This document shows, piece after piece, positions 1 to 64,000 of a DNA stretch of 64,000 nt. Under the pieces are notes generated by a model. It was not told the DNA's origin, ran no database searches, and was given only the letters and a program-made list of their open reading frames with translations. This DNA comes from Alphaproteobacteria bacterium (GTDB taxonomy: Bacteria > Pseudomonadota > Alphaproteobacteria > Rhodobacterales > Rhodobacteraceae), in assembly GCA_030431485.1 (NCBI GenBank), contig JAUIIR010000003.1:87422-151421 (forward strand), in the 5' to 3' direction. Each line of letters starts with the position of its first letter. The first letter of the stretch is position 1. The position numbers and the translations under genes are program-made.

Positions 1-761
1 ATGATGTTCACATCACCGATGAAATCCGCGACATAGACGGAATTCGGCGCTTCGTAGATCTGCGCTGGTGTCGCGACTTGGATAATGCGGCCTTCGTCCA
101 TCACGGCGACGCGGGATGCCACTGTCATGGCTTCTTCCTGATCGTGGGTCACGATCACGAAGGTGGTTCCGGTCTTTTCCTGAATGTCCATCAGCTCGAA
201 CTGGGTGTCCTGACGCAGCTTCTTATCAAGCGCGCCGAGCGGCTCATCCAGCAGGAGCAGTTTCGGAGCTTTGGCCAAGGACCGGGCCAGCGCCACGCGC
301 TGCCTTTGACCGCCGGAAATCTGGTGGGGTTTGCGTTTTGCGAATTTGCTGAGGCGGGTGAGGCGCAGCATCTCTTCGACGCGCGCTGCAATGGTGTCTT
401 TATCCTTGCCTTCGCGCCTGAGGCCGAAGGCGATATTGTCCCACACACTGAGATGCGGGAACAGCGCGTAGGATTGAAACATCATGTTCACCGCGCGCTT
501 GTTTGGTGGGATTTTGGCCATGTCCTGGCCTGCGATGAAAATCTGCCCGCTGCTTGGCGTTTCAAAACCCGCAAGCATGCGCATCATTGTAGTCTTGCCA
601 CAGCCGGACGGACCAAGAAGCGCAAAGAATTCTTTTTCGAAAATATCCTGAGTCAGATCATCGATTGCAGTGAAGTCGCCAAACCGTTTCGTCACATTGC
701 GAAACTGGATCAACGGTTTCTCGCCGGGGTCGTTCCACGGGGCGAAGACATGCTGGGTCAT
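1..761 (-). CDS. potA: Polyamine (spermidine/putrescine) ABC transporter ATP-binding protein, PotA-like (partial, runs off the left edge)
   Basis: Reverse-strand translation MTQHVFAPWNDPGEKPLIQFRNVTKRFGDF...LLGPSGCGKTTMMRMLAGFE...ISGGQRQRVALARSLA...LLLLDEPLGALDKKLR shows Walker A, signature and Walker B motifs; adjacent to a PotF-like binding protein. Confidence 0.88.
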   Translation of the reverse strand, partial: MTQHVFAPWNDPGEKPLIQFRNVTKRFGDFTAIDDLTQDIFEKEFFALLGPSGCGKTTMMRMLAGFETPSSGQIFIAGQDMAKIPPNKRAVNMMFQSYALFPHLSVWDNIAFGLRREGKDKDTIAARVEEMLRLTRLSKFAKRKPHQISGGQRQRVALARSLAKAPKLLLLDEPLGALDKKLRQDTQFELMDIQEKTGTTFVIVTHDQEEAMTVASRVAVMDEGRIIQVATPAQIYEAPNSVYVADFIGDVNI

Positions 762-770
762 AGAGCTATC

Positions 771-805
771 CGAAAAAGAAAGCCCGCCCCGGTGACAGGG
801 CGGGC
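771..805 (-). terminator. GC-rich stem-loop followed by a U-run between the potF-like and potA-like genes
   Basis: Minus strand reads GCCCGCCC-TGTCACCG-GGGCGGGC-TTTCTTTTT; perfect 8-bp stem (782-789/798-805) followed by a T tract. Confidence 0.7.
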
Positions 806-819
806 GGTGTCAAAGCGGA

Positions 820-1905
820 TCAGGTGCCCGATTTGATCTTGGTCCAAAGGCGGGTGACCGTTCTCTGGACGCGGGGGTCATAGGGCGTCGTAGTGAAGAG
901 CTTCGCCAGCGTTTCCTCGTCCGGATAAACCGCCGGATAGTCGAGGATCTCCTGATCTATGAATTCCTGAGCAGCCTTGTTGCCGCTGGCATACCAGACG
1001 TAGTTGGTGGCGGCGGCTGCGTTCTGCGCGTCGAGGATAAAGTTGATAAACTTGTGCGCTGCATCCGGGTTCGGTGCATCAACCGGGATCGCCATCTGGT
1101 CGAACCACATTTGTGCGCCTTGTGTGGGGATAGAGTAGTCGATTTCCTGCCCGTTCTCCGCCTCAGACGCGCGGAACTGGGCGAGGAACACGTCGCCCGA
1201 CCAGCCAACTGCGACACAGATATCGCCGTTCGCCAGCGCGTTCACATATTCGGACGAATGGAACTTTTGAATGTAGGGGCGGATGGGCGCAAAGACCTCT
1301 TCGGCCTTTGCGATGACCTCGGGGTCGTGACTGTCGGGGTCTTCGCCGATATAGTTCAGCGCGGCGGGGATCATCTCCGCAGGCGCGTCAAGGAAGTGCA
1401 CCCCGCACTCGGCCAGTTTTTCCATATTCGCAGGATCGAAGACGAGGTCCCAGGAATTGACCGGCGCGTCTTCACCAAGAATCTCGGTGACTTTGCCGAC
1501 ATTGTAGCCGATTCCCGTGGTGCCCCACATGTAATTGATGGAATATTCGCCGCCCGGGTCATACTCGGCGGTGCGCTCCTGGATCTTGTCCCAAAGGTTG
1601 TCATGGTTGGGAAGCTTCGACATATCGAGCTTCTGGAAAGCGCCTGCCGCGATCTGACGCTGCAGGAAGGTTCCCGACGGTACGACAACGTCATAGCCTG
1701 AGCCACCTGCAAGCATCTTTGTTTCCAGCAATTCGTTGCTGTCGAAGACGTCGTAGATCAGGTCAATTCCGGTTTCTTCTTCGAACTTCGTGAGCAGGGC
1801 TTCGTCGATGTAATCAGACCAGTTGTAGACGCGTACTTCTTCTGCATTGGCGAGTGAAGCCATCAGTGCGGCACCTGCGGTCATGGTCAGCAGATGGGTT
1901 TTCAT
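820..1905 (-). CDS. Polyamine ABC transporter periplasmic substrate-binding protein (PotF/PotD-like)
   Basis: MKTHLLTMTAGAALMASLANAEEVRVYNWSDYIDEALLTKFEEETGIDLIYDVFDSNE...; signal peptide and typical PotF motif; start moved inside the ORF to the Met before the signal peptide. Confidence 0.9.
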   Translation of the reverse strand: MKTHLLTMTAGAALMASLANAEEVRVYNWSDYIDEALLTKFEEETGIDLIYDVFDSNELLETKMLAGGSGYDVVVPSGTFLQRQIAAGAFQKLDMSKLPNHDNLWDKIQERTAEYDPGGEYSINYMWGTTGIGYNVGKVTEILGEDAPVNSWDLVFDPANMEKLAECGVHFLDAPAEMIPAALNYIGEDPDSHDPEVIAKAEEVFAPIRPYIQKFHSSEYVNALANGDICVAVGWSGDVFLAQFRASEAENGQEIDYSIPTQGAQMWFDQMAIPVDAPNPDAAHKFINFILDAQNAAAATNYVWYASGNKAAQEFIDQEILDYPAVYPDEETLAKLFTTTPYDPRVQRTVTRLWTKIKSGT

Positions 1906-1952
1906 GAAAGTCTCCCGTTGATCCCAGGGCACTTGCGGCCCCGTGAATTTGA

Positions 1953-1964
1953 ATTTGATCAAAT
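1953..1964. promoter_or_regulatory. Palindrome ATTTGATCAAAT upstream of the potF-like gene (candidate operator)
   Basis: Perfect 12-bp palindrome about 48 bp upstream of the potF start; near-identical copy at 2775-2786. Confidence 0.5.
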
Positions 1965-2084
1965 CTTGCCTCTTCTGGCAATAGCTGAGATGTTTCCATG
2001 CCCTCAGGGAACGTGCAAGATGACTTGTCACGAGCAGGTATTGGGGCAATCTGCTCAAAGACGCGGCAGTTGGTGAGGAGAGAC

Positions 2085-2756
2085 ATGGTTGGACAGACAT
2101 CGCTGAAGCCCGTGACTGAGCCCGTCCGTTTGCCAGCCCATGAACTGGTGTATCGACAATTGCGCGATCAGGTTCTGTTTGGCGAATTCGAGCCGGGGCA
2201 GCCGGTGACCATTCAGGGCCTGACCGAAGCGCTGGGCGTGGGGATGACCCCGGTGCGAGAAGCCTTGAGACGGCTCACGGCAGAAGGCGCACTGGAGTTT
2301 CTCGGCAACAGACGGATCGCTGTGCCCATGCTTGATACGCGGGCCATTGAAGAGCTGAGCATTGCACGCAAGGCGCTTGAGCCCGAGCTGGCGCGCCGGG
2401 CTGCAGACAGAGCGTCGCTGGGCGATGTTGCGCGGTTGACGGAAATCGACCAGCGGCTTGATGCTGCCATCCGGCGCGGCGATGTACATCGCTATCTCGT
2501 TGAGAACCACAGCTTTCATGCAGGTCTTAACGCACTGGCGCAGGCTCCGATTCTGACTGAGATGGTGGATCGGCTCTGGTTGCGGTTTGGTCCTTCGCTA
2601 CGTGTTGTCTGCGGCCAATTCGGGACCCGAAACCTCCCGGATCGTCACAAGGATGTCCTGACTGCTTTAACGGCAAATGATGGCGCAGCGGCGGCAGAAG
2701 CGATGATGGGTGACGTGGCTCAGGGTATGGAACAAATCCGCCAGGGACTCGTCTGA
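2085..2756 (+). CDS. GntR-family (FCD domain) transcriptional regulator
   Basis: LPAHELVYRQLRDQVLFGEFEPGQPVTIQGLTEALGVGMTPVREALRRLTAEGAL: GntR wHTH; FCD-like C-terminus. Confidence 0.85.
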   Translation: MVGQTSLKPVTEPVRLPAHELVYRQLRDQVLFGEFEPGQPVTIQGLTEALGVGMTPVREALRRLTAEGALEFLGNRRIAVPMLDTRAIEELSIARKALEPELARRAADRASLGDVARLTEIDQRLDAAIRRGDVHRYLVENHSFHAGLNALAQAPILTEMVDRLWLRFGPSLRVVCGQFGTRNLPDRHKDVLTALTANDGAAAAEAMMGDVAQGMEQIRQGLV

Positions 2757-2761
2757 TTCGA

Positions 2762-2789
2762 TTGACTTGAAATAATTTGATCATATTTT
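2762..2789 (+). promoter_or_regulatory. Candidate sigma70 promoter with embedded operator ATTTGATCATAT (2775-2786)
   Basis: TTGACT (2762-2767), 16-bp spacer, TATTTT (2784-2789); the spacer contains an 11/12 match to the ATTTGATCAAAT palindrome. Confidence 0.45.
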
Positions 2790-2820
2790 GACGGCAACCT
2801 TCTGGAAGAGGATTTGCCCA

Positions 2821-4224
2821 ATGGCCACGATCACCAACCACATGCCCACCGCTGAATTGCAGGCTCTCGATGCGGCGCATCACATGCACCCATTTACGCA
2901 TGGAGCTGGACTTGCGGGAAAAGGTGCGCGGGTCATCATGCGGGCGGATGGTGTCTGGCTGACCGACAGTGATGGTCACCGGATCCTGGACGCGATGGCA
3001 GGGTTGTGGTGCGTGAATATTGGCTACGGGCGCAAAGAGCTTGCTCAGACGGCGGCCCGGCAAATGGAAGAACTCCCCTACTACAATACGTTTTTCCAGA
3101 CGACCCATGTGCCAGCGATTGCGCTTGCGCAGAAGCTTTCCGAACTGGCTCCGGAGGGCTTCAATCAGGTCTTCTTTGCGGGGTCAGGCTCGGAAGCGAA
3201 TGACACCAACTTGCGGCTCGTCCGTACCTACTGGGCCGAAAAGGGTCAGCCCGAGAGGAATATCGTGATCTCGCGGTGGAATGCCTATCACGGCTCGTCA
3301 GTGGGCTCGGGCTCGCTGGGTGGTATGAAAGGCATGCACATGCAAGGTGGGATGCCGATTCCGAACATTCATCACATCGATCAGCCTAACTGGTGGGCTG
3401 AAGGTGGTGACATGACGCCTGAAGAGTTTGGGCTTGAACGTGCGCGTCAGCTGGAAACCGCGATTGAGGAATTGGGGCCAGACCGCGTTGCGGCCTTTAT
3501 TGCTGAACCGGTGCAGGGCGCGGGTGGCGTGATCGTTCCGCCCGAAACCTACTGGCCGGAAATCCAGCGGATCGTCGATAAATACGGCATTCTGCTGATC
3601 GCGGACGAGGTAATCTGCGGGTTCGGCCGGACCGGCAACTGGTTTGGCTCGCAAACCATGAACATTCGCCCGCACATCATGACCATCGCGAAGGGGCTGT
3701 CCTCGGGCTATCAGCCCATCGGCGGCTCGCTCATCTGTGATGAAGTTGCCGAGGTCATCAACGGGGTCGAGTTCAATCACGGGTACACCTATTCCGGTCA
3801 TCCGGTCGCCTGCGCCGTGGCTCTGGAAAACCTGCGCATTTTGGATGAAGAAGGGATCGTGACCCGGGTACGCGAGCAGACGGCGCCATATCTGAAGGAA
3901 AAATTCGAGGCCCTGACGGATCACCCTCTGGTTGGCGAGGCCAAGATTGTCGGTATGATGGGATCAATTGCTTTGACGCCGGATAAAGTGTCCCGCGCCG
4001 CGTTCGAGGCGGAAGCCGGGACGGTGGGCTTTGTCTGCCGGGAGCGGTGTTTTGCCAACAATCTGATCATGCGCCATGTTGGCGACCGGATGATCATCTC
4101 GCCGTCTCTGGTGATTTCGCATGACGAGATCGACACGCTGATCGACCGCGCCTGGCAGTCGCTGGATGAATGCCACGCCAAACTTAAGGAAGATGGGTTG
4201 ATGAAAGCGCGCGTGGCGAGTTAG
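2821..4224 (+). CDS. Class III PLP aminotransferase (putrescine/polyamine-pyruvate aminotransferase-like)
   Basis: MATITNHMPTAELQALDAAHHMHPFTHG...ILLIADEVICGFGRTGNWFGSQTMNIRPHIMTIAKGLSSGYQPIGG; class III aminotransferase Lys motif; next to polyamine transport genes. Confidence 0.88.
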   Translation: MATITNHMPTAELQALDAAHHMHPFTHGAGLAGKGARVIMRADGVWLTDSDGHRILDAMAGLWCVNIGYGRKELAQTAARQMEELPYYNTFFQTTHVPAIALAQKLSELAPEGFNQVFFAGSGSEANDTNLRLVRTYWAEKGQPERNIVISRWNAYHGSSVGSGSLGGMKGMHMQGGMPIPNIHHIDQPNWWAEGGDMTPEEFGLERARQLETAIEELGPDRVAAFIAEPVQGAGGVIVPPETYWPEIQRIVDKYGILLIADEVICGFGRTGNWFGSQTMNIRPHIMTIAKGLSSGYQPIGGSLICDEVAEVINGVEFNHGYTYSGHPVACAVALENLRILDEEGIVTRVREQTAPYLKEKFEALTDHPLVGEAKIVGMMGSIALTPDKVSRAAFEAEAGTVGFVCRERCFANNLIMRHVGDRMIISPSLVISHDEIDTLIDRAWQSLDECHAKLKEDGLMKARVAS

Positions 4225-4226
4225 GG

Positions 4227-4268
4227 GGCAAAACCATTGATGGTTTCGCCGGAATGCGTCGACGCATT
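4227..4268. terminator. Two adjacent inverted repeats in a convergent intergenic region
   Basis: GGCAAAACCAT-TG-ATGGTTTCGCC (4227-4250, one mismatch) and the perfect palindrome AATGCGTCGACGCATT (4253-4268). Confidence 0.45.
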
Positions 4269-5039
4269 TTAGCCTTTCGCGACCGTGTGTTCATAACGCT
4301 GCCGCGCCACTACCTCGTGCGCCTCTGCCTTGCGGTTGTCTGCAAGGCATGATTCAACATAGGTCAGATGATCCACCACTGCTTTGCGAGCTGCTTCGGG
4401 TTCCCGCGCTTGTAGAGCGTCGTTAATCGCGCGGTGCTGATCCAACAGAGTTGCGCGCGTCGTGCGCTGGCGGAACATGATCTGTCGGTTGTAGAAAACA
4501 CCCTCGCGCAGAAGCTGGTACATGGATCGCATCATATGAAGCATGATGACGTTGTGGCTGGCTTCGATGATGGAAAGATGGAACTCCGCATCCAGCGCCG
4601 CCTCATCGTCAGGATTGCGTTTCTGGTGCGCGGCTTCCATGCGGTCGAACACAGCCTGAATGACTTTGAGATCGGTATCGGACGCCAAGCGCGCGGCACG
4701 TTCGGCGGCGAGACCTTCCATGTCGCGGCGGAAAGACAGGTAGTCAAACACCGCTTCATCGTGGTTGGCAAAGAGCTGGATCAGCGCGTCTGAAAAGGCA
4801 GAGCCCAATACGTCTGCCACATAAACGCCAGCCCCTGCGCGGCTTGTCAGAAGACCACGATCGGACAGGTCCGCGATGGACTCACGCAGAGACGGACGAG
4901 ACACTTTGAGCCGCTCAGACAATTCCCGCTCTGAAGGCAGTCGTTCACCGGGACGCAGGATGCCTTGCAAAATGAGTTTTTCAATCTGCCGCGTGACCGA
5001 CGTGGACAGCTTTTCCGGAGTGACGGGTTGAAAAGGCAT
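4269..5039 (-). CDS. FadR/GntR-family (FCD) transcriptional regulator, PdhR/LldR-like
   Basis: LSTSVTRQIEKLILQGILRPGERLPSERELSERLKVSRPSLRESIADLSDRGLL. Confidence 0.85.
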   Translation of the reverse strand: MPFQPVTPEKLSTSVTRQIEKLILQGILRPGERLPSERELSERLKVSRPSLRESIADLSDRGLLTSRAGAGVYVADVLGSAFSDALIQLFANHDEAVFDYLSFRRDMEGLAAERAARLASDTDLKVIQAVFDRMEAAHQKRNPDDEAALDAEFHLSIIEASHNVIMLHMMRSMYQLLREGVFYNRQIMFRQRTTRATLLDQHRAINDALQAREPEAARKAVVDHLTYVESCLADNRKAEAHEVVARQRYEHTVAKG

Positions 5040-5059
5040 GATGCTCGTAACGTTATTGA

Positions 5060-5080
5060 TTGGTCAAACAATATGACCGA
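5060..5080. promoter_or_regulatory. Candidate FCD/GntR autoregulatory operator TTGGTCA-N7-TGACCGA
   Basis: Inverted repeat with 6/7 matching arms, 21 bp upstream of the regulator start. Confidence 0.5.
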
Positions 5081-5097
5081 TTCAAGTCCGGAACAAG

Positions 5098-5544
5098 CTA
5101 CCAACGTGACAACGCGTCTTCGTCTTCATCTTTGGCCGCGACCCAGTTTGTCTCACCCGTCTTCGCGTGTTCTTTTTTCCAGAATGGGGCGCGAGATTTC
5201 AGATAGTCCATCAAATATTCAGCCGCTTCGAAAGCGTCCTTGCGATGGGGTGCCGCAGTGGCCACCATCATGATCTTCTCGCCCGGTTCCATGCGGCCAT
5301 ACCGGTGGATCACCAGAACATCGCCAAGCGACCACCGGGTGCGTGCCTCGTCAGCGATGGCGTCCAGCGCTTTCTGCGTCATGCCTGGATAATGCTCGAT
5401 TTCCATAGTATCGAGCGTGCCGTTGCCAAAATCCCGGACTACTCCGGTGAAGGTTACGATCGCTCCCATGTCGTGACGCCCACTCGCAAAACCTTCGGCC
5501 TCGGCACCGAAATCGAATGGGGCTTCCTGAACGATGATCCGCAT
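5098..5544 (-). CDS. moaE: Molybdopterin synthase catalytic subunit MoaE
   Basis: MGAIVTFTGVVRDFGNGTLDTMEIEHYPGMTQKAL...HRYGRMEPGEKIMMVATAAPHRKDAFEAAEYLMDYLKSRAPFWKKE. Confidence 0.95.
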   Translation of the reverse strand: MRIIVQEAPFDFGAEAEGFASGRHDMGAIVTFTGVVRDFGNGTLDTMEIEHYPGMTQKALDAIADEARTRWSLGDVLVIHRYGRMEPGEKIMMVATAAPHRKDAFEAAEYLMDYLKSRAPFWKKEHAKTGETNWVAAKDEDEDALSRW

Positions 5545-5789
5545 CAGCCGCCCGTCATTGGCGGGAAAAACGCTACTTCCCGCGCACCTTTTATTGAAGC
5601 GTCGAAATCTGTAAGTTCCTGATCCACCGCCACACGCAGCGCGGTCAGGTCGGAAAAGGCGAGATCATAACGGTCTTCGCGCGCCCGCAATTCGGCAACG
5701 AGGTCTGCTACGGTTTCGGCTTCGGTGGAGACCCTTTCCTTCGGCAACCCGATCCGTTCACGGACCCATGCAAAATACAACACGTCCAT
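5544..5789 (-). CDS. moaD: Molybdopterin synthase sulfur carrier subunit MoaD
   Basis: 81 aa, C-terminal ...VAFFPPMTGG with canonical GG; overlaps moaE. Confidence 0.95.
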   Translation of the reverse strand: MDVLYFAWVRERIGLPKERVSTEAETVADLVAELRAREDRYDLAFSDLTALRVAVDQELTDFDASIKGAREVAFFPPMTGG

Positions 5790-5793
5790 TTGT

Positions 5794-6453
5794 TCAATCC
5801 CTCAAAAACGGCGTCGCCTTGCGGAAGTAATCCCAACCAGTGATTACGGTGAGAAAGGCGGCGATCCAAAGCAACACGATCCCCGCATTTCCGGTCCAGA
5901 CCATGCCAGCATGCTTCCACCACAAGCCATGCAGGTCTTCTATGTCACCCTGCATGATACCTTGGAATATCTCCGGACTCATGCCTATGGCAGACATACC
6001 AAGGTAGTGTTCGAACACGCCCTGTGCAAAAAGAATGGCGATGGCGATCATCTGAAGCGTGGTTTTCCACTTGGCAAGCGGTGTCACCTTGAGAGTGCCG
6101 GCCGTGTCACCGAGAAATTCGCGCAGGCCGGAGACAAAAACTTCCCTAAACAGGATGAAGGTCGCGGGCAAAACAAGCCAGGGCGACATCGACGAATACC
6201 CCACGATCACCATCAGCGCGATCACAACCATTGCCTTGTCCGCAATCGGGTCGAGCATCGCGCCAAGCTTGCTTTCCTGTTTCCATGCGCGAGCAAGATA
6301 CCCATCAAACCAATCGGTGACAGCCGCCGTGACAAACAGCACAAGTGCGAACCAATCGGCTGCCGGTCGCGAAAAGTAGAGGAACATCAATGCCACGCCG
6401 GGCGCCGCGAGTAGACGCAGGACCGTCAGGATATTTGGCACCGTCATTGTCAT
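5794..6453 (-). CDS. pgsA: CDP-diacylglycerol--glycerol-3-phosphate 3-phosphatidyltransferase
   Basis: MTVPNILTVLRLLAAPGVA...DWFDGYLARAWKQESKLGAMLDPIADKAMV: CDP-alcohol phosphotransferase motif. Confidence 0.93.
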   Translation of the reverse strand: MTMTVPNILTVLRLLAAPGVALMFLYFSRPAADWFALVLFVTAAVTDWFDGYLARAWKQESKLGAMLDPIADKAMVVIALMVIVGYSSMSPWLVLPATFILFREVFVSGLREFLGDTAGTLKVTPLAKWKTTLQMIAIAILFAQGVFEHYLGMSAIGMSPEIFQGIMQGDIEDLHGLWWKHAGMVWTGNAGIVLLWIAAFLTVITGWDYFRKATPFLRD

Positions 6454-6551
6454 GCCCTTTACCTATCGCGCCCTTGAGAGACTGAAAAGACGCGCTTTTG
6501 CTATTTCGCCCATTCTGAAAACGACGTGCTTAAGAAATTTCTGGAAAATGC

Positions 6552-7301
6552 TCATGCAGACCCGGAAGGTTCGTTCTGCCCCTTACGTGACAGTAGGTCG
6601 ACAAAGCGCGCCCGCGCTTGCGGCAGCGGCTTGCCGAGTTGCTGTGCCGCGACCTTGTTTTCGAGAAAATAGCCGGTTGCGCCAAGGGCCTCTGCAATAT
6701 CGGGGTTGTTTGCCTCGCCTTCGCCTTTGAGTGCAGCAGGCAGCGGCAGCAATCGGTCTGCCCACTGTCCCGCACCCTTAGTGGAAACGGCCCGTCCGGA
6801 TTTCGGGGAGATATACATCAGGTCTTCAGGCGATCCGGTGACAGCGCAGCAAGTCAGGTCGAGCCCGTAGCCGAGATCTTCGAGCAATGCGGTCTCCCAG
6901 TGTAGATAGGCGAGCGGCCATAATTCTGTTTGATCAAGAAGATCTAGCAGGTTCTGCGTCTGGCGATATAGGTCCGCATGTGCCTCTCGCTCTGGCAGTA
7001 GAAACGCGAGCAGCGACAAAGCTGCGTTCATCCCGGCGAGTGTGGTGCGGTTCTGCATGGCAATTGCTGCGCGGGATCGCTGCAATTCGACCGAAAAGCT
7101 TCCCAGATGGTCCTCAAGCCGTGCGCGCCATACGAGGTCAAGCTGTGCGCCGGGTTGCAGGATAGGAGAAGTCTTGCGGGATGCGCCACCGCGCACGACC
7201 CCAGCGTGTCGCCCTCGTTCTGGTGTAAACACGTCTATGATCATTGCGCTTTCGCCGTGGCGGCGCGCGCTGAGAAGGATACCTGTGTCACGCCAGTCCA
7301 T
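6552..7301 (-). CDS. recO: DNA repair protein RecO
   Basis: [39 protein letters not shown]. Confidence 0.92.
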
Positions 7302-7310
7302 GAACCGAAG

Positions 7311-7649
7311 CTACCCCGACAGCCCGTCTTCATCCAGAAGGTGTCGGCCAGCGCGGTCCTCAACTTCGATCACCCAAAGATCGCTGTCAAAGCTGCGTTG
7401 CTTGGCGATACTTGCATCCACGCCAGCCTCTGCGCCCTCCGCCAGAACCTGCCAAGTGCGCTCGCCGGTCATCAGATCGTACTGGCGCATGAACGCCTTT
7501 GCCTGACCGTCCAGCGTGTTCAGCTTTATAAGAACAGCGCCGGCTGTGTCGTCGCCATGAGCCGTGACGAAAGCGGGGATGTCGAACAGTGACAGGCGGC
7601 GCAGATAGGCCTGCACCCAGAACCCGCTCGCAAGGCGTGCTTCAGCCAT
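7311..7649 (-). CDS. DUF1491 family protein
   Basis: MAEARLASGFWVQAYLRRLSLFDIPAFVTAHGDDTAGAVLIKLN; located between era and recO. Confidence 0.8.
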   Translation of the reverse strand: MAEARLASGFWVQAYLRRLSLFDIPAFVTAHGDDTAGAVLIKLNTLDGQAKAFMRQYDLMTGERTWQVLAEGAEAGVDASIAKQRSFDSDLWVIEVEDRAGRHLLDEDGLSG

Positions 7650-8562
7650 TGCCGTCCTTGAAATCGAGACCCATCTCGGAATAGCGCTCGGCTTCGTCGA
7701 GCCATTTCTCGCGCACTTTCACCTGCATGAACAGATGAATGCGGCGACCCAGAAATTCTTCAAGCTCTTCGCGCGCAGCCTTGCTGATGGCTTTGATGGT
7801 CTCGCCTTTGTTGCCCAGCACGATGCCTTTATGTCCATCACGGACCACGTAAATCACCTGATCAATCCGGGCCGATCCATCTTTGCGCTCTTCCCATGAC
7901 TCGGTTTCAACGGTGAGCTGATAAGGCAGTTCCTGATGCAGTCGCAGTGTCAGCTTCTCGCGGGTCATCTCCGCAGCTATCATCCGCAAGGGCAGATCAG
8001 CGATCTGGTCTTCGGGATAGAGCCACGGGCTTTCCGGCAGGTTGTTTGCCAGCCATTTTCGCAGATCTTTGACGCCGTGGCCTTTTTCGGCCGAGATCAT
8101 GAAGGTCTCGGTAAAGGTGAACTTCTCGTTCATGTCCTGCGAAAGCTTCAGCAGATGCTGCGCCTCAACACGGTCAATCTTGTTGATGGCCAAAGCGACC
8201 GGACGTTGGCCTGCAACCTCAGCCAGATTTTCAAGAATGGCTTCGACACCATCTGTGATGCCGCGATGAGCTTCGATCAGCAAGACCACGATATCCGCAT
8301 CCGAAGCACCGCTCCAGGCAGCGGCGACCATCGCGCGATCAAGGCGTCGTCGCGGTTTGAAGAGGCCGGGTGTATCCACCAGAACGATTTGCGCATCACC
8401 TTCAATTGCGACACCCCGGATGCGGGCACGCGTGGTCTGAACCTTGTGCGTGACAATCGACACTTTTGCTCCGACCATCTGGTTGGTCAGCGTGGACTTG
8501 CCCGCATTGGGCTCTCCGATCAAAGCGACGAATCCGGCGCGGGTGGTCATATCGTTATCCAT
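7642..8562 (-). CDS. era: GTPase Era
   Basis: GFVALIGEPNAGKSTLTNQMVGAKVSIVTHKVQTTRARIRG...VDTPGLF...NKID; C-terminal KH domain. Confidence 0.96.
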   Translation of the reverse strand: MDNDMTTRAGFVALIGEPNAGKSTLTNQMVGAKVSIVTHKVQTTRARIRGVAIEGDAQIVLVDTPGLFKPRRRLDRAMVAAAWSGASDADIVVLLIEAHRGITDGVEAILENLAEVAGQRPVALAINKIDRVEAQHLLKLSQDMNEKFTFTETFMISAEKGHGVKDLRKWLANNLPESPWLYPEDQIADLPLRMIAAEMTREKLTLRLHQELPYQLTVETESWEERKDGSARIDQVIYVVRDGHKGIVLGNKGETIKAISKAAREELEEFLGRRIHLFMQVKVREKWLDEAERYSEMGLDFKDGNG

Positions 8563-8578
8563 CTTTAGAAGTCAGGCG

Positions 8579-9478
8579 TCATACGCCAGATCGAGGTGCA
8601 GAGCCAGCCCTGTCTTTGCGCCCGCTGCGCACCAAAGTGTAGACACCACTGCCAACAATCAGCGTGCCTCCAATGAGGGTCAGTGCGTCGGGGCGCTCGC
8701 CGAAGATGAGAAAGGCAAAGATCAGCGCGATCAAGAGGCGGGAATAGCGAAACGGGGCCACAACGGACACTTCGCCTGTCCGCATCGCCTTGGTCAGCGC
8801 GCTATATCCGATCAGCCCGGCCAATCCAGTTCCCAACAGCAGTGCCAGAGCTGGCAGGCTTGGAGCTGCAAGGGGAGCGCTTTCAAAAATCGAGATCACC
8901 ACTCCGGCGATGAACACCATCAGGAAGCCGAGAATGCCAAGCTGCGTGGCAGAGACCTCGGGCGGGCTGGCACGGGTCATGAGATCGCGACCGGCAAAGC
9001 CGATCATTCCGAGAACGGCAAAGATCGCGGTGGTGTCAAAGCCGGACGGAGTGGGGCGCAAAATCAGCAGCACGCCAGCAAACCCAATGGACATCGCCAC
9101 CCAGCGGCGCAAGCCGACCGGCTCTTTCAGGACCAGTGCCGCGCCCAGGGTCACGACGAGAGGCGCCGCCTGCAGGATGGCCGAGGTTGTTGAAAGAGGC
9201 ACGAAGGCAAGACTCAGTGCAAAGAACAGGCGGCCCAGAATTTCAAATGCGGATCGAATAAGAAGCGGTCCCTGAACATACGCGCGGCTGAAGAGCGGCT
9301 CTTTCTTCGAAAGTGCGTACAGGACAAAGAAGGTGGTGCCGAAAAGGCCAAAAAGCATGGTGCTAACGCCCGGAGAGACATCGCCTGTGCCTGTGGCGGC
9401 TTTGAAAAACGCATCCTCAATGGCAAAGCCCAACATGGCGAGAACCATGAAGAGGCTTCCGCGCAGGTTGTCACTCAA
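8579..9478 (-). CDS. DMT superfamily (EamA) transporter
   Basis: 10-TM EamA-like protein: [30 protein letters not shown]... . Confidence 0.85.
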
Positions 9479-10164
9479 GACGAACCCTTTTCGACAGTGG
9501 TCAGTAGCGTCCTAGCTGCGGCTTGCTCTGCCTGACGCTTGGAGCCGGCCTTCGCCGTTGCGGTCTGGCCATCTTCGAGTCGGACTTCAATGACAAAGAC
9601 CGGAGCATGATCCGGGCCTTCGCGCGAAAGCTCGACATAACTCGGCGGCGGCATGGCGCGAGCCTGTGCCCATTCTTGCAACGCGGTCTTGGCGTCGCGG
9701 GCATCTTCTTTGACGGTTCCGATCCGGTCACCCCAAAGACGCAGAACCAACGATTTGGCCGCGTCGAAACCGGCATCAAGATAAACAGCCGCGATGACCG
9801 CTTCCATTGCGTCGCCCAAGAGCGCCTGCTTGCGGCGACCGCCAGACATCATTTCAGATCGCCCAAGTTTGAGCGAGTCGCCCAATTCTATTTCACGAGC
9901 TACGTCCGCGCAGGCTTCTTTGCGGACCAGAGCGTTGAAACGCGGCGCAAGCTGCCCTTCCGTCGCAGCCTTGTCTTCGGCCAGCAGGGCTTCGGCCATA
10001 ACCAGTCCAAGCACACGGTCACCCAGAAATTCAAGTCGCTGATTGTCTTGGCGGTTGGCCCCGGCGCGCGATGAATGTGTCACAGCGCGCAGCAGGAGTT
10101 CGGGGCGTTCGAACCGATGCCCCAAACGCGTGCACAGAGCCTGAAGGTCCGCCGAGAGTTTCAC
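9475..10164 (-). CDS. rnc: Ribonuclease III
   Basis: [20 protein letters not shown] signature and C-terminal dsRBD; likely GTG start at 10164 overlapping the lepB stop (TAGTG). Confidence 0.94.
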
Positions 10165-11000
10165 TACTCGATCTTCTCGAAGAAGCGGTCGCCGCGCCAT
10201 GTCCAGAAGAACAACATGGAAGACCCGGCGGACGAGAACATGACCCGGTTGGCCTTGCCAACGAGGTTCTCGAAGGGAACGAAGCCAACACCGCCGGCGA
10301 CGCTGGGGACCCGGCTGTCAGACGAGTTGTCGCGGTTGTCGCCCATCATGAAGTAATGGCCTTCGGGCACAGTATACACAGGCGTGTTGTCCGAGCCTTG
10401 TGTACCGATGTTCAGAATTGAATGGGTCCGGCCATTTGGCAGGGTTTCGGCAAATCGCTCTTTGATGCAAATGCCGCCAGTGCCAACCGGGCCGTTCGCG
10501 CAGCGTGGTCGCAGGCCTTGGGGACCCTGCGGCGCAGCAGTTTCTTCAAAGTCGGGTTGCGGTGCCAATTCGACGGCGGTTCCGTTGATATGAAGCACGC
10601 CGCGGATCATCTGTACCTCGTCGCCCGGCAGGCCGATCACGCGTTTGATAAAATCGCGGCCGGTGACCGGATGGCGGAATACAGCCACATCGCCACGTTC
10701 GGGTTCGGAACCAAAGAGACGGCTGTTATCGCCATCGGCCCAGCCGCACAGATCCTTGGCGTCGATATCAATGCCGAAATTTGGCAGGTAGAGCGAAGGG
10801 CATGAGGCGTAGGAATAGCCGTAGGACATCTTATTGACGAAGAGAAAATCTCCGATCAGCAATGTGTCCTTCATGGAGCCAGATGGAATCCAGAAGGGTT
10901 GGAAAAACAAGGTGCGGAAGACACCGGCGATCAGGAGCGCGTAGACAATGGTTTTGATTGTCTCAACGAGTCCGCCGCTTTTCTTGGATTCAGACGCCAT
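10164..11000 (-). CDS. lepB: Signal peptidase I
   Basis: [26 protein letters not shown]...[25 protein letters not shown]...[12 protein letters not shown]. Confidence 0.95.
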
Positions 11001-11071
11001 TTCTCTGCCTTCCGCTCGATTGTCCTGCGCTACATGAGCGGGGGCGGCGCGGGTGTCAAGCCGAGTGGACG

Positions 11072-11470
11072 CTACTTGGGTCGCGCCTCGATCAGTACTG
11101 TGGCTTGCGCCCAAGGGTGGTCGTCGGTCAGCGTGACGTGGATGATGGCTTCATGTCCCGGTGGTGTCAGTTCGTCCAAGCGTTTCTTGGCCCAGCCGGT
11201 GACGTCCATGATCGGTTGGCCAGTATTCAGGTTGCGGACTGACATATCTTTCCACGCAATGCCCATGCGCAATCCGGTGCCAAGCGCTTTCGAACACGCT
11301 TCTTTCGCTGCCCAGCGTTTGGCGTAGGTGCCTGCAATGTCACGGCGACGCTCGGCTTTGCGTTGTTCGGTTTCGGTAAAGACGCGATTGCGGAACCGGT
11401 CGCCGAACCGATCAAGCGTCGCCGCAATCCGTTCGATATTCGCCAGATCGGTTCCGATGCCGATGATCAT
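11072..11470 (-). CDS. acpS: Holo-[acyl-carrier-protein] synthase
   Basis: [36 protein letters not shown]...[18 protein letters not shown]. Confidence 0.95.
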
Positions 11471-12951
11471 GAGCCGACTCCATTTGCAGCAAAGAGTGGG
11501 AAACTGACGCCGAGCGCCCAAGCCAGAATGAGTCCAAGCGCAACGCCCGCCAGCAATGGCCCTGCGCGTTTTCCAAATGCACGGCCCATCGCGCCGTGGA
11601 CAAAGAAAAACAGAACGATCACCGGTGCAATGATCAGCAAAAAGAACAATCCCTCCAGATCAAGTGCCACGGCAATGCCCAGTGAGACAAAGAGCGCCAC
11701 GCGCGCCGCGATACGGCGACAGATTGATGCTTTCCAGACAAGTTGCGCATCAGCGATCATGAATGGGACCGAGCCAATGACCAAGGCCGCAATGATCGGT
11801 AGGCGTTCTGCTATGGGAAAGAAGTTCGCGCCATAGCGGTCCAGAGCAAACCCAAACACGCCGATTCCCCAAGCGAGCAACGCCACGAGCGCCAGCGTGA
11901 AGGGGACAATTCCGATCCAGCCAAGTGAAAATTGCCCCCAAAGCCAGCGTTGCATGGCAAGGCTGAACAGGCCGAATACGCCAAGGTGAATGGCAAGGTA
12001 GTCAGCCACCAAAACGGGCAGAACCCCGAAATTCAGCGGCAGCGCGATGAGGGGCGTAAGAACGGCAGGCACGATCAACGTGCCAAGAAATCGCAGGACG
12101 CCGGGTTGGTGGCTGGGTGGCAGGGGGACTTCTGGTACCACAAGCCGTACCAGAAGCGAGGCCAGAACTGTGATTGACGCCATCAACGCAAGAAACGCCC
12201 AGCCAGTCGGCGGTGCTGATGCGAGCGTATCCCGCTTATATGCCCGGTTCAGCCAGTCGAGCGCCGCAAGACGCCCTGCGCGGGATTGCAGGATGGCAAC
12301 ATGCTCGGTCCACGGCGCGATGATTGCTGCGCGGGTCACGTCACCCCGTACCACAGTCTCTCCTTCCTGCGCGTCCGGGTCGACCATCTGGAGAGCGCTT
12401 ACACCAAATTTCCGCAGATGCTGTTCCCACTGACCCGCAATCAGCAGCATGTCTTTCGGCCGGTCCTCTGTCACCGCTTGGGAAAAGGCGGAGAGCAGGA
12501 CCAGCGGTCCAGTGTCTGCTTCTAAAGCCACGCGGATCAATACGTCCGTCGCCATGGAGTGGCCCAGCAAGGCAACCGGCGTTCCATCTGCGACATCGTC
12601 GATCACCGCGCGGGTCTGGTCCATCAGAAGGCGGGTTGTGCCCTCGATCCGGGTGACATCGCCAGACATTGGCACCGGATGTGCTCCGTGACCTTCGAAG
12701 TCGAACATGTGCACCCGGTATCCCGCCTGCGCGAGCGTCACGCCATAGGCTTGCATCATTTCGCGCGACCCGGCGAACCCGTGGGCGATGACCACATGCG
12801 GCCCATCCGCTCCCTTACGTGCTAGAGTTGTTACCGGGGTCTGTCCCACGATCCGATCGGTAAATGTCACTCCGGTCCGTGCGACTTCGAGTATAAGGAT
12901 TGACAGACCCGCGATCAGGATTGCCAGATAGGTCAGGAGCGGGCGGGCCAT
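11467..12951 (-). CDS. Alpha/beta hydrolase fused to a polytopic membrane domain
   Basis: N-terminal [20 protein letters not shown] and [16 protein letters not shown] (hydrolase nucleophile elbow), followed by about 7 hydrophobic segments. Confidence 0.75.
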
Positions 12952-12960
12952 ACTGTTACG

Positions 12961-13713
12961 TCAGGCCCTTGCGGCATCCATAAGGCGACGCATTTCCGCG
13001 ATAGCCGGACCAAGGCCTCGAAACACCGACTCTCCAATCAGGAAGTGACCGATGTTCAGCTCCATCACCTCGGGGAAAGCGGCCACAGGTGTGACGGTGT
13101 CGTAGGTCAACCCGTGACCAGCGTGGACCTCAAGCCCCAACGAATGCGCATAGGCTGACATCTCACGCATCATTTCCAATTCGCGGTCACGGATTTCGAA
13201 ATTCCCTTCGGCATGGGCGTCGCAATAGGCCCCGGTATGCAGTTCGATAACCTGCGCACCAATGCGGTGGGCCGCCGTGATCTGGCGTTCATCGGCCCCG
13301 ATGAAAATCGACACGCGGCATCCGGCTTCGCGCAGGGGTGCAATGTAGCCTGCCAGCTTGTTCTCCTCGCGCGCGACTTCAAGTCCGCCTTCGGTGGTCC
13401 GTTCCTCGCGCTTTTCGGGGACGATACAAACCGCATGCGGTTTGTGGCGCAGGGCGATCTTCTGCATCTCGTCGGTTGCGGCCATCTCGAAATTCAACGG
13501 CACGCGCAACGTGTCCATCAAGCGGTCGATGTCACTGTCGATGATATGGCGGCGATCTTCGCGCAGATGGGCCGTGATGCCGTCGGCCCCGGCTTCTTCG
13601 GCCAAATGTGCAGCCCGCACCGGATCAGGAAGGTCGCCTCCGCGCGCATTGCGCAGGGTGGCCACATGGTCGATATTCACACCGAGCCGCAAGCGGCCTG
13701 CAAAGTCAGTCAT
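12961..13713 (-). CDS. pdxJ: Pyridoxine 5'-phosphate synthase
   Basis: [50 protein letters not shown]. Confidence 0.96.
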
Positions 13714-13739
13714 TCTCGCCTCCATTCTTGAGGCTGAAC

Positions 13740-14393
13740 CTAGTCTGCCGCTTGTCCGTCGTCAGCCTGTTTCTTCTTTTTCTTTAAGGACGCCAATTTA
13801 ACTTTGAGTACGCCCTTGCGGCGGTTCTGATACGCACGGATCAAGGGAACAGACAGGTAGTAGCAAATCAGGCCGCAGATGATGCCGGGCAGGATGCCTC
13901 CGACGAGCCAGGGAAAGAACACTTCGTCGTAAAAGATACGCAGTCCTTCCCAATTTGCAGTCGAGTCGGTGAATATCGCAACAAGATTGCGCCAAAGGTC
14001 CTCGCCTGCCTTCGCAAACTTGTAACCGATGCTGCCATGACTGTGCCGGATTTCGCCCAGGCCCAGAAGCCAATACCCTGTTTGAAGTGATGCCACGCTG
14101 ATTGGCACATATGTCAGGGGATTTCCAAAGAAGGTTGAGAGAAGCGCAGCGAGAATGTTGCCGCGCATCACCCAAGCGATGATTGCGGCTGTCAGAAAGT
14201 GTAGACCGTAAAAGGGTGTGAACGTGGTAAGCACGCCTGCAAAGATGCCTCTGGCAATGCGTTCGGGCGGATCGGGCAAGCGGTGCAGGCGATGTTGGAC
14301 ATAGCGGGCTGCCCGAGTCCAGCCGCCGCGCGGCCAAAGAGCCTCACGGAGGGTGGTCAAGATCGACCGCCTGTCCCGCCGTTTGAATACCAA
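13740..14393 (-). CDS. DUF2062 domain-containing membrane protein
   Basis: [56 protein letters not shown]. Confidence 0.85.
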
Positions 14394-14413
14394 CTCGCGT
14401 CCCTTCGAATTTC

Positions 14414-16552
14414 CTACTCGGCCGCAGCCACTTGTGTCGACAATGCCGGATCACGCCGCCGAACCACGGACGCTACATCACTTTCTGCTTCGAGCGCCGA
14501 CATGACTGCGTGCAGGTGGTTTGCATCGCTTAGGTCGATATCTACGAGCAGTTTGTAAAAGTCCGGCTTGCGATCCACAAAAATCAAATCCGAGATATTG
14601 GCCTTTTTTTCTCCGATCAATGTGCAAATCCGTCCCAGTACGCCAGCGTCGTTCCCAATCGTAAGTTCCAGCGAAACGGAATAGACCGGGGGGTGGTTCC
14701 CCGCCGCCCAGTGCAGATCAAGCCAACGTGATGGCTGGTCTTCGAATGCGGCCAATGCACCACAGTCGATTGAATGCACTGTCACGCCCCTGCCGCGCTG
14801 AACAATGCCGACAATCCGTTCTCCGGGGAGTGGCTGACAGCAGGGCGCACGGTCGAACGCCTGACCATGTTCAAGGCCAATCACAGCGCTTTTGGCCTCA
14901 ATGAAGTCGGACGGTTCCGGCGCCAGGTCAGGATAAACCGCTGCAACAACTTCCCGCGCCGAGATTTCAGCGCTTCCCAGACGCGCCAAAAGGTCTTGCG
15001 CATCCGCGACCCTGAGATTGCGCGCGGCCATCTCAAGGACTTTGTCGCTGGCTTTCTTGCCGACGTTTTCGAAGGCCGAGCGCGCCAGTTCGCGCCCCAA
15101 TTGCGCAAACCGTTCGCGCCCCGCTTCTCGTAACTCACGGCGGATCGCCGACTTCGCCTTGCCCGTTGTTGCAATATCCAGCCAGGTCGCCTGCGGTGTC
15201 TGACCTTCGGCTGTGACAATGTCCACGGATTGCCCGTTCTTCAACCGCGTCCAAAGCGGCACACGAATGCCGTCGACCTTTGCGCCAACGCAGGCGGACC
15301 CGATTCGGGTGTGGATCGCATAGGCAAAATCCAGAGGGGTCGCGCCGCGTGGAAGTTTGACCACATCGCCTTTGGGCGTGAAGCAAAACACCTTGTCCGT
15401 ATACATCTCGAGCTTGACCGCTTCGAGAAAGTCTTCGTGATCGTCCTCGCCATCGAACTGCTCGGTCAGAGAGGCTACCCATTTTGCCGGATCGACAGCG
15501 AACGGGTTCTCGCTGCGCACTCCATCGCGATAGGACCAATGAGCGGCAACACCTGTTTCAGCCACGTCATGCATTTGGCGGGTCCGGATCTGCACCTCGA
15601 CCCGTTTGCCATCGCGTCCGGAAACGGTGGTATGAATCGACCGATAACCGTTTGATTTTGGTTCGCTGATGTAGTCCTTGAACCGACCTGGAATCGCCCG
15701 CCAGCGCTGATGGATCACGCCTAGTGTTGCGTAACAATCTGCTTTGGTGCGGGTGATAATCCGAAAGCCATAAATGTCCGAGAGACGGGAAAACCCGATC
15801 TCTTTTTCCTGCATTTTGCGCCAGATCGAATACGGTTTCTTGGCGCGGCCGAAGACTTCGGCATTGATCCCGGCCTTTTCCAGTTCATTCCGCATGTCGC
15901 CTGTGATCCGGTGGATCACATCGCCAGTTTCCTTTTGCAGCGTGATGAAACGCCGGATAATGCTGGCGCGGCCTTCAGGGTTGAGCACCCGAAAGGCGAG
16001 GTCCTCAAGCTCTTCGCGCATCCATTGCATGCCCATGCGGCCCGCAAGGGGGGCATAGATGTCCATGGTTTCGCGCGCTTTCTGCACCTGCTTCTCCGGC
16101 CGCATCGCCTTGATCGTACGCATGTTGTGCAAACGGTCTGCCAACTTGACCAGGATGACCCGCAAATCCTTGGACATGGCCATGAAAAGTTTGCGGAAGT
16201 TCTCAGCCTGCTTCGTTTCGGAACTGGACAGCTGGAGATTGGTCAGTTTGGTGACCCCGTCCACGAGCATGGCGACTTCGCTTCCGAACCGCTCAGCAAC
16301 TTCGGAATAGGTGGATTTGGTGTCTTCGATCGTGTCGTGCAGCAGGGCTGTTATGATGGTCGCATCGTCCAGTTGCTGTTCGGTCAGGATCGCCGCAACT
16401 GCAACCGGATGCGAGAAGTAGGGCTCGCCCGAATGTCGGAATTGGCCCTCGTGCATTTCGCGGCCATAATCGTAGGCCGCGCGGATCAACGCTTCGTTGG
16501 TTTTGGGGTTGTAGTTGCGCACCAGCGCAACAAGGTCTTCAGCCGCGATCAT
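14414..16552 (-). CDS. Bifunctional (p)ppGpp synthetase/hydrolase (Rel/SpoT)
   Basis: HD hydrolase (ALLHDTIEDT), synthetase (KSNGYRSIHTTV...VEVQIRTRQMH), TGS and ACT domains. Confidence 0.96.
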   Translation of the reverse strand: MIAAEDLVALVRNYNPKTNEALIRAAYDYGREMHEGQFRHSGEPYFSHPVAVAAILTEQQLDDATIITALLHDTIEDTKSTYSEVAERFGSEVAMLVDGVTKLTNLQLSSSETKQAENFRKLFMAMSKDLRVILVKLADRLHNMRTIKAMRPEKQVQKARETMDIYAPLAGRMGMQWMREELEDLAFRVLNPEGRASIIRRFITLQKETGDVIHRITGDMRNELEKAGINAEVFGRAKKPYSIWRKMQEKEIGFSRLSDIYGFRIITRTKADCYATLGVIHQRWRAIPGRFKDYISEPKSNGYRSIHTTVSGRDGKRVEVQIRTRQMHDVAETGVAAHWSYRDGVRSENPFAVDPAKWVASLTEQFDGEDDHEDFLEAVKLEMYTDKVFCFTPKGDVVKLPRGATPLDFAYAIHTRIGSACVGAKVDGIRVPLWTRLKNGQSVDIVTAEGQTPQATWLDIATTGKAKSAIRRELREAGRERFAQLGRELARSAFENVGKKASDKVLEMAARNLRVADAQDLLARLGSAEISAREVVAAVYPDLAPEPSDFIEAKSAVIGLEHGQAFDRAPCCQPLPGERIVGIVQRGRGVTVHSIDCGALAAFEDQPSRWLDLHWAAGNHPPVYSVSLELTIGNDAGVLGRICTLIGEKKANISDLIFVDRKPDFYKLLVDIDLSDANHLHAVMSALEAESDVASVVRRRDPALSTQVAAAE

Positions 16553-16591
16553 CGGCGCCTCATTCTCATGCGGCCCGCATCGCGGCGGGCC

Positions 16592-16945
16592 TTAGCCTTG
16601 ACCCTGCGCCTCCATCAGAGCGCGGAGCAGCTTTTCTTCGGACAGATCATCATCCGCCGGCTTGTCGGGCTCAGCGCCCATAAGCAACGCCATCGCGTCT
16701 TCTTCCGGTTCGTCGACTTCAATCTGTGTTTGGTTCGATTCGATCAGACGCTCGCGTAGCTCGTCCGCCGACTGAGTTTCCTCTGCTATTTCGCGAAGCG
16801 CAACAACCGGGTTCTTGTCATTGTCGCGGTCTACCGTGATGGCAGCGCCGGCAGAGACTTCACGCGCACGATGCGCGGCAAGCATCACCAGTTCAAAACG
16901 ATTTGGTACTTTATCAACGCAATCTTCAACCGTCACGCGGGCCAT
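16592..16945 (-). CDS. rpoZ: DNA-directed RNA polymerase subunit omega
   Basis: [34 protein letters not shown]. Confidence 0.95.
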
Positions 16946-17019
16946 GGGAACTCCAATTCATCGGGCAGCCTTCGAAGAGTTGTTAGATATCGCTCCGGAG
17001 ACGCGAATACAAGTCGATA

Positions 17020-17583
17020 TCAAACATCAAGCAAAACAATCTCAGCCAGAACGTCTGGCGAGAGTGCATCGCACATTTCCGACACGGTCTTTTTGAGGAC
17101 CGGGTGGCACCACTCTGCCGCAATGTCACGCAAAGGCACAAGCACAAAAGCTCGATCCTGCAATCTGGGGTGTGGCAATACCAGATCAGTGGGAGCTTCT
17201 TGGCGTTGGTCTTCCAGCGACAAAGTGCGCCAAGCCTCGTAGGTGGCAAGGTCCGGCAAGATCGAGTCGCCACAGGCGATCATGTCCAGATCAAGTGTGC
17301 GCATGCCCCAGCGCTCCAAACGCCTTCTGCCGTGGTTTGCTTCGATTTCATGAAGTTGTGCGAGCATATCTTTGGATGGCAGGTCAGACTTAAGATGCGC
17401 CGCTGCATTCACGTAATCGGGTCCTGCGCCTGCAGGAAAACAAGGTGTTTTGTAGAAGCCGCTGACTGCCTCTATCTGTATGTTATATTGAGACAATTCT
17501 CCGATCGCGCTCTCAAGGGTCTCCCTGGGGGACGTATTGCCGATGGGTAAATTCGCGCCCAGAGCGATCAAAAAGCTATTCAT
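17020..17583 (-). CDS. folK: 2-amino-4-hydroxy-6-hydroxymethyldihydropteridine diphosphokinase
   Basis: FLIALGANLP...ESAIGELSQYNIQIEAVSGFYKTPCFPAG...RWGMRTLDLDMIACG...LPHPRLQDRAFVLVPL. Confidence 0.93.
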   Translation of the reverse strand: MNSFLIALGANLPIGNTSPRETLESAIGELSQYNIQIEAVSGFYKTPCFPAGAGPDYVNAAAHLKSDLPSKDMLAQLHEIEANHGRRRLERWGMRTLDLDMIACGDSILPDLATYEAWRTLSLEDQRQEAPTDLVLPHPRLQDRAFVLVPLRDIAAEWCHPVLKKTVSEMCDALSPDVLAEIVLLDV

Positions 17584-17735
17584 AAATCTGTCACATATGC
17601 GAGAGTGTCCAAAAATCTCACCTTGCTATACGTTGTCAAACCATTAAATCACCGCTCGCGACTTTGCCGCATGCCATTGGATAGACCACTCCCAATTGCC
17701 GGTTTCGTCGCTGTTTTTTTCGAGAGGCTTAATTC

Positions 17736-18308
17736 ATGTTCTACAAAGACGAGCGTTTGGCGCTGTTCATTGATGGCTCAAATCTCTACGCGGCTGCGAA
17801 GTCGCTTGGTTTCGACATCGATTACAAATTGTTGCGCCAAGAGTTTGTACGGCGGGGCAAGCTGCTTCGTGCGTTCTACTACACGGCGTTGCTGGAAAAT
17901 GACGAATATTCGCCGATCCGGCCGCTTGTTGACTGGCTTCACTACAATGGCTTCAACATGCGTACGAAGCCAGCCAAGGAATACACGGACAGTCAGGGCC
18001 GTCGTAAAGTCAAAGGCAACATGGATATCGAACTGACGGTCGATGCCATGGAACTGGCGGACCACGTCGACCACATTGTGCTGTTTTCAGGCGATGGTGA
18101 TTTCAGGCCGCTGATTGAAAGCCTGCAACGCAAAGGCGTTCGCGTATCTGTTGTTTCGACGATCCGCAGCCAGCCGCCGATGATCGCCGATGAATTGCGT
18201 CGTCAGGCTGACAATTTCATCGAACTGGATGAGCTTCGTGACGTCATCGGTCGTCCGCCACGCGATCCCATGCCAGAGCGTCAACCGGTCGCTGCCGAAC
18301 AAAATTGA
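17736..18308 (+). CDS. NYN domain protein, LabA/DUF88 family
   Basis: RLALFIDGSNLYAAAKSLGFDIDYKLL...DHIVLFSGDGDFRPLIESLQRKGVRVSVVS. Confidence 0.88.
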   Translation: MFYKDERLALFIDGSNLYAAAKSLGFDIDYKLLRQEFVRRGKLLRAFYYTALLENDEYSPIRPLVDWLHYNGFNMRTKPAKEYTDSQGRRKVKGNMDIELTVDAMELADHVDHIVLFSGDGDFRPLIESLQRKGVRVSVVSTIRSQPPMIADELRRQADNFIELDELRDVIGRPPRDPMPERQPVAAEQN

Positions 18309-18333
18309 GCATTGAACCTGCCCCGGATGCCCC

Positions 18334-18771
18334 ATGTGGAGTGATCTGCTTGCGCTAAGCGGTCTCTTTATCGTGGCGTTTGGGGCGGCGACTATCCTTC
18401 CGTTCCAATCGGAGATTGTCTTTGTTGCGCTGCAATTGCAGGGCGACATTGCGATCGCCTTGATTGTGATCTTCGCAAGCGTTGGCAATATCCTTGGGTC
18501 CGGCCTGAACTATGCTTTGGGCCGCGTTCTGGAACGGTATCGGGGGCGAAAGTGGTTCCCAGTCTCGGAAGCGCAATTGAATCGCGCCCGTGAGTGGTAT
18601 CTCAAATGGGGTGTGTGGACGCTACTGTTCAGTTGGGCGCCGCTTGGGGATGCCCTGACTATAGTGGCAGGGGTTATGAGAACGAATGTCTGGCTGTTCT
18701 TTCTGCTGGTCAGTATCGCCAAAACAATTCGCTACATCGTTGTCGCAATGATCACGGCTGCGGCGTTCTGA
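18334..18771 (+). CDS. YqaA-like DedA/SNARE-associated inner membrane protein
   Basis: 146-codon polytopic protein: ALSGLFIVAFGAATILPFQSEIVFVALQLQGDIAIALIVIFASVGNILGSGLNYALGR. Confidence 0.75.
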   Translation: MWSDLLALSGLFIVAFGAATILPFQSEIVFVALQLQGDIAIALIVIFASVGNILGSGLNYALGRVLERYRGRKWFPVSEAQLNRAREWYLKWGVWTLLFSWAPLGDALTIVAGVMRTNVWLFFLLVSIAKTIRYIVVAMITAAAF

Positions 18772-20005
18772 CCGTCTTGGTATCGCGCGATAAAGGCATG
18801 TCTTTTGCCGCACGGCGGATCCCCACGCCCATCAAAAGGGTCACTGCGCAAAAGAAGCCCGCAACACCCAAAAATTGGGTTTCGATCCCGATACCCCGAT
18901 CGATCAGGACGCCGGTGAGGCCGGGACCAATCGCTGAGCCGAGCACCATGACCGCCGTTGCCATCGACTTGATCGAGCCGATATGGGCCGTGCCATAGAA
19001 GTCCGCCCAAAAGGCGTTGGGCAATGTCGAGTTGGCCCCAGATGTGATCCCAAGAAAGACAAAACCCAAGGCCAGAACGGCAGGGCTTTCCGACACAGCA
19101 AAGAGAATAAATGCCACGACCATTGGCAACTGGTAAAACGGAGTCAGCCGTGCAGTCCCCAGCCGGTCCAATGCCCAGCCCGACAGCACCATGGAGGATA
19201 TACCGACCACAGTGTAGATCGGGAAGAAACTGACAAAGACCAGATGTGACAGTCCTTTCACCTCCGAGATGTGTACCTGATGAAAGAAGAAGGCAGTGTT
19301 AAACGCGGAAGGACCGAGCACCGCAGGCACCATACACCAGAACAGAGGGTGTCGAAGAGCTTGCAGCCTGCTCCAATGCCGCCCGGACATTCCGACGGCG
19401 ACGTCTGTCTCGGCATGCGAGGCTGGTGTGCGCTCCTGTTTCAGCAAATGTGCAAGGAGGGGTAAGGCGCAGACGCAGATGGCGGCTCCCAATAACCAAA
19501 GGTTTTGCCACGCCATCATGGTCATGGCCGCGACCACGGCCATTGGGACCAGCGCTTCACCCAGCGCAAAGCCAAGCGAAGCAATGGAAAGGGCCTTGCC
19601 CCGGGTTGCCACAAACCAGCGGGCCATCGCGACCACAGCGATATGAGAACACATGCCTTGGCCGAAGAAGCGCAGCGCGAAAATAATGAATGGCAGCGCC
19701 CAGACCCAAGGATTGAAGGCCATCGCGATGCTGGCTGTCGCTAACCCGATGAGAACAATAGGGGCCAACACACGCACCCTGAACAGGTCGGTCAACCCAC
19801 CGGCCCAGACCATGAGCGCTGCCGAGGCCATCGTTCCCATCATGTAGATGCCGCCCCAGGCGCCGTGGCTCAGGCCAAAATTGTCACGGATTTCTCCGGC
19901 GAAGAGCGAAATGAAGTATGTCTGACCGAATGAAGACAAAAAAGTCAGCAAGGCACCTGTGCTCAGAAATGGCGCATTATCGCGGAGGTATTCGGTGAGA
20001 CGCAT
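18752..20005 (-). CDS. MFS transporter
   Basis: 12-TM MFS-like: MRLTEYLRDNAPFLSTGALLTFLSSFGQTYFISLFAGEIRDNFGLSHGAWGGIYMMGTMASA. Confidence 0.85.
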   Translation of the reverse strand: MRLTEYLRDNAPFLSTGALLTFLSSFGQTYFISLFAGEIRDNFGLSHGAWGGIYMMGTMASAALMVWAGGLTDLFRVRVLAPIVLIGLATASIAMAFNPWVWALPFIIFALRFFGQGMCSHIAVVAMARWFVATRGKALSIASLGFALGEALVPMAVVAAMTMMAWQNLWLLGAAICVCALPLLAHLLKQERTPASHAETDVAVGMSGRHWSRLQALRHPLFWCMVPAVLGPSAFNTAFFFHQVHISEVKGLSHLVFVSFFPIYTVVGISSMVLSGWALDRLGTARLTPFYQLPMVVAFILFAVSESPAVLALGFVFLGITSGANSTLPNAFWADFYGTAHIGSIKSMATAVMVLGSAIGPGLTGVLIDRGIGIETQFLGVAGFFCAVTLLMGVGIRRAAKDMPLSRDTKTVRTPQP

Positions 20006-20085
20006 GATATCGCCATGCCCCCAAGACGAAGATCTTGCAAGGCGCAAAGCGTTCGGTCGAGCGCAATACGCACCAGCGGGTGCTG

Positions 20086-20553
20086 TCAGGGAAGTTTGCG
20101 CGCGTTGATCTCGTTGTGGATTTCCTGAATCTCTGCGGGCCAGGTGCTTTTTATGTATCCGAGGACATTTGCAATCTCTTCGTCGGTCAGAACATCGCCA
20201 AAGCCAATCATGTTGGAACTATACGTTCCGCCGACAATCGCTTCTGTGCCTTCCTTAACGATCCGCATCAGCAACGCATTGTCATGGTGCCAGGTGTGAC
20301 CTGTTTCGTCATGCGGTGGCGCCGGCAAATACCCGTCCGCGTCGCGATCCTGCCAGTTGGGTTGTTGTCCTTCGAGGTTTGCACCATGGCAACTGGCGCA
20401 GTACTCTGCATAAAGCGCCGCTCCTGCCGCGACGCGCTGAGCATCGGCGTAGGGAAATTCCGGTTGGTCCGGGCTTTGTGTTCGCGCTGGCAACGCAACA
20501 AAGGCGACGGCCGCTGCGAGGCCCATTAAACAAATCGAGAGCGTTTTCTTCAT
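20086..20553 (-). CDS. Mono-heme c-type cytochrome
   Basis: Signal peptide; heme-binding YCASCHG; distal Met region. Confidence 0.88.
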   Translation of the reverse strand: MKKTLSICLMGLAAAVAFVALPARTQSPDQPEFPYADAQRVAAGAALYAEYCASCHGANLEGQQPNWQDRDADGYLPAPPHDETGHTWHHDNALLMRIVKEGTEAIVGGTYSSNMIGFGDVLTDEEIANVLGYIKSTWPAEIQEIHNEINARKLP

Positions 20554-20689
20554 TGTGAAAGCCTTGTGATACTGGCCGATGAGAGCACGCTACCTGCGCT
20601 GGAAGGTCAAATCACGGGTGGGTGAAGATTGCATTCCTCTGGAAACGAATGCTCCGAACCTTTAGGTGTAGGTCAAGACGGAGATAGCT

Positions 20690-21640
20690 ATGACAAAACC
20701 GCCCCTGACCCTTTACCTTGCCGCGCCACGTGGCTTTTGTGCAGGCGTAGATCGAGCGATCAAGATTGTCGAAATGGCGCTCGAGAAATGGGGTGCGCCG
20801 GTCTATGTGCGGCACGAGATCGTGCACAACAAATATGTCGTGGACAGTTTGCGGGCTAAAGGTGCGGTGTTTGTTGAAGAACTGCATGAATGTCCGGACG
20901 ACCGCCCGGTGATCTTTTCTGCGCACGGTGTGCCCAAAGCAGTGCCCGCCGAGGCCGCCAAACGCGAGATGATCTATGTTGACGCGACCTGCCCGCTGGT
21001 AAGCAAGGTGCATATTGAGGCCGCGCGGCATCACGAAAACGGCCTGCAGATGATCATGATCGGCCATGAAGGCCATCCGGAAACCGTTGGTACGATGGGA
21101 CAGTTGCCCAAAGGCGAAGTGCTCTTGGTGGAAACGGTCGAAGATGTGGCCACGGTAGCGGTGCGCGACCCTGAACGGCTGGCTTTTGTCACTCAGACCA
21201 CGCTGAGCGTCGATGACACGATCGACATCGTCGCGGCCCTCCATGCTCGGTTTCCAAAGATCGTTGGCCCCCACAAGGAAGACATCTGCTACGCCACGAC
21301 CAACCGTCAGGAGGCGGTCAAGGCGATGGCCCCGAAATGCGATGCGATGCTGGTGGTCGGAGCCCCCAATTCGTCGAATTCCAAGCGACTGGTTGAAGTG
21401 GGCAGCAAGGCCGGCTGTGCCTATTCGCAGCTGGTCCAACGCGCGCCGGATATCGATTGGCGCGCGTTGGAGGGCATTGCCAGTGTCGGCATCACTGCGG
21501 GTGCCAGCGCGCCGGAAGAGCTGATCAACGAAGTGATCGACGCGTTCCGGGATCGGTACGATGTGACGGTTGAGATGGTCGAAACGGCGGTCGAGAACGT
21601 GGAGTTCAAGGTGCCGCGCGTTTTGCGTGTTCCCGCGTAA
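20690..21640 (+). CDS. ispH: 4-hydroxy-3-methylbut-2-enyl diphosphate reductase
   Basis: [44 protein letters not shown]...FSAHGVP...[11 protein letters not shown]. Confidence 0.96.
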
Positions 21641-21641
21641 A

Positions 21642-21668
21642 GGTGCGTTAGAGCACGCACCGTTTACT
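21642..21668 (+). terminator. Putative intrinsic terminator downstream of ispH
   Basis: GGTGCGT-TAGAGC-ACGCACC followed by gtttact. Confidence 0.5.
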
Positions 21669-23856
21669 TTTTACCGCCCGGCTTTCCACCGAACTTGCCT
21701 GATGGTTTGCCACCAGATTTGCCAGTAGGTTTCCCGCCGGACTTTCCCGCACCCGCACGTGGTTTGCGCATGCTTTGTGAGGGGTCGCTTGCACCGGCGC
21801 GGGCGGCGGCACGGGCGATGTTCTTCTTGCTGTTAGGCTTGCCCTCGGGCGGAGGTGGGCCTTTGGGCTTGCTCCTAGCCTTGTAAGGCTTCGCCTCAAA
21901 TTCGCCTTCGGCGCGACGCGGCGGGCGGTCGCCGCCGGACTTGTCGCCGTAAGACTTGCGGCCTTTGACTGGCTTGTCGGATTTGCCCTTGTATGGTTTG
22001 CGGTCCTGAGACGCTCCGCCGCCAGCTTTGCCTGCCGATTTGCCACTTTTGCGGTCGGCTGGTTTTGGTTTGCGCACACGCGGTGTTGGCTCATCGTTCC
22101 AGTCTATCGGAGCGGAGGACACAGGGGCCGGCTTTGCCGGTGCCGCTGCTTCGGGCTTTGGTTCGGTTGTACCTGCGTCGTGTCGCGGAGCTTCGCGGTC
22201 GGGCTTGCGCTCGGGTCTTGGCGCGCCGCCGTGTGGTTTTCGCTCCGGCTTCGGTCCGCGTGGGCTAGCTGGACGCCCGCCACGCTCGAAGCTGGGTGCA
22301 TGGTCGAGCCGGGAGAGGGTCACACCTTTTTCGAGTTCCATCTCAGGACCCACGGCATTGAGGAACCGCGCGACCGAGGCTTCCTTGATCTGCACCAGCG
22401 AATGGTCCTGCTGGATGCGGATCGCGCCGACATCATCCTTGCTGAGATCCCCTGCGCCGCAGATCATCGGCAGGATGCGACGCGGTTCGGCCTCGGCGGC
22501 ACGACCGCCGGAAACTGCGAACCACACGCTCGGGCCGAATTCCTCGCGCGGGGCGCGCTTTTCGTTGGGATCAGACAGGTCCTCTGGCGCCGTATGCTGC
22601 TCACGGAACATGCGAAGGTAGGCTGCCGCAATCTGTTCCGGCGTCTTTTCCGCAAGCAGACGCGAGACCACCGCTTCTTCCGATTCGGCCACCGGGGTGT
22701 CCCACGCGAGATCGGCGAACATGCGGTCTTCGTCGCGCGCCAGCACTTCGTCAGCAGACGGCGCAGAGCCCCATTCCGATTTCAGTTTGGCCATACCCAG
22801 AATGCGCTCGGCTTTCTTGCGCACCTTGGGTGTGACGATCAGCGCCGACACACCCTTGCGCCCGGCGCGGCCGGTCCGGCCAGACCGGTGCAGCAGCGTT
22901 TCATGGTTCGAGGGTAATTCGGCGTGAACCACAAGATCGAGGTTCGGCAGGTCGATGCCACGTGCGGCCACGTCTGTTGCGACGCAGACCTGCGCACGCC
23001 CGTCGCGCATCGCTTGCAGCGCATGGGTGCGTTCGGTTTGCGACAGCTCACCCGACAGCGCCACCACCTGGAACCCACGGTTCGACAGGCGGGTGGTCAG
23101 GCGGTTCACCATCGCGCGGGTGTTGGCAAAGACGATGGCGTTGGGGGCTTCGTAATAGCGCAGCGTGTTGATGACGGCGTTGTCGGTGTCACGCTCGTTC
23201 ACCATCATCGCGCGGTAGGCGATGTCGGCGTGCTGGCTGGTCTCGGATTTCGTGACCACGCGGATCGCGTCACGCTGATAGCTTTGCGCAAGCTTGGCAA
23301 TCTGCGGCGGTACTGTGGCCGAGAACAGCAGCGTTTGCCGGTCTTCAGGCGCTTCACCAAGAATGAATTCAAGGTCTTCACGGAAGCCGAGGTCGAGCAT
23401 CTCATCGGCTTCGTCCAGCACCACCGCCCGACATTGCGACAGGTCGATGGAACCGCGCATGATGTGATCGCGCAAACGGCCCGGCGTGGCCACGACGATA
23501 TGTGCCCCGCGCTCCAAAGCGCGGCGTTCGTCGCGCATGTCCATGCCGCCCACGGTCGAGGCCATGACCACACCGGCCTGCGCGTAGAGCCATGCCAACT
23601 CGCGCTTCACCTGCATCGCCAGTTCCCGCGTCGGCGCAATCACCAGCGCCAGCGGAGCACCGGCGGCGTCAAACACCTCGTCGTCAAGGATCGTCGGTGC
23701 GATGGCGAGGCCGAAGCCCAGTGTCTTACCCGATCCTGTCTGGGCCGAGACCAAAAGGTCGGCACCAACATAACCGGGGTTGAGAACCGCCTCTTGAACC
23801 GGGGTCAGCGTGTCATATCCTCGGGCATCAAGGGCGTCTTGCAGGGCTTTTTTCAC
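21664..23856 (-). CDS. DEAD-box RNA helicase (DeaD/CsdA-like, DbpA-type C-terminal domain) with a long basic low-complexity tail
   Basis: QTGSGKTLGF, PTRELA, VLDEADEMLD, SATVP, HRSGRTGRAGRKG; C-terminal K/G/P/R-rich tail. Confidence 0.93.
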   Translation of the reverse strand: MKKALQDALDARGYDTLTPVQEAVLNPGYVGADLLVSAQTGSGKTLGFGLAIAPTILDDEVFDAAGAPLALVIAPTRELAMQVKRELAWLYAQAGVVMASTVGGMDMRDERRALERGAHIVVATPGRLRDHIMRGSIDLSQCRAVVLDEADEMLDLGFREDLEFILGEAPEDRQTLLFSATVPPQIAKLAQSYQRDAIRVVTKSETSQHADIAYRAMMVNERDTDNAVINTLRYYEAPNAIVFANTRAMVNRLTTRLSNRGFQVVALSGELSQTERTHALQAMRDGRAQVCVATDVAARGIDLPNLDLVVHAELPSNHETLLHRSGRTGRAGRKGVSALIVTPKVRKKAERILGMAKLKSEWGSAPSADEVLARDEDRMFADLAWDTPVAESEEAVVSRLLAEKTPEQIAAAYLRMFREQHTAPEDLSDPNEKRAPREEFGPSVWFAVSGGRAAEAEPRRILPMICGAGDLSKDDVGAIRIQQDHSLVQIKEASVARFLNAVGPEMELEKGVTLSRLDHAPSFERGGRPASPRGPKPERKPHGGAPRPERKPDREAPRHDAGTTEPKPEAAAPAKPAPVSSAPIDWNDEPTPRVRKPKPADRKSGKSAGKAGGGASQDRKPYKGKSDKPVKGRKSYGDKSGGDRPPRRAEGEFEAKPYKARSKPKGPPPPEGKPNSKKNIARAAARAGASDPSQSMRKPRAGAGKSGGKPTGKSGGKPSGKFGGKPGGKK

Positions 23857-23967
23857 GAGCGTCGTCTTTTTCCATAAGGTCGGCCCACCAGCGGGCCAAA
23901 GCGCGCGTCTAGATCATTGTGGGTCAAATGTATAGCGTCATCACAGCACACCCAGTGAGGAGCCGCT

Positions 23968-24582
23968 ATGCTTTCCCTGCAATTCCTTCTTACGGCCTTG
24001 GTCGTCGTCATCGCACCCGGAACCGGAGTCATCTACACGCTGGCTATCGGCTTGGGGCAGGGGCGCTGGCCGTCAATCTGGGCGGCGCTTGGGTGCACCT
24101 TCGGTATCGTACCGCACCTACTCGCTGCGACTTTGGGTCTGGCGGCGGTTCTGCACACATCGGCTGTCCTGTTCAATATGGTGAAGTTCACGGGCGTCGC
24201 CTACCTGCTATGGCTGGCATATCAGTCTTTGCGGTCAGGGGGCCTATTGGCGGTCTCGGCGGATCGCAGTGCTGAAAGCGGCCTGCGCATAGCGCAGCGC
24301 GGAGCCCTGATCAACATCCTCAACCCAAAACTCTCGATCTTTTTCCTGGCGCTGCTTCCGCCGTTTCTGTCGGGCAACCCTGCCACGGCGACTGCCGAAA
24401 TGGCCGTGATGGGCGGCATCTTCATGCTTATGACCTTTGCGGTCTTTGTCCTCTACGGCGTGTTCGCAGCGGCCGCCCGTACATGGCTCTTGGGCAGTGA
24501 AAGGGTGATGCGGTGGCTGAACCGGTCCTTTGCGGCCCTCTTCGCCGCTTTGGCAGGGCGGTTGGCGCTGGAACGCGCGTGA
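23968..24582 (+). CDS. LysE family translocator
   Basis: LVVVIAPGTGVIYTLAIGLGQGRWPSIWAALGCTFGIVPHLLAATLGLAAVL. Confidence 0.88.
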   Translation: MLSLQFLLTALVVVIAPGTGVIYTLAIGLGQGRWPSIWAALGCTFGIVPHLLAATLGLAAVLHTSAVLFNMVKFTGVAYLLWLAYQSLRSGGLLAVSADRSAESGLRIAQRGALINILNPKLSIFFLALLPPFLSGNPATATAEMAVMGGIFMLMTFAVFVLYGVFAAAARTWLLGSERVMRWLNRSFAALFAALAGRLALERA

Positions 24583-24619
24583 GCTATGTCGCCGCCAAAA
24601 CACTGATGACGGACCTGCC

Positions 24620-25072
24620 ATGACCCACATTCCTCGTTCCGCACTGATCCTTGGCCTTGCCGGGGTAATCCCCTTTGCATGGGGCGCGCTGACGCTGCTG
24701 TCCGATCCAGCGGCCCAATGGGGCATGGACGTGCTGGGGCCGAGGTTCATTGGTCCCTACGTTCAACTCAGCTACGGCATGGTGATCCTCAGCTTCATGT
24801 CCGGCGTGCTGTGGGGTTTTGCCACCAAGGCGAATGGCGGTCAGGCCGCCACGGGATATGCGCTGTCGGTGATCCCGGCGCTCTGGGCGTTCTTCATGAC
24901 GGGCGGTGGGCCGGTTTCGGCGGGAACCAACCTGATATTCGGGTTTTTGGGGCTGCTGGTGCTCGATTTCAGCTTCTGGAAATGGGGCCTTGCGCCAAAA
25001 TGGTGGATGCACCTGCGAGTGCTGCTCACGAGTCTGGTCGTCCTGAGCCTTTGCGTGGGGGTCTTCCTATGA
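24620..25072 (+). CDS. DUF3429 domain-containing membrane protein
   Basis: MTHIPRSALILGLAGVIPFAWGALTLL...; small 5-TM protein. Confidence 0.75.
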   Translation: MTHIPRSALILGLAGVIPFAWGALTLLSDPAAQWGMDVLGPRFIGPYVQLSYGMVILSFMSGVLWGFATKANGGQAATGYALSVIPALWAFFMTGGGPVSAGTNLIFGFLGLLVLDFSFWKWGLAPKWWMHLRVLLTSLVVLSLCVGVFL

Positions 25073-25659
25073 GCGATCGCGAAACCATAGCTGTCTACGA
25101 TGCCCGCGCGGGCGACTATGCCAAGCTTGAACCATCTGACACACCCAGCGAAACGCTTGCCACGTTTATCGCAGCCCTTCCCGAAAGTGCCCGTGTCCTT
25201 GACCTTGGCTGTGGTCCCGGCACCTCGGCGCGTCACATGGTGCGGGCTGGATGCTTGGTTGATGCGCTTGATGCCTCGGCCGAAATGATCAGTCTTGCCT
25301 CGGCCATAGAAGGCGTTACCGCACGGCAGGCCAGTTTTGACGATATCAGCGGCACCGCAATCTATGACGGGGTCTGGGCCAATTTCAGCCTTCTGCACGC
25401 GCCGCGTGCCCACATGCCCAAACATCTTGCGGCGATCCATAGTGCGTTGAAGCCCGGTGGGCTGTTTCATATCGCCGTGAAGGAAGGCGCAGGCGAAGGC
25501 CGGGATGCACTTGGAAGGCACTACACCTATTACGCCGAACCCGACCTATCCACACTTCTGGAAGCTGCTGGCTTTTCCGTGGGGCCCTATCGACGCGGGC
25601 GCGACAAGGGGCTAAGCGGCACCGACGACAACTGGATCTCTGTGACTGCCCATGCCTGA
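25069..25659 (+). CDS. Class I SAM-dependent methyltransferase
   Basis: [38 protein letters not shown]. Confidence 0.88.
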
Positions 25660-26113
25660 CCTCTACGCCTATACCGACGGAGCTTGTTCCGGAAATCCCG
25701 GACCGGGGGGATGGGGCGTCCTGCTTTTGGCTAAAGATGGCGATACCGTGATCAAAGAGCGAACCTTGTCGGGGGGTGAGGCGAACACCACCAACAACCG
25801 GATGGAGTTGCTGGCTGCAATTCACGCACTGGAGACCTTGGCGCGACCTTCTTCGCTGACCATCGTCACCGACAGCGCCTATGTGAAGAACGGTGTCACC
25901 GGTTGGATCCATGGCTGGAAGCGTAATGGCTGGAAGACTGCGAATAAGAAACCGGTCAAGAATGTCGAGCTCTGGCAACGTCTGGACGAGGCACAGCAAC
26001 GGCACGATGTCACTTGGGAATGGGTAAAGGGTCACGCAGGCCACCCTGAGAATGAACGCGCGGATGAGTTGGCGCGCGATGGCATGAAGCCGTTCAAAAA
26101 AGGCGCGGCGTGA
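25652..26113 (+). CDS. rnhA: Ribonuclease HI
   Basis: [23 protein letters not shown]...[17 protein letters not shown]...[22 protein letters not shown]. Confidence 0.96.
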
Positions 26114-26733
26114 CGCTCGTTGCGTGGATCGACCACGCCGCAGTTTTGGTATTTGCGCTGACTGGCGCGCTGGTTGCCAGCCGGGCGCAATTGGACATCA
26201 TTGGATTTGCGTTTCTTGCCATCCTGACCGGTGTTGGAGGGGGGACGGTTCGCGACGTACTCTTGGACCGGAATCCGGTATTTTGGATGGCAGACCCGAC
26301 CTATCTTGGCGTGGCTGTGCTTGCCGCCTTTGCTGTGTTCTTCACCGCGCACCTGTTCGAAAGCCGCTACAAGGCGATCCTGTGGCTCGATGCGGCGGCG
26401 CTGGCCTTCGCGGTTTCTGCAGGCGCGAATATCGCGGCCACTCTGGGGCTAAGTGCGCCGATTGTGGTGGTGATGGGCACCGTCACAGGCTGTCTCGGAG
26501 GATTGATGCGCGATGTGGTCGCAAACGAGGTGCCGCTCGTGCTCAAGCAGGGCGAGCTTTACGTCACCTGCGCTGTCGCTGGCGCGGCGGTGGTCTCGTT
26601 GGGACCCTTTGTCGAACTGAACCAGACATCGACTGTTCTGGCTGCCGCGGCAATCACCTTTGGATTACGGGCGGGCTCCATCGCATTCGGATGGAGCTTG
26701 CCGGTCTATAAATCCCGTCCGCCGCGCAAATGA
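26110..26733 (+). CDS. Trimeric intracellular cation channel (TRIC/UPF0126) family membrane protein
   Basis: [46 protein letters not shown], typical UPF0126. Confidence 0.88.
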
Positions 26734-26735
26734 CC

Positions 26736-27926
26736 CTATTGCAGGTCGCTGAATGCCGCTTGCAGCCGTTTGGCTGCTTCTTCGACACGGTAGCTCTGAG
26801 TGGCGAGGTTGAATCGGAGGAAGGTTTCGCCGCCGGGGCCAAACTCAGGGCCAGGACTGGGCGCAATGCGGGCATCTTTGCGCACGCGGCGGCTGATTTC
26901 GTCGAAATCCATGCCGGTGCCCGAAAAGTCGACCCACGCGAGATAGGTTGAGGCCAAGGGCAGGGATCGCACCCCGGGGATCGCATTGATCGCACCGTCA
27001 AAGATGCGGCGGTTTTCGATCAGGTGTTCGATCTGTGCATCGACCCATTCCGCGCCTTCAGGCGTGTAGGCTGCTGTCACCATCTCAAGGCCCATGCGGT
27101 TTGGAGAATAATCCAGAGACCGCAGCCGCTGTGCCATTGCTTCGCGCAGTTTAGCGTCGGGAATGATAATGTTCCCAATCTTTAGCCCCGCGATGTTAAA
27201 GGTTTTGGAAGATGCCGTAAGGATCACCGACCGGTCCCGCGCATCAGGGGCGGCAACGTCGTAGGGGACGAAAGTGTTTCCCGGATAGATAAAGTCATGA
27301 TGAATCTCGTCGGCCACAACGATCAGATTGTTCCGCTGTGCGAACGCAGCCACCTCGCGCAATTCTTCCGCGCTCCAGATTCGCCCAGACGGGTTTTGCG
27401 GTGAGCAAAAGATCAGAAGCTTTTCGCTGCCATCAAGCCGCGCCTCGGCATCTTCGAAATCAATGTGATAGGTGTCGCCTTCCCGTTTCAGAGGACATTG
27501 CACGGGTACGCGTCCGGCTTTGCGGATCTTGAACTCAAATTCGTGATAGACCGGGTTGAAGGTGACAATCCGATCCCCCGGTTCGGTCCAGACGTCGATA
27601 CACAGCGCGATCGCATTGCCCAGTCCTTGCGTTGTGAGAATCCAGTCGCCGTCGATGTCCCAGCCATGTCTGTTCTTCATCCACCACTGGATCGCCGCAT
27701 GGTACTGGGTGTTGTCCGTCCAATATCCAAACACGCCATGATCGACAGCTTTCTGCATTGCCCTGAGCACACACGGTGCTGTGGGATAATCGCTGTCTGC
27801 TGTCCACATCGCGATTCCATCCCCGCTTGGCACGTCAAATTTGCTTTCCAGCATGTCCCACTTTGAACTGTGCTGTCCGCGCCGGTCGTTGGGGACGTTG
27901 AAAAGATCGCGCATGTGGGTCTCCAT
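26736..27926 (-). CDS. MalY/PatB-family PLP-dependent aminotransferase / cystathionine beta-lyase
   Basis: FDVPSGDGIAMWTADSDYPTAPCVLRAMQKAVDHGVFGY...FCSPQNPSGRIWSAEEL...ASSKTFNIAGLKIGN. Confidence 0.88.
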   Translation of the reverse strand: METHMRDLFNVPNDRRGQHSSKWDMLESKFDVPSGDGIAMWTADSDYPTAPCVLRAMQKAVDHGVFGYWTDNTQYHAAIQWWMKNRHGWDIDGDWILTTQGLGNAIALCIDVWTEPGDRIVTFNPVYHEFEFKIRKAGRVPVQCPLKREGDTYHIDFEDAEARLDGSEKLLIFCSPQNPSGRIWSAEELREVAAFAQRNNLIVVADEIHHDFIYPGNTFVPYDVAAPDARDRSVILTASSKTFNIAGLKIGNIIIPDAKLREAMAQRLRSLDYSPNRMGLEMVTAAYTPEGAEWVDAQIEHLIENRRIFDGAINAIPGVRSLPLASTYLAWVDFSGTGMDFDEISRRVRKDARIAPSPGPEFGPGGETFLRFNLATQSYRVEEAAKRLQAAFSDLQ

Positions 27927-28023
27927 CTGCTCATTGCTGTTGGGGCCGGACGCTACTCCAGTGAATGTCAGGCGCAAGCCCCCGTCTATTGCCCTTGCGT
28001 GTTGGATTAACTAGATCACTGGC

Positions 28024-28542
28024 ATGAAACTGCCGATCCTCATCCACCCGGACCCGCGTCTGAAAAAGGTCTGTGACCCCGTACCCGATTTGTCGGACGA
28101 TTTGCGCACGCTGGCCAAGGACATGCTGGAAACCATGTACGACGCGCCGGGCATTGGTTTGGCCGCGCCGCAGGTGGGGGTGCTGTCCCGGCTGATCGTT
28201 CTGGATTGCATCAAGGACGAGGAATCGACCCCACGTCCGCTGATCATGTTCAACCCCGAGATTCTGGCCTCCTCGGATGATCTGAACGTCTACGAAGAAG
28301 GCTGCTTGTCGATTCCTGATCAATTCGCTGATGTGACCCGCCCCGAAGCGGTCAAGGTCGCGTGGATCGACGAAAATGGAAATCCGAAGGAAGAAGAGTT
28401 TGACGGGCTCTGGGCGACCTGTGTGCAACACGAGATCGACCACCTGAACGGAAAGCTCTTCATCGACTATCTCAAACCGCTCAAGCGGCAGATGATCACC
28501 CGCAAGATGGTCAAGCTCAAGCGCGAGATGGCGCGGGCATGA
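28024..28542 (+). CDS. def: Peptide deformylase
   Basis: All three motifs intact: GIGLAAPQVG, EEGCLSIPD, QHEIDHLNG. Confidence 0.95.
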   Translation: MKLPILIHPDPRLKKVCDPVPDLSDDLRTLAKDMLETMYDAPGIGLAAPQVGVLSRLIVLDCIKDEESTPRPLIMFNPEILASSDDLNVYEEGCLSIPDQFADVTRPEAVKVAWIDENGNPKEEEFDGLWATCVQHEIDHLNGKLFIDYLKPLKRQMITRKMVKLKREMARA

Positions 28543-29036
28543 GTGTACGGCGCTGCCTGCCGTGGCCGAATGCTTGTCTTCGTACCTCCGCTGAACCGGT
28601 CGAAGAAATCACTGATGAGGTCCGCGCGATCTGGGACGATATGATCGACACGATGGAGGCGATGCCCGGTGTAGGTCTTGCGGCGAACCAGATCGGCATC
28701 CTGAAACGTTTGGCCGTAGTAGACGCGTCAGACGACCGAGGACGTGCCGTGCGAATGGCAAATCCGGAAATTCTTCATGCCTCCGTCAAATTGCGGTCGC
28801 ACGAAGAGGCAAGCCCAAACCTGCCCGGCGTCTTTGCCAAGATCGACCGCCCGCGCGCCGTGACCGTACGGTTCATGGGCGAGGAAGGTACGGTTCACGA
28901 ACAGGATTTCGTCGGACTTTGGGCGACCTCGGTGCAGCACCAGATCGACCATTTAAACGGCAAGATGTATTTCGACCATCTGAGCAAGACCAAACGCGAC
29001 ATGCTTTTGCGGCGGGCGAAAAAGCTGAAAGGCTAG
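28539..29036 (+). CDS. Peptide deformylase-like protein, predicted catalytically inactive
   Basis: GVGLAANQIG is retained, but EGCLS is replaced by EEASPN and HExDH by HQIDH. Confidence 0.85.
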   Translation: MSVRRCLPWPNACLRTSAEPVEEITDEVRAIWDDMIDTMEAMPGVGLAANQIGILKRLAVVDASDDRGRAVRMANPEILHASVKLRSHEEASPNLPGVFAKIDRPRAVTVRFMGEEGTVHEQDFVGLWATSVQHQIDHLNGKMYFDHLSKTKRDMLLRRAKKLKG

Positions 29037-29039
29037 GAC

Positions 29040-29951
29040 ATGCGGATCATCTTCATGGGAACGCCCGATTTCTCGGTTCCGGTGCTGGATGCGCTGGTCG
29101 AGGCCGGGCACGAGATCGCTGCCGTCTACTGTCAACCGCCGCGTCCTGCTGGGCGGGGTAAAAAAGACCGCCCTACACCCGTGCATGCGCGGGCCGAGGC
29201 GCTGGGCCTGGAGGTGCGGCATCCGACATCACTGCGCAATGACGAGGCGCAACAAGACTTTGCAGCGCTGAACGCCGAGATCGCGGTTGTGGTTGCTTAT
29301 GGGCTGATTCTACCGCAGGCGGTGCTGGACGCGCCCAAGCTTGGCTGCCTGAACATCCACGCCTCGCTTTTACCGCGCTGGCGTGGAGCGGCGCCTATTC
29401 ATCGCGCGATCATGGCTGGCGATGCCGAGACGGGGATCTGTATCATGCAGATGGAGGCGGGGCTTGATACCGGACCGGTTCTGCTACGCAAGACAACGAG
29501 AATTGGCGCGACTGAAACCACAGGTCAATTGCATGATCGGTTGAGCGATATGGGGTCTGCCCTGATCGTGCAGGCGCTTGACCATTTGGATGACCTTACT
29601 CCGAAGCCGCAGCCCGATGAGGGTGCTACCTATGCTGAAAAGATCAACAAGTCAGAGGCGCGGATTGACTGGACACGACCTTCGGTTGATGTGGACCGCC
29701 AGATCCGGGGGTTGTCGCCGTTCCCGGGCGCATGGACGATGATTGGCAAGGAGCGTGTCAAGCTTCTGGGCAGCCAACTGTCTGATCAAGCCGGTCCAAG
29801 CGGTGCAGCGCTTGACGATGTCTTCACCATTGCTTGTGGAGTGGGAGCGGTTACCATCACTCGGGCACAGCGTGCTGGCAAAGGAGCGCAGGATACCGTG
29901 ACGTTTTTGCGCGGCATGCCGGTTCCAAAAGGAACACTTTTGGGAGAATAG
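29040..29951 (+). CDS. fmt: Methionyl-tRNA formyltransferase
   Basis: [42 protein letters not shown]...[25 protein letters not shown]. Confidence 0.96.
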
Positions 29952-29953
29952 AC

Positions 29954-30214
29954 ATGTTCATGATATTGATGGGAACCGTCGTTATCGCGGGGATCGTCGG
30001 GTATGTCTCGGAAAAGACAGGCTTTACCAATAACGGCATCGTTCCCAGCATTATCATCTGTGTCGGTGGTGCATTTCTTGCCTATTTCGTGCGGATCATG
30101 TTCGGCATCGGATTTAGCTCTCCGGGTTTGAACGCGATTGTGTCGTCGCTTGGTGCGCTCATCATTGTTCCGACCCACTGGCGGGCGTCCGTCCGCGATC
30201 GTCGGCGGAGGTAG
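29954..30214 (+). CDS. Small GlsB/YeaQ-like membrane protein
   Basis: 86 aa, glycine-rich TM segments: MFMILMGTVVIAGIVGYVSEKTGFTNNGIVPSIIICVGGAFLAYFVRIMFG. Confidence 0.55.
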   Translation: MFMILMGTVVIAGIVGYVSEKTGFTNNGIVPSIIICVGGAFLAYFVRIMFGIGFSSPGLNAIVSSLGALIIVPTHWRASVRDRRRR

Positions 30215-30217
30215 CCT

Positions 30218-30451
30218 ATGCACATCGTCTTCCTACTGATCATCGGCGCCGCCGCAGGATTTCTTGCAACCCGGTTCATGCGGGTGGAAATGAGCACGCT
30301 CGCCACAGTCATGGTTGGTGTCGCGGGCGCGCTAATTGGCGGGCTTGTTATTCGATTTCTCATGGCTGCGACTGGCGCGCTGGTGGGCCTTGTCGGCGCA
30401 GTTCTTGGAGCAATGGTGGTGATCTGGGTCGTTCAGAGACTGCGCAACTGA
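30218..30451 (+). CDS. Small GlsB/YeaQ/YmgE-like membrane protein
   Basis: 77 aa: MHIVFLLIIGAAAGFLATRFMRVEMSTLATVMVGVAGALIGGLVIRFL. Confidence 0.6.
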   Translation: MHIVFLLIIGAAAGFLATRFMRVEMSTLATVMVGVAGALIGGLVIRFLMAATGALVGLVGAVLGAMVVIWVVQRLRN

Positions 30452-30461
30452 CCCGACGCGT

Positions 30462-31319
30462 CTAGCGCATGATCAGGATGGGCACGCGGCAGGAGCGGAT
30501 CATTTCCGTTGTTGTGGATCCGATGATAAAGCTGCGGACACGGCTGTGGCCATATGCACCCATAATCAGAATGTCGTGAGGACCCTGATCTGCAATCTGG
30601 GCGAGTACTTTTTCGGGCTCTCCACTTTGCACCACGGTCTTTGCGTCAAAGCCACCCGCTTTCAGCGTCGCGATCGCATCGGACAACGACTTTTGAATGG
30701 CAGGTGTTTCCTTGCCTGCGAACACCAATGTCACAGACAGACCAGCGAAGATCGGGCTGCGGGCGATATAGTCGATAGCTTTCAATGAGGACGGCCCGCC
30801 GTCAAAGGCAACAAGCACCGATGTGATTGGCTTAAAGGCGCGGTTTGCGATGAACACCGGTTTGTGGCTTGCGCGGACGATGCGTTCAAGGTTGGAGCCA
30901 AGATGTTCCATCGCCAATCCGGCGGCCTCGCCGCGTTTGCCGATCACGATCATGTCGCCGGTTTCTTCCTTGGCGGTGATTGTTTCGACCAGATCACCCT
31001 GACGCAAACGCGTCTCTACGATTATGTCGTTGTCTTTTTGAATGATGGCTTTTGCATCTTCGAGAATGGCGCGCCCGTGTTCGTGGGCAAGTCTGGCGCG
31101 GGTTGCGTCCAGTTCGGACAACTGCTCAAGCAAGGCTGATCGCGCGCCAAGTCGGATTGCTCCTGAGAGGTCCTGCTTCTCGACCGCATCCCGGCGGCCC
31201 ATCACATGATAGACCTTGACCTTCCAGATGTTCCGATCAGCAAGCCAAGCTGCATGATGGCAAACGCTTTCGGCATAAGCCGAGGCGTCCACAAGAGCGA
31301 TGAGAGTATTGGTGGTCAT
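30462..31319 (-). CDS. Universal stress protein (tandem USP domains)
   Basis: Two USP repeats, ending GPHDILIMGAYGHSRVRSFIIGSTTTEMIRSCRVPILI. Confidence 0.9.
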   Translation of the reverse strand: MTTNTLIALVDASAYAESVCHHAAWLADRNIWKVKVYHVMGRRDAVEKQDLSGAIRLGARSALLEQLSELDATRARLAHEHGRAILEDAKAIIQKDNDIIVETRLRQGDLVETITAKEETGDMIVIGKRGEAAGLAMEHLGSNLERIVRASHKPVFIANRAFKPITSVLVAFDGGPSSLKAIDYIARSPIFAGLSVTLVFAGKETPAIQKSLSDAIATLKAGGFDAKTVVQSGEPEKVLAQIADQGPHDILIMGAYGHSRVRSFIIGSTTTEMIRSCRVPILIMR

Positions 31320-31335
31320 TGTCAGGTCAGCCTCC

Positions 31336-32826
31336 CTAGTGGCCCAGCAGTTCGTTCATGGCGCCGGGCTTGTCATGTACGGCCAGCCGGTCGACTATGG
31401 TTTCCGAGGCTTCGTTCAGGCCGATGAGGTCCACCTCTGCCCCCTCCCTGCGGAATTTGAGCACAGCCATGTCCAGCGCCGCAACCGACGAGATGTCCCA
31501 GATATGGGCGCAGCTAAGATCAATCGTCACCTTCTCCGGAGCTTCCTTGAAGTCAAACGCCTTCATAAAGTCCTCGGACGACGCAAAGAAGAGCTGACCT
31601 TCGATTGTGTAGGTTCGGTGATTGCCATCCGGGGTGATGGACGTCCGTACACGGAACAGCTGCGAAATCTTCCAGGCAAAGAAGATGCCCGACAAGAGCA
31701 CACCGACCAAAACCCCAATGGCAAGATTGTGGGTGTAGATGACGAAAAACACTGTCGCCAGCATCACGATAGAGGAAGACTTTGGGTGGTCGCGCAGGTT
31801 TTTGATCGACGACCAGGAAAACGTGCCGATGGACACCATGATCATGATCGCGACCAGTGCCGCCATTGGGATAATCGCGACGATATCGCCGAGAGCGACC
31901 ACAAGGATCAGAAGGAACAGACCGGCCACAAAGCTGGACAAACGCCCGCGACCGCCGGATTTCACATTGATAATTGATTGCCCGATCATCGCGCATCCGG
32001 CCATTCCGCCGATGAAGCCGGTTGCTGTGTTGGCAAGACCCTGGCCGATGCACTCCTGATTGCGACTCGACGAGGTGTCGGTCAGATCATCGACAATCTG
32101 CTGCGTCATCAGACTTTCCAGCAGGCCCACCACGGCCACCGCGACGGAGTAGGGGAAGATGATCTGTAGCGTTTCAAAGGTCAGCGGAATGTCAGGAATC
32201 AGGAACACAGGCAGCGTGTCGGGCAATTCGCCCATATCGCCGACAGTACGTACATCCCAACCCATGACAACAACCAGAATCGTCAAAACGATGATGGTCA
32301 CCAGCGGCGATGGGACGGCTTTTGTCAGCATTGGAAACAGGTAAATAATCAACAACCCTACAGCCACCAGCCCATAGGTGAGCAATGGCACGCGGCTTGG
32401 GTCGAGTTCGGGAAGCTGTGCCATGAAAATCAAGATGGCCAAGGCATTTACAAATCCCGTCATCACCGATTTCGACACAAATCGCATGACGTAGCCAAGC
32501 TTCAGCAAACCAGCTCCGATTTGCAAAAGCCCAGCAAGGACCGTTGCTGCGAGCAGATATTGCAGCCCGTAGTCTTTCACGAGCGTTACCATAAGCACGG
32601 CAGTCGCGGCCGTGGCAGCCGAAATCATGCCAGGTCGGCCGCCCGTAATGGCCGTGATGACAGCAATCGAGAAAGACGCATACAATCCCACTTTGGGATC
32701 GACACCGGCAATGATCGAGAACGCGATGGCTTCGGGGATCAGCGCCAGTGCCACGACGAGCCCGGACAAGAGGTCGCCGCGAATATTGTGGACCCATTGA
32801 TGTTTATACTGTGCAAGTGAGATCAT
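31336..32826 (-). CDS. SulP family anion transporter with STAS domain
   Basis: [38 protein letters not shown]...; C-terminal STAS domain. Confidence 0.93.
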
Positions 32827-33176
32827 GAATGATTTTGCCCGTAGGCCGCGCGGCACGCGTGCGGTCTTTGTCGTCTGTGCGGTTCCGTGGGGTACCTTGG
32901 GAAGGCCATCCCATATGGCCGACGAGAGCTTCGCTCGCCTGAATCCCAGCTCCTCTATCCCGGAGTCGTCAGGAAGCCAAGGCATTGCCAGTTTTCGTCA
33001 TCTTAAGACAGCTGTTTTTACGCCCGGTGCACGATCTTTGGTCTGTCGAAAGCTCTTGTACCGCAGCAGCTGCGGTTTGTGTGCGTTTTTCGGGAACAAT
33101 CTGCGCGGCACTAAGCGTTTTGTGTATGGGCGCAGAGAACTATGTTCGCGTTCAACGCAGAATGAAGGAGGAACGG

Positions 33177-34166
33177 ATGGGTTTGCTTGTTGATGGCGTT
33201 TGGAAGGACCAATGGTTCGACACCAAGAGCACGGGTGGCGCGTTCAAGCGCAGTACATCCAAATATCGCAATTGGATTACGGCAGATGGCAGCGCCGGAC
33301 CCGAGGGAGAAGGTGGCTTCGCGGCTGAATCCGGACGATATCACTTGTATGTCAGTTTCGCCTGTCCTTGGGCGCATCGCACCCTGATCTTTCGTTCGAT
33401 CAAAGGGTTAACCGATCACATCGGTGTCTCTGTGGTGCACCCTGATATGTTGGGTGAGGGCTGGAGTTTTGACACCGATTTCCCCGGCGCCACCGGTGAC
33501 TCGTTGTACGATCTCCCGTTTGCTCGGGACATCTATCTCAAGGCAGACCCCAATGCGTCGGGCCGCGTCACCGTGCCAATCCTGTGGGACAAAGATCGCG
33601 AAACCATCGTTTCAAACGAAAGCTCCGAGATTATTCGCATGTTCAACTCGGCTTTCAACAAGATCACCGGTAACTCAGACGACTACTGGCCGGAACTGCT
33701 ACGCGACGAGATCGAAGTGGTTAATGACCGCGTCTATGACACCGTGAATAACGGTGTCTACAAGTCGGGATTTGCGACCACGCAAGAGGCCTATGATGCC
33801 GCCGTGGCGCCGCTGTTTGACAGCCTCGACTGGTTGGAAGCTCGTCTGTCAAAGCAGCGCTATTTGGTTGGCAATCAGATCACCGAAGCGGATTGGCGTC
33901 TTTTCACGACTTTGGTCCGGTTCGACTCGGTCTATCATCTGCATTTCAAATGTAATCGCCGCCGGATTATCGACTATCCGAACTTGTGGGCGTACACGCG
34001 TGAGCTGTTTCAGTATCCCGGAGTTTCGGAGACCGTCAATTTCGACCACATCGTGCGGCACTATCACTACAGCCACGAAACCATCAATCCACATCGGATT
34101 ATTCCGATCAATCCAGTTCTCGATTTCAACGCACCACACCACCGAGCGCACTTGGCCGCGGCCTAA
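33177..34166 (+). CDS. Glutathionyl-hydroquinone reductase (ECM4/YqjG-type glutathione S-transferase)
   Basis: YHLYVSFACPWAHRTLIFRSIKGL...GWSFDTDF; Omega-like/GS-HQR signature. Confidence 0.9.
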   Translation: MGLLVDGVWKDQWFDTKSTGGAFKRSTSKYRNWITADGSAGPEGEGGFAAESGRYHLYVSFACPWAHRTLIFRSIKGLTDHIGVSVVHPDMLGEGWSFDTDFPGATGDSLYDLPFARDIYLKADPNASGRVTVPILWDKDRETIVSNESSEIIRMFNSAFNKITGNSDDYWPELLRDEIEVVNDRVYDTVNNGVYKSGFATTQEAYDAAVAPLFDSLDWLEARLSKQRYLVGNQITEADWRLFTTLVRFDSVYHLHFKCNRRRIIDYPNLWAYTRELFQYPGVSETVNFDHIVRHYHYSHETINPHRIIPINPVLDFNAPHHRAHLAAA

Positions 34167-34525
34167 ACGGATTTCGCATAATGCTCGACCATCGCGGCCA
34201 AGTCGTCAGGCTGGGTCGCGCTGGGCACAAATGCACAGGCGTTTGAACAGAGCTGGAAAATCGAGCCGTCTGAGAAGAAGCTTGTGTTCGTTACAAAAAT
34301 CACACCTGCATCAGGGTGGCGGAAGCTGGCGTAGTCTGCCACCGCAAACGCGCTGCCGCCGTCCAAGACCACATCAAGAATGATGATCGGATAAAACTGA
34401 TCCTGCAGGAGATCGACAGCGCTGTCCTGATCGTGCACGACGTCAACAACATGCCCGTGCCGCTGCAGATGGCGCTGCCAAATATCGCCAAGTGTGGCGT
34501 TGTTTTGAACGATCAGCACATTCAT
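34163..34525 (-). CDS. Stand-alone, atypical response-regulator receiver domain
   Basis: MNVLIVQNNATLGDIWQRHLQRHGHVVDVV...YPIIILDVVLDGG...VIFVTNTS: receiver fold, phosphoacceptor-like D present. Confidence 0.75.
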   Translation of the reverse strand: MNVLIVQNNATLGDIWQRHLQRHGHVVDVVHDQDSAVDLLQDQFYPIIILDVVLDGGSAFAVADYASFRHPDAGVIFVTNTSFFSDGSIFQLCSNACAFVPSATQPDDLAAMVEHYAKSV

Positions 34526-34684
34526 TGAGGACAACGGGGCTTTCAAATCTTTGAGCGCATTTCAGTAGAGTCATCTGTTATTAGATAACAAAGGGTTAAT
34601 TATTCAGTAAGGAATATGCAGAAGTCGTAAAGATAAGCGGAAGATGGCCGATCATTTTCCACTTTGTCGCAGGATACTAAGGCC

Positions 34685-35044
34685 TCAACGAGGTCGCGTC
34701 GGAAACCTGTCGCCAGCCTCTGTGATGACAATCAGCCGGTCGGTTTCGTCAAACACATATAGATCGCAGCGCGAGGCGCCGGTAACGAACTCAATGCAGA
34801 TGGTGCTGTCCGTCATGACGGTGAAGTACCCGTACCCCGTACCTCCGTCGTTGGCGTAGGTGTAGGTATAACGTCCGTCTTCGTAAAATCGTGATTGCCC
34901 GTCGTCGTAAAACGTGATGGTCCCGCCCCGAAGCAAGGTGTCCAGCGCTTTCTGGTCCAACCGTTGATCGGTATCGCGGGGCACTGCTTGCTGCGCGCAC
35001 AGGCTTATTGGAATCAGAGCAAAGGCGAGGACAAATCGGATCAT
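34685..35044 (-). CDS. Hypothetical secreted protein
   Basis: Signal peptide MIRFVLAFALIPISLCAQQ; Tyr/Asp/Gly-rich core. Confidence 0.55.
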   Translation of the reverse strand: MIRFVLAFALIPISLCAQQAVPRDTDQRLDQKALDTLLRGGTITFYDDGQSRFYEDGRYTYTYANDGGTGYGYFTVMTDSTICIEFVTGASRCDLYVFDETDRLIVITEAGDRFPTRPR

Positions 35045-35086
35045 GGTTTGACCTTAATCGCAATGCCGTGAACCGCGTGGACACGA

Positions 35087-38000
35087 TTACGCGACCAAGC
35101 GTTCCGCCTTCTTGAGGTCAACAGACACGAGCTGACTGACACCCTGCTCTTGCATGGTTACCCCAAACAAGCGGTCCATGCGGGACATGGTGACCGCGTG
35201 GTGTGTAATGATCAGGAAGCGGGTCTCGGTCCGGCGGCACATTTCGTCGAGTAGATCGCAGAACCGTGTAACGTTAGCATCGTCCAGAGGGGCATCGACT
35301 TCGTCCAGCACACAGATCGGTGCAGGGTTGGCGAGGAACACCGCGAATATCAGCGCCAAAGCTGTCAGGGTTTGTTCCCCACCGGAAAGCAGCGACAACG
35401 TTGACAGCTTTTTACCCGGCGGTTGGCACATGATTTCCAGACCTGCTTCCAGGGGATCATCGCTTTCAACCATCACAAGGTTTGCTTCGCCACCGCCGAA
35501 CAGGTGCGTGAAGAGCAAGCTGAAATTGCTGTTGACCTGTTCGAACGCGGTGAGCAACCGTTCCCGGCCTTCTCGATTCAGGCTGGCAATGCCCGACCGG
35601 AGTGTCTTGATGGCCTCTTCGAGGTCCTGCTTCTCGGTCATCAACGTGTCGTGCTCTTCCTGAACCTCGCGCGCGTCTTCCTCGGCGCGCAAGTTCACGG
35701 CTCCCAATGCATCGCGTTGACGTTTCAACCGGTTCACGTCGCCTTCGATTGCCTCGGCGCGTGGCAGGTTCTCGGGGTCGGCGCCAAGATTGTGCAATAG
35801 ATTTGTTGGACTTGTTTCCTGCTCTTCCGCGATGCGCTCCGCAGCTGCATTCACAGCGTCCCGCGCTGCTTCGGCGCGGGCTTCCGAGCGGGCACGCGCC
35901 TCCCGCGCCTCCGATGCTTTGCGTTCTGCGTCGCGCTCCGCTTGATCGGCATGGCGCAGTGCCGCTTCACCCGTTGACAGTGCGTCATCGGCCGCGGCTT
36001 TGCGTGCCTCCGCCTGTGCGATTTCATGCCCGAGAGTGTCACGTTGAGCCGCGATCTCTGCTGGACGACCTGACGCGTCTTCAAGCTCTTTCTGTGCCGC
36101 CGCACGCCGCTCAGCGAGCTCCGCACTGCGTTTCTCGGCGGTTTCAAGTCGATGGCGCCAGCCACTAAGCTCTTTGGTGACCTGCTGCGATCGTGCTTTG
36201 CGCGCATCGCCTTCGCGGCGCAATTCGTCCTGCGCTGACCGCCGGGCCATCATGGTCATGCGGGCGGCCTCTACCGTCATCTTGAGATCTTCGACCTCTG
36301 CGCGTGCGGTGTCTAGGTCCTCAAGCTCCGTCACAGCGCGTTGGGCTTCGACCAGTTGTGCGCGGGCCCGGGTCGCTTCATCCTCGTGCCGCTTCACGGC
36401 GAGCGACAGGCTTTCGAGCTTGCCTTCAGCCATATCGCGGTCAGCTTCAGCGCGGCTGAGTTTGCGCGCGGCATCGGTCACCGAGGCATCCGCATCCCGC
36501 CTTGCCTGACGTGCAGCCTTTTCAGCCTGTGTGAGTTCCGCCAGACGCTGTGTCAGGCTTTCATGCGCCGCGCGTGCTCCATCAACACGGGCAGAGGCTC
36601 GTGCGGTCTCCTGCTTCAGCGCTTCAAGTCGATTCAGCTGTTCCAGACGCAAGGCCGCTGCCGAAGGCGCATCTTCGGCCCAGGCGCGGTATCCATCCCA
36701 GCGCCAAAGGTCGCCCTCGAGACTGACGAGGCGCTGACCTGGCTTGAGCAACGGTTGCAGTCGCACTGCATCATCAGAATCAGCCAGGCCGATTTGTGAC
36801 ATCCGCCGCGACAGCACTTCAGGCACCGACACGTGATTGGTCAGCGGTGTGATCCCCTCTGGCAGCGGCTGGGTGCTGTCATAGCGGGGCAGAGCGGTCC
36901 AACCGGTTGGCCCGTCACCCTCGACTTCTGGTGCACGCAGATCGTCAGCCAATGCTGCGCCAAGTGCTTTCTCAAACCCCTGTTCAACCTGCAAACGGTC
37001 GAGTATTTGACCACCCTCGGCAGTATCCCGGTCAAGCAGTCGTGCCAGCGCGGTGGTCTCTGCGCTCAGTGCGCTCATTTCGCCTTCGGCTTCTGACCGC
37101 TCTGCCCGCGCATCGGCTTCTCGGCTCTGCGTTTCTGCGCGGGCGGCTTCTGCTTCTGTCAACACCTGATCGGCACGTTCCGCCAGATCACGAGCCGCTG
37201 TCTGTTCCGCGTCGGCCGTAGCTGCAGCGTCTTTGGCGTTGGTCAGGCTGTGCTTCGCGGTTGCGACGGCGTCGCGTGCGCGCGCAGCGTCTGCCTCGTT
37301 CCGATCAAGGGTTTTTTGGCTGTCGGACAAGAGCCGATGGGCCGACTGATGGCGGGCGGCAAGCCGCGCGACGTCTTCGGTTTTCTGGCTCAGATCCGCC
37401 TCACGCGATTGCAGCACCGCGCTGGCGTCGCGGGCGGCTTCAATGGCTGCCGAAAGTTTGTCCTCATGTCCCTCGGCAGCTTTGGCGAGTTCTTTGGCTT
37501 CCCATTCCAACTGCTGGATCGTCTCGCCCGCATCACGGTTCAGCCCGCTTTCCCGCTCCATATCCTTTGTCATCTGGTCAATGCGGCGGGTCAGGGTTTC
37601 AATGGTTTCCTCTGCGCGGCGTTCCTGCTCGGTCAGTGTGTCGCGCTGCAGAGTCAAGCGTTGAACGATTGCTGCAGCGATAGCGGCTTCTTCGCGCAAC
37701 GGCGGCAAGGCGGCGTCGGCCTGTTCACGCGCCTTTGTGGCCTCGCGTGCGGCCATTTCAGCCTTTGCGGCTTCTGTCGTGCGCTCGCGCAGATGGGCGT
37801 CTGCGTCGGCCCGTGCGATGTCTGCATCTTTCCAACGGCGATACAGCAACAAGCCTTCCGCATGGCGCAGTTCTTCGCCAATAGCGCGATATCGCGCCGC
37901 TTGTCTGGCCTGACGAGCGAGTTGCGCCAACTGCGCAGCCAGTTGTTCGATCACGTCATCGACGCGCAGCAGGTTGGCCTCGGTGTTCTTCAGCTTCAAC

Positions 38001-38542
38001 TCGGCTTCGTGTCGCCGCTGGTAGAGACCGGAAATGCCCGCGGCTTCCTCCAAGATGCGACGACGGTTCTTCGGCTTGGCGTTGATCAGCTCGCTGATCT
38101 GACCTTGCCGGACCAACGCGGGGGAGTGAGCGCCGGTCGAGGCATCCGCAAACAGCATTTGCACATCGCGGGCGCGCACATCTTTGCCATTGACCTTGTA
38201 GGCGCTGCCAACGTCGCGGGTGATGCGGCGAACGATGTCGATCTGGTCCTGATCATTGAAGCCAGCAGGCGCAAGGCGGTCGCTGTTTTCGATCTGGATC
38301 GACACTTCGGCAAAGTTGCGGGCCGGACGAGTGGCGGCCCCTGCGAAGATCACGTCTTCCATCCCGCCTCCGCGCATCGCGGTGGGCCGGTTTTCACCCA
38401 TGACCCAACGCAAGGCCTCGAGAAGGTTGGATTTTCCACACCCGTTCGGCCCCACAACCCCGGTCAGACCATCCGCGATGATCAGGTCGGTGGGGTCAAC
38501 GAAGCTTTTAAAGCCCGTCAGACGAAGTTTGGAAAAGCGCAC
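35087..38542 (-). CDS. smc: Chromosome segregation protein SMC
   Basis: MRFSKLRLTGFKSFVDPTDLIIADGLTGVVGPNGCGKSNLLEALRWVMGE...LSGGEQTLTALALIFAVFLANPAPICVLDEVDAPLDDANV; long coiled coils and hinge. Confidence 0.96.
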   Translation of the reverse strand: MRFSKLRLTGFKSFVDPTDLIIADGLTGVVGPNGCGKSNLLEALRWVMGENRPTAMRGGGMEDVIFAGAATRPARNFAEVSIQIENSDRLAPAGFNDQDQIDIVRRITRDVGSAYKVNGKDVRARDVQMLFADASTGAHSPALVRQGQISELINAKPKNRRRILEEAAGISGLYQRRHEAELKLKNTEANLLRVDDVIEQLAAQLAQLARQARQAARYRAIGEELRHAEGLLLYRRWKDADIARADADAHLRERTTEAAKAEMAAREATKAREQADAALPPLREEAAIAAAIVQRLTLQRDTLTEQERRAEETIETLTRRIDQMTKDMERESGLNRDAGETIQQLEWEAKELAKAAEGHEDKLSAAIEAARDASAVLQSREADLSQKTEDVARLAARHQSAHRLLSDSQKTLDRNEADAARARDAVATAKHSLTNAKDAAATADAEQTAARDLAERADQVLTEAEAARAETQSREADARAERSEAEGEMSALSAETTALARLLDRDTAEGGQILDRLQVEQGFEKALGAALADDLRAPEVEGDGPTGWTALPRYDSTQPLPEGITPLTNHVSVPEVLSRRMSQIGLADSDDAVRLQPLLKPGQRLVSLEGDLWRWDGYRAWAEDAPSAAALRLEQLNRLEALKQETARASARVDGARAAHESLTQRLAELTQAEKAARQARRDADASVTDAARKLSRAEADRDMAEGKLESLSLAVKRHEDEATRARAQLVEAQRAVTELEDLDTARAEVEDLKMTVEAARMTMMARRSAQDELRREGDARKARSQQVTKELSGWRHRLETAEKRSAELAERRAAAQKELEDASGRPAEIAAQRDTLGHEIAQAEARKAAADDALSTGEAALRHADQAERDAERKASEAREARARSEARAEAARDAVNAAAERIAEEQETSPTNLLHNLGADPENLPRAEAIEGDVNRLKRQRDALGAVNLRAEEDAREVQEEHDTLMTEKQDLEEAIKTLRSGIASLNREGRERLLTAFEQVNSNFSLLFTHLFGGGEANLVMVESDDPLEAGLEIMCQPPGKKLSTLSLLSGGEQTLTALALIFAVFLANPAPICVLDEVDAPLDDANVTRFCDLLDEMCRRTETRFLIITHHAVTMSRMDRLFGVTMQEQGVSQLVSVDLKKAERLVA

Positions 38543-38722
38543 CTGCTAAGCCTGCCTGATTCCCGTTTTGAAGGACAGTGTGTCGCGGGCTGTAGCTCTG
38601 AGTCAACGATTTGATTCCGCATGTTGTAAGCGGCCCCGGTTTATCCACAAGATATTGCGGTGTTTCGCGTTTGTCTTGGAGCAACATGCGCACGCGATCA
38701 GGCCCGCTGAGCACAAGCATCT

Positions 38723-38766
38723 TTACATTCTTAATTTTGAATGTAAATATATTCCAAAATCTGAAT
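38723..38766. promoter_or_regulatory. Phased tandem ATTC-N8-GAAT palindromes (SqrR/BigR-like operator candidate)
   Basis: TTACATTC-ttaatttt-GAATGTAA (38723-38746) and ATTC-caaaatct-GAAT (38751-38766); centres exactly 24 bp apart, directly upstream of the next ORF. Confidence 0.65.
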
Positions 38767-38781
38767 ACAATGAGACTCGCC

Positions 38782-39999
38782 ATGAACCGTTCCGTTTCAA
38801 GACCTGCAGACACCTATTCGCCCATCTATTTTCTTGCCTCGTTAGGGGCGGGCGGAATCGCGGTGACGTTCTTCATGTTTCTGATGTTTTGGGTGCCACA
38901 TCCGGGGCAGCCGGTGCCTGTCTTCGAAGACATCGTGTCTGCATTCGCCAATGGCGGTGCGCCCATGCAGGCCGGAATCGCTGCCGCGCTGGTCGGGATC
39001 GCCATCTTTGCCTTTCTCAACATAAAATCATTGATCTGGAACCTGCAATCCCTGTCAGCCTTCAAGAAAACCGACGCCTATACCAAGCTGCGCGAAACCA
39101 ATGCGGAAGCCACGCTTCTAGCGATCCCGCTTGCCCTTGCGATGAGCGTCAACGCAATGTTCATCGTTGGTCTGGTCTTCGTGCCCCAGCTTTGGAGCGT
39201 AGTGGAATACCTCTTCCCAATGGCGCTGATTGCCTTTGCCGCAATTGGTGTACTGGCCTTTCGCATGATCGGCGCCTTCCTCGGCCGTGTCCTGTCAAAG
39301 GGCGGCGTGTTTGATGTGACGGCGCATAACTCCTTCGCGCAACTTTTGCCTGCCTTTAGCATTGCCATGATCGGTGTTGGCTTTGCCGCACCGGCCGCGA
39401 TGAGCACCTCGGCCACCACGGTAGCCATTGCCCTGATGCTGTCGACCTTCTTCGGCGTGGCCGCGATCCTTTACACTGTGATTGCCGCGACGACCGCGTT
39501 CGCGTCGATGCTTCAGCATGGGACTGCGCGGGAGTCCGGCCCGACGCTCATGATCATCGTGCCAATCGTCACGGTTCTGGGCATTCTCTTCCTGCGCCAG
39601 AGCCATGGTCTGCACGTCGCCTTTGACACCCATGCACAGCCCGGTGAAACGATGATCTTCCTCGCGCGGCTGCTGTCGATCCAGATCGTGTTCCTGCTGC
39701 TCGGTGCCGTTGTGATGATGCGCCAGGGGTATTTCAGCGACTTCGTGATGGGCACAAAGACGTCTCCGGGATCGTACGCTCTGGTCTGCCCTGCGGTTGC
39801 GCTGTCGGTGATGATCCACTTCTTTGTCAACAAGGGTCTTGTCGGAGCGGGTGCGATTGAAAAGTTCGGCGTCGCCTATTGGGGTGTGACCGGTATCGCC
39901 GTCGTGGCGCAGCTCGTCGCCATCGCACTGGTCTTGCGCCTCAACCGCCAGCACTTTGCCGGCCGGGCTGTTCCGGCCAACGCGGTGCCTGCTGAATAA
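38782..39999 (+). CDS. Polytopic membrane protein, about 10 TM (possible TsoY/TehA-SLAC1-like)
   Basis: About 405 aa, strongly hydrophobic; MNRSVSRPADTYSPIYFLASLGAGGIAVTFFMFLMFWVPHPG...; alternative ATG at 38770. Family name is tentative. Confidence 0.6.
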   Translation: MNRSVSRPADTYSPIYFLASLGAGGIAVTFFMFLMFWVPHPGQPVPVFEDIVSAFANGGAPMQAGIAAALVGIAIFAFLNIKSLIWNLQSLSAFKKTDAYTKLRETNAEATLLAIPLALAMSVNAMFIVGLVFVPQLWSVVEYLFPMALIAFAAIGVLAFRMIGAFLGRVLSKGGVFDVTAHNSFAQLLPAFSIAMIGVGFAAPAAMSTSATTVAIALMLSTFFGVAAILYTVIAATTAFASMLQHGTARESGPTLMIIVPIVTVLGILFLRQSHGLHVAFDTHAQPGETMIFLARLLSIQIVFLLLGAVVMMRQGYFSDFVMGTKTSPGSYALVCPAVALSVMIHFFVNKGLVGAGAIEKFGVAYWGVTGIAVVAQLVAIALVLRLNRQHFAGRAVPANAVPAE

Positions 40000-40020
40000 T
40001 CCCAGACTGCACGAACGTCA

Positions 40021-40050
40021 GAAAGCCCGGATCAGATGGTCCGGGCTTTC
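40021..40050. terminator. Bidirectional stem-loop between convergent genes
   Basis: GAAAGCCCGGA-TCAGATGG-TCCGGGCTTTC, perfect 11-bp stem; the right arm lies in the 3' end of the aldolase gene. Confidence 0.6.
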
Positions 40051-40808
40051 CATGTTTTGGCAAGGTCCCGCATCGCAGTTGCCAAGAGCAAGACATCGGC
40101 GCCGAGGCCCACAAAGTTGGCACCTGCGTCAAGATCTTGCTGGATCAGTGTAGGGTCACCATCAATGATACCAGCAACCTTTCCCGCTGCTCGGATCCGG
40201 CGCAGCCCGTCTTGTACGGCACTTCTGACCTCCGGATGTGTGACCTCAGGGAGATGTCCCATATCAGCGCAAAGGTCAGCGGGACCGATAAAGACCCCGT
40301 CCACGCCATCCACTGCGCAGATCTCTTCAATGGCATCCATCGCCGCGACACTTTCAACCTGAACAATAAGACAAATCTCATTTTCAGCAGTTTCCAAATA
40401 GTCTGGGATGCTGTTGAAGGTCGACGCTCGTCCGAGCATGTGCCCGACCCCGCGAATGCCTTTTGGTGGATAGCGTGTCGCCTGAACGATGGCGCGTGCC
40501 TCATCTGCAGAGTTGACCATTGGGCAAAGAAGCGACTGTGCACCAAGGTCAAGCACCTGTTTGATCAGCGCCGGATCATTGTGGGGCACCCGCACCACGG
40601 GCGAGACGTCATGGCCCGACAGCGCCATGAGTTGTTCATGTATCGTTGCCAGAGTGTTCGGACCATGCTCCCCGTCGATCAAGAGCCAATCAAATCCCGC
40701 AGAAGCGGCAATCTCTGCGGTGTAACCTGACGCAAGGTTGAGCCATAGGCCAAACAATGGGTCGCCCAATGCAATTGCGGCTTTGAGAGGGTTGTGGGGG
40801 GCAGGCAT
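40032..40808 (-). CDS. HpcH/HpaI family aldolase
   Basis: FGLWLNLASGYTAEIAASAGFDWLLIDGEHGPN...GVDGVFIGPADLCADMGH. Confidence 0.93.
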   Translation of the reverse strand: MPAPHNPLKAAIALGDPLFGLWLNLASGYTAEIAASAGFDWLLIDGEHGPNTLATIHEQLMALSGHDVSPVVRVPHNDPALIKQVLDLGAQSLLCPMVNSADEARAIVQATRYPPKGIRGVGHMLGRASTFNSIPDYLETAENEICLIVQVESVAAMDAIEEICAVDGVDGVFIGPADLCADMGHLPEVTHPEVRSAVQDGLRRIRAAGKVAGIIDGDPTLIQQDLDAGANFVGLGADVLLLATAMRDLAKTWKARTI

Positions 40809-40858
40809 AAACAGGTCCTTTTTTGCGGATCAGATACCAGGTCCTGGAGCAAGACAAG

Positions 40859-41056
40859 TCAGTTGCTGTTGCGCCACAGCTTAACGGCCGACCAGATGGC
40901 GGTGCCGCCAAAGAACGCGCCCGCAATACCGACAACTTCGATCAAAGCGGCGGAGTTTGAAATGCCCCGGACCACGACAGCCACGCACAACAGCGCCAAC
41001 CCCGCGAGGCTGAAGAGAAACCGAAACCACAACTCGCCGCGGGTGGGGCCTGTCAT
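40859..41056 (-). CDS. Hypothetical small membrane protein (2 TM)
   Basis: 65 aa: MTGPTRGELWFRFLFSLAGLALLCVAVVVRGISNSAALIEVVGIAGAFFGGTAIWSAVKLWRNSN. Confidence 0.5.
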   Translation of the reverse strand: MTGPTRGELWFRFLFSLAGLALLCVAVVVRGISNSAALIEVVGIAGAFFGGTAIWSAVKLWRNSN

Positions 41057-41111
41057 CGTCTATCCTTTGCTTTGCGCAGAGATAGGTTGCAGACGACGAC
41101 AGACCAGTTGA

Positions 41112-41921
41112 TTAGAACGTCACAGAAACGCCGGGCAAGTTCAGCGCCTTGATCAGGTCCCGAAGCTCTTGTCGCGCAGCAATGTTAGAGATGTTGAGTT
41201 GTTTGACCCCCACATCCTTGAGGTCCAGCAATGTCATGCCACGGGGGAACAGTTCGCGGAAAATGACCCGCTCGTTAAAGCCGGGCGCAACCCGAAACCC
41301 GATTCGCTTGGACAGTCGGTTGAGAGCCTTTTCCATCTTGGCTTTATTGACCATCTGTTGTGCGCCAAGACGGTTGCGTAGAACCACCCAGTCGATCGGA
41401 GGCAGGCCAGCCTGCGCACGCAATTGCCGGGCGTTCCAGACCATTTCGGAATAGACAGACGGCCCCTCGATTTTCTCTCCGGTCGCGTCGGTATGGGCCA
41501 AGAGGTCGAAATCGACAAAGCTGTCATTCAGCGGTGTGATCAACGTGTCTGCCAGTGAATGCGCCACTTGGCTCAGGCGTGTGTGCGAGCCGGGGCAGTC
41601 GATCAGGATGAAGTCGCTGTCCGGTTCAAGTTCTGCCACTGCGGCCGACAGCCGATGATCATAGATGTTTTCGCCAGGTTGCAGCGTGTCGGGATCAATC
41701 TCGGGCAGCTCCAAATAGCGCGGGGTCGGCAGGTCCAGACTGTCCTGTTCCAGCGTCTTCAGACGATTGGTGACATAGCGGCCCATTGTCTTCTGCCGCA
41801 GATCAAGATCCAGCGCGCCGATCTTGTGACCCATTCGGGCCAGCGCTGTTGCAACATGCATCGAGACGGTGGATTTGCCCGCACCGCCCTTTTCGTTTCC
41901 GACAACAATGATGTGTGCCAT
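41112..41921 (-). CDS. mipZ: Division plane positioning ATPase MipZ
   Basis: MAHIIVVGNEKGGAGKSTVSMHVATALARMGHKIGALDLDLRQKTMGRYVTNR; deviant Walker A, ParA-like. Confidence 0.9.
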   Translation of the reverse strand: MAHIIVVGNEKGGAGKSTVSMHVATALARMGHKIGALDLDLRQKTMGRYVTNRLKTLEQDSLDLPTPRYLELPEIDPDTLQPGENIYDHRLSAAVAELEPDSDFILIDCPGSHTRLSQVAHSLADTLITPLNDSFVDFDLLAHTDATGEKIEGPSVYSEMVWNARQLRAQAGLPPIDWVVLRNRLGAQQMVNKAKMEKALNRLSKRIGFRVAPGFNERVIFRELFPRGMTLLDLKDVGVKQLNISNIAARQELRDLIKALNLPGVSVTF

Positions 41922-42054
41922 CTGATCGATCACCCCGAATTTGCAAAACCTATGACCTGATTGCGCAGCATCTTGCAACGGGGTGCAGAGCGATTTGCCC
42001 GAGATTGCGGCGGTCGGGACTCAGATGCTGCCTTTGCTATCAGAGATTGCAACG

Positions 42055-42104
42055 AAAACGGCCGCCCCAAAGAGGCGGCCGTTTTTTTACCATCTGGTAA
42101 AAAA
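42055..42104 (-). terminator. Terminator downstream of rpmE (two nested inverted repeats)
   Basis: AAAACGGCCGCC-ccaaaga-GGCGGCCGTTTT (42055-42085) plus the palindrome TTTTTTACCA-tc-TGGTAAAAAA (42083-42104). Confidence 0.8.
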
Positions 42105-42108
42105 TATT

Positions 42109-42330
42109 TTAGAAGCCGAGACCTTCGTACTTCTTCTTGAACTTCGATACGCGGCCGCCGGAGTCCATCAGGCGGGAGCTGCCGCCGGTCCATGCAGGGT
42201 GCACGGTCGGGTCGATGTCGAGGGACAGCGTGTCACCCTCGTTGCCCCAGCACGAACGCATCTGCAGCATGGTGCCGTCGGTCATCTTGACGTTGATGAC
42301 GTGGTATTCGGGATGGATGTCTTTTTTCAT
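42109..42330 (-). CDS. rpmE: 50S ribosomal protein L31
   Basis: [71 protein letters not shown]. Confidence 0.96.
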
Positions 42331-42341
42331 GTCGACACTCC

Positions 42342-42725
42342 TTACGCGTCTGCGCCCTTGCGGGGCTTGTAGTTTGCATCTTCTGCGATACGGGCCGATT
42401 TGCCGCGACGCGAACGGAGGTAGTACAGCTTGGCGCGACGGACGCGGCCGCGGCGGACAACCTCGATGCTGTCGATGTTTGTGGAGTAAAGCGGGAACAC
42501 ACGTTCCACACCTTCACCAAATGAAATCTTGCGAACAGTGAACGATCCGGCAATGCCGTCACCCTGACGACGGCTGATGCAGACGCCTTCGTAGTTCTGC
42601 ACACGGGTGCGGGTGCCTTCGGTCACTTTGTAGCCGACACGGATAGTGTCGCCTGCTTTGAAGTCGGGAATGGTTTTCCCGAGGGCGGCAATCTGTTCCG
42701 CCTCCAACTGAGCGATAAGATCCAT
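42342..42725 (-). CDS. rplS: 50S ribosomal protein L19
   Basis: [81 protein letters not shown]. Confidence 0.96.
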
Positions 42726-43011
42726 CGCTTCTCTCCTAAAACTGCTTGCGGTTGCTCCGCAAAGGTGTGCGCGTCCTCAGAGCTCTTGGTCTTCGTCCGG
42801 GTCCGCTTTTGCGCCCGCCAGAGATCAGGTCGTCTTTGTCTTGTCTCGTCCGGGACAGGTGCAGTTGGGCCTAGCGCGAAGAACACACGGAATCACCGCA
42901 CCGGGCTGACACCCGGAACACGCGCCGTAAACCAGAAGCGCCGCGTGAAATCAAGCGCCGTTTAAGGGTGTGGCGTCTTGGCAAATGTGTCGAGCGCAAT
43001 GGGCCAGAGGA

Positions 43012-43320
43012 TCAGACAACAACTTCCCCGATCAGCATCTGAGGCCGTGTGTTCGTGAAATTCGCAATGTCGGCGATCACGGGCCCCGCAGCGCCAAGCG
43101 CCGCATCAAGTGCCGATTGATCAGCAAAGGTCATGGTCGCGACAGCGTAGCTTTCGGGCGGTGCATCCGGACCACCAGCCAGACCTTTGGTGACCAGCAC
43201 TGATGAAATGTGCGCGCCCATGTGTTCATCGACCATCGGCATATGGGTGCCGAGGTAATAGTCGTAGTCAAAATGGGTGTCATCCGTGATTGGGTAAATC
43301 ACCTGAAGCGATAGGGCCAT
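43012..43320 (-). CDS. EthD family reductase-like protein
   Basis: MALSLQVIYPITDDTHFDYDYYLGTHMPMVDEHMG..., dimeric ferredoxin-like/EthD. Confidence 0.75.
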   Translation of the reverse strand: MALSLQVIYPITDDTHFDYDYYLGTHMPMVDEHMGAHISSVLVTKGLAGGPDAPPESYAVATMTFADQSALDAALGAAGPVIADIANFTNTRPQMLIGEVVV

Positions 43321-43383
43321 TTGTGTCTCCTCCGAGTCGATCAATGCCACATGCGTAGCACGATAAGAGCTAGACCCGTTCGT

Positions 43384-44199
43384 TCATTCTGACGATTTGT
43401 TCCGGGCGCACCATTTAGCCCAAAGATCCGGACGACGCTGCTGTGTCACTGCCTCGGATTGCGCCCGACGCCATTCGGCGATTTCGCCGTGGTGACCCGA
43501 CATCAAAACGGGGGGGATTGCCATTCCGCGCCACTCGGCCGGACGAGTGAATTGCGGGTGCTCCAGCAAGCCTTCGGAAAAGCTTTCCTCTTCGGTTGAC
43601 GCATCATTTCCAAGCACGCCCGGCAGCAGCCGGACTGTAGCATCAATCAATGCTTGCGCTGCAATATCGCCTCCGGTGAGGACAAAGTCACCGAGGCTAA
43701 CCTCAACCATTCTGTAGTGATCAATGACGCGTTGATCCAAACCTTCGAAACGACCACAGATGAGTGTTACGCCTGGCCCGGCGGCGAGGGTTTGCATCAT
43801 TTTTTGCGTCATGGGTCGCCCGCGCGGACTCAGGTAGATCAAAGGCGCCATCGGTGCGATCCGTGAGCGTGCGTCATCTACTGCAGCCGCCATCACATCC
43901 GGGCGCAGTACCATTCCTGCGCCGCCGCCAGCAGGGGTGTTATCCACGTTGCGGTGTTTGCCGTCACCAAAGTCTCTAAGGGCAAGTGTCTCAAGTTGCC
44001 AAAGCCCATCTTTCAGAGCGCGCCCTATAAGCGAATGCCCAAGCAGACCCGGAAACGCGTCCGGCATCAACGTGATCACCTGCGCTTTCCAGACATGCGC
44101 AAGCTCGGGTATCTCTTCCATCAGATCACGCGGCTTGAGCGATGGTTTGATGGATTTGCGCCCATGAGACCTGTTGGGCGGGGATTTGGGGTCGTCCAT
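43384..44199 (-). CDS. trmD: tRNA (guanine-N1)-methyltransferase
   Basis: VITLMPDAFPGLLGHSLIGRALKDGLWQLETLALRDFG...LICGRFEGLDQRVIDHYRMVEVSLGDFVLTGGDIAA. Confidence 0.96.
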   Translation of the reverse strand: MDDPKSPPNRSHGRKSIKPSLKPRDLMEEIPELAHVWKAQVITLMPDAFPGLLGHSLIGRALKDGLWQLETLALRDFGDGKHRNVDNTPAGGGAGMVLRPDVMAAAVDDARSRIAPMAPLIYLSPRGRPMTQKMMQTLAAGPGVTLICGRFEGLDQRVIDHYRMVEVSLGDFVLTGGDIAAQALIDATVRLLPGVLGNDASTEEESFSEGLLEHPQFTRPAEWRGMAIPPVLMSGHHGEIAEWRRAQSEAVTQQRRPDLWAKWCARNKSSE

Positions 44200-44259
44200 C
44201 TGCGTTGCCTTTCGGTGACGCGACAGGCTTTAGTGGCTTGTTGTGAAAAACACCACCGG

Positions 44260-44826
44260 TCAGGCCGTGACGGGATCGGACACTGCATCGCGCATAGCCA
44301 GCATCGCTTCTGGTGAGGCGAAATATTGTGAAAGCGCGCCTGCTTCAGCCGGGCTGGAGCGCATCAGCCGTTCGATCAACCAAAGCTCGCGAAGCTGATC
44401 ATCGGTCAGCTGTGACACATCGGTTTCATCCCAGCGGGCGATAATATGAGACAAGACCATTGCCACCTGTTCATCGGCTGTAAGAAAGCCGGGCACGCTC
44501 TGCACCGGCGATATCAAGCCTTGGAGGGTGCCTCGGATAACGGTCGGTTCTGGTGCTGTATCGCGTAAACTTTTGGCGGCCGACGAGATCAGCAGTGTCG
44601 CATGTGTCTTTTTGTTTATGCGGTGCTTTTCCTGAGTTTGGCCGACTTGCGGCAAAACGGCGATTGTGACTGTCGCAAAGCAGATTGCGCCGAAAACCCC
44701 AAGCACCATGAATGCAAGAGACACAGCAAATTCCTGCAGAGCGACCGTTACAACCCCTGGCGAAAGCCCGGCAATAACCAAAAGGAGGCGTCGTTTTACG
44801 CGATCCACATTACCCATCCCACACAA
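44260..44826 (-). CDS. Hypothetical protein with N-terminal TM segments
   Basis: Long ORF in operon orientation; two hydrophobic N-terminal helices; no family recognised. Confidence 0.5.
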   Translation of the reverse strand: MCGMGNVDRVKRRLLLVIAGLSPGVVTVALQEFAVSLAFMVLGVFGAICFATVTIAVLPQVGQTQEKHRINKKTHATLLISSAAKSLRDTAPEPTVIRGTLQGLISPVQSVPGFLTADEQVAMVLSHIIARWDETDVSQLTDDQLRELWLIERLMRSSPAEAGALSQYFASPEAMLAMRDAVSDPVTA

Positions 44827-44918
44827 CGTCTATCGGCGGATATCAGCGCGGCATGGCGAATTATCGCCGCCAATCAGGCAATCAAGATGCTTTTTTGCGG
44901 CGAGACTGAGGCCAATGA

Positions 44919-45719
44919 TCAGGGATCGAGCCGCCGGGCCATTTTGCGAACAAGACGTTTTGCATCCTGAACATCTTTTTCGGGCAGCGCGCTTTGGTTG
45001 AGTGCCAGAAAGACCGCATCAACGCCCAGGTCAGGCTGGACGTTCTCTGGGGGCAGAACCGTTAACTGAGCACGGTCCAAATCGGCAAGGTCCAGAAGGG
45101 CCAAAACCGGATCAAGGGGCCCCAAAGGTAAAGGCGACGCATCCTCCAGAGCAAAGGAGGTCACGCGGGCCGGTGACACATCCGATGCGATCTCTTCAAG
45201 GATATCCTCCAGCGACCGTGCGCTATCGAACTGACTGACGTAGCTTTTGAAATCGTCAATGAGCCGCGTGCTTCGCAAGTTCTGCCACCACGTGCTGCGC
45301 AGCCATGCTTCGCGCTCGCGGGTGGAATAGTAGAAGGTGAGATCGGTTTCCGGGCCAAAGCGCCGGAACGCGGCATCGGCAAGGCACTTCATCACCAAGC
45401 CGGCACTGTCATAACATTCAACACCGTGACGGCCCGGCATGTGCCCAGATATGTCTTCGGACGAAAGAAGGATCGGCCGGGTATCCTCTATGGAAAGAGT
45501 GTCAAAAAATGCCCTAGCCGTGCGGGTCACGACGGCCAGGGTCCTTTTTCTCGGGTCAATTGAAAAGGCGCGCGCGGCTTCGGTCAAAGTGTCAAACGCG
45601 TCCTTGAGATAGACGCGCACATGTGGGTCCAGAACCTGCGCGTTTTCACGCAGCATGGACTGAACGCTGGTGGTGCCTGTTTTGTGGAAGCCTGCGTGGA
45701 TGACAATTTTTGTTGTCAC
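44919..45719 (-). CDS. Sulfotransferase-like P-loop protein
   Basis: [31 protein letters not shown]-binding-type HxGxHKTGTTS motif; 4-bp overlap with rimM. Confidence 0.7.
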
Positions 45720-46222
45720 GAAAACAGGCCCTCGGGCGGGTCCGCAACGATGCGCCCCTGAGCGAGATCAACGGTGGGAACGACCGTTTTCGTAAATGGC
45801 AGGAGCACTGTTTGCTTTTGGCCTGGCGCGCGTAACTCCAGCAGATCGTCCGCGCCGTTGTTGATCACCGCCATAACCTTGCCGAGAAGCGCTCCACCAG
45901 TGTCGGTGACCTCAAGGCCGATAAGATCCGCGTGATAGAATTCATCATCCGGCAGCGAGGGAAGCCGCTCGCGGGGAACATAAAGCTGTGTCCCGCGCAG
46001 CGCATCCGCCTCTTCTTTGTTCGAGATGCCAGACAGGCGCGCGGCGAGGCCGTTTTTGATCTGCCGCGTGATTTTCACGGTGAAGCTGCGGCTGCCGTCC
46101 TCGGTCTCCAACGGGGCATAGGCGGCGATGTCTTCAGGAATTGCCGTGAAGCTCTTGAGACGCACTTCGCCCCGGACCCCAAAGGCGCCCGCAATTGCCC
46201 CGACGCAGACTTTTTCACTCAC
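45716..46222 (-). CDS. rimM: Ribosome maturation factor RimM
   Basis: [42 protein letters not shown]; likely GTG start. Confidence 0.94.
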
Positions 46223-46296
46223 GGATTTACTCCCAGCCGCTTTGAGCGACTGGATAAACCAGACCAGTGCAAAGAGGCAATCGCCCGTCGCTGAGA

Positions 46297-47118
46297 TCAG
46301 CCGCCGATGCTGAACACACGCGTCACGCCAAAGCGCACGCCCCACTGTTCGTCAGAGCCTTGCTCGACAATTGGACTGTCTGCAGCATCGTCGGTGAACT
46401 TTTCCCATGTGACCGCCCCCTCGAGCCCCCAGACATCGTTGATCTGGTACCGCGCGCCGAATTCCACGCCTGCAGACACCATGCCGCCATCGGGGTCATA
46501 GGCGGGCAGGGCAGCACTCGATTCGGAGGCCGTCACCCTAAAATAGGTGTCGCTGTAGCTGTCATCGCCAAAGAACAGGCGCGGACCCATTGAGAGGCGC
46601 AACCGGTCTGTAGGGCGCAGGATCGCGTCGGCACCGACTTCACCAACCCAACCTTCATGTCCGCCAAAGCCGCGGCGCACCGTGCCGAAAGCAGCAAAAT
46701 TCTCGGTTCCATAGCGCATCGAAACGCCAAGTTCGAGCGCAGCGTCGATATCGTCCAGACCTGCCAATTCATCAAAATCGTCTGTTTTTCGTTCTTGGAT
46801 AAAGCGCAAAGAACCGCCGATTGTGAGACCCATGTTGTCCGCCCAAGGGTCAGGACTGCCCAAAGCACGCCCGCTGCGCAAAGACAGATAATTGAAACGA
46901 AATCCAAGGTCCGGACCAACGGCGTATTCGTCCGAGCCGAAATATTCGGGGTTCATTGCCACACCGCCGCGCAAGGTGAACATCAGTCGCGGTGTTTGCG
47001 GCGCTGGTGCGGGCGCAACCATGACAGGTTGTGCGGCGCTTTGGTCCGGTCCCGAAGCAAAGGCGGGTACGGCGGCGGCGAAAACAAAGCTGATAGCGGC
47101 AGAAAAACGGGCGAGCAT
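46297..47118 (-). CDS. MipA/OmpV family outer-membrane protein
   Basis: Signal peptide; [41 protein letters not shown]. Confidence 0.85.
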
Positions 47119-47281
47119 GGCAGATGGCTCCTTCAGGGCAGCATGCAATTCCTCATCGACATGGCGCGATAGGCAGGCAGCGTCAAGCAAGCCTGTGGTC
47201 TCAGGCGGATTGACGCACAAAAAAACCGCGCTCGGGCGGCACGGTGTATCAGGCAGCTTTGGTAAGTGGGATTGTACTTTG

Positions 47282-47331
47282 CCCGATCATCTGTCGGGAG
47301 GTGCAGATGGCCGGGTGGGCCGGCCATCTGC
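47282..47331 (-). terminator. Two strong stem-loops in the rpsP-ompV intergenic region
   Basis: GCAGATGGCCGG-gtggg-CCGGCCATCTGC (47303-47331, perfect 12 bp) and CCCGA-tcatctg-TCGGG (47282-47298); no clear poly-U. Confidence 0.45.
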
Positions 47332-47346
47332 GAAGGCTGACTGCGA

Positions 47347-47727
47347 TTATTCCGCAGTTGCCTCGTCAGCGGCCGGAGCGGCAGCTGCCTCAGCGGCTTT
47401 CGCGGCTTTCGCTTCGGCACGTTCCTGAGCGGCTTTGCCCGGTACGGCTTTCTTCGGGTTGTTGCGCTCTTTCTTCTCGACAACGCCTGCAGCTTCAAGG
47501 AAGCGCGACACGCGGTCGGTGACTTGTGCGCCTTGACCAATCCAGTGCTGGATGCGCTCCACGTCCATTTTCACGCGGTCTTCGCTGTCTTTCGGCAGGA
47601 GCGGGTTGTATGTGCCCAGCTTTTCGATGAAGCGGCCGTCGCGCGGCATGCGGCTGTCGGCAGCTACGATGCGGTAGAACGGGCGCTTTTTGGAACCGCC
47701 ACGGGCGAGACGAATTTTGATAGCCAT
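47347..47727 (-). CDS. rpsP: 30S ribosomal protein S16
   Basis: [47 protein letters not shown]. Confidence 0.97.
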
Positions 47728-47767
47728 TTGGTCTTCTCCTAAGGGTCTGTTTGGACGGGCAGGGCCG

Positions 47768-48067
47768 TCACGATTGCTTTTGTTTGTGGTGTTGGATGAC
47801 TTCCTGAATGATGAAATTCAGGAATTTCTTGGCGAACTCAGGGTCAAGATCTGCCTGGGTCGCAAGCTCTTCGAGCCGCGCGATCTGGTTGGCTTCGCGC
47901 GCGGGGTCTGAGGGCGGGAGGTCGTGTTGTGCCTTGAGCACACCGACGGCCTGCGTGTGTTTGAACCGCTCTGCCAGGGTGAACACGAGTATTGCGTCCA
48001 GCCGGTCAATGCTTTCGCGATGACCCTTGAGCAATTCTGCGGCGCGGGTCACGGGATCAGTGGTCAT
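47768..48067 (-). CDS. Chorismate mutase
   Basis: [61 protein letters not shown]: AroQ-type helix. Confidence 0.9.
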
Positions 48068-48068
48068 G

Positions 48069-48674
48069 TCAGTCAATGGCCCAGCCTTTCGGTTTGAACA
48101 GGGGGTCTTGGTAATGGGCGATTTCCATATCAATGCCGTGCGCAAGCTGTGTGCCGCGCAGCGCCGCCGGAGATGGATGGCGGTAGACAACGTCACTTCC
48201 GTCAACCGTGGGCGCGTCGTGGTCTTTCTTGGCGCCAAGGCGTTCGGCCAGTCGGATGCTGTCGAGGTTTTTGGGATCCAGGTAGCTGACTGCACCGTCC
48301 CAGCCCTTTTCGTCATAGAAGTAGCGGCGCACCCGTTGGGTCGCTTCCAGCGCAAAGCCTTTCCCGGCTTGATCTGGCCAGATGATCCACGCGATTTCGC
48401 GCTCAGGCCATTTTGCGGGAAACCAGCCACCAGCCATGCCCACTGTCTCGTCCGTGTCTTTCAGGTGGACCATCCACATGCCAAACCCGCGGATTTCCCA
48501 ATGGCCTATCTCGGCAGCATAGAGCATCCAAGCCTCGTAACCATTGAGCGGACCGCCCATGAACCGTGACCGGTACGATGCGAAAGTGGCTTTGAAGTCG
48601 GGATAGTCTTCGGCCTTCGGGCTGCGCAATGACAAGCGCTTGGTCTCAAGGACGGGAATGTCGCGATGACCCAT
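48069..48674 (-). CDS. GNAT family N-acetyltransferase (RimJ/RimL-like), array copy 5
   Basis: VLETKRLSLRSPKAEDYPDF...GKGFALEATQRVRRYFYDEKGWDGAVSYLDPKNLDSIRLAERLGA. Confidence 0.9.
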   Translation of the reverse strand: MGHRDIPVLETKRLSLRSPKAEDYPDFKATFASYRSRFMGGPLNGYEAWMLYAAEIGHWEIRGFGMWMVHLKDTDETVGMAGGWFPAKWPEREIAWIIWPDQAGKGFALEATQRVRRYFYDEKGWDGAVSYLDPKNLDSIRLAERLGAKKDHDAPTVDGSDVVYRHPSPAALRGTQLAHGIDMEIAHYQDPLFKPKGWAID

Positions 48675-49249
48675 CAGAACACCTCCGTCAGGCTGTAGCG
48701 ATACACCAAGGTGATTTCGCCGTTCTCGGCGATCTCGCCATCGGGCTCAGCGCCCAGCCGTTCGGCAAGGGCAATGGAGCGGGAGTTGGCAGGGTCGATA
48801 TAGCTGACCAGCGTCGTCCATTTTAGAACATCCGTCGCGAAGTCGAGAACGCAGCGGCCCGCCTCGTAAGCGATGCTCTGACCTTCCGCCTGGGCATTCA
48901 GCAAGAAGCCAAGTTCCGGTTCCAGGTCACCGGGTTCGAACCCAATCAGGACGAAGCCGAGAACGGTGTTTGTCTGCGCGTTTTCGATCGTCCAGCCACC
49001 ATGCCCGTGAAGTAACCAGCCGGAGGACAGTTGTGCAAATTCACGCCACGCGTCGGCACGGGTCATAGGGCCGCCGATGCCACGGCCGCGCTCGGTGCAG
49101 GCGATGTCGGCCAGGCAGTCGAAGTCGCCAACGCGCGGCGCACACAGAATCAGACGGTCAGTGTGCAGGACGGGCACCTGTCCCGAAAGCTGCGCGGCGA
49201 TGGATGCCGGCACGCCGGTCGATGCAGTTTCACAGCCCATGCGATTCAT
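48674..49249 (-). CDS. GNAT family N-acetyltransferase, array copy 4
   Basis: VLHTDRLILCAPRVGDFDCLADIACTE...LVSYIDPANSRSIALAERLGAEPDG. Confidence 0.9.
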   Translation of the reverse strand: MNRMGCETASTGVPASIAAQLSGQVPVLHTDRLILCAPRVGDFDCLADIACTERGRGIGGPMTRADAWREFAQLSSGWLLHGHGGWTIENAQTNTVLGFVLIGFEPGDLEPELGFLLNAQAEGQSIAYEAGRCVLDFATDVLKWTTLVSYIDPANSRSIALAERLGAEPDGEIAENGEITLVYRYSLTEVF

Positions 49250-49764
49250 GCTGCAGCCTCCATCCTCGGGTGGCGGTAGACGGTCGCCACCTTGTCGCGG
49301 AGTGTAATGTCCGGTTCGCGTACCGCGCCCATGCGGAGCGCCAAAGCCTGCGAGCGCGCGTTGTCGGGTGCAATGAAACTGGGCAGGTGGATCAGCCCCA
49401 GATAGGTTGCAGCGGCTTGACGCGCGGCTGTCGCTGCCTCGTAGGCGATACCTTTGCCTTCGTACTCGGCCGTCACGGCATAGCCCAGTTCGGGCTCCGG
49501 CCAGTCCAGTGGATGAAAGATACCGGCAAAACCGATGAAGGTGTCATCACCCTTGAACGTGATATGCCATTGCCCATGGCCCCGCAGATGCCACTGGCCA
49601 AGACCTATCATCAGCATGCGACCCACATCAAGCGGTTCCGCCGGGCCGCCGTTATAGCGGCTGCGCGGGTCTTGGAAGTAGGCGCAAAGCGGCTCGAAAT
49701 CCTGAATGCCGGGGGCGCGCAGGATCAAACGTTCGGTCTCGATCACGGGAATCTCGAAGCTCAT
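49246..49764 (-). CDS. GNAT family N-acetyltransferase, array copy 3
   Basis: VIETERLILRAPGIQDFEPLCAYFQ...GKGIAYEAATAARQAAATYLGL...NARSQALALRMGA. Confidence 0.9.
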   Translation of the reverse strand: MSFEIPVIETERLILRAPGIQDFEPLCAYFQDPRSRYNGGPAEPLDVGRMLMIGLGQWHLRGHGQWHITFKGDDTFIGFAGIFHPLDWPEPELGYAVTAEYEGKGIAYEAATAARQAAATYLGLIHLPSFIAPDNARSQALALRMGAVREPDITLRDKVATVYRHPRMEAAA

Positions 49765-50288
49765 ACCAGCGCCTCCGGTTCGGGATGGCGGTAAAGCATG
49801 TCTTCGCCCATGTTCGGGTTGTCATAGGTTCGCTCGTAGACCGCGCCCATGCGTTCGGCGAGGCGGATAGAGCGGGTGTTGCCCGGAACGATATTCGAAG
49901 TCAACGTGGCGAAGCCAAGGTCTTCATACGCCCACTGGCGTACACGACAGGCCGCCTCATAGGCGATGCCTCTGCCTTCGAAGCCGTCGAAGACAACCCA
50001 ACCCACTTCGGGCTCGGGCCAGCCCTCCGGGTTCCAGATGCCGCTGATGCCTGCGGGTTTACCGGTCGCTTTGTCCTCGATGGTGAAATAGCCGTAACCG
50101 TGCCAGTGCCAGTGGCCGACGTTGAGCGTGAACCAGCGCCAGGAGTCCGAGCGGTTGGTATATCCGCCAAAGCCTTCGGCGCGGGTTTCATCCATCAGGA
50201 ACGCGATCATCGCTTCGGCGTCGGTTTTTTCTGGGCCGCGCAAAATGAGCCGTTCGGTTTCAAGGACGGGTGCATTGGTGAGGCTCAT
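49761..50288 (-). CDS. GNAT family N-acetyltransferase, array copy 2
   Basis: VLETERLILRGPEKTDAEAMIAFLMDE...GRGIAYEAACRVRQWAYEDLGFATLTSNIVPGNTRSIRLAERMGA. Confidence 0.9.
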   Translation of the reverse strand: MSLTNAPVLETERLILRGPEKTDAEAMIAFLMDETRAEGFGGYTNRSDSWRWFTLNVGHWHWHGYGYFTIEDKATGKPAGISGIWNPEGWPEPEVGWVVFDGFEGRGIAYEAACRVRQWAYEDLGFATLTSNIVPGNTRSIRLAERMGAVYERTYDNPNMGEDMLYRHPEPEALV

Positions 50289-50821
50289 GCGTAGGCCTCC
50301 GGGCTGCCGTCGATGTCAGGGCTGTGTCGGTAGACGATGGTTTCCTCGGGCGTTTCGCCTTCGGGTAGCGGGGCATCACGGTCCAACACAGCGCCAAGCC
50401 GTTCGGCCAGCGCGCGCGAGCGGGTGTTTTCGGGAGTGATGTAACTGACGAGGGTATCGAAGCCTTGCTCCCAGGCCCAAGCCAAGGCCGCCGTTGCAGC
50501 CTCTGTCGCGTAGCCTTTGCCTTCGGCGTTCTCGAACAGGGTCCAACCGATTTCACGCTCAGGAAAATGCGGGGGTTGGGTGATGGCGAGCTGACCGATA
50601 AACTCGCCATCGGCTGTATCCACCGCCCAGGCGCCGTGCCCCATCCAGTCCCACGCGACCACCTCTGATGATAGCACGTAGAACAAATGTGTCTTGTTCT
50701 TGGGCGCGCTCACATAGGCAGCACGCGGGGTCTGATAGAAGGCCCAAAAGGCTTCCATGTCGTCCATGCGATGTGGACGCAGACGCAACCGCGGCGTCGT
50801 TATGACGGGGGCTTCACGCAT
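50285..50821 (-). CDS. GNAT family N-acetyltransferase, array copy 1
   Basis: VITTPRLRLRPHRMDDMEAFWAFYQTP...GKGYATEAATAALAWAWEQGFDTLVSYITPENTRSRALAERLGA. Confidence 0.9.
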   Translation of the reverse strand: MREAPVITTPRLRLRPHRMDDMEAFWAFYQTPRAAYVSAPKNKTHLFYVLSSEVVAWDWMGHGAWAVDTADGEFIGQLAITQPPHFPEREIGWTLFENAEGKGYATEAATAALAWAWEQGFDTLVSYITPENTRSRALAERLGAVLDRDAPLPEGETPEETIVYRHSPDIDGSPEAYA

Positions 50822-50827
50822 CGAGAA

Positions 50828-52330
50828 TTATTTCTTCTTGCCGAACCCGCTCAGGCCCGGTGGCAGGCCCATACCGCCGCCCATGCCGGGCATCCCACCC
50901 TTGCCGCCAAGCGCCTTGGCCGCCTGTTCCAGCGCTTTCGGGTCCATCTGGCCCATCATCTCTTCCGGACTGGCACCACCCTTGCCGAACATGCCTTTCA
51001 TGGCCTGTTTCAGCATGCCGCCTTTGCCCATCTTGCCCATTTTCTTCATCATGTCGGACATCTGGCGCTGCATCTTGAGCAGTTTGTTCAGATCCGAGAC
51101 TTCCATGCCTGCGCCCGCCGCAATGCGTTTCTTGCGGCTGGCTTGAAGGATTTGCGGATTGGCGCGTTCGCGCTTGGTCATGGAGTTGATCAACGCGATC
51201 TGCTGGCGCAGCATTTTGTCGTCAATACCGGCACCATCCATCTGCTTTTGCATCTTCGCGGCACCGGGCATCATGGCCAGCATGCCTTCCATGCCGCCCA
51301 TCTTCATCATTTGTTCAAGCTGCATCTTGAGGTCGTTCATGTTGAACTGACCCTTCTGAAAGCGCTTCATCATGCGCTCGGCCTGTTCGACCTCGAGCGT
51401 CTGCTGCGCTTTCTCGACCAGAGCGACGATGTCGCCCATGCCCAGGATGCGTCCTGCAATCCGGTCCGGCTCGAAGGTTTCGAGCGCGTCCATTTTTTCG
51501 CCGAGACCGACAAAGCGGATCGGCTTGCCAGCGACTGCACGCATGGAAAGCGCTGCACCGCCGCGTCCGTCGCCGTCCATTCGGGTCAGAACCACACCGG
51601 TGATGCCGATGCGTTCGTCAAAGTTCTCTGCGGTGTGGACCGCGTCCTGACCTGTCAGGCCGTCGACAACCAACAGAGTTTCGCGCGGGTTCGCGACATC
51701 TCGCACCGCTTCGACCTGCGCCATGAGCTCTTCGTCGATGGAAAGACGACCGGCGGTGTCGAGCATGTAAACGTCGTATCCACCAAGGCTCGCCTGCGTC
51801 TTGGCGCGCTTGGCGATAGCGACCGGATCTTCGCCTTTGACAATGGGCAGCGTATCGACACCGATCTGGGTGCCAAGGATTTGCAACTGCTCCATAGCCG
51901 CCGGGCGGTTCACGTCGAGCGATGCCATGAGCACGCGCTTGCCGTCCCGCTCTTTCAGGCGCTTTGCGATTTTGGCCGTGGTGGTTGTCTTACCGCCACC
52001 CTGGAGACCAACCATGAGGATCGGTGCGGGTGGATTGTCGATTTTGAGTTTGCCGGGATCTTCGTTGCCGGTCAGAACATGCTTAAGCTCGTCATGGACA
52101 ATCTTTACGACCTGTTGGCCGGGTGTGATCGACTTGGTGACGGCCTGACCTGTCGCCTTTTCCTGAACCGCCTTGATGAAATCGCGGGCCACTGGCAGCG
52201 ATACGTCGGCTTCCAGCAGGGCGACTCGCACTTCGCGAAGTGCGGTTTTGACGTCGTCCTCGGACAGCGCGCCCTGTTTGGTCAGCCGATCAAAGACGCT
52301 GCCTAGGCGGTCGGACAGATTTTCAAACAT
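50828..52330 (-). CDS. ffh: Signal recognition particle protein Ffh
   Basis: MFENLSDRLGSVFDRLTKQGALSEDDVKTALREVRVALLEADVSL...LMVGLQGGGKTTTTAKIAKRL; Met-rich M domain. Confidence 0.97.
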   Translation of the reverse strand: MFENLSDRLGSVFDRLTKQGALSEDDVKTALREVRVALLEADVSLPVARDFIKAVQEKATGQAVTKSITPGQQVVKIVHDELKHVLTGNEDPGKLKIDNPPAPILMVGLQGGGKTTTTAKIAKRLKERDGKRVLMASLDVNRPAAMEQLQILGTQIGVDTLPIVKGEDPVAIAKRAKTQASLGGYDVYMLDTAGRLSIDEELMAQVEAVRDVANPRETLLVVDGLTGQDAVHTAENFDERIGITGVVLTRMDGDGRGGAALSMRAVAGKPIRFVGLGEKMDALETFEPDRIAGRILGMGDIVALVEKAQQTLEVEQAERMMKRFQKGQFNMNDLKMQLEQMMKMGGMEGMLAMMPGAAKMQKQMDGAGIDDKMLRQQIALINSMTKRERANPQILQASRKKRIAAGAGMEVSDLNKLLKMQRQMSDMMKKMGKMGKGGMLKQAMKGMFGKGGASPEEMMGQMDPKALEQAAKALGGKGGMPGMGGGMGLPPGLSGFGKKK

Positions 52331-52539
52331 GGGCTTTCGCCTCCTTTGCCACTGGTTGTTCCCCCGATGTAAGGGCCAACGGCGCATATACCAAACGTCA
52401 AACGCCCCCACGGGCGTAACACGCTGGTGGGGGGCGATCCCGGACTGCGTCCAAGGGACCGGAAAGTCAGGCTTCCCGGAGTTGAGAGGCGTTTAGGGCA
52501 AAATGGCGCGCAGAGTCAACCCGCGCGCCTCGGCATTCC

Positions 52540-53121
52540 TCAGGCAGCGAGCGCCTCAAGTGCGGCGTCGGCTTTGGCATGGGACGCATCTGCGTCGATT
52601 GCAAGCTGATCTGCAGCGACGAATTGTACATCCGTGATGCCTATAAAGCCCAACACATGGCGCAGGTAGCCGCTGGCGAAGTCGATATCTGAGCCGATTT
52701 GTGTCCCACCCGATGTAATCGCCACAATAGCGCGCTTTCCTGTCATCAATCCTTGCGGACCGGCTTCGGAATACTTGAACGTGATGCCAGCTCGCGCCAC
52801 GTGATCAACCCAGCTTTTCAGGGTGGCTGGAATGCCGAAGTTGTAGATTGGTGCGCCAATCACAAGGGTATCGGCCGCGTTGATTTCTTCAATGAGGGCA
52901 TCGGACAGCGCAAGTGTTCGGCGATGTTCGTCGGATCGCTGGTCTTCTGGCGTCCAGTTTGCGGCAAGCCACGGCCCGTCAATGGCCGGCATTCCGGTAC
53001 TCAGATCTCGTTGTATAATTGTCTCGGGTGCAAGGCGATCAACGATGCGCTGCGTGAGGGCGCGGCTTTCAGAGCCGTCGTGGCGAGCGGACGTATCAAT
53101 CTGTAAAACGGTCTTGGTCAT
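52540..53121 (-). CDS. azoR: FMN-dependent NADH-azoreductase
   Basis: MTKTVLQIDTSARHDGSESRALTQRIVDRL...LVIGAPIYNFGIPATLKSWVDHVARAGITFKYSEAGPQGLMTGKRAIVAITSGG. Confidence 0.92.
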   Translation of the reverse strand: MTKTVLQIDTSARHDGSESRALTQRIVDRLAPETIIQRDLSTGMPAIDGPWLAANWTPEDQRSDEHRRTLALSDALIEEINAADTLVIGAPIYNFGIPATLKSWVDHVARAGITFKYSEAGPQGLMTGKRAIVAITSGGTQIGSDIDFASGYLRHVLGFIGITDVQFVAADQLAIDADASHAKADAALEALAA

Positions 53122-53157
53122 GGGGAGTCTCCAGTCACGAACTTGTTTGTCTGTGAC

Positions 53158-53169
53158 ACCTAATTAGGT
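53158..53169. promoter_or_regulatory. Palindrome ACCTAATTAGGT between divergent azoR and LysR-type regulator
   Basis: Perfect 12-bp palindrome, 37 bp upstream of the azoR start. Confidence 0.55.
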
Positions 53170-53236
53170 ATTGCCTCAGCGCACAAAATGCGAAGAAGTG
53201 CGCATCGGATGTGAGCATTTGCACAAAAGGTGGATC

Positions 53237-54124
53237 ATGGAGCATTGGGATGAGGTGCGCACCGCGTACCAGGTGGCACGACAAGGCACTGTCAGCGGTG
53301 CAGCCGAGGTTTTGGGCGTCCACCATGCCACCGTCATTCGGCACATTGACGCGCTTGAGTCGCGATTGGGCGTCAAACTGTTTCAGCGCCATGCGCGCGG
53401 CTACACGCCAACCGAATCCGGTGAAGACCTGGCGCGTGTGGCGCAAGCAACCGAGGATCAGTTGCATCAACTTGTCGGACGTATCCGCGGCCGCGGTGCC
53501 GATGTCAGCGGTGACCTGATTGTTACGTCAATCATCGAGCTGTCCTCGTTTCTCGTGCCGGTGCTGACGGACTTTAAAGAAAATTATCCTGATGTTGTCG
53601 TCCGATACCTGACCGATGCCCGGGTGTTTCGGTTGGAGTATGGCGAGGCTCATGTCGCAATCCGTGCAGGCTCGGCTCCGGATGAACCCGACAATGTGGT
53701 GCAGCCGCTGACAAAACTGAAGATCGGCCTTTATGCGTCGCAGTCTTACATCGACAAGAACGGATTGCCGAAAGACGAAAGCGAGATGAAGGATCACGTG
53801 TTCGTTGGCAACGACAACCCGGATGGACGCGCACCTTTTCAGCGTTGGTTGCGATCCAAAGTACCATATGAGCGCGTTGTCTTTCGCGCGACCGACACAC
53901 ACAGCATGATCTCGGCAGTAAAAAGCGGTGCAGGTATCGGTTTTATGCCAGTGGCGCTTGGGTGCGGGGATCCTGATTTGGTTGAAGTGATGCCGCCGCT
54001 TGAGGAATGGGCCGCACCGCTTTGGCTTGTCACCCATGTCGACCTTCATCGCACGGCAAAGGTTCAGGCGTTGCTTGCGCATCTGAAGGACGCAGTCTCA
54101 GTCTTCGACGCACCGTGTTCCTGA
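53237..54124 (+). CDS. LysR family transcriptional regulator
   Basis: MEHWDEVRTAYQVARQGTVSGAAEVLGVHHATVIRHIDALESRLGVKLFQRHARGYTPTESGE. Confidence 0.92.
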   Translation: MEHWDEVRTAYQVARQGTVSGAAEVLGVHHATVIRHIDALESRLGVKLFQRHARGYTPTESGEDLARVAQATEDQLHQLVGRIRGRGADVSGDLIVTSIIELSSFLVPVLTDFKENYPDVVVRYLTDARVFRLEYGEAHVAIRAGSAPDEPDNVVQPLTKLKIGLYASQSYIDKNGLPKDESEMKDHVFVGNDNPDGRAPFQRWLRSKVPYERVVFRATDTHSMISAVKSGAGIGFMPVALGCGDPDLVEVMPPLEEWAAPLWLVTHVDLHRTAKVQALLAHLKDAVSVFDAPCS

Positions 54125-54125
54125 T

Positions 54126-55037
54126 ATGACTGAGGCCCGTCGCGGACATCTGGCTATGTTGGCCTTCTCGGCGCTTGTGGCCGGGTCGTTTTCGCTCGGG
54201 TCAATGGCGGCCCCGCACATCGCACCGGACGCGCTCAATACGGTGCGCTTCGTCATTGCGGCGGCCCTTCTCGGTATGGTCGTGTTCGCCACGGGAGGAA
54301 TTGATCGACCTGCGTTTCGGGCGCCTTGGAGATATCCGCTCCTTGCGGTGTTCCTGGTCGCCTATTTTGTCTTGATGTTCGAGGGGTTGAAAACCGGAGC
54401 GCCGGTTTCAATGGCTGCCGTGTTCACTCTGACGCCACTATTGGCCGCTGGCTTTGGGTGGGTGTTGCTGAGGCAGGTTCTGACCGGTCGTATGGCAGTT
54501 GCGCTGGCAATAGGCGGGGTTGGCGCGCTTTGGGTGATCTTCCGTGCTGATCTGGCAGCTCTACTGGACTTCCAGATTGGGCGGGGCGAAGTCATCTACT
54601 TTTTGGGATGCGTCGCCCATGCCGCCTATGCGCCGTTGGTGCCAAGGCTCAACCGGGGTGAACGGCCAGCTGTGTTTACATTCGGTGTGCTTTTGGCGGG
54701 TGCTGCCCTGTTGCTGATCGTCGGCTATCCATCTTTGGTCGCAACCCAGTGGGCAGCACTGCCTCCGATCGTCTGGGTGACGATTGCTTATACTGCTGTT
54801 TTTGCAAGTGCTCTGACCTTTTTCCTGTTGCAATACGCGACCCTGCGTTTGCCGTCGGCCAAGGTCATGGCATACACCTATCTCACGCCGAGTTGGGTAA
54901 TCCTTTGGGAAATGGCCTTAGGCCGTCCATTGCCTCCTGGCCTGATCCTCTTAGGGGTTGCCCTAACGATGGCTGCGCTTGGCCTCTTGCTGAAAGATGA
55001 CAGTCATGTGCGTGGCCGTATCATGTCAAAAAGCTAG
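54126..55037 (+). CDS. DMT superfamily (EamA) transporter
   Basis: 10-TM EamA repeats: LAMLAFSALVAGSFSLGSMAAPHIAPDALNTVRFVIAAALLG. Confidence 0.87.
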   Translation: MTEARRGHLAMLAFSALVAGSFSLGSMAAPHIAPDALNTVRFVIAAALLGMVVFATGGIDRPAFRAPWRYPLLAVFLVAYFVLMFEGLKTGAPVSMAAVFTLTPLLAAGFGWVLLRQVLTGRMAVALAIGGVGALWVIFRADLAALLDFQIGRGEVIYFLGCVAHAAYAPLVPRLNRGERPAVFTFGVLLAGAALLLIVGYPSLVATQWAALPPIVWVTIAYTAVFASALTFFLLQYATLRLPSAKVMAYTYLTPSWVILWEMALGRPLPPGLILLGVALTMAALGLLLKDDSHVRGRIMSKS

Positions 55038-56012
55038 CCGTTCCAAATCAAAGCCTTCCTCTTCAAGCAATGCCAGCACACCACGTTCGCCCGGCAGATG
55101 CGCCGCGCCGAAAGCGGCAACAACAGTTTCGTGCGCCGCGGTTGCGTCAAGCAGAACCGGAAGCCATGCGCGATTCCTGTCGATCAGAAGTTCTTTCTCC
55201 ATCGTATCAAAAATGTCCGCTGCGGCATCAACGTGGATTGGACTGTATCGTTCGGCCAAAAGTGCCGACATCGCCCACCCCTCCGCTGGAGCCTCGTCAA
55301 AATAGCTGGCCAGAAGGGTTGCAAACAAGTCAGCGTTGATCGCTGGATCCACCAGTGCGGAAAGCATCATGTTGATCTGCACGTCACGTGGCTGATCAGC
55401 GAAGGTCGTGAATATCGTTTCAACATCTTCCAAAGCGGCGCGCGGTATGTCTCGGGTCGCCGCAATGTCTTCTATCAAGGCGTCCATACCGCCGGACGAC
55501 AGGTCTTCGGACATTGCACAGGGTGGAACTGCAAGAAGGACAGACACATACCAAGGCTGGAACCGCGCAGCCAGAAACGGAGGCAAGCCTCGTGCGCTTA
55601 AGGCGTCAGACATTTGCGCCCATTGGTCCTCGTCAAGCAAGTCCGGCAAAGTGGCGTCCTGCATTAGCAATAGGCTCGGATCAGTGGCCAGCTGTTCTTG
55701 CAGCTCTGCTTCATCTTCTCGGGTCATTTCGAGAAAGAGAATGTCTGCAGCTTCAATTGTGGGTCTCAGTCGTTCAAGAGGCGCGGCCAAGCGAGAATCG
55801 GCAAGGTGCATCGTACCGATCAAATGGAGAACTTCGTCTCCTCTGGTCGCCCGCCAATGATTTCCTTCAGCATAGGGTGTATCGTCCAAGACTGATTGGA
55901 GACGCTCTTGCTCATCAGGGCCCAGCGTTGCGCGCAGGTCATTGCCGGAGCATGCCGCCAACAAGGGTTGGGCCACCAGAAAAGAGCAAAGAAGTATCAA
56001 TAGGCGGAGCAT
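55026..56012 (-). CDS. TraB/GumN family protein
   Basis: Signal peptide; HLIGTMHLADSRLAAPLERLRPTIEAADILFLEMT...FGAAHLPGERGVLALLEEEGF. Confidence 0.88.
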   Translation of the reverse strand: MLRLLILLCSFLVAQPLLAACSGNDLRATLGPDEQERLQSVLDDTPYAEGNHWRATRGDEVLHLIGTMHLADSRLAAPLERLRPTIEAADILFLEMTREDEAELQEQLATDPSLLLMQDATLPDLLDEDQWAQMSDALSARGLPPFLAARFQPWYVSVLLAVPPCAMSEDLSSGGMDALIEDIAATRDIPRAALEDVETIFTTFADQPRDVQINMMLSALVDPAINADLFATLLASYFDEAPAEGWAMSALLAERYSPIHVDAAADIFDTMEKELLIDRNRAWLPVLLDATAAHETVVAAFGAAHLPGERGVLALLEEEGFDLERLAF

Positions 56013-56095
56013 GCCGGGCTGTCCTTTTGCACGTAAGTTCTTCAAAGCTAGGAGCTATACTTGTCAGCAGCAAGCCGGTCGCGCATTGATACCGC

Positions 56096-56761
56096 ATGGA
56101 GCGTGAAGCCGATCTTTATCCGCATGTGAAAGCCTACCTTGAGGCGCAGGGATATACCGTGAAGGGCGAGGTCGGCGCTGTTGATCTGGTTGCACTTCGC
56201 GGCGACGAAGAGCCGCTGATCGTCGAGTTGAAGCTCAGGCTAAATCTGACGCTGTATCATCAGGCAGTCACACGACTGCGATTGACTGATCTTGTTTATA
56301 TAGCGGTCCTCAAACCCACGGGGCGTAGCGCCCGAAGGGCTTTGCGCGAGAATCGCATACTGTGTCGGCGATTGGGTTTGGGGTTCCTGACGGTGCGGGA
56401 AGACGGTGTGGTCGAAGCGCATTGCGACCCGGCCCCTTATGCGCCACGCCAGACCAAAGCCAAACGTGAAAAGCTTTTGCGTGAGTTCCACCGGCTGGAG
56501 GGAGACCCAAACGCGGGAGGCGCCACGCGTCATGGGATCGTGACGGCCTACCGGCAAGATGCGCTGCGCTGTGCGATTTATCTTGCCGAAACAGGAGCCG
56601 AGAAGGGCGCAATCGTTGCCAAGGCGACGGGTGTTGCAAACGCCACAACGCTGATGCGGGATAATCATTACGGCTGGTTTCGCAGAGTGGAGAAGGGTGT
56701 CTACGATTTGGCGCCCGAAGGACGACAGGGCTTGGCTGATTGGGGTGACATCCTGAGCTAG
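56096..56761 (+). CDS. DUF2161 domain protein (PD-(D/E)XK-like N-terminus, winged-helix-like C-terminus)
   Basis: LYPHVKAYLEAQGYTVKGEVGAVDLVALRGDEEPLIVELKLRLNLTLYHQAVTRL. Confidence 0.75.
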   Translation: MEREADLYPHVKAYLEAQGYTVKGEVGAVDLVALRGDEEPLIVELKLRLNLTLYHQAVTRLRLTDLVYIAVLKPTGRSARRALRENRILCRRLGLGFLTVREDGVVEAHCDPAPYAPRQTKAKREKLLREFHRLEGDPNAGGATRHGIVTAYRQDALRCAIYLAETGAEKGAIVAKATGVANATTLMRDNHYGWFRRVEKGVYDLAPEGRQGLADWGDILS

Positions 56762-56830
56762 GCTCGCGAGTTGCGCGTAAATCTTGTGCATCCGCAAGAA
56801 TATTGTGCAATTGTGCTTGGAGGTGGCGAT

Positions 56831-56863
56831 GCAAAGCAACGAATAGGTTGCTTTGCGTTTTGT
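56831..56863 (+). terminator. Stem-loop with T-rich tail upstream of the ABC transporter operon
   Basis: GCAAAGCAAC-gaatag-GTTGCTTTGC-gttttgt; perfect 10-bp stem. Confidence 0.55.
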
Positions 56864-56912
56864 TCGCCGTGGACCTGACGCAGTTTGACGCCGGTAAAAT
56901 GGGGATACTCAG

Positions 56913-57920
56913 ATGCTGAAAAAGACTCTCGCGGCGTTTGCCGCCACCTTGAGCCTTACAGGGGCTGCTTTCGCGCAAACGGATGTGCCGTTCGCTCTAG
57001 ACTGGAAATTCGAGGGGCCGGCCGCGCCGTACTTTGTCGCCATCGACAAAGGTCACTTTGAGGCTGCCGATCTTTCGGTCGAGATTTCGGCCGGGCAGGG
57101 ATCGCTCGACGCCATTCCGAAGGTTGCCACAGGGGCATTCCCGGTGGGTTTCGCGGATATCAACTCTTTGATCAAATTCCTGGATCAGAACCCGGGCGCT
57201 CCGGTGATCGCGGCCATGATGATCTACGACAAGCCGCCGTTTGCTATCATCGGACGTAAGTCGCTTGGGGTCGAAGCTCCCAAGGATCTCGAAGGCCGCG
57301 TTCTCGGTGCTCCGCCCCCCGATGGCGCTTGGGCGCAGTTCCCGGCCTTTGCTATTGCCAACGACCTTGACGTCGATGCCATTACGGTTGAGCCCGTTGG
57401 ATTCCCGACGCGTGAGCCGATGCTTGCCGAAGGCAATGTCGCCGCTGTTACGGGTTTTTCCTTTTCATCTTATCTCAACCTGGTGCGCCTTGGCGTTCCC
57501 GAGGACGACATTTCCACCATTCTGATGGCGGATCACGGCCTTGCTCTCTATGGAAACGCGGTCATCGTGAACACCGATTACGCGTCTGAGAACCCTGAGA
57601 TCATCAAAGGCTTCCTCGGGGCAATCGCCGCGGGTTGGAAAGATGCCATTGCTGATCCCGACGCGGCTATTGCCAGCCTGATCGAACGCAATCCGGCGGC
57701 TGACGCTGACCTGGAAGAACGCCGCTTGCAACTGGCTATAGACGCCAATGTTGCAACCGATTACGCGCTGGCAAATGGCATTGGTGGCATAGACGCGGAT
57801 CGCATGGCGCAGGCGCTTGAGCAGATTGCGCAAACTTACGAGTTCCAAAACACTCCGGACGTGAGCCTCTACTTCACAGACGCCTATCTGCCGGATGCTT
57901 CGGAGCGCATGCTGAAGTAA
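56913..57920 (+). CDS. ABC transporter substrate-binding protein (NMT1/THI5-like)
   Basis: Signal peptide; VPFALDWKFEGPAAPYFVAIDKGHFEAADLSVEISAGQGSLDAIPKVATGAFPVGFADINSLI. Confidence 0.88.
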   Translation: MLKKTLAAFAATLSLTGAAFAQTDVPFALDWKFEGPAAPYFVAIDKGHFEAADLSVEISAGQGSLDAIPKVATGAFPVGFADINSLIKFLDQNPGAPVIAAMMIYDKPPFAIIGRKSLGVEAPKDLEGRVLGAPPPDGAWAQFPAFAIANDLDVDAITVEPVGFPTREPMLAEGNVAAVTGFSFSSYLNLVRLGVPEDDISTILMADHGLALYGNAVIVNTDYASENPEIIKGFLGAIAAGWKDAIADPDAAIASLIERNPAADADLEERRLQLAIDANVATDYALANGIGGIDADRMAQALEQIAQTYEFQNTPDVSLYFTDAYLPDASERMLK

Positions 57921-57976
57921 TTTGGATAAACGGGCTGGCCGTTTCATTCGGCCAGCTTATAAGTCAGGCGGTCGAC

Positions 57977-58777
57977 GTGTCGAAAAATCTTATCGAAATC
58001 AAAGGCGTGCGCCATGCCTATCACACAAAGGACGGGCCGCTCCCGGTTCTTGACGGACTTGAGTTGAGTGTGCCTGAAGGCGGTTTCGCAGCCGTGGTTG
58101 GCCCGTCTGGATGTGGGAAGTCGACGTTGACCCGGCTAGTTGCTGGCCTGATGAAACCCGACTATGGAGAGGTCTGGCTTCACGGAGAGTTGGTCAAGGG
58201 GCCAAAGTCGATCGTCGGGATGGCATTTCAGAACCCTGTTCTGCTGGAATGGCGCACGATCTTGCAGAACGTCATGCTGCCTCTCGAAATTGTACCAACG
58301 AAGATGTCGAAGCGTGATCAGGAAGAGCGCGCCCGCAAGCTTTTGGCTCTGGTTGGTCTTGAAGGGTTTGAAGACAAGCGCCCCAGCGAATTGTCTGGCG
58401 GCATGCGGCAACGTGCATCTTTGTGCCGGTCCATCGTGCATAAACCGGAAGTTCTCATCCTTGACGAGCCTTTCGGCGCATTGGACGCATTTACCCGCGA
58501 GGACCTTTGGCAAACAATGCACAAAGTCAAAGCAGAGGAACCGTTCACGGGCGTGCTGATCACGCATGACTTGCGTGAATCGATTTTCCTGGCGGATCAG
58601 GTGGTTGTTTTGTCAGGCCGGCCTGCAAAGACGCAATACGTGATGGATGTCCATCTCAAAGGACAGCGTGACATTGAACACCTCTACACGCCTGAATCAG
58701 CTGAAGCGCTGAATATTCTGCGACACCAAATCCAGATCGCGCAGGGGCGGACGGATCACAAAGAGGCCGTCCAATGA
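57977..58777 (+). CDS. ABC transporter ATP-binding protein (SsuB/TauB-like)
   Basis: VVGPSGCGKSTLTRLVAGLMKPDYG...LSGGMRQRASLCRSIVHKPEVLILDEPFGALD. Confidence 0.93.
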   Translation: MSKNLIEIKGVRHAYHTKDGPLPVLDGLELSVPEGGFAAVVGPSGCGKSTLTRLVAGLMKPDYGEVWLHGELVKGPKSIVGMAFQNPVLLEWRTILQNVMLPLEIVPTKMSKRDQEERARKLLALVGLEGFEDKRPSELSGGMRQRASLCRSIVHKPEVLILDEPFGALDAFTREDLWQTMHKVKAEEPFTGVLITHDLRESIFLADQVVVLSGRPAKTQYVMDVHLKGQRDIEHLYTPESAEALNILRHQIQIAQGRTDHKEAVQ

Positions 58778-59538
58778 CTCTACGCACTATCCTTGTTCCG
58801 GTTGCGGCGATCCTGATCTTCGGTTTGCTTTGGGAGCTTTTGGTCTGGGCCAACGGCTGGCCAAACTATGTGATGGCCTCGCCCTCTGACCTGCCGCCGG
58901 CTTATGCGCGCTACTGGGAGCTTTTCATAGTGATGGGGTGGCAGACGCTGTGGCGCACGGTTGTGGGTTTGGTGCTCGCAATCATTTTCGGCGTGTTTTT
59001 GGGTATGATCATGGGGTTCTCGCGTTTGATGCGCGACGCACTTTATCCGCTGCTGGTGGGTTTTAATGCCATTCCAAAGGCAACGGTGGTGCCGATTGTC
59101 GCTTTGCTTTTTGTCGGCGATCACAACTTTAACACGGTGTTGATCGCCTTCATGATCTCCTTTTTTCCCATAGCCGTGTCAGTCTCTATCGGTCTTAGCA
59201 CTTTGGAGCCGGAATACCGTGATATTCTGCGGTCGTTGGGGGCATCTCGTACCACGATTTTCTGGAAGATCGCCCTTCCAAAGACTCTGCCCGAGTTTTT
59301 CGGGGCTTTGAAAGTCGCGGTCACCCTGGCCTTCATTGGCACAAATCTTATGGAAATCGTGTCGCCACATGGGCGGGGACTTGGTGCATTGTTTGACTCG
59401 GGCAAAACCAACTCGGATTATCCGCTCATGTTCGCTGTTCTCATCGCCTTGGCGCTGATGGGGATCGTGCTTTATTACGTCGTCGTGGCTTTGGAAAAGA
59501 TATTCGCGGGTTGGGCTGAGCGCTCTCCAAGCTATTAA
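58774..59538 (+). CDS. ABC transporter permease (SsuC/TauC-like)
   Basis: BPD-type permease; EYRDILRSLGASRTTIFWKIALPKTLPEFFGALKVAVTLAFIG (EAA loop). Confidence 0.92.
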   Translation: MTLRTILVPVAAILIFGLLWELLVWANGWPNYVMASPSDLPPAYARYWELFIVMGWQTLWRTVVGLVLAIIFGVFLGMIMGFSRLMRDALYPLLVGFNAIPKATVVPIVALLFVGDHNFNTVLIAFMISFFPIAVSVSIGLSTLEPEYRDILRSLGASRTTIFWKIALPKTLPEFFGALKVAVTLAFIGTNLMEIVSPHGRGLGALFDSGKTNSDYPLMFAVLIALALMGIVLYYVVVALEKIFAGWAERSPSY

Positions 59539-59590
59539 GCCCCACGCCACAAGCACAAGACGAACCGCAAAAATTTTCCTGAGTTCAATG

Positions 59591-59619
59591 TTGACTCACA
59601 TAAATGGCATGCCTAGTTA
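59591..59619 (+). promoter_or_regulatory. Candidate sigma70 promoter of groESL
   Basis: TTGACT (59591-59596), 17-bp spacer, TAGTTA (59614-59619). Confidence 0.5.
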
Positions 59620-59626
59620 TCCGCCG

Positions 59627-59653
59627 TCAGCACTCGACAAGAGAGAGTGACAA
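59627..59653. promoter_or_regulatory. CIRCE element (HrcA operator)
   Basis: TCAGCACTC-N9-GAGTGACAA against consensus TTAGCACTC-N9-GAGTGCTAA, just upstream of groES. Confidence 0.85.
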
Positions 59654-59710
59654 CAGTCCTTCGGGGAGCGAGGGGCTTTAGTGAAAACCTTTGAGCAAGG
59701 AGACTCGAAG

Positions 59711-60022
59711 ATGGCATTCAAACCGCTTCATGACCGCGTGCTGGTCCGTCGTGTTGAAAGCGACGAAAAAACTGCTGGTGGCCTGATCATTCCAGATAGC
59801 GCCAAAGAAAAGCCGGCAGAAGGCGTGGTTGTTGCGTGTGGCGAAGGCGCGCGCAAAGACAGTGGCGAGCTGATCGAGATGGCTGTCTCGGAAGGCGATA
59901 AGATCCTTTTCGGCAAGTGGTCGGGCACGGAAGTGACGGTCAATGGCGAAGAACTCCTCATCATGAAGGAGTCGGACATCCTCGGCATCATCACAGACGA
60001 CGCAGCCGCAAAAGCTGCCTGA
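59711..60022 (+). CDS. groES: Co-chaperonin GroES
   Basis: [46 protein letters not shown]. Confidence 0.97.
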
Positions 60023-60064
60023 ACGCCTGTCTTGATCGCAAACGAAACACTCTGACTAGATTAG

Positions 60065-61720
<1,656 letters not shown>

Positions 61721-61771
61721 TCATCGGATGTCCTCCTGGACATCTGTCAGCCCAAGCTGATAATTTCGAGC

Positions 61772-61800
61772 AAAGGCGCCTTCGGGCGCCTTTGTTTTTT
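61772..61800 (+). terminator. Intrinsic terminator of groESL
   Basis: AAAGGCGCC-TTCG-GGCGCCTTT-gtttttt; perfect 9-bp stem with UUCG tetraloop and U tract. Confidence 0.93.
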
Positions 61801-61911
61801 CGGGGCTTCAGTTTGCCGATTTCAAAACAGATCAGCCCGCCGTTCAGTACTTTGACGTGATTGCCGGAAATGGTGTCTGGCAACTGCTTCCGCGACGCGT
61901 TAGCCAATTGC

Positions 61912-62766
61912 ATGCGCATAATCATGCTAACCCTCCTGACCTTGATCGCCTTTGCCTCGAACTCGATCCTAAATCGTGTGGCATTGGCGAATGGCGATAT
62001 TGATGCACTTGCATTCGGTGTCGTGCGGCTATGTGCCGGGGCCGTTATGCTGGCTGTTCTGGTGATGATGCGAGATCGACATGTGACCTTGGGAGGGACC
62101 GGTCGGTCGGTGGGTGTGTTCTCGCTGCTGGTCTACATCTTCGGCTTCTCACTTGCATATGAAAGCCTTGATGCCGGTCTCGGCGCTCTGATCCTCTTTG
62201 GTCTTGTTCAAATCACCATGTTCACGGGCGCTTTGATCACTGGCGAACGCCCATCTGCGCGCCGGTGTGCGGGGGCATTTGTCGCGTTTGGGGGACTGGT
62301 CTGGCTGCTGTGGCCGGGTCACTCTGCCGCGCCGAGTTTGTGGCATTCGACGCTGATGGCGATTGCCGGTGTCGCATGGGGTATCTACTCGCTAAACGGG
62401 CGCGGGACCTCGGATGCTTTGGGGGCGACGGCCGCAAATTTCTGTATTTCCGCTGCAATTGCAGGAATCGGAGCGGCTCTGGCGGTGGTCCTTTTCGGAG
62501 GAATTGATTTTGCGTCCGCGAGCCTGTTCGGTATCGCGATGGCAATCCTCGCTGGAGCGGTGACTTCGGGTATTGGCTATTCCTTGTGGTATACGGTATT
62601 GCCACATCTCCGCGGCAGCACCGCTGCTGTCACACAATTGACTGTCCCGGTGATCGCGATCGCAGGGGGGGCGGTGCTGTTGTCGGAAACTGTCACGTCG
62701 CGGCTGATCGTGGCAGCCTTGCTTGTACTTGGCGGGGTATTGATGGCCGTTACATCGCGCAGGTAG
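61912..62766 (+). CDS. DMT superfamily (EamA) transporter
   Basis: MRIIMLTLLTLIAFASNSILNRVALANGDIDALAFGVVRLCAGAVMLAVLV. Confidence 0.87.
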   Translation: MRIIMLTLLTLIAFASNSILNRVALANGDIDALAFGVVRLCAGAVMLAVLVMMRDRHVTLGGTGRSVGVFSLLVYIFGFSLAYESLDAGLGALILFGLVQITMFTGALITGERPSARRCAGAFVAFGGLVWLLWPGHSAAPSLWHSTLMAIAGVAWGIYSLNGRGTSDALGATAANFCISAAIAGIGAALAVVLFGGIDFASASLFGIAMAILAGAVTSGIGYSLWYTVLPHLRGSTAAVTQLTVPVIAIAGGAVLLSETVTSRLIVAALLVLGGVLMAVTSRR

Positions 62767-62805
62767 GCTCTTCCGTAAGCGTTCATCACAGCGTATCTGA
62801 AGGTC

Positions 62806-63585
62806 ATGTTTCGTCAGCTTGTTCTTTTTCTTGCCCCAGTTCTCGCTGTCCTGTCCGCGGCTCCCGCGCGGGCGGACTGTGTGGTGCTCCTTCATGGTCT
62901 CGCGCGGACAGAGACCTCTTTTGCATTGATGCAGACAGTTCTTGAGGCCAAAGGATACACCGCCAAGGCCCCGGGCTATCCGTCAACGACCGCGCGCATT
63001 CAGACGTTGGTGGAAGAAACGCTGCCGACTGCAATTGAGAATTGCGGCAAGGATCGCGTGCACTTTGTCACTCACTCAATGGGCGGCATCCTGTTGCGGT
63101 TTTGGCTCAAGGACCATCGTCCACCCAATCTGGGGCGCGTCGTGATGCTTGCACCGCCAAATCAGGGCAGCGAACTGGTCGATGAATTGGGGGGACTGGA
63201 GCTTTTTGAATGGGTCAACGGACCGGCTGGCCTACAACTCGGGACGTCGCCTGATGGGGTGCCAAAGTCACTTCCACCGGTCGATTTCGAATTGGGTGTG
63301 ATTGCTGGTACGCGTTCGCTCAATCCAATTTTTTCGAACATCATTCCCGGACCCGATGATGGCAAAGTATCAGTCGCCTCGACAAAGGTTGAGGGCATGC
63401 GGGCCCATCTGACGTTGCCGGTCACGCATACTTTTATCATGCAATCGCCTGCCGTTATTGCGCAGGTCGATCTGTTCCTGCGCACTGGACGCTTTGACCC
63501 GGAGCTGGATTGGACCGACGCGATCAATTCCGAGGAATTGAAATGCATGCTCGGCCTTTGTCCGGAGTCCACGGATGAGCCTTGA
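62806..63585 (+). CDS. Secreted alpha/beta hydrolase (lipase-like)
   Basis: Signal peptide; [21 protein letters not shown] and [17 protein letters not shown] (GxSxG-like THSMGG). Confidence 0.85.
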
Positions 63586-64000
63586 GTGCACGCTTGTCGG
63601 AGCACAGGCGCTAACGCCGGAGGGGTGGTCAGAGGCCCCGGTCTCAATATCGCAAGGAAACCTTCAGGCGACTGCGGAGGGCCGTCAGGTTGATCTGTCT
63701 GGCTATCTGGTTTTGCCCGGTATTGTCGATCCTCATGGCGATGGGTTCGAGCGCCACATGGCACCTCGACGCGGCGCATTGCGCGAAGCTGAACATGGCG
63801 TTGTCGCAGCCGCTTCGGAACTGGCTGCCAACGGGATAACTACGGCTGTGCTGGCACAATTCTTCTCGTGGGAAGGGGGCATGCGTGGCCCGGATTTTGC
63901 CGAGCATGTGTTCGAAAGCGTTTCTGTTGTCCGGGATGCGATTGCGGTCGATATGCGGCTGCAATTGCGTCTTGAAACGCATCTGTTGGATGAATTTGCC
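63575..64000 (+). CDS. phnM: Alpha-D-ribose 1-methylphosphonate 5-triphosphate diphosphatase, PhnM-like (partial, runs off the right edge)
   Basis: [32 protein letters not shown]...[66 protein letters not shown]. Confidence 0.88.

Follow-up and report, generated by a model that had tools for sequence, protein, structure and literature searches.

Introduction

The ArsR-type repressors SqrR, SoxR and BigR leave their DNA once two of their cysteines become sulfur-bridged or oxidised (PMC9995734; PMC10451225; PMC5823870). The site of SqrR from Rhodobacter capsulatus has been deduced as ATTC-N8-GAAT (PMC9774250), and both sqr and a rhodanese gene are controlled by this regulator (PMC9995734). In Xylella and Agrobacterium, BigR shares an operon with the sulfur transferase/dioxygenase Blh and a TauE-type sulfite exporter (PMC5823870). 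The membrane protein TsoY, as cited in PMC13188914, was named from a three-selenoprotein operon (Haft and Tolstoy, 2025). No description of tsoY as a SqrR target was found in the literature surveyed.

In this work we present a pair of such palindromes in front of a tsoY gene, within a 64-kb stretch of alphaproteobacterial DNA (the window). We infer, with considerable confidence, that the pair is a double operator to which a persulfide-sensing ArsR repressor of the SqrR/BigR/SoxR type would bind, repressing tsoY until its signal arrives.

The probable tandem operator and the start of tsoY

A sequence-only reading of the window had placed two ATTC-N8-GAAT dyads in front of the gene, with half-sites starting at 38727, 38739, 38751 and 38763, and the sequence bears this out; the palindrome of a SqrR/BigR-type operator is present at 38727-38766. 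The full element extends over 38722-38769 and has no strand of its own. Dyad 1 (38722-38747) has the form TTTACATTC-N8-GAATGTAAA, with perfect 9-bp arms at 38722-38730 and 38739-38747 and the core ATTCTTAATTTTGAAT at 38727-38742. Dyad 2 (38748-38769) has the core ATTCCAAAATCTGAAT at 38751-38766. A lone ATTC-N8-GAAT dyad is expected 1.26 times per 64-kb window and is by itself unremarkable; the pair is remarkable. Dinucleotide shuffling of the surrounding 220 bp or 80 bp, repeated 20,000 times, never produced two dyads 22-27 bp apart, and the 4.66-Mb genome contains this tandem pattern a single time. A consensus scan found no sigma-70-like promoter.

The gene tsoY is read on the forward strand from 38782 to 39999. 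An alternative start at 38770 had been considered possible, but this ATG is a substitution within the Shine-Dalgarno site (38769-38775, forward strand), which reads AATGAGA in the window and AAGGAGA in the other Marivita, so the start is at 38782. On the reverse strand, at 35087-38542, lies a divergent gene for an SMC-type ATPase, identified by reading its sequence, which does not belong to the switch. In 42 of 80 loci the opposite strand upstream of tsoY encodes a protein from the same cluster as this ATPase, and in most relatives tsoY stands alone, often divergent from such a gene. The TsoY family is present in 54 of the 199 sampled Roseobacteraceae genera, more than a quarter. Two roseobacters carry tsoY on large plasmids (NZ_CP022416.1, 149143-150357, L205; CP049029.1, L206).

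Conservation of the probable operator

The window was aligned with 12 other Marivita-type sequences. Across these 13 sequences all 16 half-site columns were invariant, while 15 of the 16 spacer columns varied. In dyad 1 both TTTACATTC and GAATGTA were invariant and all eight spacer columns varied; in dyad 2 both half-sites were invariant and seven of eight spacer columns varied. Invariant half-sites around variable spacers are the signature of a protein-binding palindrome, and the pattern indicates strong selection on the site. Thirteen of the 17 Marivita genomes contain the tandem array, once each, and these are precisely the ones with this tsoY orthologue; of the other four, three have no tsoY and the fourth has a divergent copy that lacks the array.

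More widely, the 150 bp upstream of tsoY contained one exact dyad or two at most of 80 loci taken from named genomes, and a tandem or single dyad preceded tsoY in 36 of 53 tsoY-bearing genera. The element thus lies in the promoter/leader position and is kept in orthologues. It appears to be a double operator conserved among marine bacteria of the Roseobacter group, with further instances ahead of tsoY throughout Roseobacteraceae. The spacing was less strict. Nearby dyad pairs in orthologues were 24 bp apart in 17 cases, 25 bp in 12, 26 bp in two and 23 bp in one. The 12-nt period noticed earlier is real in the half-sites of the window and the tandem arrangement is conserved at tsoY, but the exact phase is not conserved and is ruled out as a functional rule. 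Nor do we uphold the exact two-turn phasing and the cooperativity derived from it, since 24 bp correspond to about 2.3 helical turns and the 25-bp spacing is also common.

Several other arrangements were seen. A second tsoY lineage (L068, L070, L071, L073, L078, L083, L085) is without any exact dyad, and its members, including one Marivita (L070), share a (G)TCACCGT element that precedes the start by about 60 bp. Tandem sites with GAATTTGCAAATTC between the dyads (G036, G041, G050, G116, G138) have a 22-bp spacing and were set aside as a different repeat. Tandem hairpins of the form AAATTC-N8-GAATTT-GC-AAATTC-N8-GAATTT, found in several Roseobacteraceae with at most three per genome (L229, L233, L238, L240 and L242, near position 1500), are unrelated to the tsoY operator.

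Candidate regulators

A search for the HTH_5 domain gave 11 matches in the genome and none in the window, in line with the earlier remark that no ArsR gene lies there. Two of the 11 are SqrR/BigR-type ArsR proteins, and both keep the two sensor cysteines, so a regulator of the kind anticipated does exist in this genome. The first (G000:C9) is SoxR, whose gene lies in the sox cluster, adjacent to soxS-like and YeeE-like genes; this protein matches R. capsulatus SqrR at 1.8e-35. The second is an orphan paralogue (G000:C64:17005-17283; recognition helix RQAAVSQMLARL) with 52% identity to SoxR. Its recognition helix is of the type RQAAVSQM-L, here called M-type, as opposed to RQAAVSQQ-L in SoxR and SqrR types. 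Both regulator types are present in all 17 Marivita genomes. The M-type proteins form one clade (SH-aLRT 100), and orthologues (L175-L191, L325-L353) occur in roughly 45 of the 199 Roseobacteraceae genera. None of 46 M-type loci had an ATTC-N8-GAAT site within 1.5 kb of the gene, so that no autoregulation ties this protein to the motif.

Which of the two would occupy the tsoY operator is ambiguous, because SoxR here appears to use ATTC-N8-GAAT as well. Among 53 tsoY genomes, the tandem operator was found at tsoY in 23 of 29 with an M-type gene and in none of 24 without; the six remaining M-type genomes have tsoY without the tandem form, and 11 of the 24 M-type-less genomes have a single dyad there. 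M-type is likewise present in each of the four genomes that have a tandem operator in front of YeeE/YedE pairs, and in G093, which has a tandem operator, it is the sole SqrR-family match. The association is phylogenetically clumped, most of it falling in one clade of the tsoY tree, for which reason the value of a Fisher test (8e-10) is not used as a p-value. Two genomes inside that clade without M-type, G023 and G207, have a single dyad only. Independent contrasts on supported branches differing in both traits gave one or two cases in favour and none against, which is too few for significance.

The strongest competing explanation is that SoxR alone reads the operator and the orphan paralogue plays no part. 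SoxR is present and closely resembles R. capsulatus SqrR, single dyads persist at tsoY in genomes without M-type, and the sox cluster of the same genome contains two ATTC-N8-GAAT sites, one in front of soxB and the other in the gap between soxX and a thioredoxin-like gene (gene names assigned by eye; SoxB is closely similar to the L297 protein, which matches TIGR04486). These two sites score 9.7 and 5.2 with a matrix derived from tsoY sites, far under the 42 and 36.8 of the tsoY sites themselves, and the absence of the tandem form from all M-type-less tsoY genomes, together with the case of G093, also speaks against it. We regard action of SoxR alone as rather unlikely, about one chance among four. 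The M-type paralogue is the likeliest occupant and its predicted binding is somewhat favoured by the evidence, while SoxR may share the site.

The palindrome elsewhere in the genome and in relatives

We scanned 199 Roseobacteraceae genomes, one per genus, with the pattern TRYATTC-N8-GAATRYA. Roughly 60 sites were recovered versus about three for a reversed-pattern control, a ratio that is only indicative, since the control differs in word composition. Genes adjoining these sites encode a sulfur transferase/SQR fusion, an SQR-like reductase, Blh-type sulfur dioxygenases, a rhodanese, YeeE/YedE proteins (PF04143), TrxC, SoxB, a YgaP-like transmembrane protein and TsoY. Representative downstream genes were checked with Pfam and NCBIfam, and further TrxC, rhodanese and YeeE copies were assigned by eye. 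The fusion was assigned through TIGR01244, while the SQR-like reductase was a weak match; one such fusion (L283:777-2564) joins a TIGR01244 sulfur-transferase domain to an SQR-like reductase and follows a single dyad of this type. A sulfur gene of this kind adjoins the site in about 18 of 44 fetched loci, a raw count with several genes assigned by eye. Tandem operators outside tsoY were seen before paired YeeE/YedE genes in the four genomes mentioned above.

In relatives, the site thus precedes known persulfide-regulon genes, the association that the sequence-only reading had proposed to look for. In the genome of the window this holds only for the two sox-cluster sites; the remaining 40 ATTC-N8-GAAT sites mostly score like chance with the tsoY-derived matrix, and none of those inspected points to sqr or a dioxygenase gene. 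The only other high-scoring TTTACATTC-N8-GAAT site (G000:C3:76103-76118; L142:6104) lies upstream of a primase-like gene, where no sulfur link was seen.

The half-site is short and AT-rich, and the palindrome might belong to a regulator of a non-ArsR family that shares the half-site, the link to sulfur being incidental. We consider this improbable, because the genes behind the site in relatives are, time and again, of types that SqrR, BigR and SoxR control, and the published SqrR site is identical. Functionless chance repeats of AT-rich intergenic DNA, for which one could plead that a single dyad is expected about once per window, have a negligible probability in view of the shuffles and of the one array per genome carrying the matching tsoY orthologue, and are already refuted by the invariant half-sites and variable spacers in Marivita. 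The conserved site, the two regulators and the same palindrome at sulfur genes in relatives agree with the operator type proposed originally, and control of tsoY by a SqrR/BigR-type repressor is well supported by these comparisons.

The TsoY protein

The gene product, of 405 amino acids, had been described as an orphan membrane protein. In the sense of family-less this was wrong, as it matches the TsoY family model NF047644 over its full length with 517.8 bits (curated cut-off 150 bits). The selenoprotein model NF047643 gave 62.9 bits, below its cut-off of 250 bits, and in place of the in-frame UGA-encoded selenocysteine of that family the protein has a cysteine, Cys336, at the selenocysteine of the UxxV motif. 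This cysteine is invariant in 40 orthologues. A search of Pfam, SLAC1 (PF03595) included, gave no match for the protein of the window; one of 40 orthologues matched SLAC1 (9.8e-5).

The AlphaFold2 model (pLDDT 89) has ten long helices, as in the ten-helix fold of the SLAC1/TehA (TDT) anion channels. These channels were the sole convincing neighbours of the model in the PDB, with top Foldseek matches at probability 1.00, target TM-scores up to 0.74 and E-values of only about 1e-3. A profile search of the PDB gave no sequence-level homology to TehA, and an hhalign comparison with one TehA-like protein was negative, so we speak of a predicted SLAC1/TehA-like fold and not of a proven family relation.

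TsoY is tied to sulfide oxidation independently of the operator by a gene cluster in G400, a distant proteobacterium from another Pseudomonadota family (L445:678-9342). There it is encoded on one strand together with a TehA/SLAC1-family protein, an octaheme cytochrome of the tetrathionate-reductase family, a Blh-type sulfur dioxygenase and a sulfur transferase/SQR fusion. The cluster also contains a cytochrome b-like gene, and a gene for a CsoR-family repressor is found slightly further upstream.

Proposed control and role of TsoY

By analogy with SqrR, SoxR and BigR, repression of TsoY most likely lasts until persulfide is present. The reduced repressor would sit across the tsoY promoter/leader, one dimer per dyad, and block transcription. 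Upon oxidation of sulfide to persulfide or polysulfide, a sulfur bridge would cross-link the two sensor cysteines, the cross-linked repressor would leave the DNA and TsoY would be made. A switch of the persulfide-sensor type before tsoY suggests that the protein is made to deal with reactive sulfur. It could do so by transporting sulfite, hydrosulfide or a similar sulfur anion through its SLAC1/TehA-like fold; we put forward such transport tentatively, at slightly less than even chances. TsoY may then play a part comparable to that of the sulfite transporter of the BigR operon, with a different fold.

A more far-reaching scheme joins two proposals, and as a whole we find it doubtful. The M-type clade would read the twin operators at tsoY and at YeeE/YedE pairs, with SoxR acting separately on sox genes, and TsoY would be a persulfide-induced sulfur-anion channel of SLAC1 fold, with its conserved Cys/Sec involved in gating or in the sensing of sulfur.

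A persulfide-type operator is the first regulatory clue to the role of TsoY found in the literature surveyed. Together with the sulfide-oxidation neighbourhood and the SLAC1-like fold, it turns this family of (seleno)proteins into a testable sulfur-anion channel. The pairing of tandem operators with M-type, in turn, provides a natural example in which two persulfide sensors would share out a single motif.

Comparison with known systems

Among the closest systems is SqrR of R. capsulatus, with which the locus shares the half-sites, the N8 spacer and the family of two-cysteine ArsR-type regulators; sqr-like and rhodanese genes are likewise among the targets in the relatives studied here. It differs in having two tandem dyads 24-25 bp apart, and in its likely occupant, which belongs to a distinct paralogue clade with Met for Gln in the recognition helix. 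The BigR operon similarly combines a persulfide-sensing ArsR repressor with sulfur oxidation and a membrane exporter, whereas here the membrane protein is TsoY, of predicted SLAC1/TehA-like fold, encoded by a stand-alone gene with its regulator elsewhere. Hyphomicrobium denitrificans, with SoxR and sHdrR, likewise has two SqrR-family paralogues with overlapping target sites in one alphaproteobacterium (PMC10451225; PMC12423496); there both control sox/shdr clusters, while here one is an orphan linked to tandem operators before tsoY and YeeE/YedE pairs. The TsoY selenoproteins (NF047643/NF047644) are of the same family as the protein of the window, which has Cys336 at the UxxV position; it is the Cys form and is encoded far from any Tso operon. 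The kind of motif is thus already known, and the TsoY target and the pairing of tandem operators with M-type are new, as far as the surveyed literature shows.
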